47,393 nucleotides of DNA from the NCBI GenBank assembly GCA_026982395.1, contig JALSHD010000160.1:1-47393 (forward strand), in the 5' to 3' direction. This DNA comes from Chromatiales bacterium (GTDB lineage Bacteria > Pseudomonadota > Gammaproteobacteria > Thiohalospirales > Thiohalospiraceae). Position 1 is the stretch's first letter, and every line of letters begins with the position of its first letter. Shown here piece after piece: positions 1 through 47,393 of this stretch. The notes beneath the pieces were generated by a model. The model saw only the letters and a program-made list of their open reading frames with translations, was not told the DNA's origin and searched no databases. The translations under genes were made by a program, and so were the position numbers.

Positions 1-1
1 C

Positions 2-79
2 GAACTGCTTGCCAATCCGGAAAACTGGTTTATCACTATGGCAGACAGTGATATGGAATGGATGTATTTCCAGGAATAA
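2..79 (+). CDS. C-terminal end of an unidentified protein (cut by window edge)
   Basis: An open frame enters from the left edge and stops at TAA (77-79), giving 25 residues that end in MEWMYFQE. The stretch is acidic and aromatic and matches no family I recognise. It is followed by a truncated repeat copy and is convergent with the cytochrome gene on the other strand. The call rests only on an open frame up to the window edge, so it could be non-coding. Confidence 0.4.
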   Translation, partial: ELLANPENWFITMADSDMEWMYFQE

Positions 80-133
80 TCGGGCTGCTCAGCGCCTTTC
101 GCACAGGGCTACGGCCATTCGCTCCAGGGGATG

Positions 134-197
134 CGCCTTGACCCTGCACCTGCCTGAAGTCCTGAATGCGACATAGGGAACCCTATGTTGTTTCCAG
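134..197. repeat. Truncated copy of the intergenic repeat found at 2042-2287
   Basis: The stretch beginning GCGCCTTG, running through CCTGCCTGAAG and CCTGAAT and ending in AGGTTAAT, lines up with the right arm of the 2042-2287 element in the same order and spacing. The exception is a short insertion that forms the small palindrome ACATAGGG-AA-CCCTATGT at 171-188. No matching left arm is visible. It sits between the ends of two convergent genes, where it could also act as a transcription barrier. Confidence 0.55.
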
Positions 198-198
198 G

Positions 199-564
199 TT
201 AATAGTCCAAAAACTTTGGTTCACTGCCAAATGTTTCACGCAGATAGGTAACAACATCATCAAGCTCCCGATCTGTCAAAAACTGGGGAGGCATTGCGCC
301 AGCGGTATAGTGCTTCCCCGGTGTCTGAAAACCGTTGCGGATACTCTCCGCCAGCTCCTCATCAGACTTCGTGAACCGGTGCCACTCCTGCTGAAAGTTG
401 GCAGCCATTCCATTGTTACCATCGCCATTCACCCCATGGCACATGGCACATCGCTGGGAATAAACCAGTTTCCCCCGTTCCGGGTCGCCAAAAACCGCGT
501 GTGATAAAGATGATACCCCCAGCCATAGAGCCGCGCTCACAACAAAAACGGGGACTGGCTTCAT
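199..564 (-). CDS. Monohaem c-type cytochrome, periplasmic
   Basis: A class I cytochrome c of about 121 residues. It opens with a Sec signal peptide (MKPVPVFVVSAALWLG) with a likely cleavage after SHA. A single haem-binding CAMCH motif follows, and a distal region with GAMPPQFLTDRELDDVVTYL would supply the sixth-ligand methionine (AMPP) and the C-terminal helix usual in this fold. I start at the ATG at 564 because AGGAGG lies just upstream and the signal peptide begins there; a longer frame to 615 adds a basic stretch with no such support. It starts 10 bases after the stop of the lipoprotein gene at 575, so the two are probably one operon. The likely role is electron transfer in the periplasm; the partner is unknown. 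Confidence 0.85.
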   Translation of the reverse strand: MKPVPVFVVSAALWLGVSSLSHAVFGDPERGKLVYSQRCAMCHGVNGDGNNGMAANFQQEWHRFTKSDEELAESIRNGFQTPGKHYTAGAMPPQFLTDRELDDVVTYLRETFGSEPKFLDY

Positions 565-574
565 ACTGTGCCTC

Positions 575-1234
575 CTAGTTGGTTTCTTCTGCCGGCTTCG
601 CGTCCAGCAACTCAATTTTCAGTTCGTTGCTGTTAAAGGTATTGAACTCAGGATAGTTCTTGAATACCCACCCCTTCGCCAGTACCTTATCCGCCTTCAT
701 CAAATGTACAAGTGCGGCCGGATTGTTCAAGGTATCTGATGCAGAGGTGGCCTTCTCAAAATCACTGGTATAGTCAGGTAGGAACTCATCCACAACAACG
801 ACGATTCCACCCTGTATATCTGTTTGTCCGCCTATGGGAACCGTAAGTTCACTCTTGTCACTATCCTTGCCACTGACAGCCAGTTGGACAGCCGCCCATT
901 TTCCCTTGATATTTTCGGGAACAACCACTTCAACCTCTTTGGACTCTGACAGCACCTGTGGCGGGTGACCCATCATTTCGCCTTCCCCTGCCAACTGGGC
1001 ATGCTGGGCATGATCGGCAGGCATCCCACCATCTGCAGCAGGCTCAAGGGGTGGATGATTTGGCGGCAGCGGGGCACCCGGTTGATAGGGGTCGCTGGCT
1101 GTCTCAACCGCCGCGCTCTGCTCGGGTTCAGGAGTGGCCTGTTCTTTTCCGCAACCACTTAATGATACAAGCAAGGCAACAGAACATGTGCCAGTCATGA
1201 ACAGCCGTGATACAAATCCTTTATTACTTCCCAT
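575..1234 (-). CDS. Lipoprotein with His/Met-rich segment, possibly DUF2155-like
   Basis: 219 residues. The N-terminus has a signal peptide ending in the lipobox LSGC, so the protein is probably anchored to a membrane facing the periplasm. A low-complexity Pro/Glu-rich linker comes next, then a segment rich in His and Met (PADHAQHAQ, EMMGHPP) that could bind copper or haem. The C-terminal half is beta-rich; its GWVFKNYPEFNTF pattern recalls the DUF2155 family, which I mention only as a possible relative. GGAGAG precedes the ATG at 1234. The cytochrome c gene follows directly, which suggests the two act together, but no function can be assigned. Confidence 0.7.
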   Translation of the reverse strand: MGSNKGFVSRLFMTGTCSVALLVSLSGCGKEQATPEPEQSAAVETASDPYQPGAPLPPNHPPLEPAADGGMPADHAQHAQLAGEGEMMGHPPQVLSESKEVEVVVPENIKGKWAAVQLAVSGKDSDKSELTVPIGGQTDIQGGIVVVVDEFLPDYTSDFEKATSASDTLNNPAALVHLMKADKVLAKGWVFKNYPEFNTFNSNELKIELLDAKPAEETN

Positions 1235-1373
1235 TTTCTCTCCAGTTTCTTTCCGGTTTAAACAGTAATTTCAGCAGCACCGTCATGCGCTGGCTTGGTG
1301 CGGCCATTACAAGACAGACAAAACAGTTCAATAAAAATTCCGCAGAATAATTTTTTAATACCGGGATCCCGTC

Positions 1374-2021
1374 TCAATCCGGTTTCCCCCGCGCCGGTTC
1401 ACGAGACATCAACTCTGGTTCTACCACTGTTTTTCCGAACAATCGCGCCAGTCTGTAGAACATCCACCGTATCCCTTGGTATATCCGCGGTAACAGCCAA
1501 ATCATAAATATAATGAACATCAGCAACAACACCAGAAAAGCCCACGGATAGGTCAGTGCACTCCATAGCCCGGCAAATACAGCCATATCCTCACCCACCG
1601 ATGCTGTCCAGTTGCTGACAGGTTCCGGCGAACTGTTGATAATAACCCGGCTACCAGCCTTGGTGGCATGGGTAGCCGCAGTGAGGCTGCCACCAAGCAG
1701 CAAACCCGCCGCCTCTGCTGCCGGACTGATTTCGGCCATTCCACCGGCTGCCAGCATGGCACCGGCGGGGATACGTATAAAGGTGTGGACAGCATCCCAG
1801 CCACTGTCCACTCCAGGAATCTTGTCGGTAAAAAACTCAACACAGTACATAATTCCTGCCGCGCCCATTACCAGCGGGTTGGTCAGAAACTGCAGTTCCG
1901 GCGGCAAATCCATGTGCCCGGTCGTCCCCATGAACCCAAGAACAAAAACTGCCGCGTAAAGATTGATGCCGCTGGCCCAGGCGGCACCCATGGAAAGCGC
2001 GATAGCTTCCGTAATCCCCAT
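1374..2021 (-). CDS. DUF4126 family inner-membrane protein
   Basis: 215 residues, strongly hydrophobic, with about five membrane segments. The N-terminal GINLYAAVFVLG and the central Gly/Ala-rich segment running into LGGSLTAATHATKAGSR match the DUF4126 family as I remember it, whose function is not known. A final helix near residues 160-185 leads into a basic tail. The frame also offers a TTG at 2024, but the ATG at 2021 is better placed, with AGGAG six bases upstream. It lies between the cytochrome pair and an inverted-repeat element, 138 bases from the lipoprotein gene, so co-transcription is uncertain. Confidence 0.75.
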   Translation of the reverse strand: MGITEAIALSMGAAWASGINLYAAVFVLGFMGTTGHMDLPPELQFLTNPLVMGAAGIMYCVEFFTDKIPGVDSGWDAVHTFIRIPAGAMLAAGGMAEISPAAEAAGLLLGGSLTAATHATKAGSRVIINSSPEPVSNWTASVGEDMAVFAGLWSALTYPWAFLVLLLMFIIFMIWLLPRIYQGIRWMFYRLARLFGKTVVEPELMSREPARGKPD

Positions 2022-2041
2022 CAAGAACTCCTGTGTCTCAC

Positions 2042-2287
2042 TATTAACCCGGCAACAATATATATCGTATTCAGCCGGGGCCTGTCGTTGAATATCATAG
2101 GGTTAGGGGCTTCAGGCAGGCACCGGACCTGCGTTCCAGCGCGCTGGACAGGGATGTCCAAGTGTCGCGAGTGCATGGATGCACTGGAGCGACCTTGACA
2201 AGGAAACAACCTTTGCCTGCGCACTGCGCCTTGTTCCGGTGCCTGCCTGAAGCCCTGAATAGGACATATATTGTTACCGGGTTAATA
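2042..2287. repeat. 246-bp inverted-repeat element, MITE-like
   Basis: The outer ends are an 11-bp perfect inverted repeat, TATTAACCCGG on the left and CCGGGTTAATA on the right. Both are followed inward by similar AACAATATAT / ATATATTGTT and TATTCAG / CTGAATA blocks. A second inner pair, GGGGCTTCAGGCAGGCACCG against CGGTGCCTGCCTGAAGCCC, is also nearly perfect. The centre holds several short palindromes (CCAGCGCGCTGG, GGAC..GTCC, AGTGC..GCACT). No protein frame is convincing inside. It fills the gap between metZ and the DUF4126 gene. Partial copies at 134-197 and 15065-15098 show it is a dispersed family. Confidence 0.75.
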
Positions 2288-2355
2288 AGGTGGATTCTAT
2301 AATATCATAGAGATATACAGATGCCGGATTCTTCGCCAGAACATACCCCAAACAG

Positions 2356-3528
2356 TCAGCTGCGCAGCCCACGTTTGATATCCGCCTTTATATCGGACAG
2401 ATCTTCAAGACCGACAGCAATGCGTATCAACCCATCGCTGATACCGGCACTGGTGCGTGCATCGGGCGTCAGTCGTCCGTGGGTGGTTGTTGCCGGGTGG
2501 GTAATGGTTGTCTTGGTATCACCCAAATTAGCGGTAATGGAGATCATTTTTGTACTGTCGACAAGGCGCCAGGCTGCCTCTTTTCCTCCTTGCAGTTCAA
2601 ACGCAAGCACTCCGCCAAATGCACGTTGCTGCCGCTTGGCCAATTCGTGCTGAGGGTGTGATGTGAGTCCGGAATAGTAGACACGTTTGACCTGAGGCTG
2701 CTGTTCCAGCCAGAGTGCCAGACTTAGCGCACTGGCGCTGTGCGCCTCCATCCTCAGGCGCAGGGTCTCCAGCCCCTTCAGAAAAATCCAGGCATTGAAA
2801 GGGCTCATGCTGGGTCCCGCAGTACGCAAAAAACCGTACACTTTTTCCATATGTTCGTCGGCGCCGATCACCGCTCCACCGATGGCCCTGCCCTGACCGT
2901 CTATATATTTTGTAGCGGAATGAATCACAATATCGGCACCCATTGCCAGAGGCAACTGCAAAGCGGGTGTGCAGAAACAGTTATCCACCACCAACAGGCA
3001 GTCGTGCGCACGGGCAAGCTCGGCGAGCGCGGTAATATCTGCAATCTCTGCCATCGGATTGGAGGGTGTTTCCACAAACAGCAGACGGGTATTGGGCTGG
3101 ATTGCGTGCTCCCAGGCATCCAGATCGCCGGGTGCAACATAACTGGTCTCGATACCGAAACGCCCAAGGTGATCGTTAAACAATACTGTGATGGAACCGA
3201 AAATTGCCCGTGATGAAACAATATGTTCTCCGGCATTGAGCAGGGCCATGCAACAGCTCAGGATGGCTGCCATCCCGGAAGCCGTGGCAACACAGCGTTC
3301 TCCACCCTCCATTGCCGCCAGTCGCTGTTCAAAAGTGCGCACGGTAGGATTGGTGAAACGTGAATAGATATTTCCCAGCTGTTCCCCTGCGAATACCGCA
3401 GCAGCTTCTGCAGCACTCTGAAACACATAGCTGGAGGTGGTAAAAATCGGCTCCCCCTGCTCCCCTTCATTAGTTCGCCGCTGGCCGGCCCTTACCGCAA
3501 GAGTATCAAATCCGAATTCATGTTCCAT
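2356..3528 (-). CDS. metZ: O-succinylhomoserine sulfhydrylase
   Basis: 390 residues, the usual length for this Cys/Met-metabolism PLP enzyme, which makes homocysteine from O-succinylhomoserine and sulfide in the cytoplasm. The PLP-binding lysine is in HSATKYIDGQ (about K207). Other family blocks are IYSRFTNPT near 54-62, ASGMAAI near 83, ETPSNP near 153 and the C-terminal SVGLEDLSD-like stretch (here AVGLEDLSD). The GDTKTTITHPATTTH block is typical of the MetZ/MetB/MetC group; the N-terminal FDTLAVRAGQ form favours MetZ over MetB. GAGGA lies seven bases before the ATG. Upstream there is a SAM-II-type leader (3564-3655), so the gene is probably repressed when SAM is plentiful. Confidence 0.9.
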   Translation of the reverse strand: MEHEFGFDTLAVRAGQRRTNEGEQGEPIFTTSSYVFQSAAEAAAVFAGEQLGNIYSRFTNPTVRTFEQRLAAMEGGERCVATASGMAAILSCCMALLNAGEHIVSSRAIFGSITVLFNDHLGRFGIETSYVAPGDLDAWEHAIQPNTRLLFVETPSNPMAEIADITALAELARAHDCLLVVDNCFCTPALQLPLAMGADIVIHSATKYIDGQGRAIGGAVIGADEHMEKVYGFLRTAGPSMSPFNAWIFLKGLETLRLRMEAHSASALSLALWLEQQPQVKRVYYSGLTSHPQHELAKRQQRAFGGVLAFELQGGKEAAWRLVDSTKMISITANLGDTKTTITHPATTTHGRLTPDARTSAGISDGLIRIAVGLEDLSDIKADIKRGLRS

Positions 3529-3563
3529 TGGCTAATCCTCGGTTAGTGAAAATCACTGGGCAC

Positions 3564-3655
3564 AAAAAAACCCGCTCAGCTTGGGCTAAAGCAGGTTAGG
3601 CCTCCCTTTAGCAGAATTTGTAATGCGCCCGCAAGCTGGATCAAATCGGCGCAAT
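3564..3655 (-). promoter_or_regulatory. SAM-II riboswitch with intrinsic terminator ahead of metZ
   Basis: Read on the minus strand. A 6-bp P1 stem TGCGCC/GGCGCA (3653-3648 with 3629-3624) encloses a loop starting GATTTGATCC. An A-rich strand and then GCTAAAGGGA (3612-3603) follow. Order and bases match the SAM-II (SAM-alpha) core as I remember it, with TCC of the loop able to pair with GGA after GCTAAAG to close the pseudoknot. Downstream is a 10-bp terminator stem (3595-3585 with 3580-3571, loop CCAA, one bulge) followed by seven U. GCTAAAG can pair instead with CTTTAGC inside the terminator stem, which would be an antiterminator. SAM binding would free CTTTAGC and stop transcription. The mechanism is inferred. 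Confidence 0.8.
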
Positions 3656-3659
3656 GTAT

Positions 3660-3688
3660 AGTGTACGTGCAGGTTAGGATAAAATCAA
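3660..3688 (-). promoter_or_regulatory. Predicted sigma-70 promoter of the metZ leader
   Basis: On the minus strand TTGATT (3688-3683) is followed, after 17 bases, by TACACT (3665-3660). The expected start near 3653-3655 coincides with the first base of the aptamer P1 stem, as usual for riboswitch transcripts. The -10 box is only a partial match; TATACA just downstream is an alternative. Confidence 0.5.
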
Positions 3689-3794
3689 AACGTAATTACT
3701 CGCTCACGCAGCTTTTGGTTCGAAAAAGGCTCATCAGCACGTAAAACAGGGAAACTTCGGAAAGAAGCCCGGCCCGGCATTTATATCAAAATTT

Positions 3795-4541
3795 TCAGTC
3801 ACGGGAATCAATCCGGCCTGCTGCTTCCGAGTCCAGATAGAACTCAACCTGCCCCAAAGGCTTCAACATCTCAACCGGAAACTGCGGGGAATGCGGGGAT
3901 CCCGAAAGAATCTGTTGCACTACAGACCGCTTGTCCGCCCCCGCAACCAGGAACAAAACATGTCGTGCAGAATTGATAACCGGAAAAGTAATACTGACTC
4001 TCCAGCTGGATTTCTGTTTGACATAGACCGCATCCACATAGCGCTCCTGCTGATTCAGGATATCCGTATCGGGAAACAGGGATGCGGTATGACCATCGGG
4101 ACCAATTCCCAGCAAAACAAGGTCAAACCGGGGAACCCCGTTTTCTGCTTTGGGAAGATGATTAACCAGTACCTGCTCATAGCGATACGCCACCTCCTGC
4201 ATATCCCCGCTCTCTGTTTCTATCCTGTGGATGTTGGCGTCAGGAACTGGAACATGATCCAGAAGTGACTCCCTTGCCATTCTGAAATTGCTGTCCGGAT
4301 GGTCACCGGGAACAAATCGTTCATCCCCAAAATAGATGTGAACGCGCTGCCAGTCGACTTTTCTCGAAATATCGGTCCGGGAAAGAAGATGATAGAGCTG
4401 GCGAGGCGTCGAGCCACCCGCAAGAGCCACATGAAAATCCCCGTGCTCCGCAACAGATTCCCGGTAAAAATCGAGCCAGCGTTCAGCTACAGCGGCGCCG
4501 AACTCCTGCCGAACAGTATATATTTTTATCTCTGCCCGCAA
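3795..4541 (-). CDS. pgl: 6-phosphogluconolactonase
   Basis: 248 residues of the DevB/SOL type, hydrolysing 6-phosphogluconolactone to 6-phosphogluconate in the oxidative pentose phosphate pathway. Visible family motifs are ALAGGSTP near residue 39, YFGDERFVP near 70, LGIGPDGHTASLFP near 143-156 and SWRVSITFPVIN near 177. The start is a TTG at 4541 preceded by GGGGGAG with six-base spacing; the first ATG in frame would cut off the GGSTP and GDER motifs. It lies between metZ and the H1-like gene, facing the same way. A hairpin terminator at 4561-4592 separates it from the gene upstream. No glucose-6-phosphate dehydrogenase is in the window. Confidence 0.9.
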   Translation of the reverse strand: MRAEIKIYTVRQEFGAAVAERWLDFYRESVAEHGDFHVALAGGSTPRQLYHLLSRTDISRKVDWQRVHIYFGDERFVPGDHPDSNFRMARESLLDHVPVPDANIHRIETESGDMQEVAYRYEQVLVNHLPKAENGVPRFDLVLLGIGPDGHTASLFPDTDILNQQERYVDAVYVKQKSSWRVSITFPVINSARHVLFLVAGADKRSVVQQILSGSPHSPQFPVEMLKPLGQVEFYLDSEAAGRIDSRD

Positions 4542-4560
4542 AATATACTCCCCCTCAAAC

Positions 4561-4592
4561 GAAAAAGCCGCCTGTTGCTGCCAACAGACGGC
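4561..4592 (-). terminator. Intrinsic terminator downstream of the H1-like gene
   Basis: GCCG-x-CTGTTG pairs with CAACAG-x-CGGC around a four-base loop, a 10-bp stem with one A/C mismatch. On the minus strand it is followed by TTTTTC. It lies 25 bases after the stop of the H1-like gene and just before the pgl start, so pgl needs its own promoter or read-through. Confidence 0.8.
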
Positions 4593-4616
4593 CTTGTTGA
4601 ACCAATAGCTATCTGT

Positions 4617-5300
4617 CTATCTGGCGGATTTCGCCCTGCCTTTCGCAGTACGCGAAGCCCCGGTTTTCTTCGCTGCCGCCCGCGGAGTCCTGGATTTCGC
4701 AGTTTTTGATGCTTTCGCCTTGACCAGCCTGGTGGCTTTCGCTTTCACCGGAGTACTGTCTGCAGTCTCGCTTTTTTCAGCTCTTGCCCGCTTTTTCCTC
4801 TTGCGCAGGCTGGCTTTTTGACGGGCTGCCTTTTTCTTTGCCTTGCGTGCAAGCATGCGATCATAACGTTTTTCCCACTGAGCGGTGAAAGTCGCAATCG
4901 CCTTGTTTTTTGCGATCTCTTTCTTTTCCGCCTGAATGACAGCAGCCATATCCTCTTTTACTTCAGCCGCTTTTTCGCGTGCGTTTGACTTCGCTGTAGC
5001 TAGTGCTGCGGCAGCGGTTGATGCAGCAGCTCGTGCCCGTTCAACAGCCCGTTTGGCTGCTGCAGTTTTCTTCGTCCGGTAATTTTCCGCAGCCCCCTTG
5101 ACCTTGGTCTTGGCGCCATCTGCTTTTTCCTGCGCCTTGATCACAGCAGTTTCTGAGCGCTCAAAGGCAGCCAGTGACTTGGCAAGTTTTTTGATCGCTG
5201 CAACCTGATCCTTGTTTACAGGTGTTTTATCCAGCAGTTTTTTTACCGTACTAACCAGGGTGCCTGCCCGTTTTCTGGAAGTTGTCTTTTTCTTTACCAT
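4617..5300 (-). CDS. Histone-H1-like Lys/Ala-rich protein
   Basis: 227 residues, very rich in Lys, Ala, Arg, Ser and Thr. Residues 1-60 are mixed (KKLLDKTPVNKDQVAAIKKL). The middle (about 60-130) is an alanine-rich helical region likely to form a coiled coil. The C-terminal 70 residues carry basic SPKK/AAKK-like stretches (KAKASKTAKSRTPRAAAKKT). This composition is that of bacterial H1-like or AlgP-like proteins thought to bind DNA or polyanions. I start at the ATG at 5300 because the basic protein begins with MVKKKTTSRKR there; the 33 upstream residues of the longer frame are hydrophobic and atypical. The Shine-Dalgarno signal is weak. A function cannot be fixed from composition alone. Confidence 0.65.
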   Translation of the reverse strand: MVKKKTTSRKRAGTLVSTVKKLLDKTPVNKDQVAAIKKLAKSLAAFERSETAVIKAQEKADGAKTKVKGAAENYRTKKTAAAKRAVERARAAASTAAAALATAKSNAREKAAEVKEDMAAVIQAEKKEIAKNKAIATFTAQWEKRYDRMLARKAKKKAARQKASLRKRKKRARAEKSETADSTPVKAKATRLVKAKASKTAKSRTPRAAAKKTGASRTAKGRAKSAR

Positions 5301-5441
5301 TAGTTTCGTTACCCATATTGCCTGAATATCAAATAGTTCTACACAGTGGATTATAACGACCGTGTTTTTTATTTCAATTAAATAGCAAACATTTGCCAAA
5401 AAAGAGGGGTTTTTCTTCCCGTTTCTATCAAATTTTGTATT

Positions 5442-5472
5442 GAAAATGAAACAAGCCGGTTTTAGCCAGCTT
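5442..5472 (-). terminator. Possible terminator overlapping the yihY stop codon
   Basis: On the minus strand AAGCTGG pairs with CCGGCTT around CTAAAA (5472-5453; one G-U pair), followed by the T-rich GTTTCATTTTC. The stem includes the stop codon of the YihY gene. The U tract is interrupted, so this is a weak call. Confidence 0.4.
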
Positions 5473-6814
5473 TTCCTGCAATATCAGTGTTTTCTTTATA
5501 ACGGCCCGCAAGCGCCAAGTCTTTAATATTTTTTCCGGACAGTTTCTCTACTATCAACTCATTCATATCCTGAACTGTATTGTGCACCTTGCGCAATACA
5601 GGGTTGCGCATATTGATTTCCACCCCCGGATCCCCAGCTTCTCGCGTAATACAGATTATCTCATCAACCCTGATTTTTTCTATATCTCTTCCCGGCAGCC
5701 AGGTGGGCGGATTCTCGTTGCTGGCAACTATCAGCCGGTGCTTTTCCATTAACTCAAGGAGAGACTGAACACGACTTTGGGGAACATTCAACACTTCAGA
5801 AAGGCGCTCCATGCTCCATTGTGGCTTGTTGTAATAAAAATTTTCCGCAATAAGTGACATAATCGACAAGGCAAGCCTCTCCTTGAATTCCTCACTCATT
5901 TCATTAACAACCTTTTCTTTTTGAATAGCAGCTGGATTCTGAATGTAATATGCGGTTTGCGCGCCGACCAATACGATTAACCAGTTTAGATAAAGCCATA
6001 TCAGAAAAGTTATCAAGATGGCGAAACTGGAATAAATCGCCGCATATTTTGTCGATGAGGCAACAAATGAGGTAAATCCCCACCCAGCAATCTGCCACAA
6101 AATACTGGCGAAAACCGCACCGGCCAAAGCAGCTCCCAGTTTTACCCTGGTATTGGGAATAAACACATAGATAAAAGTAAATGCCAGTATGATTAACAGC
6201 TTGGGGACTGTTTTTCCCACAAAATAGAGGGCGCTCCCAAACGGTTCTATTGTAAGAAGCTGTTGCACCAGAGTTGTGCTCATCAGGGAAGCACTCAGGC
6301 CAACCGCAGAGAACATCAACACCGGGCCAATCAGAATCACGCTCAGATAATCACTGAACCGCCGTCCGAAACTGCGGTTTTCCTCTACCCGCCAGGTATA
6401 GTTGAAAGATTTTTCTATTTTGTTTACCAGGCTGATAACGGTATAAAAAAGCATGGCCAGACCGATTGATCCCAGAACTCCGACCCGCATGTTGCTGACA
6501 AAGCTGACAATTTGCTCGCCAATCTCTGCTCCTTTTGGACCAAGTGGTTCGAGAAACTGCAACAATAATGGTTCAAGCTGGTTATAGACACCAAAGGCCT
6601 GAAGAACAGAAAAGCTAACGGCGAGCAAAGGAACCAGTGATAGCAGCGTGGTATAGGATAGACTGGATGCGCGCAGTGTTAACTGTCCCTGCATCAAATC
6701 CCGGCCCAGTACATAAAGAATCCGTAGCAGCCAGGTAGTATATTTTTTTACAGGATGGGAGTGTTCCGGGTCACACCAGATATATTTTTTTATTGTATGC
6801 AGAGAAATATTCAT
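5462..6814 (-). CDS. YihY/BrkB family inner-membrane protein with C-terminal extension
   Basis: 450 residues. The first 300 form the six-helix YihY (formerly 'RNase BN') domain, with LTLRASSLSYTTLLSLVPLLAV near residue 45, NKIEKSFNYTWRV near 130 and IYSSFAILITFLIWLYLNWLIVLVGA near 265. Residues 305-440 are a cytoplasmic extension with a winged-helix-like stretch (ERLSEVLNVPQSRVQSLLELMEKHRLIV). The RNase assignment of this family is no longer accepted; transport or envelope roles have been suggested. Its ATG overlaps the TAA of the RND pump gene by one base and has no clear ribosome site, so translation is probably coupled. It is the last gene of the pump operon. Confidence 0.85.
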   Translation of the reverse strand: MNISLHTIKKYIWCDPEHSHPVKKYTTWLLRILYVLGRDLMQGQLTLRASSLSYTTLLSLVPLLAVSFSVLQAFGVYNQLEPLLLQFLEPLGPKGAEIGEQIVSFVSNMRVGVLGSIGLAMLFYTVISLVNKIEKSFNYTWRVEENRSFGRRFSDYLSVILIGPVLMFSAVGLSASLMSTTLVQQLLTIEPFGSALYFVGKTVPKLLIILAFTFIYVFIPNTRVKLGAALAGAVFASILWQIAGWGFTSFVASSTKYAAIYSSFAILITFLIWLYLNWLIVLVGAQTAYYIQNPAAIQKEKVVNEMSEEFKERLALSIMSLIAENFYYNKPQWSMERLSEVLNVPQSRVQSLLELMEKHRLIVASNENPPTWLPGRDIEKIRVDEIICITREAGDPGVEINMRNPVLRKVHNTVQDMNELIVEKLSGKNIKDLALAGRYKENTDIAGKAG

Positions 6815-9800
6815 TAGTTTGTTGAACGTTTTCCAGACAGTTTTCGAAACAAATGCCCCAAATCGAACGAAACCGCCAGAATAGCGGGTATGGCAAATAA
6901 CGTAATGACAGTCGCAAATGCCAGCCCTGATGAAAGTGCCAGCGCCATGGGAGACACAAATGGATCCATTCCACCCCAGCCATAGGCTGTGGGCAACAGC
7001 CCCAGAACCGTGGTGGCCGCCGTCAGCACGACAGCCCGCAAACGGCGCCTGCCAGCCTGAATAATCGCCTCACGCCATGCAACTCCCTGTTCAATGGCGC
7101 GTTGCACAAACACCAGCAGTACCAGCGCACTGTTCACCACTACCCCTGACAGCGCTACCATCCCCATCAGCGAAAAGAAGGATAGCGGCATGGGTTTCCA
7201 GAACAGGTCATGGAGGTAGAAGCTGACAATGATGCCGATAGTGCCGAAGGGTATTGCAAGCAGGACAATCAGCGGGTATCCCAGGCTGTTGAACTGGATG
7301 GCAAGAATAAAAAATATTCCGACAATGGCAAACAGAAACGAGAACATGAGATCACGCACCGATTCCTGGTTTTTCTCCTCTTCTCCACCGTAGTTCACCG
7401 TAACCTTGTCATTTGCATCACCCAGCCACTGTGCCTCTTTCTCTTTTACCATCCGGTTGATCTCCACGCTGGTGAGGCGATCGGTATCAATATTTGCTGT
7501 GACAGTTACGACACGGATCCCTGCCTTGTGACGAATGGTCGAGTAACCCGGGTGCTCCTCGAAACGGGCGATTTTGGCCAGCGGTACCAGCCCGCCATGT
7601 TGATTTGGGATCTCCAGTTTATTGATCTGCTCCAGCTGCTTTTTTCCATAATCCGGAAAATGGATAGTGACATCGATCTCTTCGGTTCCCCGGCGCAAAG
7701 TGGAAACCACCAGCCCGTCCACCGCAGCACGAAGATGATTTGCTGCCGTGGCCAGATTGACTCCGGCATAGGCGGCCAGAGTCCGGTCCAGAACAACATG
7801 CAATTCATCATCCCCTCGCTGCAGCCCACTTTCCACCGAGGTGACCCCCTCAATCTGTTCCAGAAATGCCATCAACTGCCGGGCTGCGGATTCACCCGTT
7901 GCGCTGTTGTTACTGCTGAACTCCACCTCAAGGGGACGTCCGGTGGGTGGACCACCCTTTACCTCGGTAAAGGCGATTGTAAGCTCGGGAAACTGTGGCG
8001 GGATGTTTTTTGCCAGTTCATGCATATCCGTCATGGCGTCGTGTTCAGGACGGGACACTGCCGGCGTATAGAGAACTCGGATCTGTCCATACCTTGAACC
8101 TCGCTGGGTCAGGGGATCGCCCGCGTCGAGGGCAATCTGTCCGGTTGTAATGATTGTGGCCTCAAGATATTCCGGATCAATATTTTCCCGAACCTTTTTA
8201 TCGACTTTCAGCAACTTCTCCTGCATCTTTTCAAGAGTAATTCCGGAGGGTGCGGTAATACGCAGGATATACTGATCCACCCCCGCCGGAGGAAACAGTT
8301 GAAAGGACATGTGATTCTTGGCCAGCCAGATACTCCCCGCCAGCATCACAATTGAGAGCAGCACCGTCAACCAGCGTAGTTTGATCGCAATCTCCAGCAG
8401 TTTTGCATATCCATTTTCCATCGCAACAATCCACCTGCGCTCTTTGGGTTGTTTACGCGGGTTTGCTATATGTGCAACGTGACTGGGAAGAATGAAAAAA
8501 GACTCCAGCAGTGACAAGACCAGCATCAGGATAACCACCAATGGAATTGCAACAATAAACTTGCCGATGATTCCACTCATGAACAGCATCGGTAAAAAAG
8601 CTACGATAGTGGTGGCTACAGTAGCGGTTACAGGACCAATCAGCTCCATGGTACCTTTTACTGCGGCATCCAGCGGCTTGAGCCCCTTTTCCATATGATA
8701 GGTGATGTTCTCACCGATGATAATGGCATCATCCACCATCATTCCCAATACCATGATAAAACCCAGCATGGAGATAAGGTTGAGCGTAATTCCGGACAAG
8801 TAGAGTATGTAAAGACCACCAAAAAAGATAATCGGAAGCCCCCAGGTAGTGGTAACAGCGACTGATGGACGCAAAAACAGAAACAGCGACAAAAACACCA
8901 GCACAATCCCGGCAGCACCATTGTTGGTCAGAACGCCCAGGCGCATGCGGGTGAAGCGCGAAAAATCCTCAAATGTCTCGATATGAACCTGTTCACCGTA
9001 GATCTCCGGCACCCTCTCCAGATAGGCACGCAAGGTGTCTACAACATCAATAATATCCGCATCTGTTTTTTTCAGAATGATCATGCTGAGCGCGGTCTCT
9101 CCGCTCACGTTATACAGCGTGTGCGCATCAGCCAGTGTCTCTGTGACGGTTGCAATATCTCCCAACCGCAGCGTATCTCCCCGATCATTTGCCCGCAAAA
9201 CCAGACTGGCAACATCCTCGCTGTTTCTGAACTCGCCCACAATACGCAGCGCTTTCTGTCCGCTATCCGTATCCAGTTCGCCAACGGGAGCATTGATATT
9301 CCAGCTGCGCAGCAGGTCACTGACTTCCGCAATCGAGACCCGATGCCGGTGCATCCTGTCCGGATCTACCACAATGCGAAGTTCAGCCTTTCTGTCGCCC
9401 TGGATCTGCACCATTGCCACTCCGTCCAGATTAAGCAGATCCTGCTCGATCCGGTCACCCAGCCGCTTGAGTTCTACCGGGGAGATCGGAGCAGAGACAG
9501 CCAGCCGGATTACCGGAAATACACTCCCGTCGATCTCGAGAACATAGGGCTGCCTCGGCAGATCATCCGGCAGCTCGGCACGATCTACCGCCAGCTGCAC
9601 ATCGCTGGTGATGCGATCACGATTGGTTGCATCGGGATCCAGATCCAGCGTAATGGTCCCTGAACCGGGAAAGGATACTGAAATCATTTTGTCGATGCCG
9701 TTGAGTGCCTTTATCTCCTGTTCAATCGGTGTGATTACCAGCCGCTCGACCTCTTCAGGTGTAGCTCCGGGATAGGTTACACCGATCTGGATTTGATCGA

Positions 9801-9927
9801 GATTGACATTGGGAAAGGCTTCGCGATTTATTTCATAAGCGGCAAACAGCCCCAGCAACATAATCCCGATCGAGATCAGATTGACCAGCAGGCCGCGTTC
9901 TACAAAAAACCGGATCAGATTTGTCAT
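6814..9927 (-). CDS. RND efflux transporter permease
   Basis: 1037 residues, the usual length for an AcrB-type proton-driven pump in the inner membrane with large periplasmic loops. The N-terminal helix starts at MTNLIRFFVERGLLVNLISIG. The first periplasmic block includes REAFPNVNLDQIQIGVTYPGATPEEVE. The TM4 motif GMMVDDAIIIGENI (about residue 395) carries the two aspartates that relay protons. The second half repeats this plan and ends with a TM block containing GGMDPFVSPMALALSSGLAFATVITL. The ATG overlaps the stop of the TolC-type gene (ATGA). It resembles the divergent RND group with poorly known substrates. No periplasmic adaptor gene is next to it. Confidence 0.9.
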   Translation of the reverse strand: MTNLIRFFVERGLLVNLISIGIMLLGLFAAYEINREAFPNVNLDQIQIGVTYPGATPEEVERLVITPIEQEIKALNGIDKMISVSFPGSGTITLDLDPDATNRDRITSDVQLAVDRAELPDDLPRQPYVLEIDGSVFPVIRLAVSAPISPVELKRLGDRIEQDLLNLDGVAMVQIQGDRKAELRIVVDPDRMHRHRVSIAEVSDLLRSWNINAPVGELDTDSGQKALRIVGEFRNSEDVASLVLRANDRGDTLRLGDIATVTETLADAHTLYNVSGETALSMIILKKTDADIIDVVDTLRAYLERVPEIYGEQVHIETFEDFSRFTRMRLGVLTNNGAAGIVLVFLSLFLFLRPSVAVTTTWGLPIIFFGGLYILYLSGITLNLISMLGFIMVLGMMVDDAIIIGENITYHMEKGLKPLDAAVKGTMELIGPVTATVATTIVAFLPMLFMSGIIGKFIVAIPLVVILMLVLSLLESFFILPSHVAHIANPRKQPKERRWIVAMENGYAKLLEIAIKLRWLTVLLSIVMLAGSIWLAKNHMSFQLFPPAGVDQYILRITAPSGITLEKMQEKLLKVDKKVRENIDPEYLEATIITTGQIALDAGDPLTQRGSRYGQIRVLYTPAVSRPEHDAMTDMHELAKNIPPQFPELTIAFTEVKGGPPTGRPLEVEFSSNNSATGESAARQLMAFLEQIEGVTSVESGLQRGDDELHVVLDRTLAAYAGVNLATAANHLRAAVDGLVVSTLRRGTEEIDVTIHFPDYGKKQLEQINKLEIPNQHGGLVPLAKIARFEEHPGYSTIRHKAGIRVVTVTANIDTDRLTSVEINRMVKEKEAQWLGDANDKVTVNYGGEEEKNQESVRDLMFSFLFAIVGIFFILAIQFNSLGYPLIVLLAIPFGTIGIIVSFYLHDLFWKPMPLSFFSLMGMVALSGVVVNSALVLLVFVQRAIEQGVAWREAIIQAGRRRLRAVVLTAATTVLGLLPTAYGWGGMDPFVSPMALALSSGLAFATVITLFAIPAILAVSFDLGHLFRKLSGKRSTN

Positions 9928-11339
9928 GGATAAAGTTTTCCGCGTAACAGGGCCAGTGTCGCATATCGTTTCAACAGCTCCACACGCTGCTGTTGAAGCG
10001 CCAGTTCGGCGGCTTGCAGCTCCGCCTCGTGCTGTATCATTATATTGGTGTCCATGTGTGCCTCCCGGTACAGGCGCTCCGATTCATGATACTTGGCTGT
10101 TTCGCTGGCCAGGCGCTGCTCATGGGTTTGCACTGTTTGCCGGTTCTCCACTATCTCCGCAACCAGACCGGAGATCCGGTAGCGTAGTTGGTAACGTATA
10201 TTTTCCATCTCTTGCAATACCCTGTCCCGCTCCAGTTGTGCCTGGTAGAGAGCCGCATCAAACCCCCTGTGATCAAGTGCCCGCTGATACTCAATGTTGA
10301 CTCCACCGGCGAGATCAGTTTTATTCAAGGAGCCTCCACCCGTATCTCCCGCCAAATTTCGTATACCAGCAGAAACAACCAGATCCAGTGTATTCCTGTG
10401 AGCATTTCTGCGTTGCTCAATCATGGCGCGAGCAATCTCCAGGCGCCCCTGCTCCCGGTTCAGGGCAGGGCTGTGAAGCACCGCATCAGCAACAAATGAA
10501 TCGATATCACTGGCCGACAGAGGGAATGTCTCCAGCAGGGAAAGCGGACGGATTTCGTTATCCCAGGGCTTTCCGGAAAACCGGTTGAGTGCGACTTGCT
10601 GTTGTTTCCAAATCAGCTGAAGTGATTGCCAGGAAGCCTGCTCAGCACGAAGCCGGGCTTCGGCTTGAAGACGATCTTTCTCCTCCGCCAGACCCAGTTG
10701 GACTCTTTTTCCAATATATTTTTTCAACCGCCTGGCGCGATCAATGGCATATTGGCTGTTCTCAATCCGGTAGCGAGTAAACAGGGCAGAGTAAAACAGA
10801 TCGACTACCTGCGAGGCCAACTGATCCTGGCGCTCTCTGCGGTTTGCCTGAGCAATATCCACCCGTGTCCCCGCAATAATCAAACCCTGGTTGAATTCTG
10901 GGTTCCCTTCACCTCGCCAAAAGGGTTTCCGATAGTTCAGATCTATATTGATGTTATTGGCAGGGTTGGGGTAACCTCGAAAAAAGGAACCACCGGAATT
11001 GTCTTCCCGCCGGTATGAGGCAGACAGACCGATACGCTCTCCCGTTATCAGCGTCCGGTTAAGTTCACCCGCCACGCTAAAATTATCACTCGAAGTGCCG
11101 ATAAAAGACAGGTCACGAGAGTATCCGCTCTTTCCTCTCAGCACAAGGCCGATCTGGCTCTCTATCTGTGGCAGCTCTTGCCGGGCATGCTCCACATCCA
11201 GATCGGCCAGTATCATATCGGGATAGTTATCGAGCATCCGTTGCAGCAGTTGGCCCAGCGTAAGCTCTTCGATAGCAATTGCAAAGGCGGGAAATATCAG
11301 CAGGCTGGCGGAAAATAGAGAGAGAAAAAAAAATTTCAT
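9924..11339 (-). CDS. TolC-family outer-membrane channel protein
   Basis: About 471 residues. A signal peptide (MKFFFLSLFSASLLIFPAFA) opens the protein, followed by the two OEP repeats of the TolC fold: a first helical pair near residues 30-230 (LTLGQLLQRMLDNYP) and a second near 290-465, ending AALALQQQRVELL-like (here AELALQQQRVELLKRYATL). Trimers of this family form the exit duct for RND or ABC exporters. I start at the ATG at 11339 because the signal peptide begins there; the frame runs back to a TTG at 11423, which would put 28 extra residues before it. No start has a strong Shine-Dalgarno sequence. It is the first gene of the operon with the RND pump and YihY. Confidence 0.85.
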   Translation of the reverse strand: MKFFFLSLFSASLLIFPAFAIAIEELTLGQLLQRMLDNYPDMILADLDVEHARQELPQIESQIGLVLRGKSGYSRDLSFIGTSSDNFSVAGELNRTLITGERIGLSASYRREDNSGGSFFRGYPNPANNINIDLNYRKPFWRGEGNPEFNQGLIIAGTRVDIAQANRRERQDQLASQVVDLFYSALFTRYRIENSQYAIDRARRLKKYIGKRVQLGLAEEKDRLQAEARLRAEQASWQSLQLIWKQQQVALNRFSGKPWDNEIRPLSLLETFPLSASDIDSFVADAVLHSPALNREQGRLEIARAMIEQRRNAHRNTLDLVVSAGIRNLAGDTGGGSLNKTDLAGGVNIEYQRALDHRGFDAALYQAQLERDRVLQEMENIRYQLRYRISGLVAEIVENRQTVQTHEQRLASETAKYHESERLYREAHMDTNIMIQHEAELQAAELALQQQRVELLKRYATLALLRGKLYP

Positions 11340-11542
11340 TGTTTGTCTGACAGGAATCAAGGGCATGCGTTTGCACAGATAATTTATTATAGCGGGGAAA
11401 AAACCCGTTATGACAAAAGACAACGAAACAGCAGCAGGTAAGAGGCTCAGGGCAAGCAGGCCGTAATGCGCTGTAATATATAATATATTACATCATCGCG
11501 CAGTATAAAAACCATGATAATTGCCAGCGCAATGCGCCAGCG

Positions 11543-11590
11543 ACAAACCCTGGTTTTTCATGTTGAAAGAGTCACAAAGGCAGGGTTTGT
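11543..11590. repeat. 10-bp inverted repeat just downstream of tRNA-Ser
   Basis: ACAAACCCTG (11543-11552) and CAGGGTTTGT (11581-11590) are perfect inverted copies 28 bases apart. Beside them, TTTTTCAT and ATGAAAAA form a second pair offset in the same direction, so both cannot pair fully at once. It could help end the tRNA transcript, but no U tract follows. Confidence 0.4.
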
Positions 11591-11598
11591 ATGAAAAA

Positions 11599-11691
11599 TG
11601 GCGGAGAGGGCGGGATTCGAACCCGCGCGGGACGTTAAAGCCCCCAACCGATTTCGAGTCGGTGCCGGTATGACCGCTTCGGTACCTCTCC
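11599..11691 (-). tRNA. tRNA-Ser (anticodon CGA)
   Basis: On the minus strand GGAGAGG (11691-11685) pairs with CCTCTCC to close the acceptor stem, followed by G and an encoded CCA (11601-11599). The anticodon stem ACCGA/TCGGT encloses the loop CTCGAAA, giving anticodon CGA, which reads UCG. The long variable arm between TTGGGGGC and GTCCC, and the T arm GCGGGTTCGAATCCCGC, are those of a class II serine tRNA. It stands alone, between the pump operon and mltF. Confidence 0.95.
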
Positions 11692-11974
11692 AATCGATAA
11701 TAGGATACGCGTTTATATCTGTGCCAACAAGTCAGTAATATCTTTCAATTTGCGAGAATCATTTTGAACAAAAAAGAGATATCCGGTTCAAATTCCCATA
11801 TCAATCCTTCAAAACGGAAACGTTCTGTTGCACACTAACACCAGGCTTGTCTGTGACACCTGACTTGAGGACATCTCTTAAAAACAGAGGGGATCTGAAG
11901 ATATCGATGTATACAACCAGCAATTTTAACCAACCTCCCGGACTGAAGCTGCTTAACCTAAAAAACCCAGGACT

Positions 11975-13360
11975 ATGCGCACACTCCTGAAGGTTTTTCT
12001 TTTTTGCATGATTGTACTGACCGGGGTTCTTTATATTCAGCCGGCAAAAGAGTTAACCCAGCTTGAAGATGTTCTGCAGAACAATCGGCTGGTGGTTGTA
12101 ACCCGGACTGCTGCCAGTATCTATTATGAGGATCCGTCCGGTCCGGCAGGAGTGGAGTTTGACCTAGTGAAAATGTTTGCTGAACGGCTCCATGTCGAAC
12201 TGAAATTTATTGTCGCTTCCGATCTTGAGCAAGTATTTTCCGCCCTGGCGCAAGGAAAGGCCCATTTTGCCGCCGCCGGACTGAGCCGGACCCAGGACCG
12301 TACAAAGCTGTTGCGGTTCACTCCACCTTATCAACACATCGTGCAGCAATTGATCTATCGGCAAGGTACCCCGCGCCCCAAAGACATAGGTGATTTGAAT
12401 GGCGGAAATCTGGTTGTAGTCGCGGGAAGCAGTCATATCGAACGATTACATGAATTGCGTCGGCAATATCCGGATCTGAGTTGGGAAGAGAGTCAAAAAC
12501 TAAACAACGACGAATTGCTGCAAAAAGTGGAAACGAAACAGATTGACTATACCGTTGCAGACTCCAATGAACTACGTATTAGCCGCCGATTTTACCCTCA
12601 CATTCGAGTCGCCTTTGAGATTAGCGAAAAACAACCTGTGGGCTGGGCTTTTTCAGTCAAGGCCGACGACAGCCTGTACCAGGAGGCAGTCAATTTTTTT
12701 ATAGATATATATAACAGCGGAGTCCTCGAGCAGATTCTGGAGCGTTACTATGGACATATCGGAGAGTTTGATTATGTGGAAACCACCTCATTCATGGCTC
12801 ATATTAAAAAACGTTTACCCAAGTATCGTGAGCTGTTCCAGATAGCCGCAAAAAGACACCGGTTCGACTGGCGCTTGCTGGCAGCTATGGCTTATCAGGA
12901 GTCACACTGGAATCCCCGGGCGATATCGCCTACCGGCGTTCGCGGTATTATGATGTTGACCCGAATTACTGCAAAACAGATGGGGGTGAAAAACCGCATT
13001 GATCCTGCACAAAGTATTCGTGGTGGCTCCCATTACCTTCGCCAGCTAAAGGATCGGCTTCCTCGGAAAATTCGCGAACCGGACAGGAACTGGTTTGCAC
13101 TGGCTGCATATAATATCGGCTACGGACATCTTATGGATGCCCGAAAAATCACGCGGCAAACCGGAGGAAACCCCGATATCTGGATGGATTTGAAGAAAAA
13201 ACTGCCGCTGTTACGAGACCAAAAGTGGTACAAGAATACTGTTTACGGATTTGCACGCGGTGATGAAGCAGTGCAATACGTGGAGAACATTCGCAGCTAT
13301 TACCAGATGCTGTTGAAGGAGTTCGCTGATCCCGGTTTGGAAATGACTGAAAAAAGCTGA
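11975..13360 (+). CDS. mltF: Membrane-bound lytic murein transglycosylase F
   Basis: 461 residues. An N-terminal hydrophobic segment (about 5-22) directs export or outer-membrane anchoring. Residues 35-265 are a periplasmic solute-binding-like domain (SBP_bac_3), with EFDLVKMFAERLHVEL near 61-76. Residues 285-445 are a goose-type lysozyme (SLT) domain with catalytic Glu in AMAYQESHWNP (E309), then SPTGVRGIMMLT and the WFALAAYNIGYGH motif. It cleaves peptidoglycan strands to 1,6-anhydro ends during wall growth. The start at 11975 has AGGA close upstream. It is convergent with tadA; mltF and purL are neighbours in many gammaproteobacteria. No lipobox is obvious. Confidence 0.92.
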   Translation: MRTLLKVFLFCMIVLTGVLYIQPAKELTQLEDVLQNNRLVVVTRTAASIYYEDPSGPAGVEFDLVKMFAERLHVELKFIVASDLEQVFSALAQGKAHFAAAGLSRTQDRTKLLRFTPPYQHIVQQLIYRQGTPRPKDIGDLNGGNLVVVAGSSHIERLHELRRQYPDLSWEESQKLNNDELLQKVETKQIDYTVADSNELRISRRFYPHIRVAFEISEKQPVGWAFSVKADDSLYQEAVNFFIDIYNSGVLEQILERYYGHIGEFDYVETTSFMAHIKKRLPKYRELFQIAAKRHRFDWRLLAAMAYQESHWNPRAISPTGVRGIMMLTRITAKQMGVKNRIDPAQSIRGGSHYLRQLKDRLPRKIREPDRNWFALAAYNIGYGHLMDARKITRQTGGNPDIWMDLKKKLPLLRDQKWYKNTVYGFARGDEAVQYVENIRSYYQMLLKEFADPGLEMTEKS

Positions 13361-13376
13361 TCAAATAGCTGTCATT

Positions 13377-13871
<495 letters not shown>

Positions 13872-13938
13872 TTAACATTCTCTTGAAGGAGCTGTGATCT
13901 CCTTGCTTTTTTTGAAAATGAACTGGATTGACATGACA

Positions 13939-15030
13939 CTAGATATCGAGCTCACCATCGACCAGGAACCAGTTTTGTACATCAAGAACCATGTTTTTCG
14001 TCGATTCGGGAACTGTCTCGTCCATAGAAACAAGAAAAGCCCGCGTGTTGGGGCGCTTGATAAAATGTTGAGACTTAAGGACCCTGGCCAAAAAACTGTT
14101 TCCAACATAAACAACTGAAATCGAGTAGTGTCGCTCCTTGCGCATACGCTCAGCAAAGGCGAAAAGCAGAAGATCAAGATCACAGTTGAAATTGCAAAAA
14201 AGGTCAGCAACCAAAACTATGTTGTCCTTTACGTAGTAAACAACATAACCAAAAAGCTGTTCCTCGTTTGTAGCACGCTCTCCCTTCCGCGGCAATTGAC
14301 GGTAGACACAAAAAAACCGGTAATTATTCTGGGGAAAATCGGCATAGCGCCAATTGAGATAGGCAGAACTGCGCACACCAGTTATGTAACCGGGCTGCGT
14401 TTCGGTCCAAAGCTTGTCAAAAGCTTCGTCTGCTCTATCGGCAATACGTACCCGAAAATCCCGTGGGCTTTTCAAATTGGTTAGCCGGTCATTAAACCGC
14501 AATCCAACATCAATCACTGATGATACCAGCCTGGCCACCCCGGGAGATGCAATGCGCTCGCGAACCTTGTATTCCGAGCGCAATGGCTTGATCCAGAGCT
14601 GGACTTCACCAACAGCCTGATAGCGAATACGGCGAAAAATCGGCAATGCAGCGTTGCTGGGGTAACAATACCTTAAATCGAAACCGGCCGACGATCCCCC
14701 CTTGGCTACCGCCCTCTGAATAGCAATAGCAGCACCAGCTGTACGATGTTTTTCGTTTACCGCAAAGTCTGAATGAATTCCGCAAATCTTGTTCTCTCCT
14801 TCCACAAGCATCTGGTGCGGAACAATTGAACCACAGCCAATGACTTCCCCCGACGAATCATCAGAACAAAGCCAGGTAAGCGTAGAGCCATTTGGTTTCT
14901 GTTCATAGAGCCAACGCAGGCGTTCAGCAGCAACTTGGGCAACTCCGGCATCTGTCATATTGTCGCACCACAGTTCGACCAATACATTATGATGCTGCTC
15001 CAGCTTCATCGATTCAACCTGGTAACCCAT
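13939..15030 (-). CDS. GNAT-fold N-acetyltransferase, surface-polysaccharide type
   Basis: 363 residues. The N-terminal 160 residues look like a GNAT acyltransferase domain: GEVIGCGSIVPHQMLV near 60, CGIHSDFAVNEKHRTAGAAIAIQRA near 83-107 as the acetyl-CoA loop region, and YPSNAALPIFRRIRYQAVGEV near 122. The second half (SSAYLNWRYADFPQNNYRFF near 220) resembles a second GNAT fold seen in enzymes of exopolysaccharide clusters. AGGGG stands eight bases before the ATG. The gene sits between tadA and purL, two housekeeping genes usually close together, and was probably inserted there. Its substrate is unknown; the PrsK/PrsR and EpsB-type genes 4-9 kb away make sugar or peptide acylation plausible. 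Confidence 0.65.
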   Translation of the reverse strand: MGYQVESMKLEQHHNVLVELWCDNMTDAGVAQVAAERLRWLYEQKPNGSTLTWLCSDDSSGEVIGCGSIVPHQMLVEGENKICGIHSDFAVNEKHRTAGAAIAIQRAVAKGGSSAGFDLRYCYPSNAALPIFRRIRYQAVGEVQLWIKPLRSEYKVRERIASPGVARLVSSVIDVGLRFNDRLTNLKSPRDFRVRIADRADEAFDKLWTETQPGYITGVRSSAYLNWRYADFPQNNYRFFCVYRQLPRKGERATNEEQLFGYVVYYVKDNIVLVADLFCNFNCDLDLLLFAFAERMRKERHYSISVVYVGNSFLARVLKSQHFIKRPNTRAFLVSMDETVPESTKNMVLDVQNWFLVDGELDI

Positions 15031-15064
15031 CCTTGCAACCCCTGCTTTTTTACTCGTTTAGAAT

Positions 15065-15098
15065 ATTACCAACCCGGTAACAATATATATTGTATTCT
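15065..15098. repeat. Partial copy (left arm) of the 2042-2287 repeat
   Basis: AACCCGGTAACAATATATAT followed by TGTATTC matches the end of the element at 2042-2287 (AACCCGGCAACAATATATAT then CGTATTC) with two differences over 27 bases. The inner arm and the right half are missing. It lies in the short gap between purL and the GNAT gene. Confidence 0.65.
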
Positions 15099-15123
15099 GC
15101 TGCTGCCCTTGTTTTATTGGCTA

Positions 15124-18100
15124 TTAACCAATCCAGCAGCGCGCATTTCGAAACATGCGCAGCCACGGTCCATCCTCACTCCAGTCATCGGGGTACCATG
15201 AGTTCTGCATCGCCCGGAACACCCGTTCGGGATGAGGCATCATGATGGTAAACCTTCCGTCAGGCGTGGTAAGACCTGTAATACCAAGGGGTGAACCGTT
15301 GGGATTGGCCGGGTAGTTCTCAGTAGGATCTCCGTAGTTATCCACATAGCGCAAAACCGCCAACTGCTCCCGTAGCACACGAACCGGGCCGTTGTCTTCG
15401 GTAAATTCGGCCCGCCCTTCACCATGCGAAACAACAATGGGAAGCTTTGAGCCTTCCATTCCTCGCAGAAACAGGGAGCTGGATTTCAGCACCTCCACCA
15501 TGACCAGGCGCGCCTCGAACTGTTCGGACAGATTGTGTCGGAACCGCGGCCACTGTTCACTGCCGGGAATCAGCTCTCGCAAGCCAGACATCATCTGGCA
15601 GCCATTGCAAACTCCGAGACTGAAACTGTCACCGCGCTGGAAAAAAGCGGCAAACTGATCCCGGGCACGACTGTTGAACAGGATGGATTTTGCCCATCCC
15701 TGCCCTGCTCCCAGCACATCACCAAAAGAGAACCCGCCGCACGCCACCATGCCTTTAAATTCTGACAGTTCGATCTGGCCACCAACAATATCACTCATGT
15801 GGACATCGATTGCGGCAAAGCCGGCACGGTCGAATGCAGCCGCCATCTCAATGTGGCCGTTAACCCCCTGCTCTCGCAGGATAGCAATGCGTGGCCGCGC
15901 TCCTTTGTTAATAAACGGTGCGGAAATATTATCGTCCGGATCAAAACCCGGTTCGGCAAACAGGCCCGGATCATCCGCATCCAGTAACTGATCATACTCC
16001 TGACGGGCACACTCTGGATTGTCACGCAGAAACCGCATATGAAAACTGGTCTGTGACCAGGCGCGGTGCAGTTCGACACGCTGCTCGGCCAGTACCGTTT
16101 CGCCACCGTGTTTGAAAACAAGAGTGTCGTCATCATTAAACGTGCCAACAAGATGACTATGTTTGCCCAACCCAGCGTCATGCAACCATGCCAGCACCTC
16201 ATCGAGATCGGTATGACGAACCTGAATAACGGCACCCAGCTCCTCGCTGAACAGAGCCGCCAGTGGGTCCTGATCCAGTTCATCCAGAACAACATCGATG
16301 CCACAATGACCGGCAAAGGCCATCTCTGCAATGGTAGCGAACAGCCCCCCGTCAGAACGGTCATGGTAGGCAACAATCAACCCCCGCTCGTTGAGCAGTT
16401 GCAGGGTTTCGAAAAAACTCCTGAACTGGCTTGGATCATCCAGATCAGGAACATGATGACCTGTTTCACTGAATACCTGGGTCAGCGCAGACGCACCCAG
16501 CCGGTTTTGACCTTTACCCAGATCGATCAGAATCAACTCTCCGTCAATATCGGGGCGCAACTGCGGGGTCAGTGTCTTATGCACATTCTGCACCCGGCCA
16601 AAAGCAGAAATTATCAGCGACAAGGGAGCAGTAACAGTACGCTCCTTGCCGCTGGCCTCCCATACCGTTTTCATGGAGAGAGAGTCCTTGCCCACCGGAA
16701 TCGCGATCCCCAGCTCGGGACACAGCTCCATGCCCACCGCCTTTACCGCATCATACAGACCCGCCTCCTCGCCGGGATGCCCGGCAGCTGCCATCCAGTT
16801 GGCGGACAACACCACATCTTCCAGCGAATCGATGCGGGCAGCGGCCAGATTGGTCAGCGCTTCACCTACCGCCATACGCGCGGCGGCAGCATGATGTAAT
16901 ACCGCCAGCGGCGTGCGCTCTCCCAGCGACATCGCCTCACCTGTGCAGCCATAAAATGAGGAGCTGGTAACAGCGACGTCCGCTACCGGCACCTGCCAGG
17001 GGCCCACCATCTGATCGCGCACCACCTGGCCGGTAACACTGCGATCGCCGATGGTAATCAGAAAACTCTTGTCAGCAACGGCGGGCAAACGCAGGATCCG
17101 ATAGGCCGCATCACGAATATCAATACCAACGGTTTGAAAATCCTGCTTGTGAAACGGATAGTGGTGTACCTCGCGCAGCATCTTGGGCGGTTTGCCCAGC
17201 AACACCTCGAGCGGCATATCAATGGGAGTATTGTCAAAATAGCCGTCTCCCACAATCAGCTGCCGCTCGCCGGTTGCCTCGCCAATCACGGCCCAGGGAC
17301 AGCGCTCCCGCTCGCAGATAGCGGTGAAACGGCTCAATTTTTCAGTGGAGACAGCCATGACATAACGTTCCTGCGCCTCGTTGCACCAAATCTCCATCGG
17401 TGACATACCAGGCTCATCACAAGGGATGGTGCGCAGTTCGAAGCGAGCACCCCGGGCGCTATCGTTTACCAGTTCCGGCATGGCATTGGAAAGGCCGCCA
17501 GCACCGACATCATGAATGGAAATGATCGGATTGTCCGCACCCAGTTGCCAGCAGTAATCGATGACCTCCTGGCAACGCCGTTCCATTTCCGGATTGCCGC
17601 GCTGTACCGAGGCAAAATCGAGATCCTCGATACTCTCCCCGCTGGCCATGCTTGAAGCTGCACCTCCTCCCAAACCAATCAGCATCGTAGGACCACCAAG
17701 CACAATCAGCTGCGCTCCCGGGGGAATATCCTCCTTTTCAACCTGTTCAGCACGGATATTTCCCACTCCCCCTGCCAGCATGACTGGTTTGTGATAGCCT
17801 CGTATCTCCTTGCCTTCAGGGCCGGCAACCTCCGCCTCGAAGGTGCGAAAATAACCACAGATATTAGGGCGGCCAAACTCGTTGTTGAATGCAGCCGCAC
17901 CAATGGGAGCTTCCAGCATTATCTCCAGCGCCGATGCAATTCGCTCCGGTTTGCCGTAGTCATGCTCCCACGGCTGGACAGCCTGCGGCAGACGCAGGTT
18001 GGATACCGAGAAGCCGGTCAGCCCCGCTTTTGGCCTTGAGCCACGACCGGTTGCCCCTTCGTCCCGAATCTCGCCACCGGAGCCGGTCGCGGCGCCGGGA

Positions 18101-19017
18101 AAGGGAGAAATGGCGGTAGGATGGTTATGGGTCTCCACTTTCATCAGAATGTGGATCGGTTCATCATGCGGCCGGTATTGCCGTGATACTGGATCGGGGA
18201 AAAAGCGCTTGCCATCGAAACCCTGCATTACAGCTGAATTGTCACTGTAGGCGGACAGTACTTTCCCCGGATGAGTGCGATGGGTGTTGCGGATCATGTC
18301 GAACAGGGAGTGAAGCTGGGGTTCGCCATCGATTACCCAGTCCGCATTGAATATTTTATGGCGACAATGCTCCGAGTTGGCCTGGGCAAACATCATTAAT
18401 TCAACATCTGTGGGGTTGCGCTGCAGCAACCGGAAGTTTTCCAGCAGATAATCAATTTCATCATCAGCCAGAGCCAGCCCCAGCTCCCGGTTGGCTGCTT
18501 CAAGCGCGGTACGACCACCCGCCAGGATATCAACTGTGACCAAGGGCGCCGGCTCTCGCTGTAAAAACAGTCCTTCCGCCTCATCAAGAGTATTCAGTAC
18601 GGTTTCTGTCATCCGATCATGGATAAGCGGCTTGATAGCCGCCAGTTGCCGCCCGTCGAGCATGGCTCCATCAGCTACCACAAAATACCAGGCAATACCG
18701 CGTTCCAGACGGCGAATTTTTTCGAGTCCGCAATTGTGTGCGATATCGGTAGCCTTGCTGGCCCAGGGTGAAACAGTACCGAGGCGCGGTACTACCAGCA
18801 GCAGTTGTCCCTGCGGAGGTTGTGGAAGGAACGAACTGTAATCAAGCAATCGCTCCAGCAGCATCTGTTCATCCTTGTCAAGATGAAGCTCCAGATCTGC
18901 AAAGTGCATATACTCTGCGTGCAGGTATGAGACAGAGGGGACTTCCGCCTGCACGGCAGATAACACCTTTTGCAGACGAAAGCCGGAAAGAACAGAGGCA
19001 CCACGCAGCCGTAACAT
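15124..19017 (-). CDS. purL: Phosphoribosylformylglycinamidine synthase, single-chain form
   Basis: 1297 residues, the large proteobacterial form that fuses synthetase and glutaminase. It makes FGAM from FGAR, ATP and glutamine in purine synthesis. In order: an N-terminal PurS-like domain (1-150), a linker with [18 protein letters not shown] near 205-225, two AIR-synthetase-like halves (about 230-1000; [20 protein letters not shown] near 290, [13 protein letters not shown] near 505, [11 protein letters not shown] near 755), and a class I glutaminase at the C-terminus ([15 protein letters not shown], then the nucleophile Cys in [11 protein letters not shown], and PHPER). GAGGGTGA precedes the ATG at 19017. 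It faces the same way as prsR-prsK, which lie 67 bases upstream, and may receive read-through from them. Confidence 0.96.
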
Positions 19018-19084
19018 ATATCACCCTCAAGGGTCAGGTTGGTCAAGAGAGGTGATTTTACTGCATGGCACCGGTTTCAGAAAG

Positions 19085-20440
19085 TTACTCCCGCATCTGA
19101 TATTTTTCGAGTAGCGAATAAAGTGTTGGGCGGGTGATGCCAAGCGCTTCTGCCGCCCGCGACATATTTCCATCTGCCAGCATGAGTGCCTGTTGCAATG
19201 CCTTCCGTTCAGCTTCTTCGCGAACCTGGCGCAAGGTACGTAGTGGCGCCTGGCCTTCAGGAACAGGCAGCTCCAGATCTTCGGCAGTTACCTGCGCCCC
19301 TTCTGCCATAATCACTGCCCGCTTGATGCGATTTTCCAGCTCACGCACGTTTCCCGGCCATTCATAGGCATCCATGGCAGCAATGGCATCATCGCTGAAT
19401 CCCCGCAGTGAGCAGCCCTGCTGCAGGGTCTGCCGCTGAAGAAGCGCACGCCCGATGGTAACAACATCTCCCTCTCTTTCCCGCAGGGGAGGGATTTCCA
19501 GTCGGATTTCACTGATGCGGAAATAAAGATCCTGCCTGAATTCGCTCTCTTCAATCAGACTGTCGAGATTCTGATGGGTGGCACACACCACACGCACGTC
19601 AATGGGGATCTCTTCCCTGCCCCCGACACGCTCGATTACCCGCTCCTGCAGAAAACGTAACAGTTTAGCCTGCAGTGAACCGGGAAGATCGCCGATTTCA
19701 TCCAGAAAAAGGGTGCCCCCGTGAGCACACTCAATCTTGCCCTTGGTCTGTTTGGCGGCACCGGTAAATGCCCCTTTTTCATAACCGAAAAGCTCACTCT
19801 CAAGCAAGGTTTCGGGAATCGCCGCACAATTTATCGCTACGAAACGCTCTTCCGAGCGGGAGCTGAGATCGTGCAAAGCTCTTGCAAACAGCTCCTTCCC
19901 TGTCCCGCTCTCACCGAGAATCAGTGTCGTGGCATCGGTCGGTGCAACCTTCTCCACCATACGGCAGACTTTGACCATTTCGGGGCTAGAGGCAATGATG
20001 CCAGCCAGTGGGGAGCTTCCTCCCCGGGCAGCCAGTCGCCGGTTCTCCTGTTCCAGCGCATACAAGCGATGTGCCCGATCCACGATCAGTCCCAGAAGCT
20101 GTGCATCAACCGGTTTTTGGTAAAAATCGTAGGCACCCAGCGCTATGGATTTGAGAGCATTCTCATGATCTTCGTTGCCGGTAACGACAATTACCTTGAC
20201 ATGCGGAGAAATCTTGAGAACTTCCTGCAAGGTCTCCAGCCCAACGCTGACATTGGCCGGATCAGGGGGAAGTCCAAGATCCAGGGTAACCACAGGTGGC
20301 TCATGACGCCGCAGCTCCACCAGGGCGGTTTCCTTGTCCCCCGCAATAATTACTTCATAGCCTTCAAAACACCAGCGCAACTGGCTCTGCAGGCCAGGAT
20401 CGTCCTCAACCACAAGCAGTTTTTTATTCTCGTTTTTCAA
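19085..20440 (-). CDS. prsR: PEP-CTERM-box response regulator, sigma-54 activator (PrsR)
   Basis: 451 residues of the NtrC class. The receiver domain (1-125) has the phospho-acceptor Asp54 in TLDLGL and Lys109 in YQKP. A sigma-54 AAA+ domain (145-380) follows, with Walker A GESGTGKE (176-183), the sigma-54 contact loop GAFTGA (223-228) and the Walker B block GGTLFLDEIGDL. The C-terminal Fis-type HTH is EALGITRPTLYSLLEKYQM. The long receiver insertion LPPDPANVSVGL is typical of PrsR, which with PrsK controls PEP-CTERM and exopolysaccharide genes in XrtA-type systems. The start is a TTG overlapping the prsK stop (TTGA), with GAGG seven bases upstream, so the two are translationally coupled. Confidence 0.9.
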   Translation of the reverse strand: MKNENKKLLVVEDDPGLQSQLRWCFEGYEVIIAGDKETALVELRRHEPPVVTLDLGLPPDPANVSVGLETLQEVLKISPHVKVIVVTGNEDHENALKSIALGAYDFYQKPVDAQLLGLIVDRAHRLYALEQENRRLAARGGSSPLAGIIASSPEMVKVCRMVEKVAPTDATTLILGESGTGKELFARALHDLSSRSEERFVAINCAAIPETLLESELFGYEKGAFTGAAKQTKGKIECAHGGTLFLDEIGDLPGSLQAKLLRFLQERVIERVGGREEIPIDVRVVCATHQNLDSLIEESEFRQDLYFRISEIRLEIPPLREREGDVVTIGRALLQRQTLQQGCSLRGFSDDAIAAMDAYEWPGNVRELENRIKRAVIMAEGAQVTAEDLELPVPEGQAPLRTLRQVREEAERKALQQALMLADGNMSRAAEALGITRPTLYSLLEKYQMRE

Positions 20441-22548
20441 CTGACCGCCTCACTAATCTGTTTATTATTTTCTGTCAGGGAACGGGCATCCTCATATCGA
20501 GGAAGTTTTATACTGAAAGTTGTTGTGGAATCGACCCCGGTGCTGCTCCGCACCGTAAGTTCTCCCCCCTGTGACCATATGAAATCACGACTTTCATACA
20601 CCCCTATCCCCATTCCCGCATTTCCCTTGGTGGTATCAAAGGGGCGAAACAGGCGTTCACGGATAAATTGCTCATCCATGCCACACCCATTATCCACGAT
20701 TTCAATAACAATGTCGCTGTCTTTGCCTTCAGCACGCAGTACCACTTCTCCGTCATCACCCGTTGCTTCCTGGGCATTGTGGACAAGATGTGAAAGTATA
20801 TTGACCAGTCGCTCCTGGTCGATAAGCAACAGCAAATCAGCATCACATCTTTCTATTACCGGCACGGGCGAGATCCCGGATCTAATGGAGATCACCTCCT
20901 GCAATACATCAGTGACCTTCACAATCGCCTTGTGGGTGTCTTCGCCGTCCCCCTTGCGAAGCTGTGCCAGTACACGATTCATTTTGGCGGTTGCATTTGA
21001 GACCGTATTGACAGCATCTTCAATAAATGCAGGGTTATCCTTGTGCCGCTGGGCATTTGCTACCACAAGGGAGAGCTGGGCACTGACATTTTTCAGATCA
21101 TGTACTACATAAGATGAAATCCGGTTAAATGCCTCAAACTGCCGGGCATCCATCAACGCCTCTGAAGTCTCCAGGAAGGCTACATAGCTGGCAATCTGCA
21201 TTCCCGCGGTTTTCAGCAGATCACGCTCTTCCCAATTGAGCCGATGTGGCAGCCGTGGTTTGACAAGGATGATGAAACCGATCAAATCATCATTCAGAAT
21301 CAGAGGTACAATCAACCAGGGTTGTTTGATATCCCGTATCCAGGGGGGCAGTTCCAGATCCTGACAGGATTTGGAACTACAGGCATAATCTTCCAGCTCG
21401 ACAATCCCTCTGTGTTGTTCCAGAAAATCTGTCAGCGGCGATCCCGAAGTAACCGTCTCGGTTATCTGGCGCTCCGTATTCCAGCTGGTGTTATGATAAA
21501 ATCGACCCTCTTCGGTTTTGGACCACAGCAAACCACCTGCACTGTCCACGATATCTGCCAGTGCCTTGACCGCTCTTACTTTTAATCCCAATCCGGATTT
21601 ATCCAGCGCCATGGTTTGAATAAGCTTCAACCATTCATCCCGGTAGTCATATTGATACTGGAAAAAATTTCTGCCGAGAAACACTTTCAGCCAGGCGCGC
21701 GCTTGCCTGGAAAGCAGCAGCATGACGAGCAATACAAAAGATGAAAACAGAAAGGCAATCTGAAGCGCCCGCCCCCAACTACCACCGTAGTCCCGAATGT
21801 AGTAACCCACAATCGCACTAATCACCAGGTAGATGCCAGCCACCAATAGCGATGTTGTATGAAAAACGGCTTTCCTGGAAACAAACAGATCTCCCGACCA
21901 GTCGGGGTTGCGCGCCACCGATACGGCCAGCATGGGAATTACCAGGGCACAAATAAAACCTCTCGCATTCCAGATCGCCCCGTCGATGCGGTTAAAAAGC
22001 AAGGCATCCGAATAGAGGAAAAGGTCATAAGCAAATGCTGCCCCCAAACCTAGCAGCAGATGCTTGACTCTCCATAACTGTTCTGGCCGGATATTGCGGA
22101 ATATTTGCTCGATAATCACCAGCCCGGCTATGGCCATAATCAAGTGCCCCAAAGTCCGGATATCCGACCCCATTGCATAAGGCGCATAACTCAATACCCA
22201 GTCAGGGGAAAGATGAGCTGCCAGAACCAGCAAAGGAAACAGGAGGGCAACCGGGGCGAAGAAACGCACCCATCGCTTCGCGTGCGAGAATGGAACCAGC
22301 AGACTGAACAGCAGGGCATACCAGGCGATATTGCGCAGCACTTCGAACAGACGATAAACGAATCCCGCCTGGCTGGTTCCAAATCCAGCCAGCCAGGCTG
22401 CCGAAATCGTCCATAAAGTTGTTACTACGATAACGACAATAAACAAAAAGCTGCCAAAAAAGCGGCTACGCCAAGCCGTCAATAACAACAAGGTCAGTAC
22501 CAGAGAAGAAGCGACAGCCAGAGAATAGCTGATAACACCCAGATTCAT
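20437..22548 (-). CDS. prsK: XrtA/PEP-CTERM system histidine kinase PrsK
   Basis: 703 residues. About eight membrane helices fill residues 1-290 (a seven-helix sensor-like region), then a GAF-like domain (about 310-460; FLEQHRGIVELEDY) leads to the kinase core. The H-box is ISSYVVHDLKNVSAQL (His near 488), the N-box LSHLVHNAQEATGDDG, and the ATP-lid motifs DNGCGMDE and NAGMGIGVYESRDF. This architecture is that of PrsK, partner of PrsR; the signal sensed is unknown. It is the first gene of the pair. The ATG at 22548 has only a weak ribosome site. The 340 bases upstream hold no gene and presumably its promoter. Confidence 0.9.
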   Translation of the reverse strand: MNLGVISYSLAVASSLVLTLLLLTAWRSRFFGSFLFIVVIVVTTLWTISAAWLAGFGTSQAGFVYRLFEVLRNIAWYALLFSLLVPFSHAKRWVRFFAPVALLFPLLVLAAHLSPDWVLSYAPYAMGSDIRTLGHLIMAIAGLVIIEQIFRNIRPEQLWRVKHLLLGLGAAFAYDLFLYSDALLFNRIDGAIWNARGFICALVIPMLAVSVARNPDWSGDLFVSRKAVFHTTSLLVAGIYLVISAIVGYYIRDYGGSWGRALQIAFLFSSFVLLVMLLLSRQARAWLKVFLGRNFFQYQYDYRDEWLKLIQTMALDKSGLGLKVRAVKALADIVDSAGGLLWSKTEEGRFYHNTSWNTERQITETVTSGSPLTDFLEQHRGIVELEDYACSSKSCQDLELPPWIRDIKQPWLIVPLILNDDLIGFIILVKPRLPHRLNWEERDLLKTAGMQIASYVAFLETSEALMDARQFEAFNRISSYVVHDLKNVSAQLSLVVANAQRHKDNPAFIEDAVNTVSNATAKMNRVLAQLRKGDGEDTHKAIVKVTDVLQEVISIRSGISPVPVIERCDADLLLLIDQERLVNILSHLVHNAQEATGDDGEVVLRAEGKDSDIVIEIVDNGCGMDEQFIRERLFRPFDTTKGNAGMGIGVYESRDFIWSQGGELTVRSSTGVDSTTTFSIKLPRYEDARSLTENNKQISEAVS

Positions 22549-22889
22549 GCTACATATACCCCGCTCGCTCCTGAATAGCCCGCATCAAAAAAACCCCACC
22601 TGGAACGGGTTGTCAAACTCTGGTTACTGCAGAAATCCTGGTGGTACCAGTCAACAACAGTCGCAGAACTCACCAACCAACCTGTTCCCAAAGGTTTGCC
22701 GAAGAATCTGCTCGCAGGCTGGTGTTCACAAACATGGCTCTTTCCGTCAGTTCAACGCCAACTCAATCAAACCATTATCTTCAACAAGATGCCAAACAGC
22801 TGTTCCGGCAATCAGACAAATCGGGATCTCCCTTCATAACGGATATTATTAACCCGGATTCCGAGTAGCTGCGATTCCGGAACAGCGCT
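22549..22889. other. Intergenic stretch between prsK and the sugar transferase gene
   Basis: No convincing gene. TTATTAACCCGG at 22850-22861 matches only the outermost end of the 2042-2287 repeat. A short hairpin AGCGC-TTCA-GCGC lies just past the sugar transferase stop without a U tract. I see no clear sigma-54 or sigma-70 promoter for prsK. Confidence 0.5.
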
Positions 22890-24290
22890 TCAGCGCCCAC
22901 CCCGCCCCGAAAGCACGGCATATACTGTTTGAGCCAGAATCAGAAAATCAAACCACAAGCTGTAATTTTTAATATAGTACAGGTCATACTGGAGTTTTTC
23001 GAGCGCATCCTGATCCGATGAGCCATAGGGATAACAAATCTGGGCCCAGCCGGTAATACCAGGGTTAACTTTATGGCGCAGGCCGTAATACGGTATTTTG
23101 CTGGACAGCTCCTCAACAAACGAAGGCCGCTCGGGGCGCGGGCCGACAAAACTCATATCCCCTTTCAACACATTCAGCAACTGGGGAAGTTCATCGATTC
23201 GATATTTACGAATAATACGGCCCACCCGGGTTACCCGATCATCATCTTTTGACGCCCACTGCGCCATTCCATCCTTTTCTGCATCCATGCGCATGCTGCG
23301 AAATTTCAACACATCGAACGGTTCACCATGTCGTCCAACACGCTCCTGCCGATAGAAAATGGTACCCTTGCCCCCAGATTCAAGGATGATCGCCATAGCT
23401 GTCAACACCATTACCGGCCAGCTGACTGCCAACAGAGCCAGGCTGGCGCTGACATCAAGCATCCGCTTGCCATACGAAGCCAGCACCGCATGAGAGTAAC
23501 CATCGGCAAAAATAAATGTACTTGGGTGGATTGTATCGAGCCTGATTTTACTGGTGCGCTGCTCAAGAAAATTTGTAATATCGGTGATCTGCACGCCATT
23601 CATTTTGCAATCCAGAATTTCCCGAACCGGGAAATATTCCCGCCGCTCATCCAGCGCAATAACAATCTCATGGACTTGATGCCGTTTAACCGTCTCTATC
23701 AAGGGAGTATTTGCCGTAATCACGTTACCCTTGTCAACCTTCACCGGCTGCCCCGGGGTCTGGATAAAACCTATTATTTTGAAACCCGGAGCCATGCCCC
23801 CCTTGTTCAACTCCTGCTCCAGTTGAGAGGCGCGTTCACCCGCTCCGAAAACAAGCAACCGGCGTTTCAAGGCATCATGATCCGCAAAAAAATAATAGAA
23901 ACTGCGTGCAATCAGGATACCGAGAAAAGCAGTCAACAATGAAATGGCAAGGGCACCCCGGCCAATAAGTGCCGCCGGGAAGGCGTAAAACAATATCAAC
24001 ATCGCTATAATACCGGCAGCAAACCCGAGGGTAAGCTTATGCAGCATCTCCGGCATGCTCATATGGGAATTGCGCCAGTACAGTCCCATGGATGTCATGG
24101 CCGACAGCATCACGACAGCAAACAGTACAGCCTTGGGAAACAGCGGTCTGACGGAACTGGATGCATCCGTTTCCTGGTAGATAAACCTGATTTCCACCCC
24201 GATATATATGGCCAGAAAAAAAATCAGGAATTCAGATAATGCGAGTACAACCAGAGAAGCTGGTACATAATGACGAAACAAGCGAATCAT
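22890..24290 (-). CDS. EpsB-type undecaprenyl-phosphate sugar transferase (TIGR03013-like)
   Basis: 466 residues. Four or five N-terminal membrane helices are followed by a nucleotide-binding-like CoA-binding domain (about 140-250; RRLLVFGAGERASQLEQEL). After another helix (MVLTAMAIIL) comes the bacterial sugar transferase domain: GTIFYRQERVGRHGEPFDVLKFRSM-type block, RKYRIDELPQLLNVLKGDMS and VGPRPERPSF. These enzymes put the first sugar phosphate on undecaprenyl phosphate to start polysaccharide repeat units. The N-terminus MIRLFRHYVPASLVVLALSE is that of the XrtA-associated group, so I start at 24290 (GGGGG nine bases upstream); an ATG at 24317 abuts AAGGGAGG. It lies near prsK-prsR, as expected for its regulation. 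Confidence 0.88.
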   Translation of the reverse strand: MIRLFRHYVPASLVVLALSEFLIFFLAIYIGVEIRFIYQETDASSSVRPLFPKAVLFAVVMLSAMTSMGLYWRNSHMSMPEMLHKLTLGFAAGIIAMLILFYAFPAALIGRGALAISLLTAFLGILIARSFYYFFADHDALKRRLLVFGAGERASQLEQELNKGGMAPGFKIIGFIQTPGQPVKVDKGNVITANTPLIETVKRHQVHEIVIALDERREYFPVREILDCKMNGVQITDITNFLEQRTSKIRLDTIHPSTFIFADGYSHAVLASYGKRMLDVSASLALLAVSWPVMVLTAMAIILESGGKGTIFYRQERVGRHGEPFDVLKFRSMRMDAEKDGMAQWASKDDDRVTRVGRIIRKYRIDELPQLLNVLKGDMSFVGPRPERPSFVEELSSKIPYYGLRHKVNPGITGWAQICYPYGSSDQDALEKLQYDLYYIKNYSLWFDFLILAQTVYAVLSGRGGR

Positions 24291-24317
24291 GACACGAAGC
24301 CCCCATCCATAATTCAT

Positions 24318-25219
24318 CCTCCCTTAACACACAAAGCCATCCCCATAAAACTACCCGGCATGGGGAAATCAAGCAGGTAACTATTTATTTTTTGGAATGA
24401 ATCAAACGCAAAAGTAACCACTCAGCGAGTAGTGAATATGCTGAGCAACTGCCCGGATTGTTTTTGAAGCGGGCCAGATCAAGGCGGAAACTGGAAGTTT
24501 ACAGGGACAAACGACCATTTATCCAGCGCAGAGATAGCACGATTCAGGAGCAAGCAGAGCAGTTACACGAAAAATTATTTGACTGGCCACCACTACCTCT
24601 ATACCAGAAACATCCGGCACAATATCTCCGTACTATAACCGTTATGGGCAGGAGGCGAAACGGCAGAGGAGCAGCAATTAATTATTGTGTATCAAAATAC
24701 ATCCGGTTCAAGGGGACATAAATCTGACACTGTCCGATAAGGCTGACTGTAATCACAGGGAATTGCAAAAGTCCAAGAAAAACCGGGAGCAGTTTCCACC
24801 ACTCCCGGAAAAGCAAAACGAAGCACAGCAGTCGTACCTCGTATCATCCCCCCCCAGGGATTCTTTGCTACAGCACTGTACCTGCCGCAAGCCACTTAAA
24901 GCAAACATAATGCCAACACGCGCATCCGCATGAAAAACCGGGGGATTAAATAAAGCATACGGTCATGGCAGCATGAATTCGTAAAAATTACTGACACCCG
25001 CCAATCCTTTCAAGCAGGGAAACCAGGCCATATTCAATACTGCAAGCTGATTAAATATGGCCACTAAAAAACGGACGATCAACAAGTTACATCGTCAATA
25101 CAAGCTTCTGATCTAGCAGATCTTACTCTCCTGAACTGCGGCAAACCGAACCTCAAAAGCGTCAAAATTCCTGACACTCCATGAGGTTTTCAATGAAAAA
25201 GGTTGCACCTTGTCTCTTC
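24318..25219. other. Long gene-poor stretch between divergent polysaccharide genes
   Basis: About 900 bases separate the EpsB-type gene (minus) from the TviB-type gene (plus). A frame of 87 codons on the plus strand (24458-24721), rich in Arg and Lys at its start, matches nothing I know and has no clear ribosome site. GGGGACATAAATCTGACAC near 24713 resembles sequences seen beside transposase remnants, but no element can be defined. A sigma-54-like promoter is listed separately. The rest may be degraded sequence. Confidence 0.45.
24901..24915 (-). promoter_or_regulatory. Candidate sigma-54 promoter pointing to the EpsB-type gene
   Basis: On the minus strand TGGCAT (24915-24910), five bases, then TTGC (24904-24901) and T match the -24/-12 consensus TGGCAC-N5-TTGC except for one core base. 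Transcription would run toward the EpsB-type sugar transferase gene with a leader of about 600 bases. PrsR, encoded 4.5 kb away, is a sigma-54 activator, which makes the site plausible. Single matches of this kind also occur by chance. Confidence 0.4.
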
Positions 25220-25248
25220 TTGACACAAAATCCGTTTTTTACTTTAAA
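25220..25248 (+). promoter_or_regulatory. Possible sigma-70 promoter of the TviB-type gene
   Basis: A perfect TTGACA (25220-25225) is followed, 17 bases on, by TTTAAA (25243-25248), a four-of-six match to the -10 box in an AT-rich tract. The start of transcription would be about 35 bases before the GTG start codon. Confidence 0.5.
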
Positions 25249-25289
25249 AAATAATTTAATTCTTGGGAACCCAGAAGGATATAACCAAA

Positions 25290-26570
25290 GTGTTTAACAT
25301 AGATAATTGCAAAATAGGGATTATTGGGCTGGGATATGTAGGACTACCATTGGCGATAGAGTTTGGCAAACAGCTGCCAACTATCGGTTTTGACATCAAG
25401 GGGGAGCGGGTAGCCGAGCTAAAGGCCGGACGGGACAGCACTCTGGAGGTAGAACCGGAAGAGCTGGCGCAAGCCACCCACATATCCTATACCGATACAA
25501 TTGAGGAGCTGGCGGAGTGTGATGTCTATATCGTTACCGTTCCAACTCCTATCGACAGTTTCAAGCGCCCGGATCTCACGCCTCTGGAAAAAGCCAGCGA
25601 AGCGCTGGGGAAGATCGTCAACAAGGGGGATGTAGTTATCTATGAATCAACGGTCTATCCAGGCGCAACCGAAGAGGTCTGCATCCCGTTGATTGAAGCT
25701 GTCTCCGGACTGACCTATAACAAGGACTTTTTTGCCGGTTACAGTCCCGAGCGAATCAATCCGGGTGACAAGGAGCACAGGGTTACCAATATTCTTAAAG
25801 TTACCTCTGGCTCAACACCAGAGGTGGCTGATTTCGTAGACAATCTGTACCGACGGGTCATTATTGCCGGTACACACAAGGCCAGCAGCATACGAGTAGC
25901 GGAAGCCGCCAAGGTAATAGAAAATACTCAGCGCGACGTGAATATTGCTCTTGTCAATGAGCTTGCGCTGATATTTAACCGGCTGGGTATCGATACCGAA
26001 GAGGTGCTTGAAGCTGCCGGAACCAAATGGAATTTTCTTCCTTTCCGGCCAGGACTGGTGGGTGGACATTGCATTGGAGTAGATCCCTATTATCTGACCC
26101 ATAAAGCGCAAGAGATAGGCTATCATCCGGACATGATTCTTGCTGGCCGGCGTATCAATGATGGTATGGGCGCCTATGTCGCCGAGTGCACTGTCAAGCT
26201 GCTGACCCGGCGCAGAATCCACGTCGCTGGCGCTAAAATTCTGGTACTGGGACTGACCTTCAAGGAGGACTGTCCTGATCTGCGTAACACCCGGGTTATT
26301 GATATTATCGATGAATTTAAAAACTATCACGCCGAGATAGATGTCTATGATCCCTGGGTGGACCCGGACGAAGCCCGGCAAGAGTACGGCCTGACGATTA
26401 TCCAGGATCAACCACCCGCAGCTCATTACGACGCCATCATCCTTGCTGTCGGTCACCGGCAGTTCAGGGAGATGGGGGTGGATAAAATCCGTGCGCTGGG
26501 GAAAGAGAAGAGTGTACTGTTTGATGTGAAGTATGTTCTGCCCAAAGACCGGGTTGATGCACGGCTTTAG
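25290..26570 (+). CDS. UDP-N-acetyl-hexosamine 6-dehydrogenase, TviB/WbpO type
   Basis: 426 residues. It oxidises a UDP-sugar at C6 with two NAD+ to give a UDP-uronic acid for surface polysaccharide. The Rossmann motif [10 protein letters not shown] lies near 14-23, [17 protein letters not shown] near 85-101, the catalytic Cys in [16 protein letters not shown] near 250, and the C-terminal domain has [16 protein letters not shown] near 321. The residues around these motifs are closer to TviB/WbpO (UDP-GlcNAc or UDP-GalNAc) than to UDP-glucose dehydrogenase. I start at GTG 25290, which has AGAAGGA ten bases upstream and gives the family N-terminus (V/M)[12 protein letters not shown]; the frame also runs back to a TTG at 25263 without a ribosome site. 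The exact sugar is not certain. Confidence 0.88.
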
Positions 26571-26587
26571 CGGTTCGTCAGGAGGGA

Positions 26588-26645
26588 GCCGGTGGAAAAC
26601 CGGCTTCCATCCGGAATTCAGGGCATTTTTAGAGATGCCCTTTAT
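26588..26645 (+). terminator. Hairpins between convergent tviB-type gene and panD
   Basis: Two stems follow each other: GCCGGT-(5)-ACCGGC (26588-26604) and AGGGCAT-(8)-ATGCCCT (26620-26641). The second is followed by TTTA on the plus strand and touches the panD stop codon. They probably end transcription of the dehydrogenase gene; the U tract is short. Confidence 0.5.
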
Positions 26646-27022
26646 GCAGCCTGCACGGGAATACTGTTTTTAATGTGGGAAATACGATTGGCTTCATCCA
26701 GATAGACCAGAGTCGGCTTGAAATTCGCCAGTTCTTGCTGATTCAGGTTGGCATAGGCGCAGATAACCACAATATCACCCTTGGCCGCACGCCTTGCTGC
26801 GCCACCGTTGACAGAAATAGTGCCACTGCCCTCCTCCGCACGAATGGCATAGGTCACAAAACGCTCACCATTGGAAACGTTATAAATATGAATCTGTTCA
26901 TATTCATGGATGCCGGCACTATCCAGCAGATGGCTATCAATAGCGCATGATCCTTCATACTCCAGTTCAACCTGGGTCACCCTGGCTCGGTGCAGTTTAC
27001 ATTTGAGCATGGTGGATTGCAT
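26642..27022 (-). CDS. panD: Aspartate 1-decarboxylase
   Basis: 126 residues, made as a proenzyme that cleaves itself between Gly24 and Ser25 (EYEGSCAID) to form a pyruvoyl group. It makes beta-alanine from L-aspartate for pantothenate synthesis. The N-terminal [13 protein letters not shown], the central [22 protein letters not shown] and the [12 protein letters not shown] stretch are all standard. The frame starts at ATG 27022; a second ATG four codons on would still leave the cleavage site intact. It lies 132 bases downstream of panC on the same strand, so panC-panD may be co-transcribed. panB is not in the window. Confidence 0.95.
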
Positions 27023-27154
27023 ATTTAACCCTCTTGGTAAACATGAAATATCCCATCAAGCCTGATGGTCAGAACTGCCTATTATGAAGGATCAGGCATT
27101 TTTTTCAATGCCAACTTCTTTATTTACAAGACAAAAACCAAGTAACATCGTGAT

Positions 27155-28003
27155 TTACAAGGAAAAGACAACATTATCGATCAGGCGGGTTTTACCCAAA
27201 TGAGCCGCCGCCAGAATCACCAGTTCATCTGTATCAACGGTTGATTCTGCCAAGTTATCTGCCCTCCGGATCTCAAAATAGTCCGGTTCAAACCCGGCAG
27301 CATGCAGCTCTGATTCCGCCCGGGAAGCCAGAGCAGCGAAATTACGCTCACCGGAAAGAATCCGTTTTTTACACTGTAACAGCGATTTGTACAGCAATGG
27401 CGCACTGTTGCGCTGCTCATCCGTCAGGTAGGCATTGCGCGAGCTGAGTGCAAGTCCATCGATTTCACGCACGGTAGGTACTGCAACAATTTTTATCGGC
27501 AAACAAAGTTCCGCTGTCATTTTACGAATAACCAGCAACTGCTGATAATCTTTCTCACCGAAAACAGCAATATCCGGCTGCACACAGTTAAAAAATTTGG
27601 CTACCACTGTTGCAACACCACGAAAATGCCCCGGCCGGAAAGCACCACACAGAATATCCGACAACTCCGGCACCTCAATATAAGTCCCGCAGCCTTGTCC
27701 GCCGGGATAAAGCTCTTCCACCTCTGGCGTAAACATCAAATCCACTTCTGCCTTCACCAGCAAATTGGCATCCTGCTCCAGAGTGCGGGGATAGGATGAA
27801 AAATCCTCACCGGCGCCGAACTGGGTGGGATTGACGAAAACGGTGACCACTACCCGATCAGCCAGCCGCCGGGCTTGTTCCACAAGCGCCAGATGACCGG
27901 CATGAAGATTGCCCATGGTTGGCACCAAGGCGATATGCTCCCCTGCCCGCCGCCATCGCTGTACACGACTGCGTAAAAAACGAATTGTACACTCTGTATG
28001 CAT
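27155..28003 (-). CDS. panC: Pantothenate synthetase
   Basis: 282 residues. It joins pantoate and beta-alanine using ATP. Motifs: PTMGNLHAGHLALV near 28-41 (HIGH-like signature), VFVNPTQFGAGEDFSSYPRT near 56-75, CGAFRPGHFRGVATVV near 118-133, PDIAVFGEKDYQQLLVIR near 143-160, and LALSSRNAYL near 188 (KMSKS-equivalent). Its ATG overlaps the TAA of the VanZ-like gene by one base, so a vitamin gene is tied by translation to polysaccharide genes upstream. panD follows 132 bases later. Confidence 0.95.
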   Translation of the reverse strand: MHTECTIRFLRSRVQRWRRAGEHIALVPTMGNLHAGHLALVEQARRLADRVVVTVFVNPTQFGAGEDFSSYPRTLEQDANLLVKAEVDLMFTPEVEELYPGGQGCGTYIEVPELSDILCGAFRPGHFRGVATVVAKFFNCVQPDIAVFGEKDYQQLLVIRKMTAELCLPIKIVAVPTVREIDGLALSSRNAYLTDEQRNSAPLLYKSLLQCKKRILSGERNFAALASRAESELHAAGFEPDYFEIRRADNLAESTVDTDELVILAAAHLGKTRLIDNVVFSL

Positions 28004-28461
28004 TACTCCGCGGACTCTATACCCACTCGCCTGTCAAGAACTGTTTGCGGCAGTTTATCAGCAAAAAGCCGTAAACAGACGATAGAAAGTGCAATACCAA
28101 TAAAATTGGCAGCAAGGTCCAGCATCAGGGAATTTCGGGCAACAAAAAGCTGGCCAAACTCCGTTACCGTTCCCAGCAGAGCGACAATTACCACGGTAAT
28201 CGATACAGCGCAACGTGCAGAATAATGATTGGCCAATGTCCACCACCACAGCAGTGTCAGGCTGCCAAACATGCCAACATGCGCTACAGCCTCGATTAAA
28301 TCAGCGCGTGAGAAACTCGATCTGAAAAAAGAGGTTATAAAAGACTGCACTGGCAGCGAGCCGGACCCGGGCTTCATCAGTAAATAGACAAGCAGCACTG
28401 TCCACACCAGAGAGATCAGCCAGGAACCGAGAAAAAAGAGCCGCCTTGCCGCAGGACTCAT
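28003..28461 (-). CDS. VanZ-like small membrane protein
   Basis: 152 residues with four hydrophobic helices (about 10-30, 58-80, 85-104, 113-132). The pattern AVAHVGMFGSLTLLWWW, then GTVTEFGQLFVARNSLMLDLAANFIGIALS, is that of VanZ-like proteins, in which the E..Q....R....D...N residues are conserved. VanZ gives teicoplanin resistance in enterococci, but relatives are common in surface-polysaccharide and exosortase clusters, with no known biochemical role. The start overlaps the GT4 stop (ATGA) and the end overlaps the panC start, so all three genes are coupled. Confidence 0.8.
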   Translation of the reverse strand: MSPAARRLFFLGSWLISLVWTVLLVYLLMKPGSGSLPVQSFITSFFRSSFSRADLIEAVAHVGMFGSLTLLWWWTLANHYSARCAVSITVVIVALLGTVTEFGQLFVARNSLMLDLAANFIGIALSIVCLRLFADKLPQTVLDRRVGIESAE

Positions 28462-29579
28462 TCCGCCAACCCCATCGTTTGCATCATTATCATGTTCACC
28501 TTGTGCACATCATACTTTTCTTCGGCGATTCGCCGACTCACACGACCAAATTTCCGGATATCACCAGGATGCCGGATAAAATGCTCCAGCGCCTCCACCA
28601 ATGCTTCCACATCCGCTACCGGAACCATTAAGCCATTCTCCCCGTGCCGGACAGTTTCGCGGCAACCCGGAGCATCCGTAGTAATAACGGCACGACCCAT
28701 CGACATAGACTCCAGTACACTGACAGGGGTTCCCTCATGGTAGGACGGCAATACGTATACCGAACTCTCCCGAATTGCCGGACGTACATCTGACAGCCGA
28801 CCAACATATTCTATATCGTCGGCAGCTATCCACGACTCAAGATCTTTCTCCAGTATGGTATTTGGATTATCCTGATCCAGCCAGCCAACCAGCCGAAAAC
28901 GCACCTGGGGATATTTTATCCGCACCCTGCGGGCTGCCTCTGCATACTCCCTGATCCCCTTGTCCTTAAGCAGACGGGCAATCAGCAAGAAAGAGAGCTG
29001 TTCCGGAAAAGGAGCAGGCGAAAAATGTTCTAGATCCACACCAATCCCGTTGAGCATCACAGCCTGCTGCCTGTGATGAAGCAACCTTTTAGTGGTAAAC
29101 ACTTCCAGGTTATCAGGGTTAAGAAAAAAAACATTATTGTTAAACCGGAGTGCCAAACGGTACAACCGGCGTGTAAACGCCCCTAACAGTTTGCTTTTGA
29201 AGCCGGTTCCCATAAAAGTGAATCCCAGCCCCTCTATCATGCTGTATCGTCCTGGAACACCCGCGATTCTTGCTGCCAGCGAACCATACAGCACAGGCTT
29301 GATGGTATAGCCAAGAAAAACATCCGGTCGGATTCGTTTATAAAGCCGGATCAGCTCCAGAAAGCTCAGAAAATCGCTGAACGGATTCATTCCCGTTCTT
29401 TGCAAATTTATATTACAGTAGGCAACCCCCATGTCAGAAAGCGCATTGCGGACCTCCCTGGACGCATCCGGTGCACAGGCATAAACCTCATGTCCCTGCC
29501 GCGCCATCCCGGACAACAACCGGCCGCGAAACAGGATCAATGAATCAGCAAAACTCCCAAGCACGAAAACACGGGCCAT
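28458..29579 (-). CDS. Glycosyltransferase family 4, GT-B fold
   Basis: 373 residues. The N-terminal domain (1-165) begins RVFVLGSFADSLILFRGRLLSGMARQGHEV-like, with the acceptor-side loop LGYTIKPVLYGSLAARIAGVP near 108-128. The C-terminal domain has LLIARLLKDKGIREYAEAARRV near 207, then VYVLPSYHEGTPVSVLESMSMGRAVITTDAPGCRE-type donor site; the EGTPVSVLE stretch is the EX7E motif. The N-terminal half resembles transferases such as WbpH or PglA that act on lipid-linked sugars in the cytoplasm. It starts 17 bases after the stop of the second GT4 gene, forming an operon GT4-GT4-VanZ-panC. The donor and acceptor sugars cannot be told. Confidence 0.85.
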   Translation of the reverse strand: MARVFVLGSFADSLILFRGRLLSGMARQGHEVYACAPDASREVRNALSDMGVAYCNINLQRTGMNPFSDFLSFLELIRLYKRIRPDVFLGYTIKPVLYGSLAARIAGVPGRYSMIEGLGFTFMGTGFKSKLLGAFTRRLYRLALRFNNNVFFLNPDNLEVFTTKRLLHHRQQAVMLNGIGVDLEHFSPAPFPEQLSFLLIARLLKDKGIREYAEAARRVRIKYPQVRFRLVGWLDQDNPNTILEKDLESWIAADDIEYVGRLSDVRPAIRESSVYVLPSYHEGTPVSVLESMSMGRAVITTDAPGCRETVRHGENGLMVPVADVEALVEALEHFIRHPGDIRKFGRVSRRIAEEKYDVHKVNMIMMQTMGLAE

Positions 29580-29595
29580 AACTACTGTCCTGGTT

Positions 29596-30723
29596 TCATT
29601 CCATTCCCCCTGTCAGACAGGAGATATATTCCTTTGCTATTCCGGTCAACTCATACGGCTGCCAGCTTCCGGGCATCTCTGATAGCGGAGCAGGCTCCCG
29701 TAACTGCTGCAAGATTCCCCCAGCCATCGCCTCTTCATCATTCACCGGCACCAGGATACCGTACCGGCCATGCTCCAGAATCTCGGCCGACCCGCCAGGA
29801 CAATCGGTCGAGACGACCGGGGTAGCCAGTGCCAATGCCTCGATTACTACTGTAGGCAATCCCTCAAAAATGGAAGAGAGCACAAAAACCTTCGCGCGCG
29901 ACATATAGGCATACGGGTTTTCCGTAAACCCCGGCATCTCTACATCATCGGCAATGCCCAACTCCCTGGCCTGCTGCTTGAGAGATGAAAACAACTCACC
30001 TTCACCCAGCAGAATCAACCGTGCGGGCAGCTCTTTACGTACCCGGGCAAATGCCTTCAGCAGCAGTTGAAAGTTTTTTGCAGTCACCATACGCCCAACC
30101 CCCAACACTACAGGAGGTTCACCCGGCGCAAACCAGCGGTGTGGTAGTGGCGCCTTCGCTTTCTCAAACAGCGCGGGGGTAACAACAGGATTCAGAATGA
30201 CCTTTACGCTGTCCGGCGCCAGCCCTGTCGTTTCCAGCAGATCTTCCCTGGCGGCCTCGGAGACTGCCACCACCTTGGTGGCCCAGGGATACGACCAGCG
30301 CATCAGCAGCGGAAACATTCGTGCCCGCAGCAGGGTTGAGTCCCTGATCGCGCGACTCAATGTTGTGTGCACACTGACCACAACACGAGTATCCACCCTG
30401 GCAAGTCTTGCCGCTACCAACGCAATAACGTTGGTATGCTCAAGAGCAGAAAGCAAGGCAACCGGCTGCTCCCTTCTCAAATAACGAATCAGTTTTGGCA
30501 GGCTGGCGGCAACTCTTCCTGCATCCAGATCAATCAGCCTCACCGCTTCGGGAATATCAGTCAACAACGGCGGGTCATCGGAGGTGACAAATACAAGATC
30601 GACATCGAACCCCAATGCAACAATCCCTTCCGCCAGGTTTACGGTTACACGCTCTGCTCCCCCATAACCTATTGATGGAAGAAACAGGGTGATTTTGTTC
30701 GAGGAGTTACTGGCAGATCTCAT
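29596..30723 (-). CDS. Glycosyltransferase family 4
   Basis: About 375 residues. The N-terminus KITLFLPSIGYGGAERVTVNLAEG is the usual glycine-rich start of GT4 enzymes. The C-terminal domain carries GVGRMVTAKNFQLLLKAFARV, MPGFTENPYAYMSRAKVFVLSS and the donor-site EX7E motif in FEGLPTVVIEALALATPVVSTDCPGG. I start at the ATG at 30723 because it lies nearest the conserved fold; an ATG at 30756 adds 11 residues. Neither start has a clear Shine-Dalgarno sequence. It is first in the minus-strand operon with the second GT4 gene and VanZ, and divergent from the GNAT-type gene. Confidence 0.85.
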   Translation of the reverse strand: MRSASNSSNKITLFLPSIGYGGAERVTVNLAEGIVALGFDVDLVFVTSDDPPLLTDIPEAVRLIDLDAGRVAASLPKLIRYLRREQPVALLSALEHTNVIALVAARLARVDTRVVVSVHTTLSRAIRDSTLLRARMFPLLMRWSYPWATKVVAVSEAAREDLLETTGLAPDSVKVILNPVVTPALFEKAKAPLPHRWFAPGEPPVVLGVGRMVTAKNFQLLLKAFARVRKELPARLILLGEGELFSSLKQQARELGIADDVEMPGFTENPYAYMSRAKVFVLSSIFEGLPTVVIEALALATPVVSTDCPGGSAEILEHGRYGILVPVNDEEAMAGGILQQLREPAPLSEMPGSWQPYELTGIAKEYISCLTGGME

Positions 30724-31027
30724 TTGTACGCCCGTGCCCCATATTACCCATCTCATGACGGATTATTATAACCGGATAGCTGGGGCGGCGTAATTTCCGG
30801 ATTGCGTGATCAGTTTTCCCCAACACCGGAAATAATCCGGGCCAACCGAACCTGCAATATCATCAGCTACGGATCTGACGCCGCTATCGCGGAAAACGCG
30901 TGCATTCTCATATGATATATCCTAATATGTCTGACAGGGTTTGTCCGACCGTTTTTTTTTGCGCACAGAAGCAGCACTCACCAACGACTCCTCCCGGAAT
31001 TTTATCTGCAATCTTCTCGATAATTTA
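30724..31027. other. Divergent promoter region between GT4 and GNAT/CelD-type genes
   Basis: About 300 bases with no supported gene. It holds an imperfect inverted repeat, ATTTCCGG near 30791 against CCGGAAAT near 30826, with CCGGATT/AATCCGG nested beside it. An AT-rich tract near 30908-30937 could carry promoter elements for the plus-strand gene. A plus-strand frame extends into this region from a TTG at 30941, but family length argues against that start. Confidence 0.4.
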
Positions 31028-32146
31028 ATGACAAAAACAGCCATTCTCGACATCAAGGATAACCCTGAACAGGCAAAAAGGATATGGCAGGAAATATATG
31101 AAGAAGACTCCAGTGCTTCTCCATTCATGAGTTGGGAATGGGTGAATAGCTGGATGAGATATTTTTCCCATAACCGGGAGCTTCGGCTTGTATATGCTGA
31201 AGATGCCGGAGGCGATCCTGTAGCCATGATTCCATTCATGGCGGAGCCGGCCGCTGCTTTCAGATTTACCTTCGCCAATAAAATACAGATACTTGGTTCG
31301 GACAGCATGGCCTGCTCCGAACATTTGGGTTTTCTGCTTAAAGACGGCGTTGATATCTCTATCGCTAACGATCTCCTGACCTTCATATGGCAGCAGTACC
31401 AGGGGTGCAAATACATCTCTTTTTCCGACATGGATACTGGATCGCGCAGTGCAAAAACCATCACAAACTGGGCGACGAAAAATGGCATCAAACAACAGAT
31501 AAAAACGAAAGGGGGATGCTGGCAAACAGAACTGCCGAAAACACTGGATGACTTCCTGGCAAAACTCAGCAGAAACTTCCGCCAGCAGATCCGCCGTAGC
31601 ATGAGGAAAATTGATAACTCAAACTCATTTTCAGTTCAGCAGATAACAGATAGAGAATCAATAAAACACGCTGCTGGAAAACTGGCGGAACTCAATCTAA
31701 AACGCATGTCTGTAAAAAAAATCAACTCCTGTTTCAACAGCGCTGAAATGCATAATTTTTTTATTGATATGACTGTCGACATGATTTGCGCCAACAGAGC
31801 CTGGCTGGATGTCATCTATTCAGATGGAAAGATAATTGCCGCCGCACTGCATCTGGTAGACAAAAACTCCGTTGCCTATTATCAGGGCGGATTTGATGAA
31901 GAGTTCGGAAAACTGCGCCCCATGGTAGTTCTGTTCGCAAAAGCCATACAGCGGGCGATAGACAACAACTGCACAGTCTATGATTTTCTGGGGGGAAATG
32001 AGGCCTATAAACAACGCTGGGGAGCCGTTTTGCAGCCGTACACGACTGTCTCTCTCCTGCCAGACAGTCACGCCAGAAATATCATGATACAACTGTTTGA
32101 ACTTTATCAAAGGGTAAAGTCGGCAAAGCAGTACCATGTTCCATAG
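31028..32146 (+). CDS. CelD/BioF2-like GNAT acetyltransferase
   Basis: 372 residues. The order matches the Acetyltransf_6 (CelD/BioF2-like, FemAB-related) family: SPFMSWEWVNSWMRYFSHN near 33-51, an N-terminal GNAT-like half with MIPFMAEPAA, SRNFRQQIRRSMRKID near 180-195, and a C-terminal half with IAAALHLVDKNSVAYYQGGFDEEF and VYDFLGGNEAYKQRWGA. Members are often found in cellulose and exopolysaccharide clusters and may acylate sugars or aminoacylate peptides. I start at the ATG at 31028, where family members begin; the frame also offers TTG 30941. Neither has a strong ribosome site. It is convergent with the LEA-2 gene. Confidence 0.75.
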   Translation: MTKTAILDIKDNPEQAKRIWQEIYEEDSSASPFMSWEWVNSWMRYFSHNRELRLVYAEDAGGDPVAMIPFMAEPAAAFRFTFANKIQILGSDSMACSEHLGFLLKDGVDISIANDLLTFIWQQYQGCKYISFSDMDTGSRSAKTITNWATKNGIKQQIKTKGGCWQTELPKTLDDFLAKLSRNFRQQIRRSMRKIDNSNSFSVQQITDRESIKHAAGKLAELNLKRMSVKKINSCFNSAEMHNFFIDMTVDMICANRAWLDVIYSDGKIIAAALHLVDKNSVAYYQGGFDEEFGKLRPMVVLFAKAIQRAIDNNCTVYDFLGGNEAYKQRWGAVLQPYTTVSLLPDSHARNIMIQLFELYQRVKSAKQYHVP

Positions 32147-32170
32147 CACTGCTTCACAGCTTTCACCGCA

Positions 32171-33043
32171 TCACCTGTCACCAACCACACCGGTTTTTGA
32201 AAAAGGTGCATCAACATCTTTTAACAGCGGATGGCCCGCATCAAACTTCATGTCACCGGTCAGATTATAGTTCATCCCTTTGCCCTGCATCAGCATCTGG
32301 TAAAGGGAGCTTCCCATCTCAAGAAAGTTGAGTTCCAGGGGAATATTCAGACTGCTGCTACCTTTTCCGCTTAGCGATATGGTTTTATCGACATTACTTT
32401 TTGCCCACTGTTTTCCGTTGATGGAGAGATTATAGACAAGCTTGTTGATATCGATACCAAATGCATTGGGATTATCAATATTTGCCCCAACTATCACCTT
32501 GGCCCCGGTCAGGCTGAGTTTCTTTACATCAATGCCGGTCAGCGAAATATCAGGTGCCTTGGGTACCGGGAAAGTGCCTTTTTTGCTGGCGGGAAATTTT
32601 TTTATTCCGATAACCGGCAGGTCAACCAGAGCGGCTGTTTTCAGCTCATAGCCCAGACTCTCCTTGTTCATTGCTCCGGAAATCAGTCGCGACAGATCAG
32701 AAAACCTCAGAGAGACCGGCACTTTTACCTGACTGCTGCCACGCGCCTTGATACTCACTTTGTCCCGCTGCTCACCTGCCATCAGTTGCTTGCCATCAAA
32801 CATCAACGCATAATCGAAACCGGCCAGATTGAGTGGGATGGGGTTGGGGTTATCCACATCCAGAACAAACTGCAGGGTCAATCCTTCGGCAGAAAGCGTG
32901 GAGATATTCATTCCTGCAACGGATACTGTGGGATCCTTGATTCCCGCTGCTTTTTTGATTGCATCCATGGAGGCGCAGCCGGACAGGACAGCAAACATCA
33001 GGATGAGCAAACCTGCCAATAATAGATCGCGTTTTCTATACAT
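32171..33043 (-). CDS. Lipoprotein with two LEA type 2 (WHy) domains
   Basis: 290 residues. The signal peptide ends in the lipobox LSGC near residue 23. Two beta-sandwich LEA-2 repeats follow: the first near 35-145 (TLQFVLDVDNPNPIPLNLAGFDYAL) and the second near 165-280 (KVIVGANIDNPNAFGIDINKLVYNL). The shared N-P-N turn after a beta strand is the mark of the family. Bacterial LEA14-like lipoproteins are thought to protect against drying or membrane stress, but direct evidence is thin. It stands between a GNAT-type gene (convergent) and nrdB, behind the nrdB terminator, so it probably has its own promoter. Confidence 0.8.
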   Translation of the reverse strand: MYRKRDLLLAGLLILMFAVLSGCASMDAIKKAAGIKDPTVSVAGMNISTLSAEGLTLQFVLDVDNPNPIPLNLAGFDYALMFDGKQLMAGEQRDKVSIKARGSSQVKVPVSLRFSDLSRLISGAMNKESLGYELKTAALVDLPVIGIKKFPASKKGTFPVPKAPDISLTGIDVKKLSLTGAKVIVGANIDNPNAFGIDINKLVYNLSINGKQWAKSNVDKTISLSGKGSSSLNIPLELNFLEMGSSLYQMLMQGKGMNYNLTGDMKFDAGHPLLKDVDAPFSKTGVVGDR

Positions 33044-33073
33044 ATCTTTCTCCCTGAAAAAACCGGTGCTAAC

Positions 33074-33098
33074 GAAAAGACGGCCATCACAGCCGTCT
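33074..33098 (-). terminator. Intrinsic terminator downstream of nrdB
   Basis: On the minus strand AGACGGC pairs perfectly with GCCGTCT around TGTGATG, followed by TTTTCG. It lies 30 bases after the nrdB stop and before the LEA-2 gene. Confidence 0.75.
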
Positions 33099-33127
33099 CT
33101 TCCCGAACTAAAACATTGCGCAGGAAA

Positions 33128-34303
33128 CTACCCCCAGCTGAGTGCACCGCCGGTCTGATACTCGGTAACCCGGGTCTCGAAAAAGTTTTTCTCCTTGCGC
33201 AGATTGGCCTGCTCATCCAGCCACGGCAGCGCATCCCTGGCGCCGGGAAACGGCTCTTCGAGTCCCAATTGGCGCGCCCGGCGGTTGGCTGTGTGGCGGA
33301 ACTGCTCCACATGGTTTTCAGCACTGTAACCAATAATCGGCGTGGGCAGGATGTAACGGGCATAGTCTGTTTCTGCCGCCTCCGACTCGTCCCACATCTG
33401 CCGGATCTCCCTGGGATCCAGAGTAATGCTGTTTTCTGCAAAGATCTGTTTCACCACCCGGATACCAAAGGCGCAGTGCAGCACCTCGTCCCGCATGATG
33501 TATTGCAACTGTTCGGCGGTGCCCTTCATCAGCCCCTGACGCTGCAGGGCAAAAATGGGGCTGAAACCGTTGTAGAACCAGCAACCTTCAAAAACCGCTG
33601 CGAAGAACATGTAGGACATGACAAAGTTGTTGAGTTCATCACGGTTGGTCAGGTCGATATCCGCCCGTAAAATGGAGTGCAGACGGCGGTTGGTGATCTG
33701 GATCTTGTGGTTGATCTCCGGCACGACCCGGTAGCGGTTGTAGATCTCACCCTGGTCCAGGCCAATGGTCTCGATGCAGTGCTGATAGGTCCATGTGTGC
33801 AGCGCCTCTTCGTAGACCTGGCGCGCCTGGTAGATCTGCAGCTCCGGCGCTGTCATCTTCTCCATCACCGCCAGCCCGATGTTGCGCATGGCAAGCACGT
33901 CGGAGGTGGTCAGATAGGCAAGCACATTCTCGTAGACATGGCGCTGTTCGGGGGTCAGGCGGTGCTGATAATCCTGCACATCCTGGGTCATGTTGATATC
34001 CAGTGGCGTCCAGTGATTCTTGTTGGCGTTGAGAAAAAACTCCCACGCCCACGGATACTTGAACGGTGCCAGCTGGTTGACGTCGGTCAGCCCGTTGATC
34101 ACCCGTTTGTCTTCTGCGCGTACCGGCTCCATACCCCCGGCACTGCTTTCGATCACTGCCGGAGCTTCCGCCTGTTGCGCGGACTCAAGCGCCTGCTCTA
34201 CCACAACCGGATTGGGCGAGGCCGCCCCGTTACTCTTGTTCGCAGCCGGTTGCTGCTTCTGTTCACTGCTGTTGAAACCAAGCGGATCATCCCAACTCAG
34301 CAT
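33128..34303 (-). CDS. nrdB: Class Ia ribonucleotide reductase, beta subunit
   Basis: 391 residues. It carries the di-iron tyrosyl-radical cofactor that the alpha subunit uses to reduce ribonucleotides. Ligands are visible in order: Asp in YLTTSDVL, Glu and His in EEALHTWTY with the radical Tyr four residues after the His, a later Glu in FFAAVFEGCWFY, and Glu/His in MRDEVLHCAFG. The presence of the Tyr points to the usual Y-radical type. The first 75 residues are a variable Ala/Gln-rich extension. The ATG at 34303 is 28 bases after the nrdA stop, so nrdA-nrdB are one operon ending at the hairpin at 33074-33098. Confidence 0.95.
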   Translation of the reverse strand: MLSWDDPLGFNSSEQKQQPAANKSNGAASPNPVVVEQALESAQQAEAPAVIESSAGGMEPVRAEDKRVINGLTDVNQLAPFKYPWAWEFFLNANKNHWTPLDINMTQDVQDYQHRLTPEQRHVYENVLAYLTTSDVLAMRNIGLAVMEKMTAPELQIYQARQVYEEALHTWTYQHCIETIGLDQGEIYNRYRVVPEINHKIQITNRRLHSILRADIDLTNRDELNNFVMSYMFFAAVFEGCWFYNGFSPIFALQRQGLMKGTAEQLQYIMRDEVLHCAFGIRVVKQIFAENSITLDPREIRQMWDESEAAETDYARYILPTPIIGYSAENHVEQFRHTANRRARQLGLEEPFPGARDALPWLDEQANLRKEKNFFETRVTEYQTGGALSWG

Positions 34304-34331
34304 GACACTATCTCCCCTGTTCCATATTCAC

Positions 34332-37226
34332 TCATTGGCATGCCTCGCAATCCGGATCGAGAATGGAGCATGCCTGTGGTGCAGCGGCCTCGGAGCTGAT
34401 GGTGTCCATGCCGGCAACCGCACCGCCGGTATCCGATACGATGCTGCTCTTCTCCATGTGGGTAGCCCCCATGGAGCGCAGGTAGTAGGTGGTTTTCAGG
34501 CCACGCACCCAGGCCAGCTTGTACAGATTATCCAGTTTTGTACCACTGGGCTCGGCCATATACAGATTGAGGGACTGAGCCTGATCCAGCCATTTCTGGC
34601 GCCGCGAACCCGCCTCGATCAGCCAGCGCGGATCGATTTCGAACGCGGTGGTATAGAGGATCTTCAGCTCATCGGGAATCCGGTCAATGGGCTGTACGCT
34701 GCCATCATAATATTTGAGATCGTTGACCATTACCTCATCCCACAGGCCGCGCTGCTTCAGATCCCGTGCCAGATAGGGATTCACCACCACAAACTCGCCG
34801 GAGAGGTTGGATTTGACGAACAGGTTCTGATAGGTGGGCTCAATGGACTGGCTGACCCCGCAGATGTTGGAGATGGTAGCGGTGGGCGCAATGGCCATGG
34901 TATTGGAGTTGCGCATGCCGTCGGTTTTTACCCGCTCGCGCAGACTGTCCCAGTCCAGGGTGGTGGAGCGATCCTGCTGCAGGAACCCCCCTCTGCCCTG
35001 CTCCAGCAGCGCAATGGAATCGATAGGCAACACCCCCTTGCTCCACAACGACCCGGCAAAGCTGGAGTAGACACCCCGCTCTGCGGCAAGCTCGCTGGAG
35101 GCGCTGATGGCATAGTAGCTGACCGCCTCCATGGAGCGATCGGCAAACTCTACCGCCTGCTCCGAGCTGTAGGGGATATGCAGTTTGTACAGCGCATCCT
35201 GGAAGCCCATGATCCCCAGCCCCACCGGACGATGGCGCAGGTTGGCGCGGCGTGCCTGGGGCACACTGTAGTAGTTGTATTCGATCACGTTGTCCAGCAT
35301 GCGCATGGCGGTGCGGATAGTGCGTTCCAGCTTGGCCGTATCCAGCCCGTTTTTCTCATCCACATGCTGAACCAGATTGACGGAACCGAGATTACAGACC
35401 GCAATCTCGTCGTCCGAGGTGTTCAGGGTGATCTCGGTACAGAGATTGGAACTGTGCACTACGCCGACATGCTGCTGGGGGGAGCGCAGATTGCAGGGAT
35501 CCTTGAAGGTGATCCAGGGATGGCCGGTTTCAAACAGCATCCCCAGCATCTTGCGCCACAGATCCACCGCCTTGACGGTCTTGAAGTTGGCTATCTCGCC
35601 TCGGGCAGCCTTCTCTTCATAGGCGCAGTAGCGCTGCTCGAACTCCTGCCCCACCAGGTCATGCAAATCCGGTGTCTCTTCAGGTGAAAACAGCGTCCAC
35701 TCCCCCTCCTCGGCCACCCGCTTCATGAACAGATCCGGCACCCAGCTGGCGGTGTTCATGTCGTGGGTGCGGCGGCGCTCGTCGCCGGTATTCTTGCGCA
35801 GCTCCAGAAACTCCTCGATATCGATATGCCAGCTCTCCAGATAGGCGCACACCGCCCCCTTGCGCTTGCCACCCTGGTTGACTGCCACCGCGGTATCGTT
35901 TGCCACCTTCAGGAACGGCACTACGCCCTGGGATTTGCCGTTGGTCCCCTTGATGTGGGCACCCATGCCGCGTACCCGGGTCCAGTCGTTGCCCAGGCCA
36001 CCGGCGTACTTGGAGAGCAGCGCATTGTCCTTGATTGCTCCATAGATCCCGTCCAGGTGGTCGGGCACCGTGGTCAGATAACAGGAGGAGAGCTGGGGAC
36101 GCAAAGTACCGCTGTTGAACAGCGTTGGCGTCGAGCTCATGAAATCGAATGAAGAGAGCAGATTGTAAAACTCGATGGCGCGCTGCTCACGATCAATCTC
36201 GTTGATTGCCAGCCCCATCGCCACCCGCATGAAAAAGGCCTGCGGCAGCTCGAAGCGCTTCTCGCTGCTGTGGATGAAATAGCGGTCATACAGCGTCTGC
36301 AACCCCAGGTAGGTGAAGGTCTGATCGCGCTCCGGTTTGAGAGCAGCTCCCAGCTGCTGCAGATCGAAACGGGTCAGTTCGCTGTCGAGCAGCTCCAGCT
36401 CGGCTGCCCGCCGGATGTAGTCGCTGAAGTAGTCGGGATAGCGCTGCGTCATCTCCTCCTGGGTGGCGTTGACGGGCATGCTGGCAAGAAAGGTGAGCGC
36501 CTCGTGACGCATGCTGTCCAGCAACAGGCGCGCGGCGACATAGCTATAGTCGGGATCTCTCTCCACATAGCCGCGAGTGGTCATCACCAGAACTGTGGCA
36601 ATCTCCTTCTCCAGCATGCCGTCATACAGGTTGCGCAGAGTATCGTGAATGATGGCGGCACCATCCACGTTCTCCAGCCCCGCACAGGCCTCTGTTACCA
36701 CTGTCTCGATACGCAGCTTGTCCAGTGGACGGGTGGTTCCGTCTTCCAGAACCACATTGATAACAGGTGCCTGTTTTGTCTTGTTCCGCTTGCCTTTCTT
36801 GGCCTCCTCGGCACTGCGTTCCCGCGCCCGCTCTTCACGGTACAGCACATAGGCACGGGCCACCTTGTGGTACCCGCCCCGCATCAGCGCCAGCTCCACC
36901 TGATCCTGGATATCCTCGATATGCACCGTACCACCACCCGGCATACGCCGGGTCAGTCCGTTGACAACCTGTTCCGCCAACTGCTCCACACTCTCGTGGA
37001 TCCGCTTGCTGGCAGCGGCACTGCCCCCCTCTACCGCCAGAAACGCCTTGGTGATGGCAACCGAAATCTTGCTGCCGTCAAAGACGGTGATCTTGCCATT
37101 GCGGCGGATAACCCGGTAACCGCCGGGTGTAATCATCGCGCTGTCATCCGCCACATCGCTTCCCTGTTGCACGAGATGTTCAGGATCCGGATTGTTTGTA
37201 TCCAGAGTGGGTGTTTCGTTATACAT
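34332..37226 (-). CDS. nrdA: Class Ia ribonucleotide reductase, alpha subunit with two ATP cones
   Basis: 964 residues, about 200 longer than the E. coli protein because two ATP-cone regulatory domains precede the catalytic barrel (first near 35-130, second near 145-235); the layout resembles Pseudomonas aeruginosa NrdA. Catalytic residues are present: Cys in QLSSCYLTTV and in AVCNLGSVNL (redox pair), NLCTEITLN with the thiyl Cys, Tyr pair in TTYYLRSMGATHMEK, and the C-terminal shuttle CSILDPDCEACQ. I start at ATG 37226, where GGGGGAG lies six bases upstream; the frame runs 85 codons further without family support. The 280 bases upstream hold two NrdR boxes. Confidence 0.95.
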   Translation of the reverse strand: MYNETPTLDTNNPDPEHLVQQGSDVADDSAMITPGGYRVIRRNGKITVFDGSKISVAITKAFLAVEGGSAAASKRIHESVEQLAEQVVNGLTRRMPGGGTVHIEDIQDQVELALMRGGYHKVARAYVLYREERARERSAEEAKKGKRNKTKQAPVINVVLEDGTTRPLDKLRIETVVTEACAGLENVDGAAIIHDTLRNLYDGMLEKEIATVLVMTTRGYVERDPDYSYVAARLLLDSMRHEALTFLASMPVNATQEEMTQRYPDYFSDYIRRAAELELLDSELTRFDLQQLGAALKPERDQTFTYLGLQTLYDRYFIHSSEKRFELPQAFFMRVAMGLAINEIDREQRAIEFYNLLSSFDFMSSTPTLFNSGTLRPQLSSCYLTTVPDHLDGIYGAIKDNALLSKYAGGLGNDWTRVRGMGAHIKGTNGKSQGVVPFLKVANDTAVAVNQGGKRKGAVCAYLESWHIDIEEFLELRKNTGDERRRTHDMNTASWVPDLFMKRVAEEGEWTLFSPEETPDLHDLVGQEFEQRYCAYEEKAARGEIANFKTVKAVDLWRKMLGMLFETGHPWITFKDPCNLRSPQQHVGVVHSSNLCTEITLNTSDDEIAVCNLGSVNLVQHVDEKNGLDTAKLERTIRTAMRMLDNVIEYNYYSVPQARRANLRHRPVGLGIMGFQDALYKLHIPYSSEQAVEFADRSMEAVSYYAISASSELAAERGVYSSFAGSLWSKGVLPIDSIALLEQGRGGFLQQDRSTTLDWDSLRERVKTDGMRNSNTMAIAPTATISNICGVSQSIEPTYQNLFVKSNLSGEFVVVNPYLARDLKQRGLWDEVMVNDLKYYDGSVQPIDRIPDELKILYTTAFEIDPRWLIEAGSRRQKWLDQAQSLNLYMAEPSGTKLDNLYKLAWVRGLKTTYYLRSMGATHMEKSSIVSDTGGAVAGMDTISSEAAAPQACSILDPDCEACQ

Positions 37227-37443
37227 CAGGCAGGTACTCCCCCGTGATTCCAGTCTCAAATTCGAATTGATAGTCCGTTCATGAAATAAGTCCCACCTGG
37301 CAAAAAGCACTACTGGTGATGCTGTAAACAGATGGGTAATACTCCCTCGCCGGGAGCAAATATAAAGCGCCAAATCCCCCATCAAAACGATGAATGCACA
37401 AGGATTTAGCACCTGTATCTTAACAAGAAGGTTTAGATAGCGA

Positions 37444-37491
37444 ACACCATATGTTGTGGGTGGATCGCCACAGGAGGACAATATAGTGTGT
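37444..37491 (-). promoter_or_regulatory. Tandem NrdR boxes upstream of nrdAB
   Basis: ACACCATATGTTGTGG (37444-37459) and GGACAATATAGTGTGT (37476-37491) each match about 13 of 16 bases of the NrdR consensus acaCwAtATaTwGtgt as I remember it. They are 32 bases apart from start to start, about three helical turns, the spacing known for paired NrdR sites. They lie between the metR stop and nrdA, about 220 bases before the nrdA start. NrdR would repress nrdAB when dATP is high. nrdR itself is not in the window. Confidence 0.75.
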
Positions 37492-37511
37492 TTTCGGAGT
37501 CAGATCAAGCG

Positions 37512-38462
37512 CTATTTGCTGCTACCTGGAACAGCGTGTTGGATCTTTTCCACAGTGCGAATTCCCTTCAAAATCCGGAACGAAACGGTACGTGCCGTGT
37601 TCACAAAGGCCTGCAGATATGCTGCATCCACGCAGGATTTCGATACTGCACAATAGAGCGTGCCCCACATCCCGTCCCTGCCCAGCGGACGGGTGGAGAT
37701 ATAGCGCCGGGCCAGATAGTCATACACCGCCCAGTCGGGCAGCGCGGCCACTCCCCGGTGACTGGCCACCAGTTGCAGAATAATCATGGTCAGCTCCGCC
37801 GTACGCCGCTCCGCCGGAACTATTCCGGCCGGTTCCAGGAAGTGGCGAAAAATGTCCAGCCGCTGTTGTGGCACCGGGTAGGTAATCAGAGTCTCCTGCT
37901 GGAGATGGTGCGGCTCAATCCAGTCGTTTGCAGTCAGGCGGTGGTCATTGGCCATCACCAGCACCCCCTGAAAGCGGAACAGGGGGATATACTCGATTCC
38001 CGGCAACGGCTGCGGATCGGAGGTGATCACCAGATCCAGATCACCCCGCACCAGAGCCGGCAGTGGTTCAAAGCTGTAGGCCAGCGTGACATCCATCTCC
38101 ACCTCCGGCCAGTGCGGCCGATAGGCATCCATTGCCGGCATCAGCCACTCGAAGCAGCTGTGGCACTCGATGGCGATATGTAACCCCCCCGACTCACCCT
38201 CCACCATGCGCCGCAGCTCGGCGCGGGCACTCTCCACCTCGGGCAGCACCCGTTCCGCCAGGGCCAGCAACCGCTCTCCCGCAGGCGTGAAGCGTACCGG
38301 CCTGCCCTTGCGATGAAACAGTTGCAGGTCCAGACGGTGCTCCAGATCCTTCAGTTGATGTGACAGGGCGGACTGGGTGACATGCAGGGTCTCCGCGGCC
38401 TGCGCCAGGGTACCGCAATCGCGTAGCGCAACCAGTGTCTGCAGATGGCGAAGCTCTATCAT
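37512..38462 (-). CDS. metR: LysR-family activator of methionine genes
   Basis: 316 residues. The N-terminal winged HTH (about 1-60) reads MIELRHLQTLVALRDCGTLA and TQSALSHQLKDLEHRLDLQLF. The rest is a LysR effector-binding domain (90-295), with SGGLHIAIECHSCFEWLMP near 92-110, a block typical of MetR, which senses homocysteine. I start at ATG 38462, where the fold begins; the frame goes 21 codons further up through a hydrophobic stretch. It is divergent from metE with 101 bases between, the standard metR-metE arrangement, and should activate metE and perhaps repress itself. Confidence 0.9.
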   Translation of the reverse strand: MIELRHLQTLVALRDCGTLAQAAETLHVTQSALSHQLKDLEHRLDLQLFHRKGRPVRFTPAGERLLALAERVLPEVESARAELRRMVEGESGGLHIAIECHSCFEWLMPAMDAYRPHWPEVEMDVTLAYSFEPLPALVRGDLDLVITSDPQPLPGIEYIPLFRFQGVLVMANDHRLTANDWIEPHHLQQETLITYPVPQQRLDIFRHFLEPAGIVPAERRTAELTMIILQLVASHRGVAALPDWAVYDYLARRYISTRPLGRDGMWGTLYCAVSKSCVDAAYLQAFVNTARTVSFRILKGIRTVEKIQHAVPGSSK

Positions 38463-38492
38463 GAGAAAAACTAATAAAATTGATGAAATATT

Positions 38493-38505
38493 TGAGATTG
38501 CTTCA
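38493..38505. promoter_or_regulatory. MetR binding site between metR and metE
   Basis: TGAG-ATTGC-TTCA differs by one base from the MetR consensus TGAA-N5-TTCA. It lies in the 101-base divergent region, 58 bases before the metE start and 30 bases before metR, a position suited to controlling both. Confidence 0.65.
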
Positions 38506-38563
38506 AGTATAGATTGGCGCCACACTCCCTGTAAACCATTTGAACTGATAGAGGAGCAGCAAA

Positions 38564-40867
38564 ATGAGCAAGACCCACAACCTGGGATTTCCCCGAATCG
38601 GCGCCCGGCGCGAGCTGAAACAGGCTGTAGAGGCCTACTGGAAAGGTGATATCAGCCAGGATCAGCTGGAACAGACCGGCCGGGAGCTGCGCCGGCGCCA
38701 CTGGCAGTTGCAGTCTGACGCCGGGCTGGATCTGATCCCGGTGGGTGACTTCTCCTGGTATGACCATGTTCTGGATCTCTCTGCCATGCTGGGAGCGGTA
38801 CCACCCCGCTTCAACTGGAGCAGCGGCACGGTGGATCTGGACAGCTGTTTCCGCATGGCGCGGGGCCGGGCGCCCAGTGGTAAGGCAGCAGCCGCCTGCG
38901 AGATGACCAAATGGTTCGATACCAACTATCACTATCTGGTCCCCGAGCTCCATGCCGGGCAGCAGTTCGCCCTCTCCTCCGACAAACTGTTCAGCGAGAC
39001 GGCAGAGGCGCAGGCACAGGGGCATCAGGTCAAGCCGGTCATTCTCGGCCCCCTCTCCTACCTCTGGCTGGGCAAGTGCAAGGAGAGCGAGTTCGACAAG
39101 CTGGAGCTGCTGGACGCCCTGCTGCCGGTCTATGGCGAGATCCTGCAGCGGCTCAGGGCGCAGGGTGTGGAGTGGGTGCAGATCGACGAGCCCATTCTGA
39201 CGCTGGATCTGCCGCAGGAGTGGCAAGCCCGCTTCGAGTCTGCCTACAATCGGTTGCAGACCGGCGGCCTCAACATCTTGCTGGCCACCTACTTCGGCGC
39301 GCTGGGCAGCAACCTCACCACCGCCTGCAAACTGCCGGTGGCGGGTCTGCACATCGATGCGGTACGGGCACCGGAACAGCTCACTACAGTTATCGATCAT
39401 CTACCTGCCTACAAGGTACTGTCAGTAGGGATTATCGATGGCCGCAACATCTGGCGTACCAACCTCGACAGTGCGTTGGTCACACTGGAGAATATCAAAG
39501 CGCGGCTCGGCGAGCGGCTCTGGATCGCCCCCTCCTGCTCCCTGCTGCACGTACCTGTCGATCTGGAACAGGAGGATGAGCTGGATGAGGAGCTGAAAAG
39601 CTGGCTGGCCTTCGCCGTGCAGAAACTGGATGAAATAACCACCCTGAAACAGGCTCTCACCGGAGCAGACAACACGGTTGCAATCAAACTTGCTGCAGCA
39701 CGAACCGCCTTTGATACCCGCAGCCGCTCACCACGCATCCACTCCCCCCGGGTAAAACAGCGGGTTGACAGCATCACCGACGAAATGGCCCGGCGGTCGC
39801 GCCCCTATGCCGAGCGGGCAGCGCTGCAACGCGACTGGCTGAAGCTGCCACTGTTTCCCACCACAACGATTGGTTCATTTCCCCAGACAGCAGAGATCCG
39901 GCACACCCGCAAGGCATTCAAACAGGGCAAGCTCAACGAGCAGGAGTATATCTCCTGCATGCAACGAGAGATCGCCCTGGTGGTTGAGAAACAGGAGCAG
40001 TTGGGGCTGGATGTACTGGTTCACGGCGAGCCGGAGCGCAACGATATGGTGGAGTATTTCGGTGAACTGCTGGAGGGATTCGCCTTCACCCGCCACGGCT
40101 GGGTACAGTCCTACGGCTCCCGCTGCGTCAAACCCCCCATCCTCTTTGGCGATGTCAGCCGCCCCCGGCCGATGACCGTGGAGTGGAGCCGCTACGCCCA
40201 GTCCTGCACCGATAAACCGATGAAAGGGATGCTCACCGGCCCGGTAACCATCCTCAACTGGTCCTTCGTGCGTGACGACCAGCCGCGCAGCACCACCTGC
40301 GCCCAGATCGCCCTGGCCATACGCGACGAGGTCCGGGATCTGGAGCAGGCGGGGATCAGGATCATCCAGATCGACGAAGCCGCCCTGCGCGAAGGTCTGC
40401 CGCTGCGCAAGGGGGAGTGGCAGCACTATCTGGATTGGGCGGTACACGCCTTCCGCATCGCCGCTAGTGGGGTGGCCGACGACACCCAGATCCACACCCA
40501 CATGTGCTATTCGGAGTTCAACGACATCATCGAATCCATCGCCGCCATGGATGCCGATGTCATCACCATCGAAACCTCCCGTTCCGACATGGAGCTGCTG
40601 GACGTATTCGAGAGTTTTGAATACCCGAACGAGATCGGGCCGGGGGTCTACGACATCCACTCCCCCAACATCCCGACAGTGGAACAGATAGTGGAACTGA
40701 TGAAAAAAGCCGGCCAGCGTATCCCCGCCGAACGGTTATGGGTAAACCCGGATTGCGGTCTCAAGACACGCGGCTGGCCGGAGGTGGAGGCGGCACTGGC
40801 CAACATGGTGGCAGCTGCCCGGATATTACAGGATGAGAGTGCTGCCGGCCTGAAGGTAAGTGCCTGA
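38564..40867 (+). CDS. metE: Cobalamin-independent methionine synthase
   Basis: 767 residues, near the 750-odd usual length. It transfers a methyl group from methyl-tetrahydrofolate-polyglutamate to homocysteine. The N-terminal half (1-370) starts [22 protein letters not shown]. The C-terminal barrel (about 425-755) starts [12 protein letters not shown] and holds the zinc and homocysteine site: [14 protein letters not shown] (His and Cys ligands), [14 protein letters not shown] (Glu) and [13 protein letters not shown] (second Cys). GAGGAG lies just upstream of the ATG. MetR and its site are divergent upstream. Possession of MetE means methionine can be made without vitamin B12. Confidence 0.97.
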
Positions 40868-40895
40868 CAGGCAAAAATGACCAGTCCTGCAAAAC

Positions 40896-40940
40896 ACTGT
40901 TTCTGTCGCAGAGGCTTTGAGCCTCTGCGACAGAAACAGT
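40896..40940. terminator. Perfect 21-bp-arm hairpin downstream of metE
   Basis: ACTGTTTCTGTCGCAGAGGC followed by T is exactly inverted at 40920-40940 around the loop TTG. It begins 29 bases after the metE stop. No U tract follows directly on either strand, so it may act as a processing or mRNA-stabilising stem as much as a terminator. A second hairpin lies just after it. Confidence 0.65.
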
Positions 40941-40949
40941 TGCCCGACC

Positions 40950-40972
40950 ATAACCACCCGGAGAGTGGTTAT
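40950..40972. terminator. Second hairpin in the metE / channel gene convergent gap
   Basis: ATAACCAC pairs perfectly with GTGGTTAT around a seven-base loop. A run of eight T follows about 20 bases later on the plus strand (near 40989-40996). It is probably part of the transcription end of metE. Confidence 0.45.
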
Positions 40973-41155
40973 TCGGAGTATTGCTTGTTTTTTTTGTGAT
41001 AACGTAGCGGAGCAGAATGACCACACGAAACAACTCTCCGTGTCGAAGCGCCTTATAGGGCAGTTTCCAGGATTTTTGATTGATTCAGGGCAGGCAAAAC
41101 TACTTGACCGTGAGGAATTCAGGCAGAAAATTCGGGCGCAAAACAAGAACCGGCA

Positions 41156-41345
41156 ATGAGGGAAGTACGGATACTCCGGGAAGCGGCTGAAGAAGCGATA
41201 GCAGCGGCAGACTCCCCCTCTCTCCAGTGCCGGGAAAATCTGGCGCCAAAGGTGTAATCCGGATGACATAGTTGTCATCGAAGGAAAACCCGAGGCAGTA
41301 GTAGCCGCTATTGCTCATCATTCCAGGAAACCTGGTTACTGGCAA
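41156..41345 (+). pseudogene. Remnant of a ParE/RelE-type toxin gene
   Basis: The first 18 codons read MREVRILREAAEEAIAAA, the usual opening of ParE-like plasmid-stabilisation toxins. The frame stops at 41257. From 41265, in another frame, DIVVIEGKPEAVVAAIAHH and then SRKPGYW follow, the typical toxin C-terminus (..VAVAHHxRxPGYW). The middle third, about 30-35 residues, is missing, and the two parts are out of phase, so the gene is broken by deletion and frameshift. The frame ending at 41159 overlaps the toxin start, as antitoxin genes often do, but I cannot recognise an antitoxin in it. The family assignment is from memory of the motifs. Confidence 0.5.
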
Positions 41346-41398
41346 AAAAACGCCCTGGCCCCTGACGGAAGCAAGATGAGTGGTTACGCCTGACCTGC

Positions 41399-42190
41399 TC
41401 AGGATTCCTTACTGCCGTTTCCCTGCCGGGTTCGGGACTCCTTCAGCATCTGCTCGATACGCTCCAGCCGTTTTTCCATCTTTTTGAGCCGCTCATGTAC
41501 CTCCGACTCCCCTTTTACAGCACCCCGGCTGACCAGAAATGCGGAGATATTCGCCGTTACCAGGGAGAGCAGCACCACGCTGAGAAGCAGCAGGATGATA
41601 CCGACAATGCGCCCCTGTTCGCTGACCGGCACCACATCGCCATAGCCCACGGTGGTCACCGTCGCCAGTGCCCACCAGATCCCTTCCCATGGCGTTTTGA
41701 TCCCTGGGTCGATGTAGGCGATCACAACACCGGCAACCACCACCACCAAAAACATGATGATCAGGCTGTTGCCCAGGTGATGCTGCACCAGTACCTGACG
41801 CCAGGTGCGCGACAGGCGCAACAGCAGGCCAAACATCAGTACGGCACGCAAGCCACGCAGGATCCCCGCCAGTGGAGTATCGCCCCATAGCGGTGGAAAA
41901 CCGATGATGATGATGGTCAGATTGATCCAGTTGTTCAGCAGATAGCTGCGTTTGTCCCGTACCAGTGCGGTCAGCACCGTGGTCTCCGTAACAAAGGCCA
42001 GCCATACCAGCCAGTCAGCCACCCGGGAGGTTGATGCCGACATTACACCGGCGTTTTCCAGTGCCCATTGCAGCAGGATCCACAGCACAACCACCAGCAT
42101 TGGCCACTCGAAGCGCGATGCCCAGCGGCGCGCCGACTCGGTTTCATGCTCCGAAACACCGCCCAGCCCGGCCAGTCGATCGATTTTCAC
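41399..42190 (-). CDS. Potassium channel of the voltage-gated superfamily
   Basis: About 263 residues. Helices near 30-50, 65-80, 90-105, an Arg-rich S4-like stretch (ILRGLRAVLMFGLLLRLSRTW) and a pore module with the K+ selectivity filter TVGYGD in WWALATVTTVGYGDVVPVSE. The last 35 residues form a basic-acidic coiled coil (VHERLKKMEKRLERIEQML), which may drive tetramer assembly. The frame starts at a GTG at 42214, but the GTG at 42190 has GGAG with eight-base spacing, so I prefer it; the region between is not conserved. It lies 34 bases after the UbiI-like gene and may be the last gene of that operon. Confidence 0.8.
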   Translation of the reverse strand: MKIDRLAGLGGVSEHETESARRWASRFEWPMLVVVLWILLQWALENAGVMSASTSRVADWLVWLAFVTETTVLTALVRDKRSYLLNNWINLTIIIIGFPPLWGDTPLAGILRGLRAVLMFGLLLRLSRTWRQVLVQHHLGNSLIIMFLVVVVAGVVIAYIDPGIKTPWEGIWWALATVTTVGYGDVVPVSEQGRIVGIILLLLSVVLLSLVTANISAFLVSRGAVKGESEVHERLKKMEKRLERIEQMLKESRTRQGNGSKES

Positions 42191-42224
42191 CTTACCCACT
42201 CCATCGGGCGGCACTGATCTCTGT

Positions 42225-43430
42225 TTATCTGCACGCCAGCCGTGGTAGATGCCCGGCCATGCCCATGGCGTGATGGATAAAATGTTTTTTCACCGGCGGG
42301 ATGGTGTCGGTCAGCGTCAGGCCCAGATTACGCCCCCACCGCACTGGCGGCAGTTCACTTCCAAACAGGCGTTTGAAACCATCCATTGCTGCCATCATGG
42401 CGATATTGTCGCTCTTCCGCCAGCGTTCGTAACGGCGCAGTACACGCATTGAACCGATATCCCTTTTCTGTTGCAGTGCATCTGAAATCACCTCCGCCAG
42501 GGTCGCCGCATCAGCCAAACCAAGATTGACCCCCTGCCCCGCCAACGGATGGATCGCGTGGGCCGCGTCACCGATCAACGCCAGACGGGGTTTGATGTAG
42601 TTTTTGGCATGCTGGAGGCGCAGCGGGAATGCCCCCCGCTCAGCCATCTCGGTGACGCTGCCAAGGGTATGTTCAAAGGCCTGCTCCAGCTCTGTCATAA
42701 AGGTGGCATCATCCAGTGAGAGCAGACACTCTGCGTGCTGCGGGTTGACCGACCAGACGATAGAGCTTCGCCCTTCGCCCAGCGGCAGAAAGGCCAGTGG
42801 CCCCTCCGGGGTAAAGCGCTGCCAGGCGGTATCACGATGGTGGCGCTCTGTTCTGACCACCGTAATAACCGCCGTCTGGTCATACTCCCAGCCCTGCGTG
42901 GTAATGCCGGCCTGACTGCGTACCCAGGAGTCTCGGCCATCCGCGCCAACCAGCAGCGCGGTGGTCAGCACCTCGCCATCTTCAAGGGTGACGGTGACCT
43001 GCTCTTCCCCCCACTCCAGCGCGCTGATTCTGGCCGGACAGAGGATATCGACATTGGAAAGCTCCTTGAGCCGTTTCAGCAATGCGGCCTGAATAACGCG
43101 ATTTTCCACGATATGACCCAGGTTCGGCTCCCCCACATCGGCGGCGGAAAAATGCACTGCGCCGGTTCCCGTGCTGTCCCATACATGCATCTCGGAATAG
43201 GGGTGAACACGGCGCGACACCATATACTCCCATGCGCCGACATTCTCCAGAATGTGTTGCGATGCACGGGTGATCGCACAGGTACGGATCCCCCAGCTAT
43301 CCTTCGGCCAGCGCAGTTTTGGCTTGTAGAGATCGATAACGGCGATGCGCAGAGCAGTGTCTCCCAGCGCGGCCGCCAGTGCAGCGCCAACCATCCCCCC
43401 GCCACAGACAATCAGATCATAATTTTTCAT
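42225..43430 (-). CDS. UbiI/VisC-like FAD-dependent ubiquinone hydroxylase
   Basis: 401 residues of the UbiH/COQ6 flavin monooxygenase family. The FAD Rossmann motif CGGGMVGAALAAAL is near 9-22, the second motif GADGRDSWVR near 165, and the flavin signature LIGDAAHAIHPLAGQGVNLGLAD near 285-307. The GDAAH form, with Asp, points to the UbiI/UbiF/VisC side rather than UbiH, which has GNAAH. These enzymes hydroxylate the quinone ring; UbiI acts at C5 and UbiF at C6, and which of these this one does cannot be told from sequence alone. The ATG overlaps the ubiH stop (ATGA). Confidence 0.85.
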   Translation of the reverse strand: MKNYDLIVCGGGMVGAALAAALGDTALRIAVIDLYKPKLRWPKDSWGIRTCAITRASQHILENVGAWEYMVSRRVHPYSEMHVWDSTGTGAVHFSAADVGEPNLGHIVENRVIQAALLKRLKELSNVDILCPARISALEWGEEQVTVTLEDGEVLTTALLVGADGRDSWVRSQAGITTQGWEYDQTAVITVVRTERHHRDTAWQRFTPEGPLAFLPLGEGRSSIVWSVNPQHAECLLSLDDATFMTELEQAFEHTLGSVTEMAERGAFPLRLQHAKNYIKPRLALIGDAAHAIHPLAGQGVNLGLADAATLAEVISDALQQKRDIGSMRVLRRYERWRKSDNIAMMAAMDGFKRLFGSELPPVRWGRNLGLTLTDTIPPVKKHFIHHAMGMAGHLPRLACR

Positions 43431-44656
43431 AGAGGCAGTCCCCTTTCCAGTCGTGACAGGCGGCCATTCAGACCCATCGCCTGACGCGCCAGCAGATGCT
43501 TCAGCGGCGGCAAAACATCCAGCGCCACCAGTCCGGCATCCCGCGCAATGGTGAGCGGGAAAAAGTTATTGGAGAAGGTCCGTACCAGTCCGTCAGTAAA
43601 GGAGGTGGTACGCAGATAGTCACCCCGGCGGGCATCGCTGTATCTCTTGAGAACAGCCATCTCTCCCACATCCTGCCCCGCGCGGCTGGCGTCGCTGACC
43701 GTTTCTGCCAGAACAGCCACATCACGCAGGCCGAGGTTGAAACCCTGGCCGGCGACAGGGTGAAGCAGATGTGCCGCATTGCCGATAATTGCCAGCCGCG
43801 GACGCACCCGCTCCCGCACATGCATCAGCGAGAGTGGATAAGCCACCCTGCGGCCGATCTCCTGAAACATTCCCAGCCGGTTGCCAAACCGCTCCTGCAA
43901 ACGGCGCAAAAAGGCCTGGTTGTTCAACTCAAGCAGTCCGGGTACTTCAGCATCGCGCGCGGTCCAGACCAGAGAGCAGCGTCGCTCAGTCATCGGCAGC
44001 AGCGCCAACGGGCCGGTATCGGTAAAGCGCTCATAGGCAACGTTGGCATGATCCTTTTCCGGCGTGACGTTGGCAATAATTGCTGTCTGCCCGTAACCGG
44101 CCCGCCACAGCTTGATCTGCTGCTGCTCCCTGACCACCGACTGTCCCCCATCAGCGGCAACCAGCAGTGCGGCACGCAGATCGCGCACCTTCCCCTCATG
44201 CTCCACCAGAACACGCGCCCGCCGGCGGCTGATATCGAACGATTTGAGGCGCGCCGGGCAGAACAGATCCATCCCCTCGGCCCGGGCCAGCGCCGGGCCG
44301 AATACCTTGCCAAATACACGGCTCTCCACCACGTAGCCAAGGGCCTCTACACCCTCGGTATCGCTGTCCAGCCGGGCGGCGCCAAAGCGACCGCGGTCGG
44401 ATATATGAATCCGCTCGATGGGGGTAACCCCCTCCTTTTGCAGCGCCGGCCACACACCCATGGCCCGCAGAATACGGCTGGAACCATAAGACAGGGCGAT
44501 AACACGATCATCGTAGCTGGGCTGGGTATCCGACTGGAACGCCACCGCCTCGATTACCCCAACCCGAACGCCAGACCCTGCCAGCGCACAGGCCAGACTG
44601 GCCCCGACCATCCCGCCACCAACAATAAGAATGTCGTACTCCTGAGTTTCAGTCAT
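43427..44656 (-). CDS. ubiH: 2-octaprenyl-6-methoxyphenol hydroxylase
   Basis: 409 residues. FAD motif VGGGMVGASLACALAG near 12-27, DDRVIALSYGSSRIL near 49, VAADGGQSVVR near 166, and the signature IIGNAAHLLHPVAGQGFNLGLRD near 290, where Asn in place of Asp marks UbiH. It hydroxylates the C1 position of the ubiquinone ring. Its ATG lies inside the end of pepP (8-base overlap) and its stop overlaps the UbiI-like start, so pepP-ubiH-ubiI are coupled. The order matches the E. coli pepP-ubiH-ubiI locus. Confidence 0.92.
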   Translation of the reverse strand: MTETQEYDILIVGGGMVGASLACALAGSGVRVGVIEAVAFQSDTQPSYDDRVIALSYGSSRILRAMGVWPALQKEGVTPIERIHISDRGRFGAARLDSDTEGVEALGYVVESRVFGKVFGPALARAEGMDLFCPARLKSFDISRRRARVLVEHEGKVRDLRAALLVAADGGQSVVREQQQIKLWRAGYGQTAIIANVTPEKDHANVAYERFTDTGPLALLPMTERRCSLVWTARDAEVPGLLELNNQAFLRRLQERFGNRLGMFQEIGRRVAYPLSLMHVRERVRPRLAIIGNAAHLLHPVAGQGFNLGLRDVAVLAETVSDASRAGQDVGEMAVLKRYSDARRGDYLRTTSFTDGLVRTFSNNFFPLTIARDAGLVALDVLPPLKHLLARQAMGLNGRLSRLERGLPL

Positions 44657-45968
44657 GTTCCGAACTCCGCATCAACGCCTCAATCTCCTCAACTGTGCGA
44701 GGCACACCGGCAGTCAACACCTCACAGCCGCTCTTTGTCACCAATATATCATCTTCAATCCGAATCCCGATGTTCCACCATTTTTTGTCCACCCCCCTGC
44801 TCTTTGGCGGAATATAGATCCCGGGCTCCACAGTCATCACCATGCCGGGCTCCAGCACGCGCCAGCTGTCACCTACCTTGTACTCACCCACATCATGCAC
44901 ATCCATACCCAGCCAGTGCCCGGTCCGGTGCATGAAAAAAGGTTTATAGGCCTCCTTTTTGACCAGCGTACCGACCTTGCCTTTGAGCAGTCCCAGCTTT
45001 ACCAGCCCTTCGGTAATAACCTGAACGGCCGCCTCATGAGGCTCATTCCAGTGATTCCCCGGTTTTACCTGCGCAATAGCTGCCTGCTGGGCTGCCAGTA
45101 CCACGTTATACAACGCCTTTTGCGGACGGCGGAACTTGCCATTCACCGGGAAGGTGCGAGTAATGTCAGAAGCATAATTCTGGTATTCCGCCCCGGCATC
45201 AATCAGCAGCAGATCATTGTTTTTGAGCCGATCCCGGTTATCAATATAGTGAAGAACACAGGCATTTTCCCCGCCCGCCACAATGGAGCTGTACGCCGGG
45301 AAACGGCAACCGTTGTAGACAAACTCATGCAGCAGCTCCGCTTCAATCTGATATTCATACAGACCTGGCCGGCACGCTCTCATGGCGCGGCAGTGGGCCT
45401 GCGCCGAAACTTGCGCGGCATAACGCATGAGCTTGATCTCCGCCGCACTCTTTATCAGCCGCATCTCGTGCAACAGATGATCCAGCGCAATGATGTTGTC
45501 CGGAACATGAACACCCGCACGCGCCTTGCCACGCAGCCGGTTAATCCAGCCAATCAGCTGCTGATCAAAACCCCGCTCCCGGCCCATGGTGTAGTACACC
45601 TGGCTACGGTTCTCCAGCAGACCCGGCAGAATGTCGTCGATATCCGCAATGGGAAAGGAATCATCTGCACCATATTTTTCAATGGCCCCCTCCTGACCTG
45701 CAACAGATCCACTCCACCGCTCCATCTGCGCATCCCGCTCGCGGCAAAACAGGATATATTCGCCATGCTTGCGGCCGGGAATCAGCACCAGCACCGCCTC
45801 CGGCTCGGGAAAGCCGGTCAGGTACCAGAAATCACTATCGGGGCGATAAGGGTATTCATTATCCCGGTTGCGCTTGCTAACCGGTTTGGCGGGCAGGATC
45901 GCAATGGTTCCCTCCCCCATCATGCGGGTCAGGTGCTGACGCCGTCTGGCAAACTCATTGCGATTCAA
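44649..45968 (-). CDS. pepP: Xaa-Pro aminopeptidase (aminopeptidase P)
   Basis: About 439 residues. It removes N-terminal residues before proline. The N-terminal domain (1-170) has EYPYRPDSDFWYLTGFPEPEA-like sequence near 40-60, and the pita-bread catalytic domain has the five metal ligands: Asp in LLIDAGAEY and SDITRTFPVNG, His in HRTGHWLGMDVHDVG, Glu in MTVEPGIYI and Glu in GIRIEDDILVT. The frame opens at TTG 46025, overlapping the ygfB stop. I prefer TTG 45968 because AGGGA lies seven bases upstream and it matches where E. coli PepP begins; the longer start cannot be ruled out. It is second in the ygfB-pepP-ubiH-ubiI operon. Confidence 0.9.
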   Translation of the reverse strand: MNRNEFARRRQHLTRMMGEGTIAILPAKPVSKRNRDNEYPYRPDSDFWYLTGFPEPEAVLVLIPGRKHGEYILFCRERDAQMERWSGSVAGQEGAIEKYGADDSFPIADIDDILPGLLENRSQVYYTMGRERGFDQQLIGWINRLRGKARAGVHVPDNIIALDHLLHEMRLIKSAAEIKLMRYAAQVSAQAHCRAMRACRPGLYEYQIEAELLHEFVYNGCRFPAYSSIVAGGENACVLHYIDNRDRLKNNDLLLIDAGAEYQNYASDITRTFPVNGKFRRPQKALYNVVLAAQQAAIAQVKPGNHWNEPHEAAVQVITEGLVKLGLLKGKVGTLVKKEAYKPFFMHRTGHWLGMDVHDVGEYKVGDSWRVLEPGMVMTVEPGIYIPPKSRGVDKKWWNIGIRIEDDILVTKSGCEVLTAGVPRTVEEIEALMRSSEHD

Positions 45969-46021
45969 TCTGGTTTCCCTGGTTTGAGATTTATCTGCCG
46001 GATATGGCAACCCATCCGACG

Positions 46022-46582
46022 TCAATGCAGCTTGCCTGCAGATGCGGATTGCCGGTCACAGCCAAGTTCCGCATGAAGCAACAGCACCCCGGTGCGCAAA
46101 TACTCCACCAGCTCCACATAGGAGCGCTCATCCTGCTCACCACCATCGAGCTGATAGCCGCCCGCCTGACTCATCTCGGCCAGATCACGCAGAATCTCCT
46201 GTGCTTCGAGAGAGAGTTGATCCGTCTGTTGCAAGCCACCCAGCGACAGCCCCAGCAGAAAGCCCTGGCACCACTCACCCAGCGCCTCAATCCGCAGCTC
46301 GATCGACTGGCCATCATCCGGCAGCAACGGAGAAAAGGCAAAACAGCTGTCATTCAAATCAGACTTCGTTTTTGCACCCAACCGGCCAAACACAGCCTCC
46401 GTCTCCGCATCCGGATTCACATCCGGAAACACCTGCCGCAGCCAACTGCCACCATCCACCAAATCATCGCCGCCGCACAGCAACCCACACAACGCGCCAT
46501 GGCTCTCAGCCACACCCGGCTGCCCGGTCAGCGACCCCAGTTTCTCCTCGATCTGTTCGAAAGTCGGTTTATCTGTGCCCAT
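46022..46582 (-). CDS. ygfB: UPF0149 (YgfB) family protein
   Basis: About 186 residues. The all-helical YgfB fold is visible in ESHGALCGLLCGGDDL near 25-41, SIELRIEALGEWCQGFLLGLSLGG near 92 and ERSYVELVEYLRTGVLLLHAEL near the end. YgfB is a cytoplasmic protein; in Pseudomonas aeruginosa it is reported to dampen ampDh3 expression and raise beta-lactam resistance. The frame starts at GTG 46597 but the ATG at 46582 is five codons in; neither has a clear ribosome site. It is the first gene of the operon with pepP and the ubi genes, and divergent from the zapA pair. Confidence 0.88.
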   Translation of the reverse strand: MGTDKPTFEQIEEKLGSLTGQPGVAESHGALCGLLCGGDDLVDGGSWLRQVFPDVNPDAETEAVFGRLGAKTKSDLNDSCFAFSPLLPDDGQSIELRIEALGEWCQGFLLGLSLGGLQQTDQLSLEAQEILRDLAEMSQAGGYQLDGGEQDERSYVELVEYLRTGVLLLHAELGCDRQSASAGKLH

Positions 46583-46632
46583 CAGTACAGTATTCACGTA
46601 AAATCAGCATCGTACCACTTTTTCCCTCATCA

Positions 46633-46661
46633 TTGACCCCGTGACTGCGGCGTTCTATATT
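46633..46661 (+). promoter_or_regulatory. Predicted sigma-70 promoter of the TIGR02449-zapA operon
   Basis: TTGACC (46633-46638) and TATATT (46656-46661) are 17 bases apart, each one base from consensus. Transcription would begin near 46668, which rules out the ATG at 46663 and supports a protein start at 46705. Confidence 0.65.
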
Positions 46662-46704
46662 GATGGGCACGAAAGAGGTATTTCCGAGGATACAGACTAT
46701 CGTT

Positions 46705-46890
46705 ATGGAAGATTTAGAGTTAAAACAACTGGAAGCCAGCATCGACGACTTGATAAGAGTCGTTGAGCATCTCAAGGAGGAGAACAGAACACTGCTCTCC
46801 GAGCGCGCTCACCTCCTGGACAGGACGGAAAAAGCGCGCCACCGGGTTGAAACAATGCTGGGACGACTCAAGACACTGGAGCAGGAATAA
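46705..46890 (+). CDS. Small coiled-coil protein, TIGR02449 family
   Basis: 61 residues, almost wholly a heptad-patterned helix (LKQLEASIDDLIRVVEHLKE, then ENRTLLSERAHLLDRTEKA). Size, acidic-basic pattern and place directly before zapA match the TIGR02449 family; it is similar in build to ZapB and may help ZapA at the division ring, but that is inference. A longer frame begins upstream, yet the predicted promoter lies at 46633-46661, so I start at ATG 46705. GAGGA is 14 bases away, somewhat far. The stop is three bases before the zapA start. Confidence 0.75.
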   Translation: MEDLELKQLEASIDDLIRVVEHLKEENRTLLSERAHLLDRTEKARHRVETMLGRLKTLEQE

Positions 46891-46893
46891 CAG

Positions 46894-47199
46894 ATGAAAA
46901 ACGAACCAGAACTGGTAACCGTCCGCATCCTGGACAAAGAGTACCGTATCGGCTGTGGCGAGGGAGAGCGTGAAGCACTGATTGCGTCCGCCTATCACCT
47001 GGACGCAAGAATGAGAGAAATTTACAACAGCGGAAAAGTTGTTGGAATGGATCGCATCGCCGTCATGGCTGCACTGAACATTGCCCATGAATTTTTACAG
47101 CTACGCAACGAAAAAGAGACACTGACCCGCAAGGTAAACGGAGAGCTTGGCAGGCTGCATACCAAAATCGAAGCCGCCGTGGACAAAGCCATGAGCTAG
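46894..47199 (+). CDS. zapA: Cell division protein ZapA
   Basis: 101 residues. ZapA binds FtsZ in the cytoplasm and bundles its filaments at the division ring. The N-terminal domain reads VTVRILDKEYRIGCGEGEREAL, followed by the linker ASAYHLDARMREIYNSGKVVG and a long C-terminal helix (DRIAVMAALNIAHEFLQLRN) used for dimer and tetramer formation. It follows the TIGR02449 gene by three bases. In many gammaproteobacteria the 6S RNA gene comes next. Confidence 0.95.
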   Translation: MKNEPELVTVRILDKEYRIGCGEGEREALIASAYHLDARMREIYNSGKVVGMDRIAVMAALNIAHEFLQLRNEKETLTRKVNGELGRLHTKIEAAVDKAMS

Positions 47200-47393
47200 C
47201 AGTCAGCCCGATCATGCGGTGGAATAGCAGCTTCAATGATGACGCCACGTTCAGCGAAAGGGTGCTGCAGTAGCGCTCTTCCCGTTTGCAATATTAAAAA
47301 ACCGGCTAGCGCGCTGCGGTATTGTTTTCGGTTCTCACAGCCACAACCCGCTCCAGACTATGGAGCATGTTGGATGCCAGCCTGGAGCGCTCA
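47200..47393. other. Region downstream of zapA, no gene supported
   Basis: No protein frame is convincing. In gammaproteobacteria ssrS (6S RNA) usually lies here. The segment from about 47310 is GC-rich and holds stems such as CTCCA..TGGAG (47353-47368), but I cannot recognise the 6S bubble, and the window ends before a 3' partner could be seen. Confidence 0.35.

Follow-up and report, generated by a model that had tools for sequence, protein, structure and literature searches.

The metZ leader of a Chromatiales bacterium: a SAM-II riboswitch with a predicted transcriptional platform

The window analysed here is a whole stretch of 47,393 nucleotides, contig JALSHD010000160.1 of a Chromatiales bacterium. 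On its minus strand it carries metZ (2356..3528), coding for an O-succinylhomoserine sulfhydrylase of 390 aa which matches NF006003 with 699.9 bits (cut-off 522) and TIGR01325 with 588.5 bits; a MetZ relative at 89% comes from a Gammaproteobacteria MAG. A 16S gene was looked for in the genome and not found, and the genome is placed by its taxonomic grouping and its MetZ relatives. The gene upstream, on the same strand, is pgl (3795..4541), and the leader of metZ lies between the two. Read 5' to 3' on the minus strand the leader contains TTGATT-N17-TACACT, TGCGCC, GATTTGA, TCCAGCTTGC, a single G, GGCGCA, an A-rich strand, GCTAAAG, GGAGGCCTAAC, CTGCTTTAGCCCAAGCTGAGCGGG and TTTTTTT. The last 35 nt, after the T7, contain the Shine-Dalgarno-like GAGGA of metZ (3536..3540), which is outside both aptamer and terminator, and the metZ ATG. 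All leader features below are on the minus strand.

A scan with the Rfam model RF00521 (SAM_alpha, SAM-II), which the initial annotation had suggested, gave a match of 37.4 bits with an E-value of 5.8e-5 (cmscan, Rfam 15). This exceeds the gathering score of 36 by only 1.4 bits; the alignment spans the full length of the model, 1-79. It is the sole riboswitch match in the window, where the same scan found one tRNA and nothing else, and neither a SAM-V nor a second aptamer. In the whole genome RF00521 occurs as a single copy (E 7.6e-7), and the same search gave 0 matches in 14 control genomes. The match covers 3662-3585 and metZ begins 57 nt downstream of it; this position and the two protein matches confirm that a SAM-II element stands ahead of metZ, as had been proposed.

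The aptamer proper occupies 3597..3662. The RF00521 alignment places the two strands of P1 at 3648..3653 (TGCGCC) and 3624..3629 (GGCGCA), which in the window form six standard pairs. Over a set of 26 sequences, gamma and alpha, 99.3% of the P1 cells are paired, and three of the six pairs have changed on both sides. Between P1 and P2 is the loop L1, GATTTGA (3641..3647), which presumably holds the ligand-contacting U's of the known structure and of which GATTTG is nearly invariant in the alignments. The 5' strand of P2, TCCAGCTTGC (3631..3640), is the pseudoknot partner of GCTAAAGGG. With pair numbers that we take to follow the solved structure of the Sargasso Sea RNA, pairs 23-42 and 22-43 are each formed in 122 of 122 distinct gamma loci and pair 16-50 in 116 of 122, and slid registers mostly break them. 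The core pairs of P2 are formed in the window, where the outer pair 15-51 is absent. For P1 and P2 as a whole the covariation score of the 26 sequences is 0.377, against 0.154 in shuffles and at most 0.164 in slid registers. An A-rich strand (3613..3623) leads to GCTAAAG (3606..3612), which is at once the 3' strand of P2, the SAM-contacting strand and the 5' strand of the antiterminator described below; GCTAA(A) is found in nearly all loci. The blocks GATTT, TTGC and GCTAAA, which presumably contact SAM as in the published structure, are invariant or nearly so in the alignments and all intact in the window. P1, GATTTGA, the A-rich strand and GCTAAAG thus all lie where the initial annotation had put them. 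Judged from its sequence the metZ leader carries a genuine SAM-II riboswitch, and from the family and the conserved contact residues its ligand would be SAM.

A putative sigma-70 promoter (3660..3688) consists of a -35 box TTGATT at 3688-3683, a 17-nt spacer and a -10 box TACACT at 3665-3660. It agrees with the consensus at 8 of 12 positions, which is a weak match alone, and a consensus promoter scan of the window reported nothing for the leader. Across 132 related loci TTGACA-like boxes (at least 5/6) peak 34-40 nt upstream of P1, and the -35 box of the window begins 35 nt upstream of it; the location also agrees with the 2005 description of SAM-II, where a promoter is found a few nt before P1 (PMC1273637). 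The proposed promoter with its start at P1 is therefore weak by itself but sits at the comparative peak, and the transcript is expected to start at P1 or just before.

Directly downstream of the aptamer the fold shows the complete intrinsic terminator that had been predicted there (3564..3596), with a stem ACCTGCTTTAGC/GCTGAGCGGGT at 3596-3570, a T7 at 3570-3564 and a stability of -13.4 kcal/mol. A simple terminator scan of the window did not report it, probably owing to a one-base bulge in the stem. The 5' arm of this terminator includes CTTTAGC (3591-3585), to which GCTAAAG (3612-3606) is the exact complement, and the two can form an antiterminator hairpin GCTAAAG..GAGG..CCT.CTTTAGC (3585..3612, -10.4 kcal/mol). 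GCTAAAG is thus common to P2 and the antiterminator, and CTTTAGC is common to the antiterminator and the terminator. When the growing transcript is folded, P1 appears, next the antiterminator as the MFE structure at 76-82 nt, and from 88 nt the terminator is the MFE structure.

The explanation that fits these features best is that metZ is controlled, very probably, by a SAM-II riboswitch whose platform switches transcription OFF. In the proposed model RNA polymerase would begin near the 5' end of P1. At low SAM, P1 would form and the P2 pseudoknot would not be held, so that fresh GCTAAAG could pair with CTTTAGC once this has emerged. The antiterminator would then occupy the 5' arm of the terminator, polymerase would cross the U-tract and metZ would be made. 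At high SAM, the ligand would clamp GCTAAAG in the P2 pseudoknot and leave CTTTAGC free, the CCTGCTTTAGC/GCTGAGCGGG hairpin would form before the U7, and transcription would stop after about 85-95 nt. What was observed directly is the family membership, the gene context, the anatomy, the conservation and the mutual exclusion of the pairings; the direction of the switch (OFF with SAM) is a prediction. It should be noted that the isolated terminator exceeds the antiterminator in stability by about 3 kcal/mol in the window, with a median difference of 2.1 over 84 loci, so read-through in the absence of SAM would have to be kinetically controlled. Such kinetic control, suggested by the folding calculations, is the weakest link of the switch model.

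For comparison we used a set of 117 loci from the class together with 18 leaders from named records (gammaproteobacterial MAGs for the most part, with some species duplicated); 134 of these loci have a recognisable GCTAA strand. According to tblastn with seed proteins, the gene downstream is metZ in 102 of the 134, metK in 9, metY in 4, metF in 4, metN in 1 and metX in 1, altogether 121. A U-tract was found in 111 loci, and 23 of the 134 are without an obvious one.

It could be argued that the hairpin is a constitutive attenuator, or a terminator of the upstream pgl, and is not gated by the aptamer at all. The terminator is thermodynamically the stronger structure, pgl (4541-3795) shares the strand, and in Sinorhizobium meliloti no effect of SAM is predicted on the terminator of the metA leader (PMC9373788). 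Against this reading, all seven antiterminator pairs (G-U allowed) are kept in 84 of the 111 U-tract loci, which are related to one another, against 4.9% in dinucleotide shuffles. The full pairing is missing in 27 of the 111. When other aptamer heptamers are tried, only 0-18 of these loci contain a partner, and the antiterminator is within the nascent MFE fold in 81 of 84. Few two-sided changes are seen in the antiterminator pairs because GCTAAAG is already fixed by the aptamer. At the seventh base, two metK leaders (L232, L233) have GCTAAAC with GTTTAGC, a C-G for a G-C; over all, 61 of 63 loci are paired at this position against a permuted mean of 57.2, and the two bases following GCTAAAG pair more than permuted partners do. 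With the terminator staying behind the aptamer across genera, and a promoter-like box ahead of P1, we regard an ungated terminator as improbable. The role of antiterminator strand proposed for GCTAAAG in the initial annotation, from its perfect complement in the window, is upheld by the kept pairing and by the exchange seen in the nascent folds.

Within the GTDB family RF00521 was found at E 1e-3 in 8 of 12 genomes. The genus yielded seven metZ loci, six of them with the leader; one of the six (L259) had escaped the Rfam search. The seventh (L258, in genome G003) has metZ and lacks the SAM-II leader, likely a recent loss inside the genus. When the six leaders are aligned, identity to the window is 90% over aptamer and terminator and 78% over the first 90 nt of metZ; it is 55% for the sequence separating the U-tract from the ATG, 48% in the promoter region and 23% in the sequence before that. 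By this alignment the pattern of identity is that of a selected RNA element.

The same pattern bears on control at the level of translation, in which P2, when SAM is bound, would hide the ribosome-binding site and the downstream hairpin would be incidental. The Sargasso Sea metX RNA reportedly works in this way. Such compact SAM-II RNAs exist, the S. meliloti metA leader controls translation (PMC9373788), and the GGGAGG following GCTAAAG resembles a Shine-Dalgarno sequence. This GGGAGG is, however, without a suitable start codon after it, and the ATG of metZ is closely preceded by a GAGGA of its own, about 60 nt downstream and past the terminator. Terminator and aptamer share the identity of 90%, against 55% for the stretch leading to the ATG. 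Because the Shine-Dalgarno sequence of metZ lies beyond the terminator, translational control is very unlikely. A degenerate or chance match without function, to which the Rfam score near the cut-off might point, is hardly credible with every SAM-contacting block intact, the leader ahead of metZ in six of seven metZ-bearing genomes of the genus and in 102 gamma-class loci, and 90% identity within the element against 23-55% in its flanks.

The initial annotation considered a transcriptional SAM-II on metZ unexpected, and a gammaproteobacterial host unusual. Neither view can be kept. In alpha- and betaproteobacteria the platform predicted most often for SAM-II is a transcription terminator (PMC2258182), and SAM-II terminators were published in 2005 (PMC1273637) and for S. 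meliloti metZ in 2022 (PMC9373788). Gammaproteobacterial SAM-II was noted in 2007 and is reported in two papers (PMC2258182; PMC2704228); as described below it is also widespread. The first description of SAM-II, as the metA motif of alphaproteobacteria (Corbino et al., 2005; PMC1273637), already has P1, the P2 pseudoknot, a promoter near P1 and frequent downstream intrinsic terminators, as in the window. The closest known system is the S. meliloti metZ leader (Scheuer et al., 2022; PMC9373788), with the same aptamer class and the same target gene, in which the prediction is that SAM binding leads to a Rho-independent terminator and to the release of an sRNA of about 100 nt (RZ), which is visible on Northern blots. 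Taken alone, the riboswitch of the window is one more SAM-II, and its mechanism had been proposed for the class before. What goes further is the distribution across the class and a shift of the shared strand.

S. meliloti is an alphaproteobacterium, and in alpha-type leaders the antiterminator uses (A)GGCCGG after GCTAAA, whereas that of the window uses GCTAAAG itself. Alpha-type leaders also have GGCC/GGCC in P2b, which in the window is shorter and of other sequence. Taking as alpha those matches in the phylum outside the class that bear an alpha-type aptamer, we found in 36 such leaders with a U-tract that the stretch with the longest complement in the terminator follows GCTAAA, at positions 7-11, in 69-89% of loci. 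Examples are GGCCGGG/CCCGGCC and AGACCGG/CCGGTCT; GCTA takes part in 8-17%. Among the gamma-class loci, 111 in number, the longest complement falls on GCTAAAG in 82-86%. In four metX leaders of the class, a Gallionella metX leader and two metK leaders this longest complement starts at the G of GCTAAA (7 of 7). As predicted from these complements the logic is the same in alpha and gamma/beta leaders, and the shared strand has moved.

The class Gammaproteobacteria of GTDB takes in the former betaproteobacteria. Among 369 genomes of this class RF00521 matches 118 at E 1e-3 and only 31 above the Rfam cut-off. A covariance model, R1, built from 30 gamma aptamers with the sequence of the window included, matches 182 of the 369 genomes, spread over 133 of 271 genera, and about 161 of these genomes have E < 1e-9 (counted from the table). 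The Rfam cut-off thus hides most gammaproteobacterial SAM-II. SAM-II is therefore not sporadic here; on these model matches it is common in the class and not an oddity, and surveys calling gammaproteobacterial SAM-II rare, horizontally acquired or absent need revision. There are also places where it was looked for and not seen: three betaproteobacterial metZ loci, of a Methylophilaceae (L051), Gallionella (L071) and Sulfuricella (L085), have no leader, none was seen before metZ of Pseudomonas and Azotobacter, and there was no SAM-II in the two genomes searched.

SAM-II leaders with a terminator stand before metX at L249 (a Gallionella MAG), L131 and L228-L231, mostly below the Rfam cut-off. 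NCBIfam confirmed the identity of metX for L249 and L131, and the metX leaders tested have the same antiterminator. A betaproteobacterial metXZ element was treated as new by its authors (Leyn et al., 2014; PMC4239095), and it resembles the window in that a pseudoknot of conserved regions, and then a terminator, precede metX or metZ. In that survey of methionine regulation SAM_alpha was confined to Rhizobiales and Rhodobacterales. The metXZ element and the SAM-II metX leaders are probably the same thing, and the scores under the Rfam cut-off would explain why the survey missed them. We consider it likely that gamma/beta SAM-II is a distinct and widespread lineage, present in roughly half of the class genomes sampled and including the betaproteobacterial metXZ element, in which GCTAAAG itself is the antiterminator strand. 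If this is true, ligand contact and the choice of platform use the same seven nucleotides. A platform based on GCTAAAG would be a compact switch, with one strand for binding and regulation, and would suit studies of co-transcriptional folding.

Some further arrangements were observed. In gammaproteobacteria SAM-II also precedes metK, the gene for SAM synthetase (L098, L111, L117, L136, L163, and further L175, L176, L180, L232 and L233); in several of these metK leaders the terminator has no complement to GCTAAAG, and they may therefore use a different platform. Model R1 matches the single genome G256 at 10 places. Tandem SAM-II aptamers, the first of them followed by a terminator, are found at L100, L109, L118, L123, L125, L130, L190 and L193, where the second aptamer has a P1 of other sequence and in several cases GATTTA instead of GATTTG. 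As a novelty tandem SAM-II was rejected, since 44 cases have been published (PMC9481103). A system described in the same paper has a SAM-II part and then an intrinsic terminator, as in the window, which differs in having neither SAM-V nor a second aptamer. The tandem at L190 precedes a gene for a MoxR/RavA-like AAA ATPase (a weak match) and not a methionine gene; the leader at L109, in a second genome, is similar and looks like the same arrangement. At L100 the tandem is followed by an open reading frame of 363 aa, for which NCBIfam gave no match. Finally, one genome (G370) holds both an alpha-type SAM-II with a CGTGG P1 before a metY-like gene (L090) and a gamma-type SAM-II before metZ (L121), a coexistence which suggests lateral transfer of one of them.
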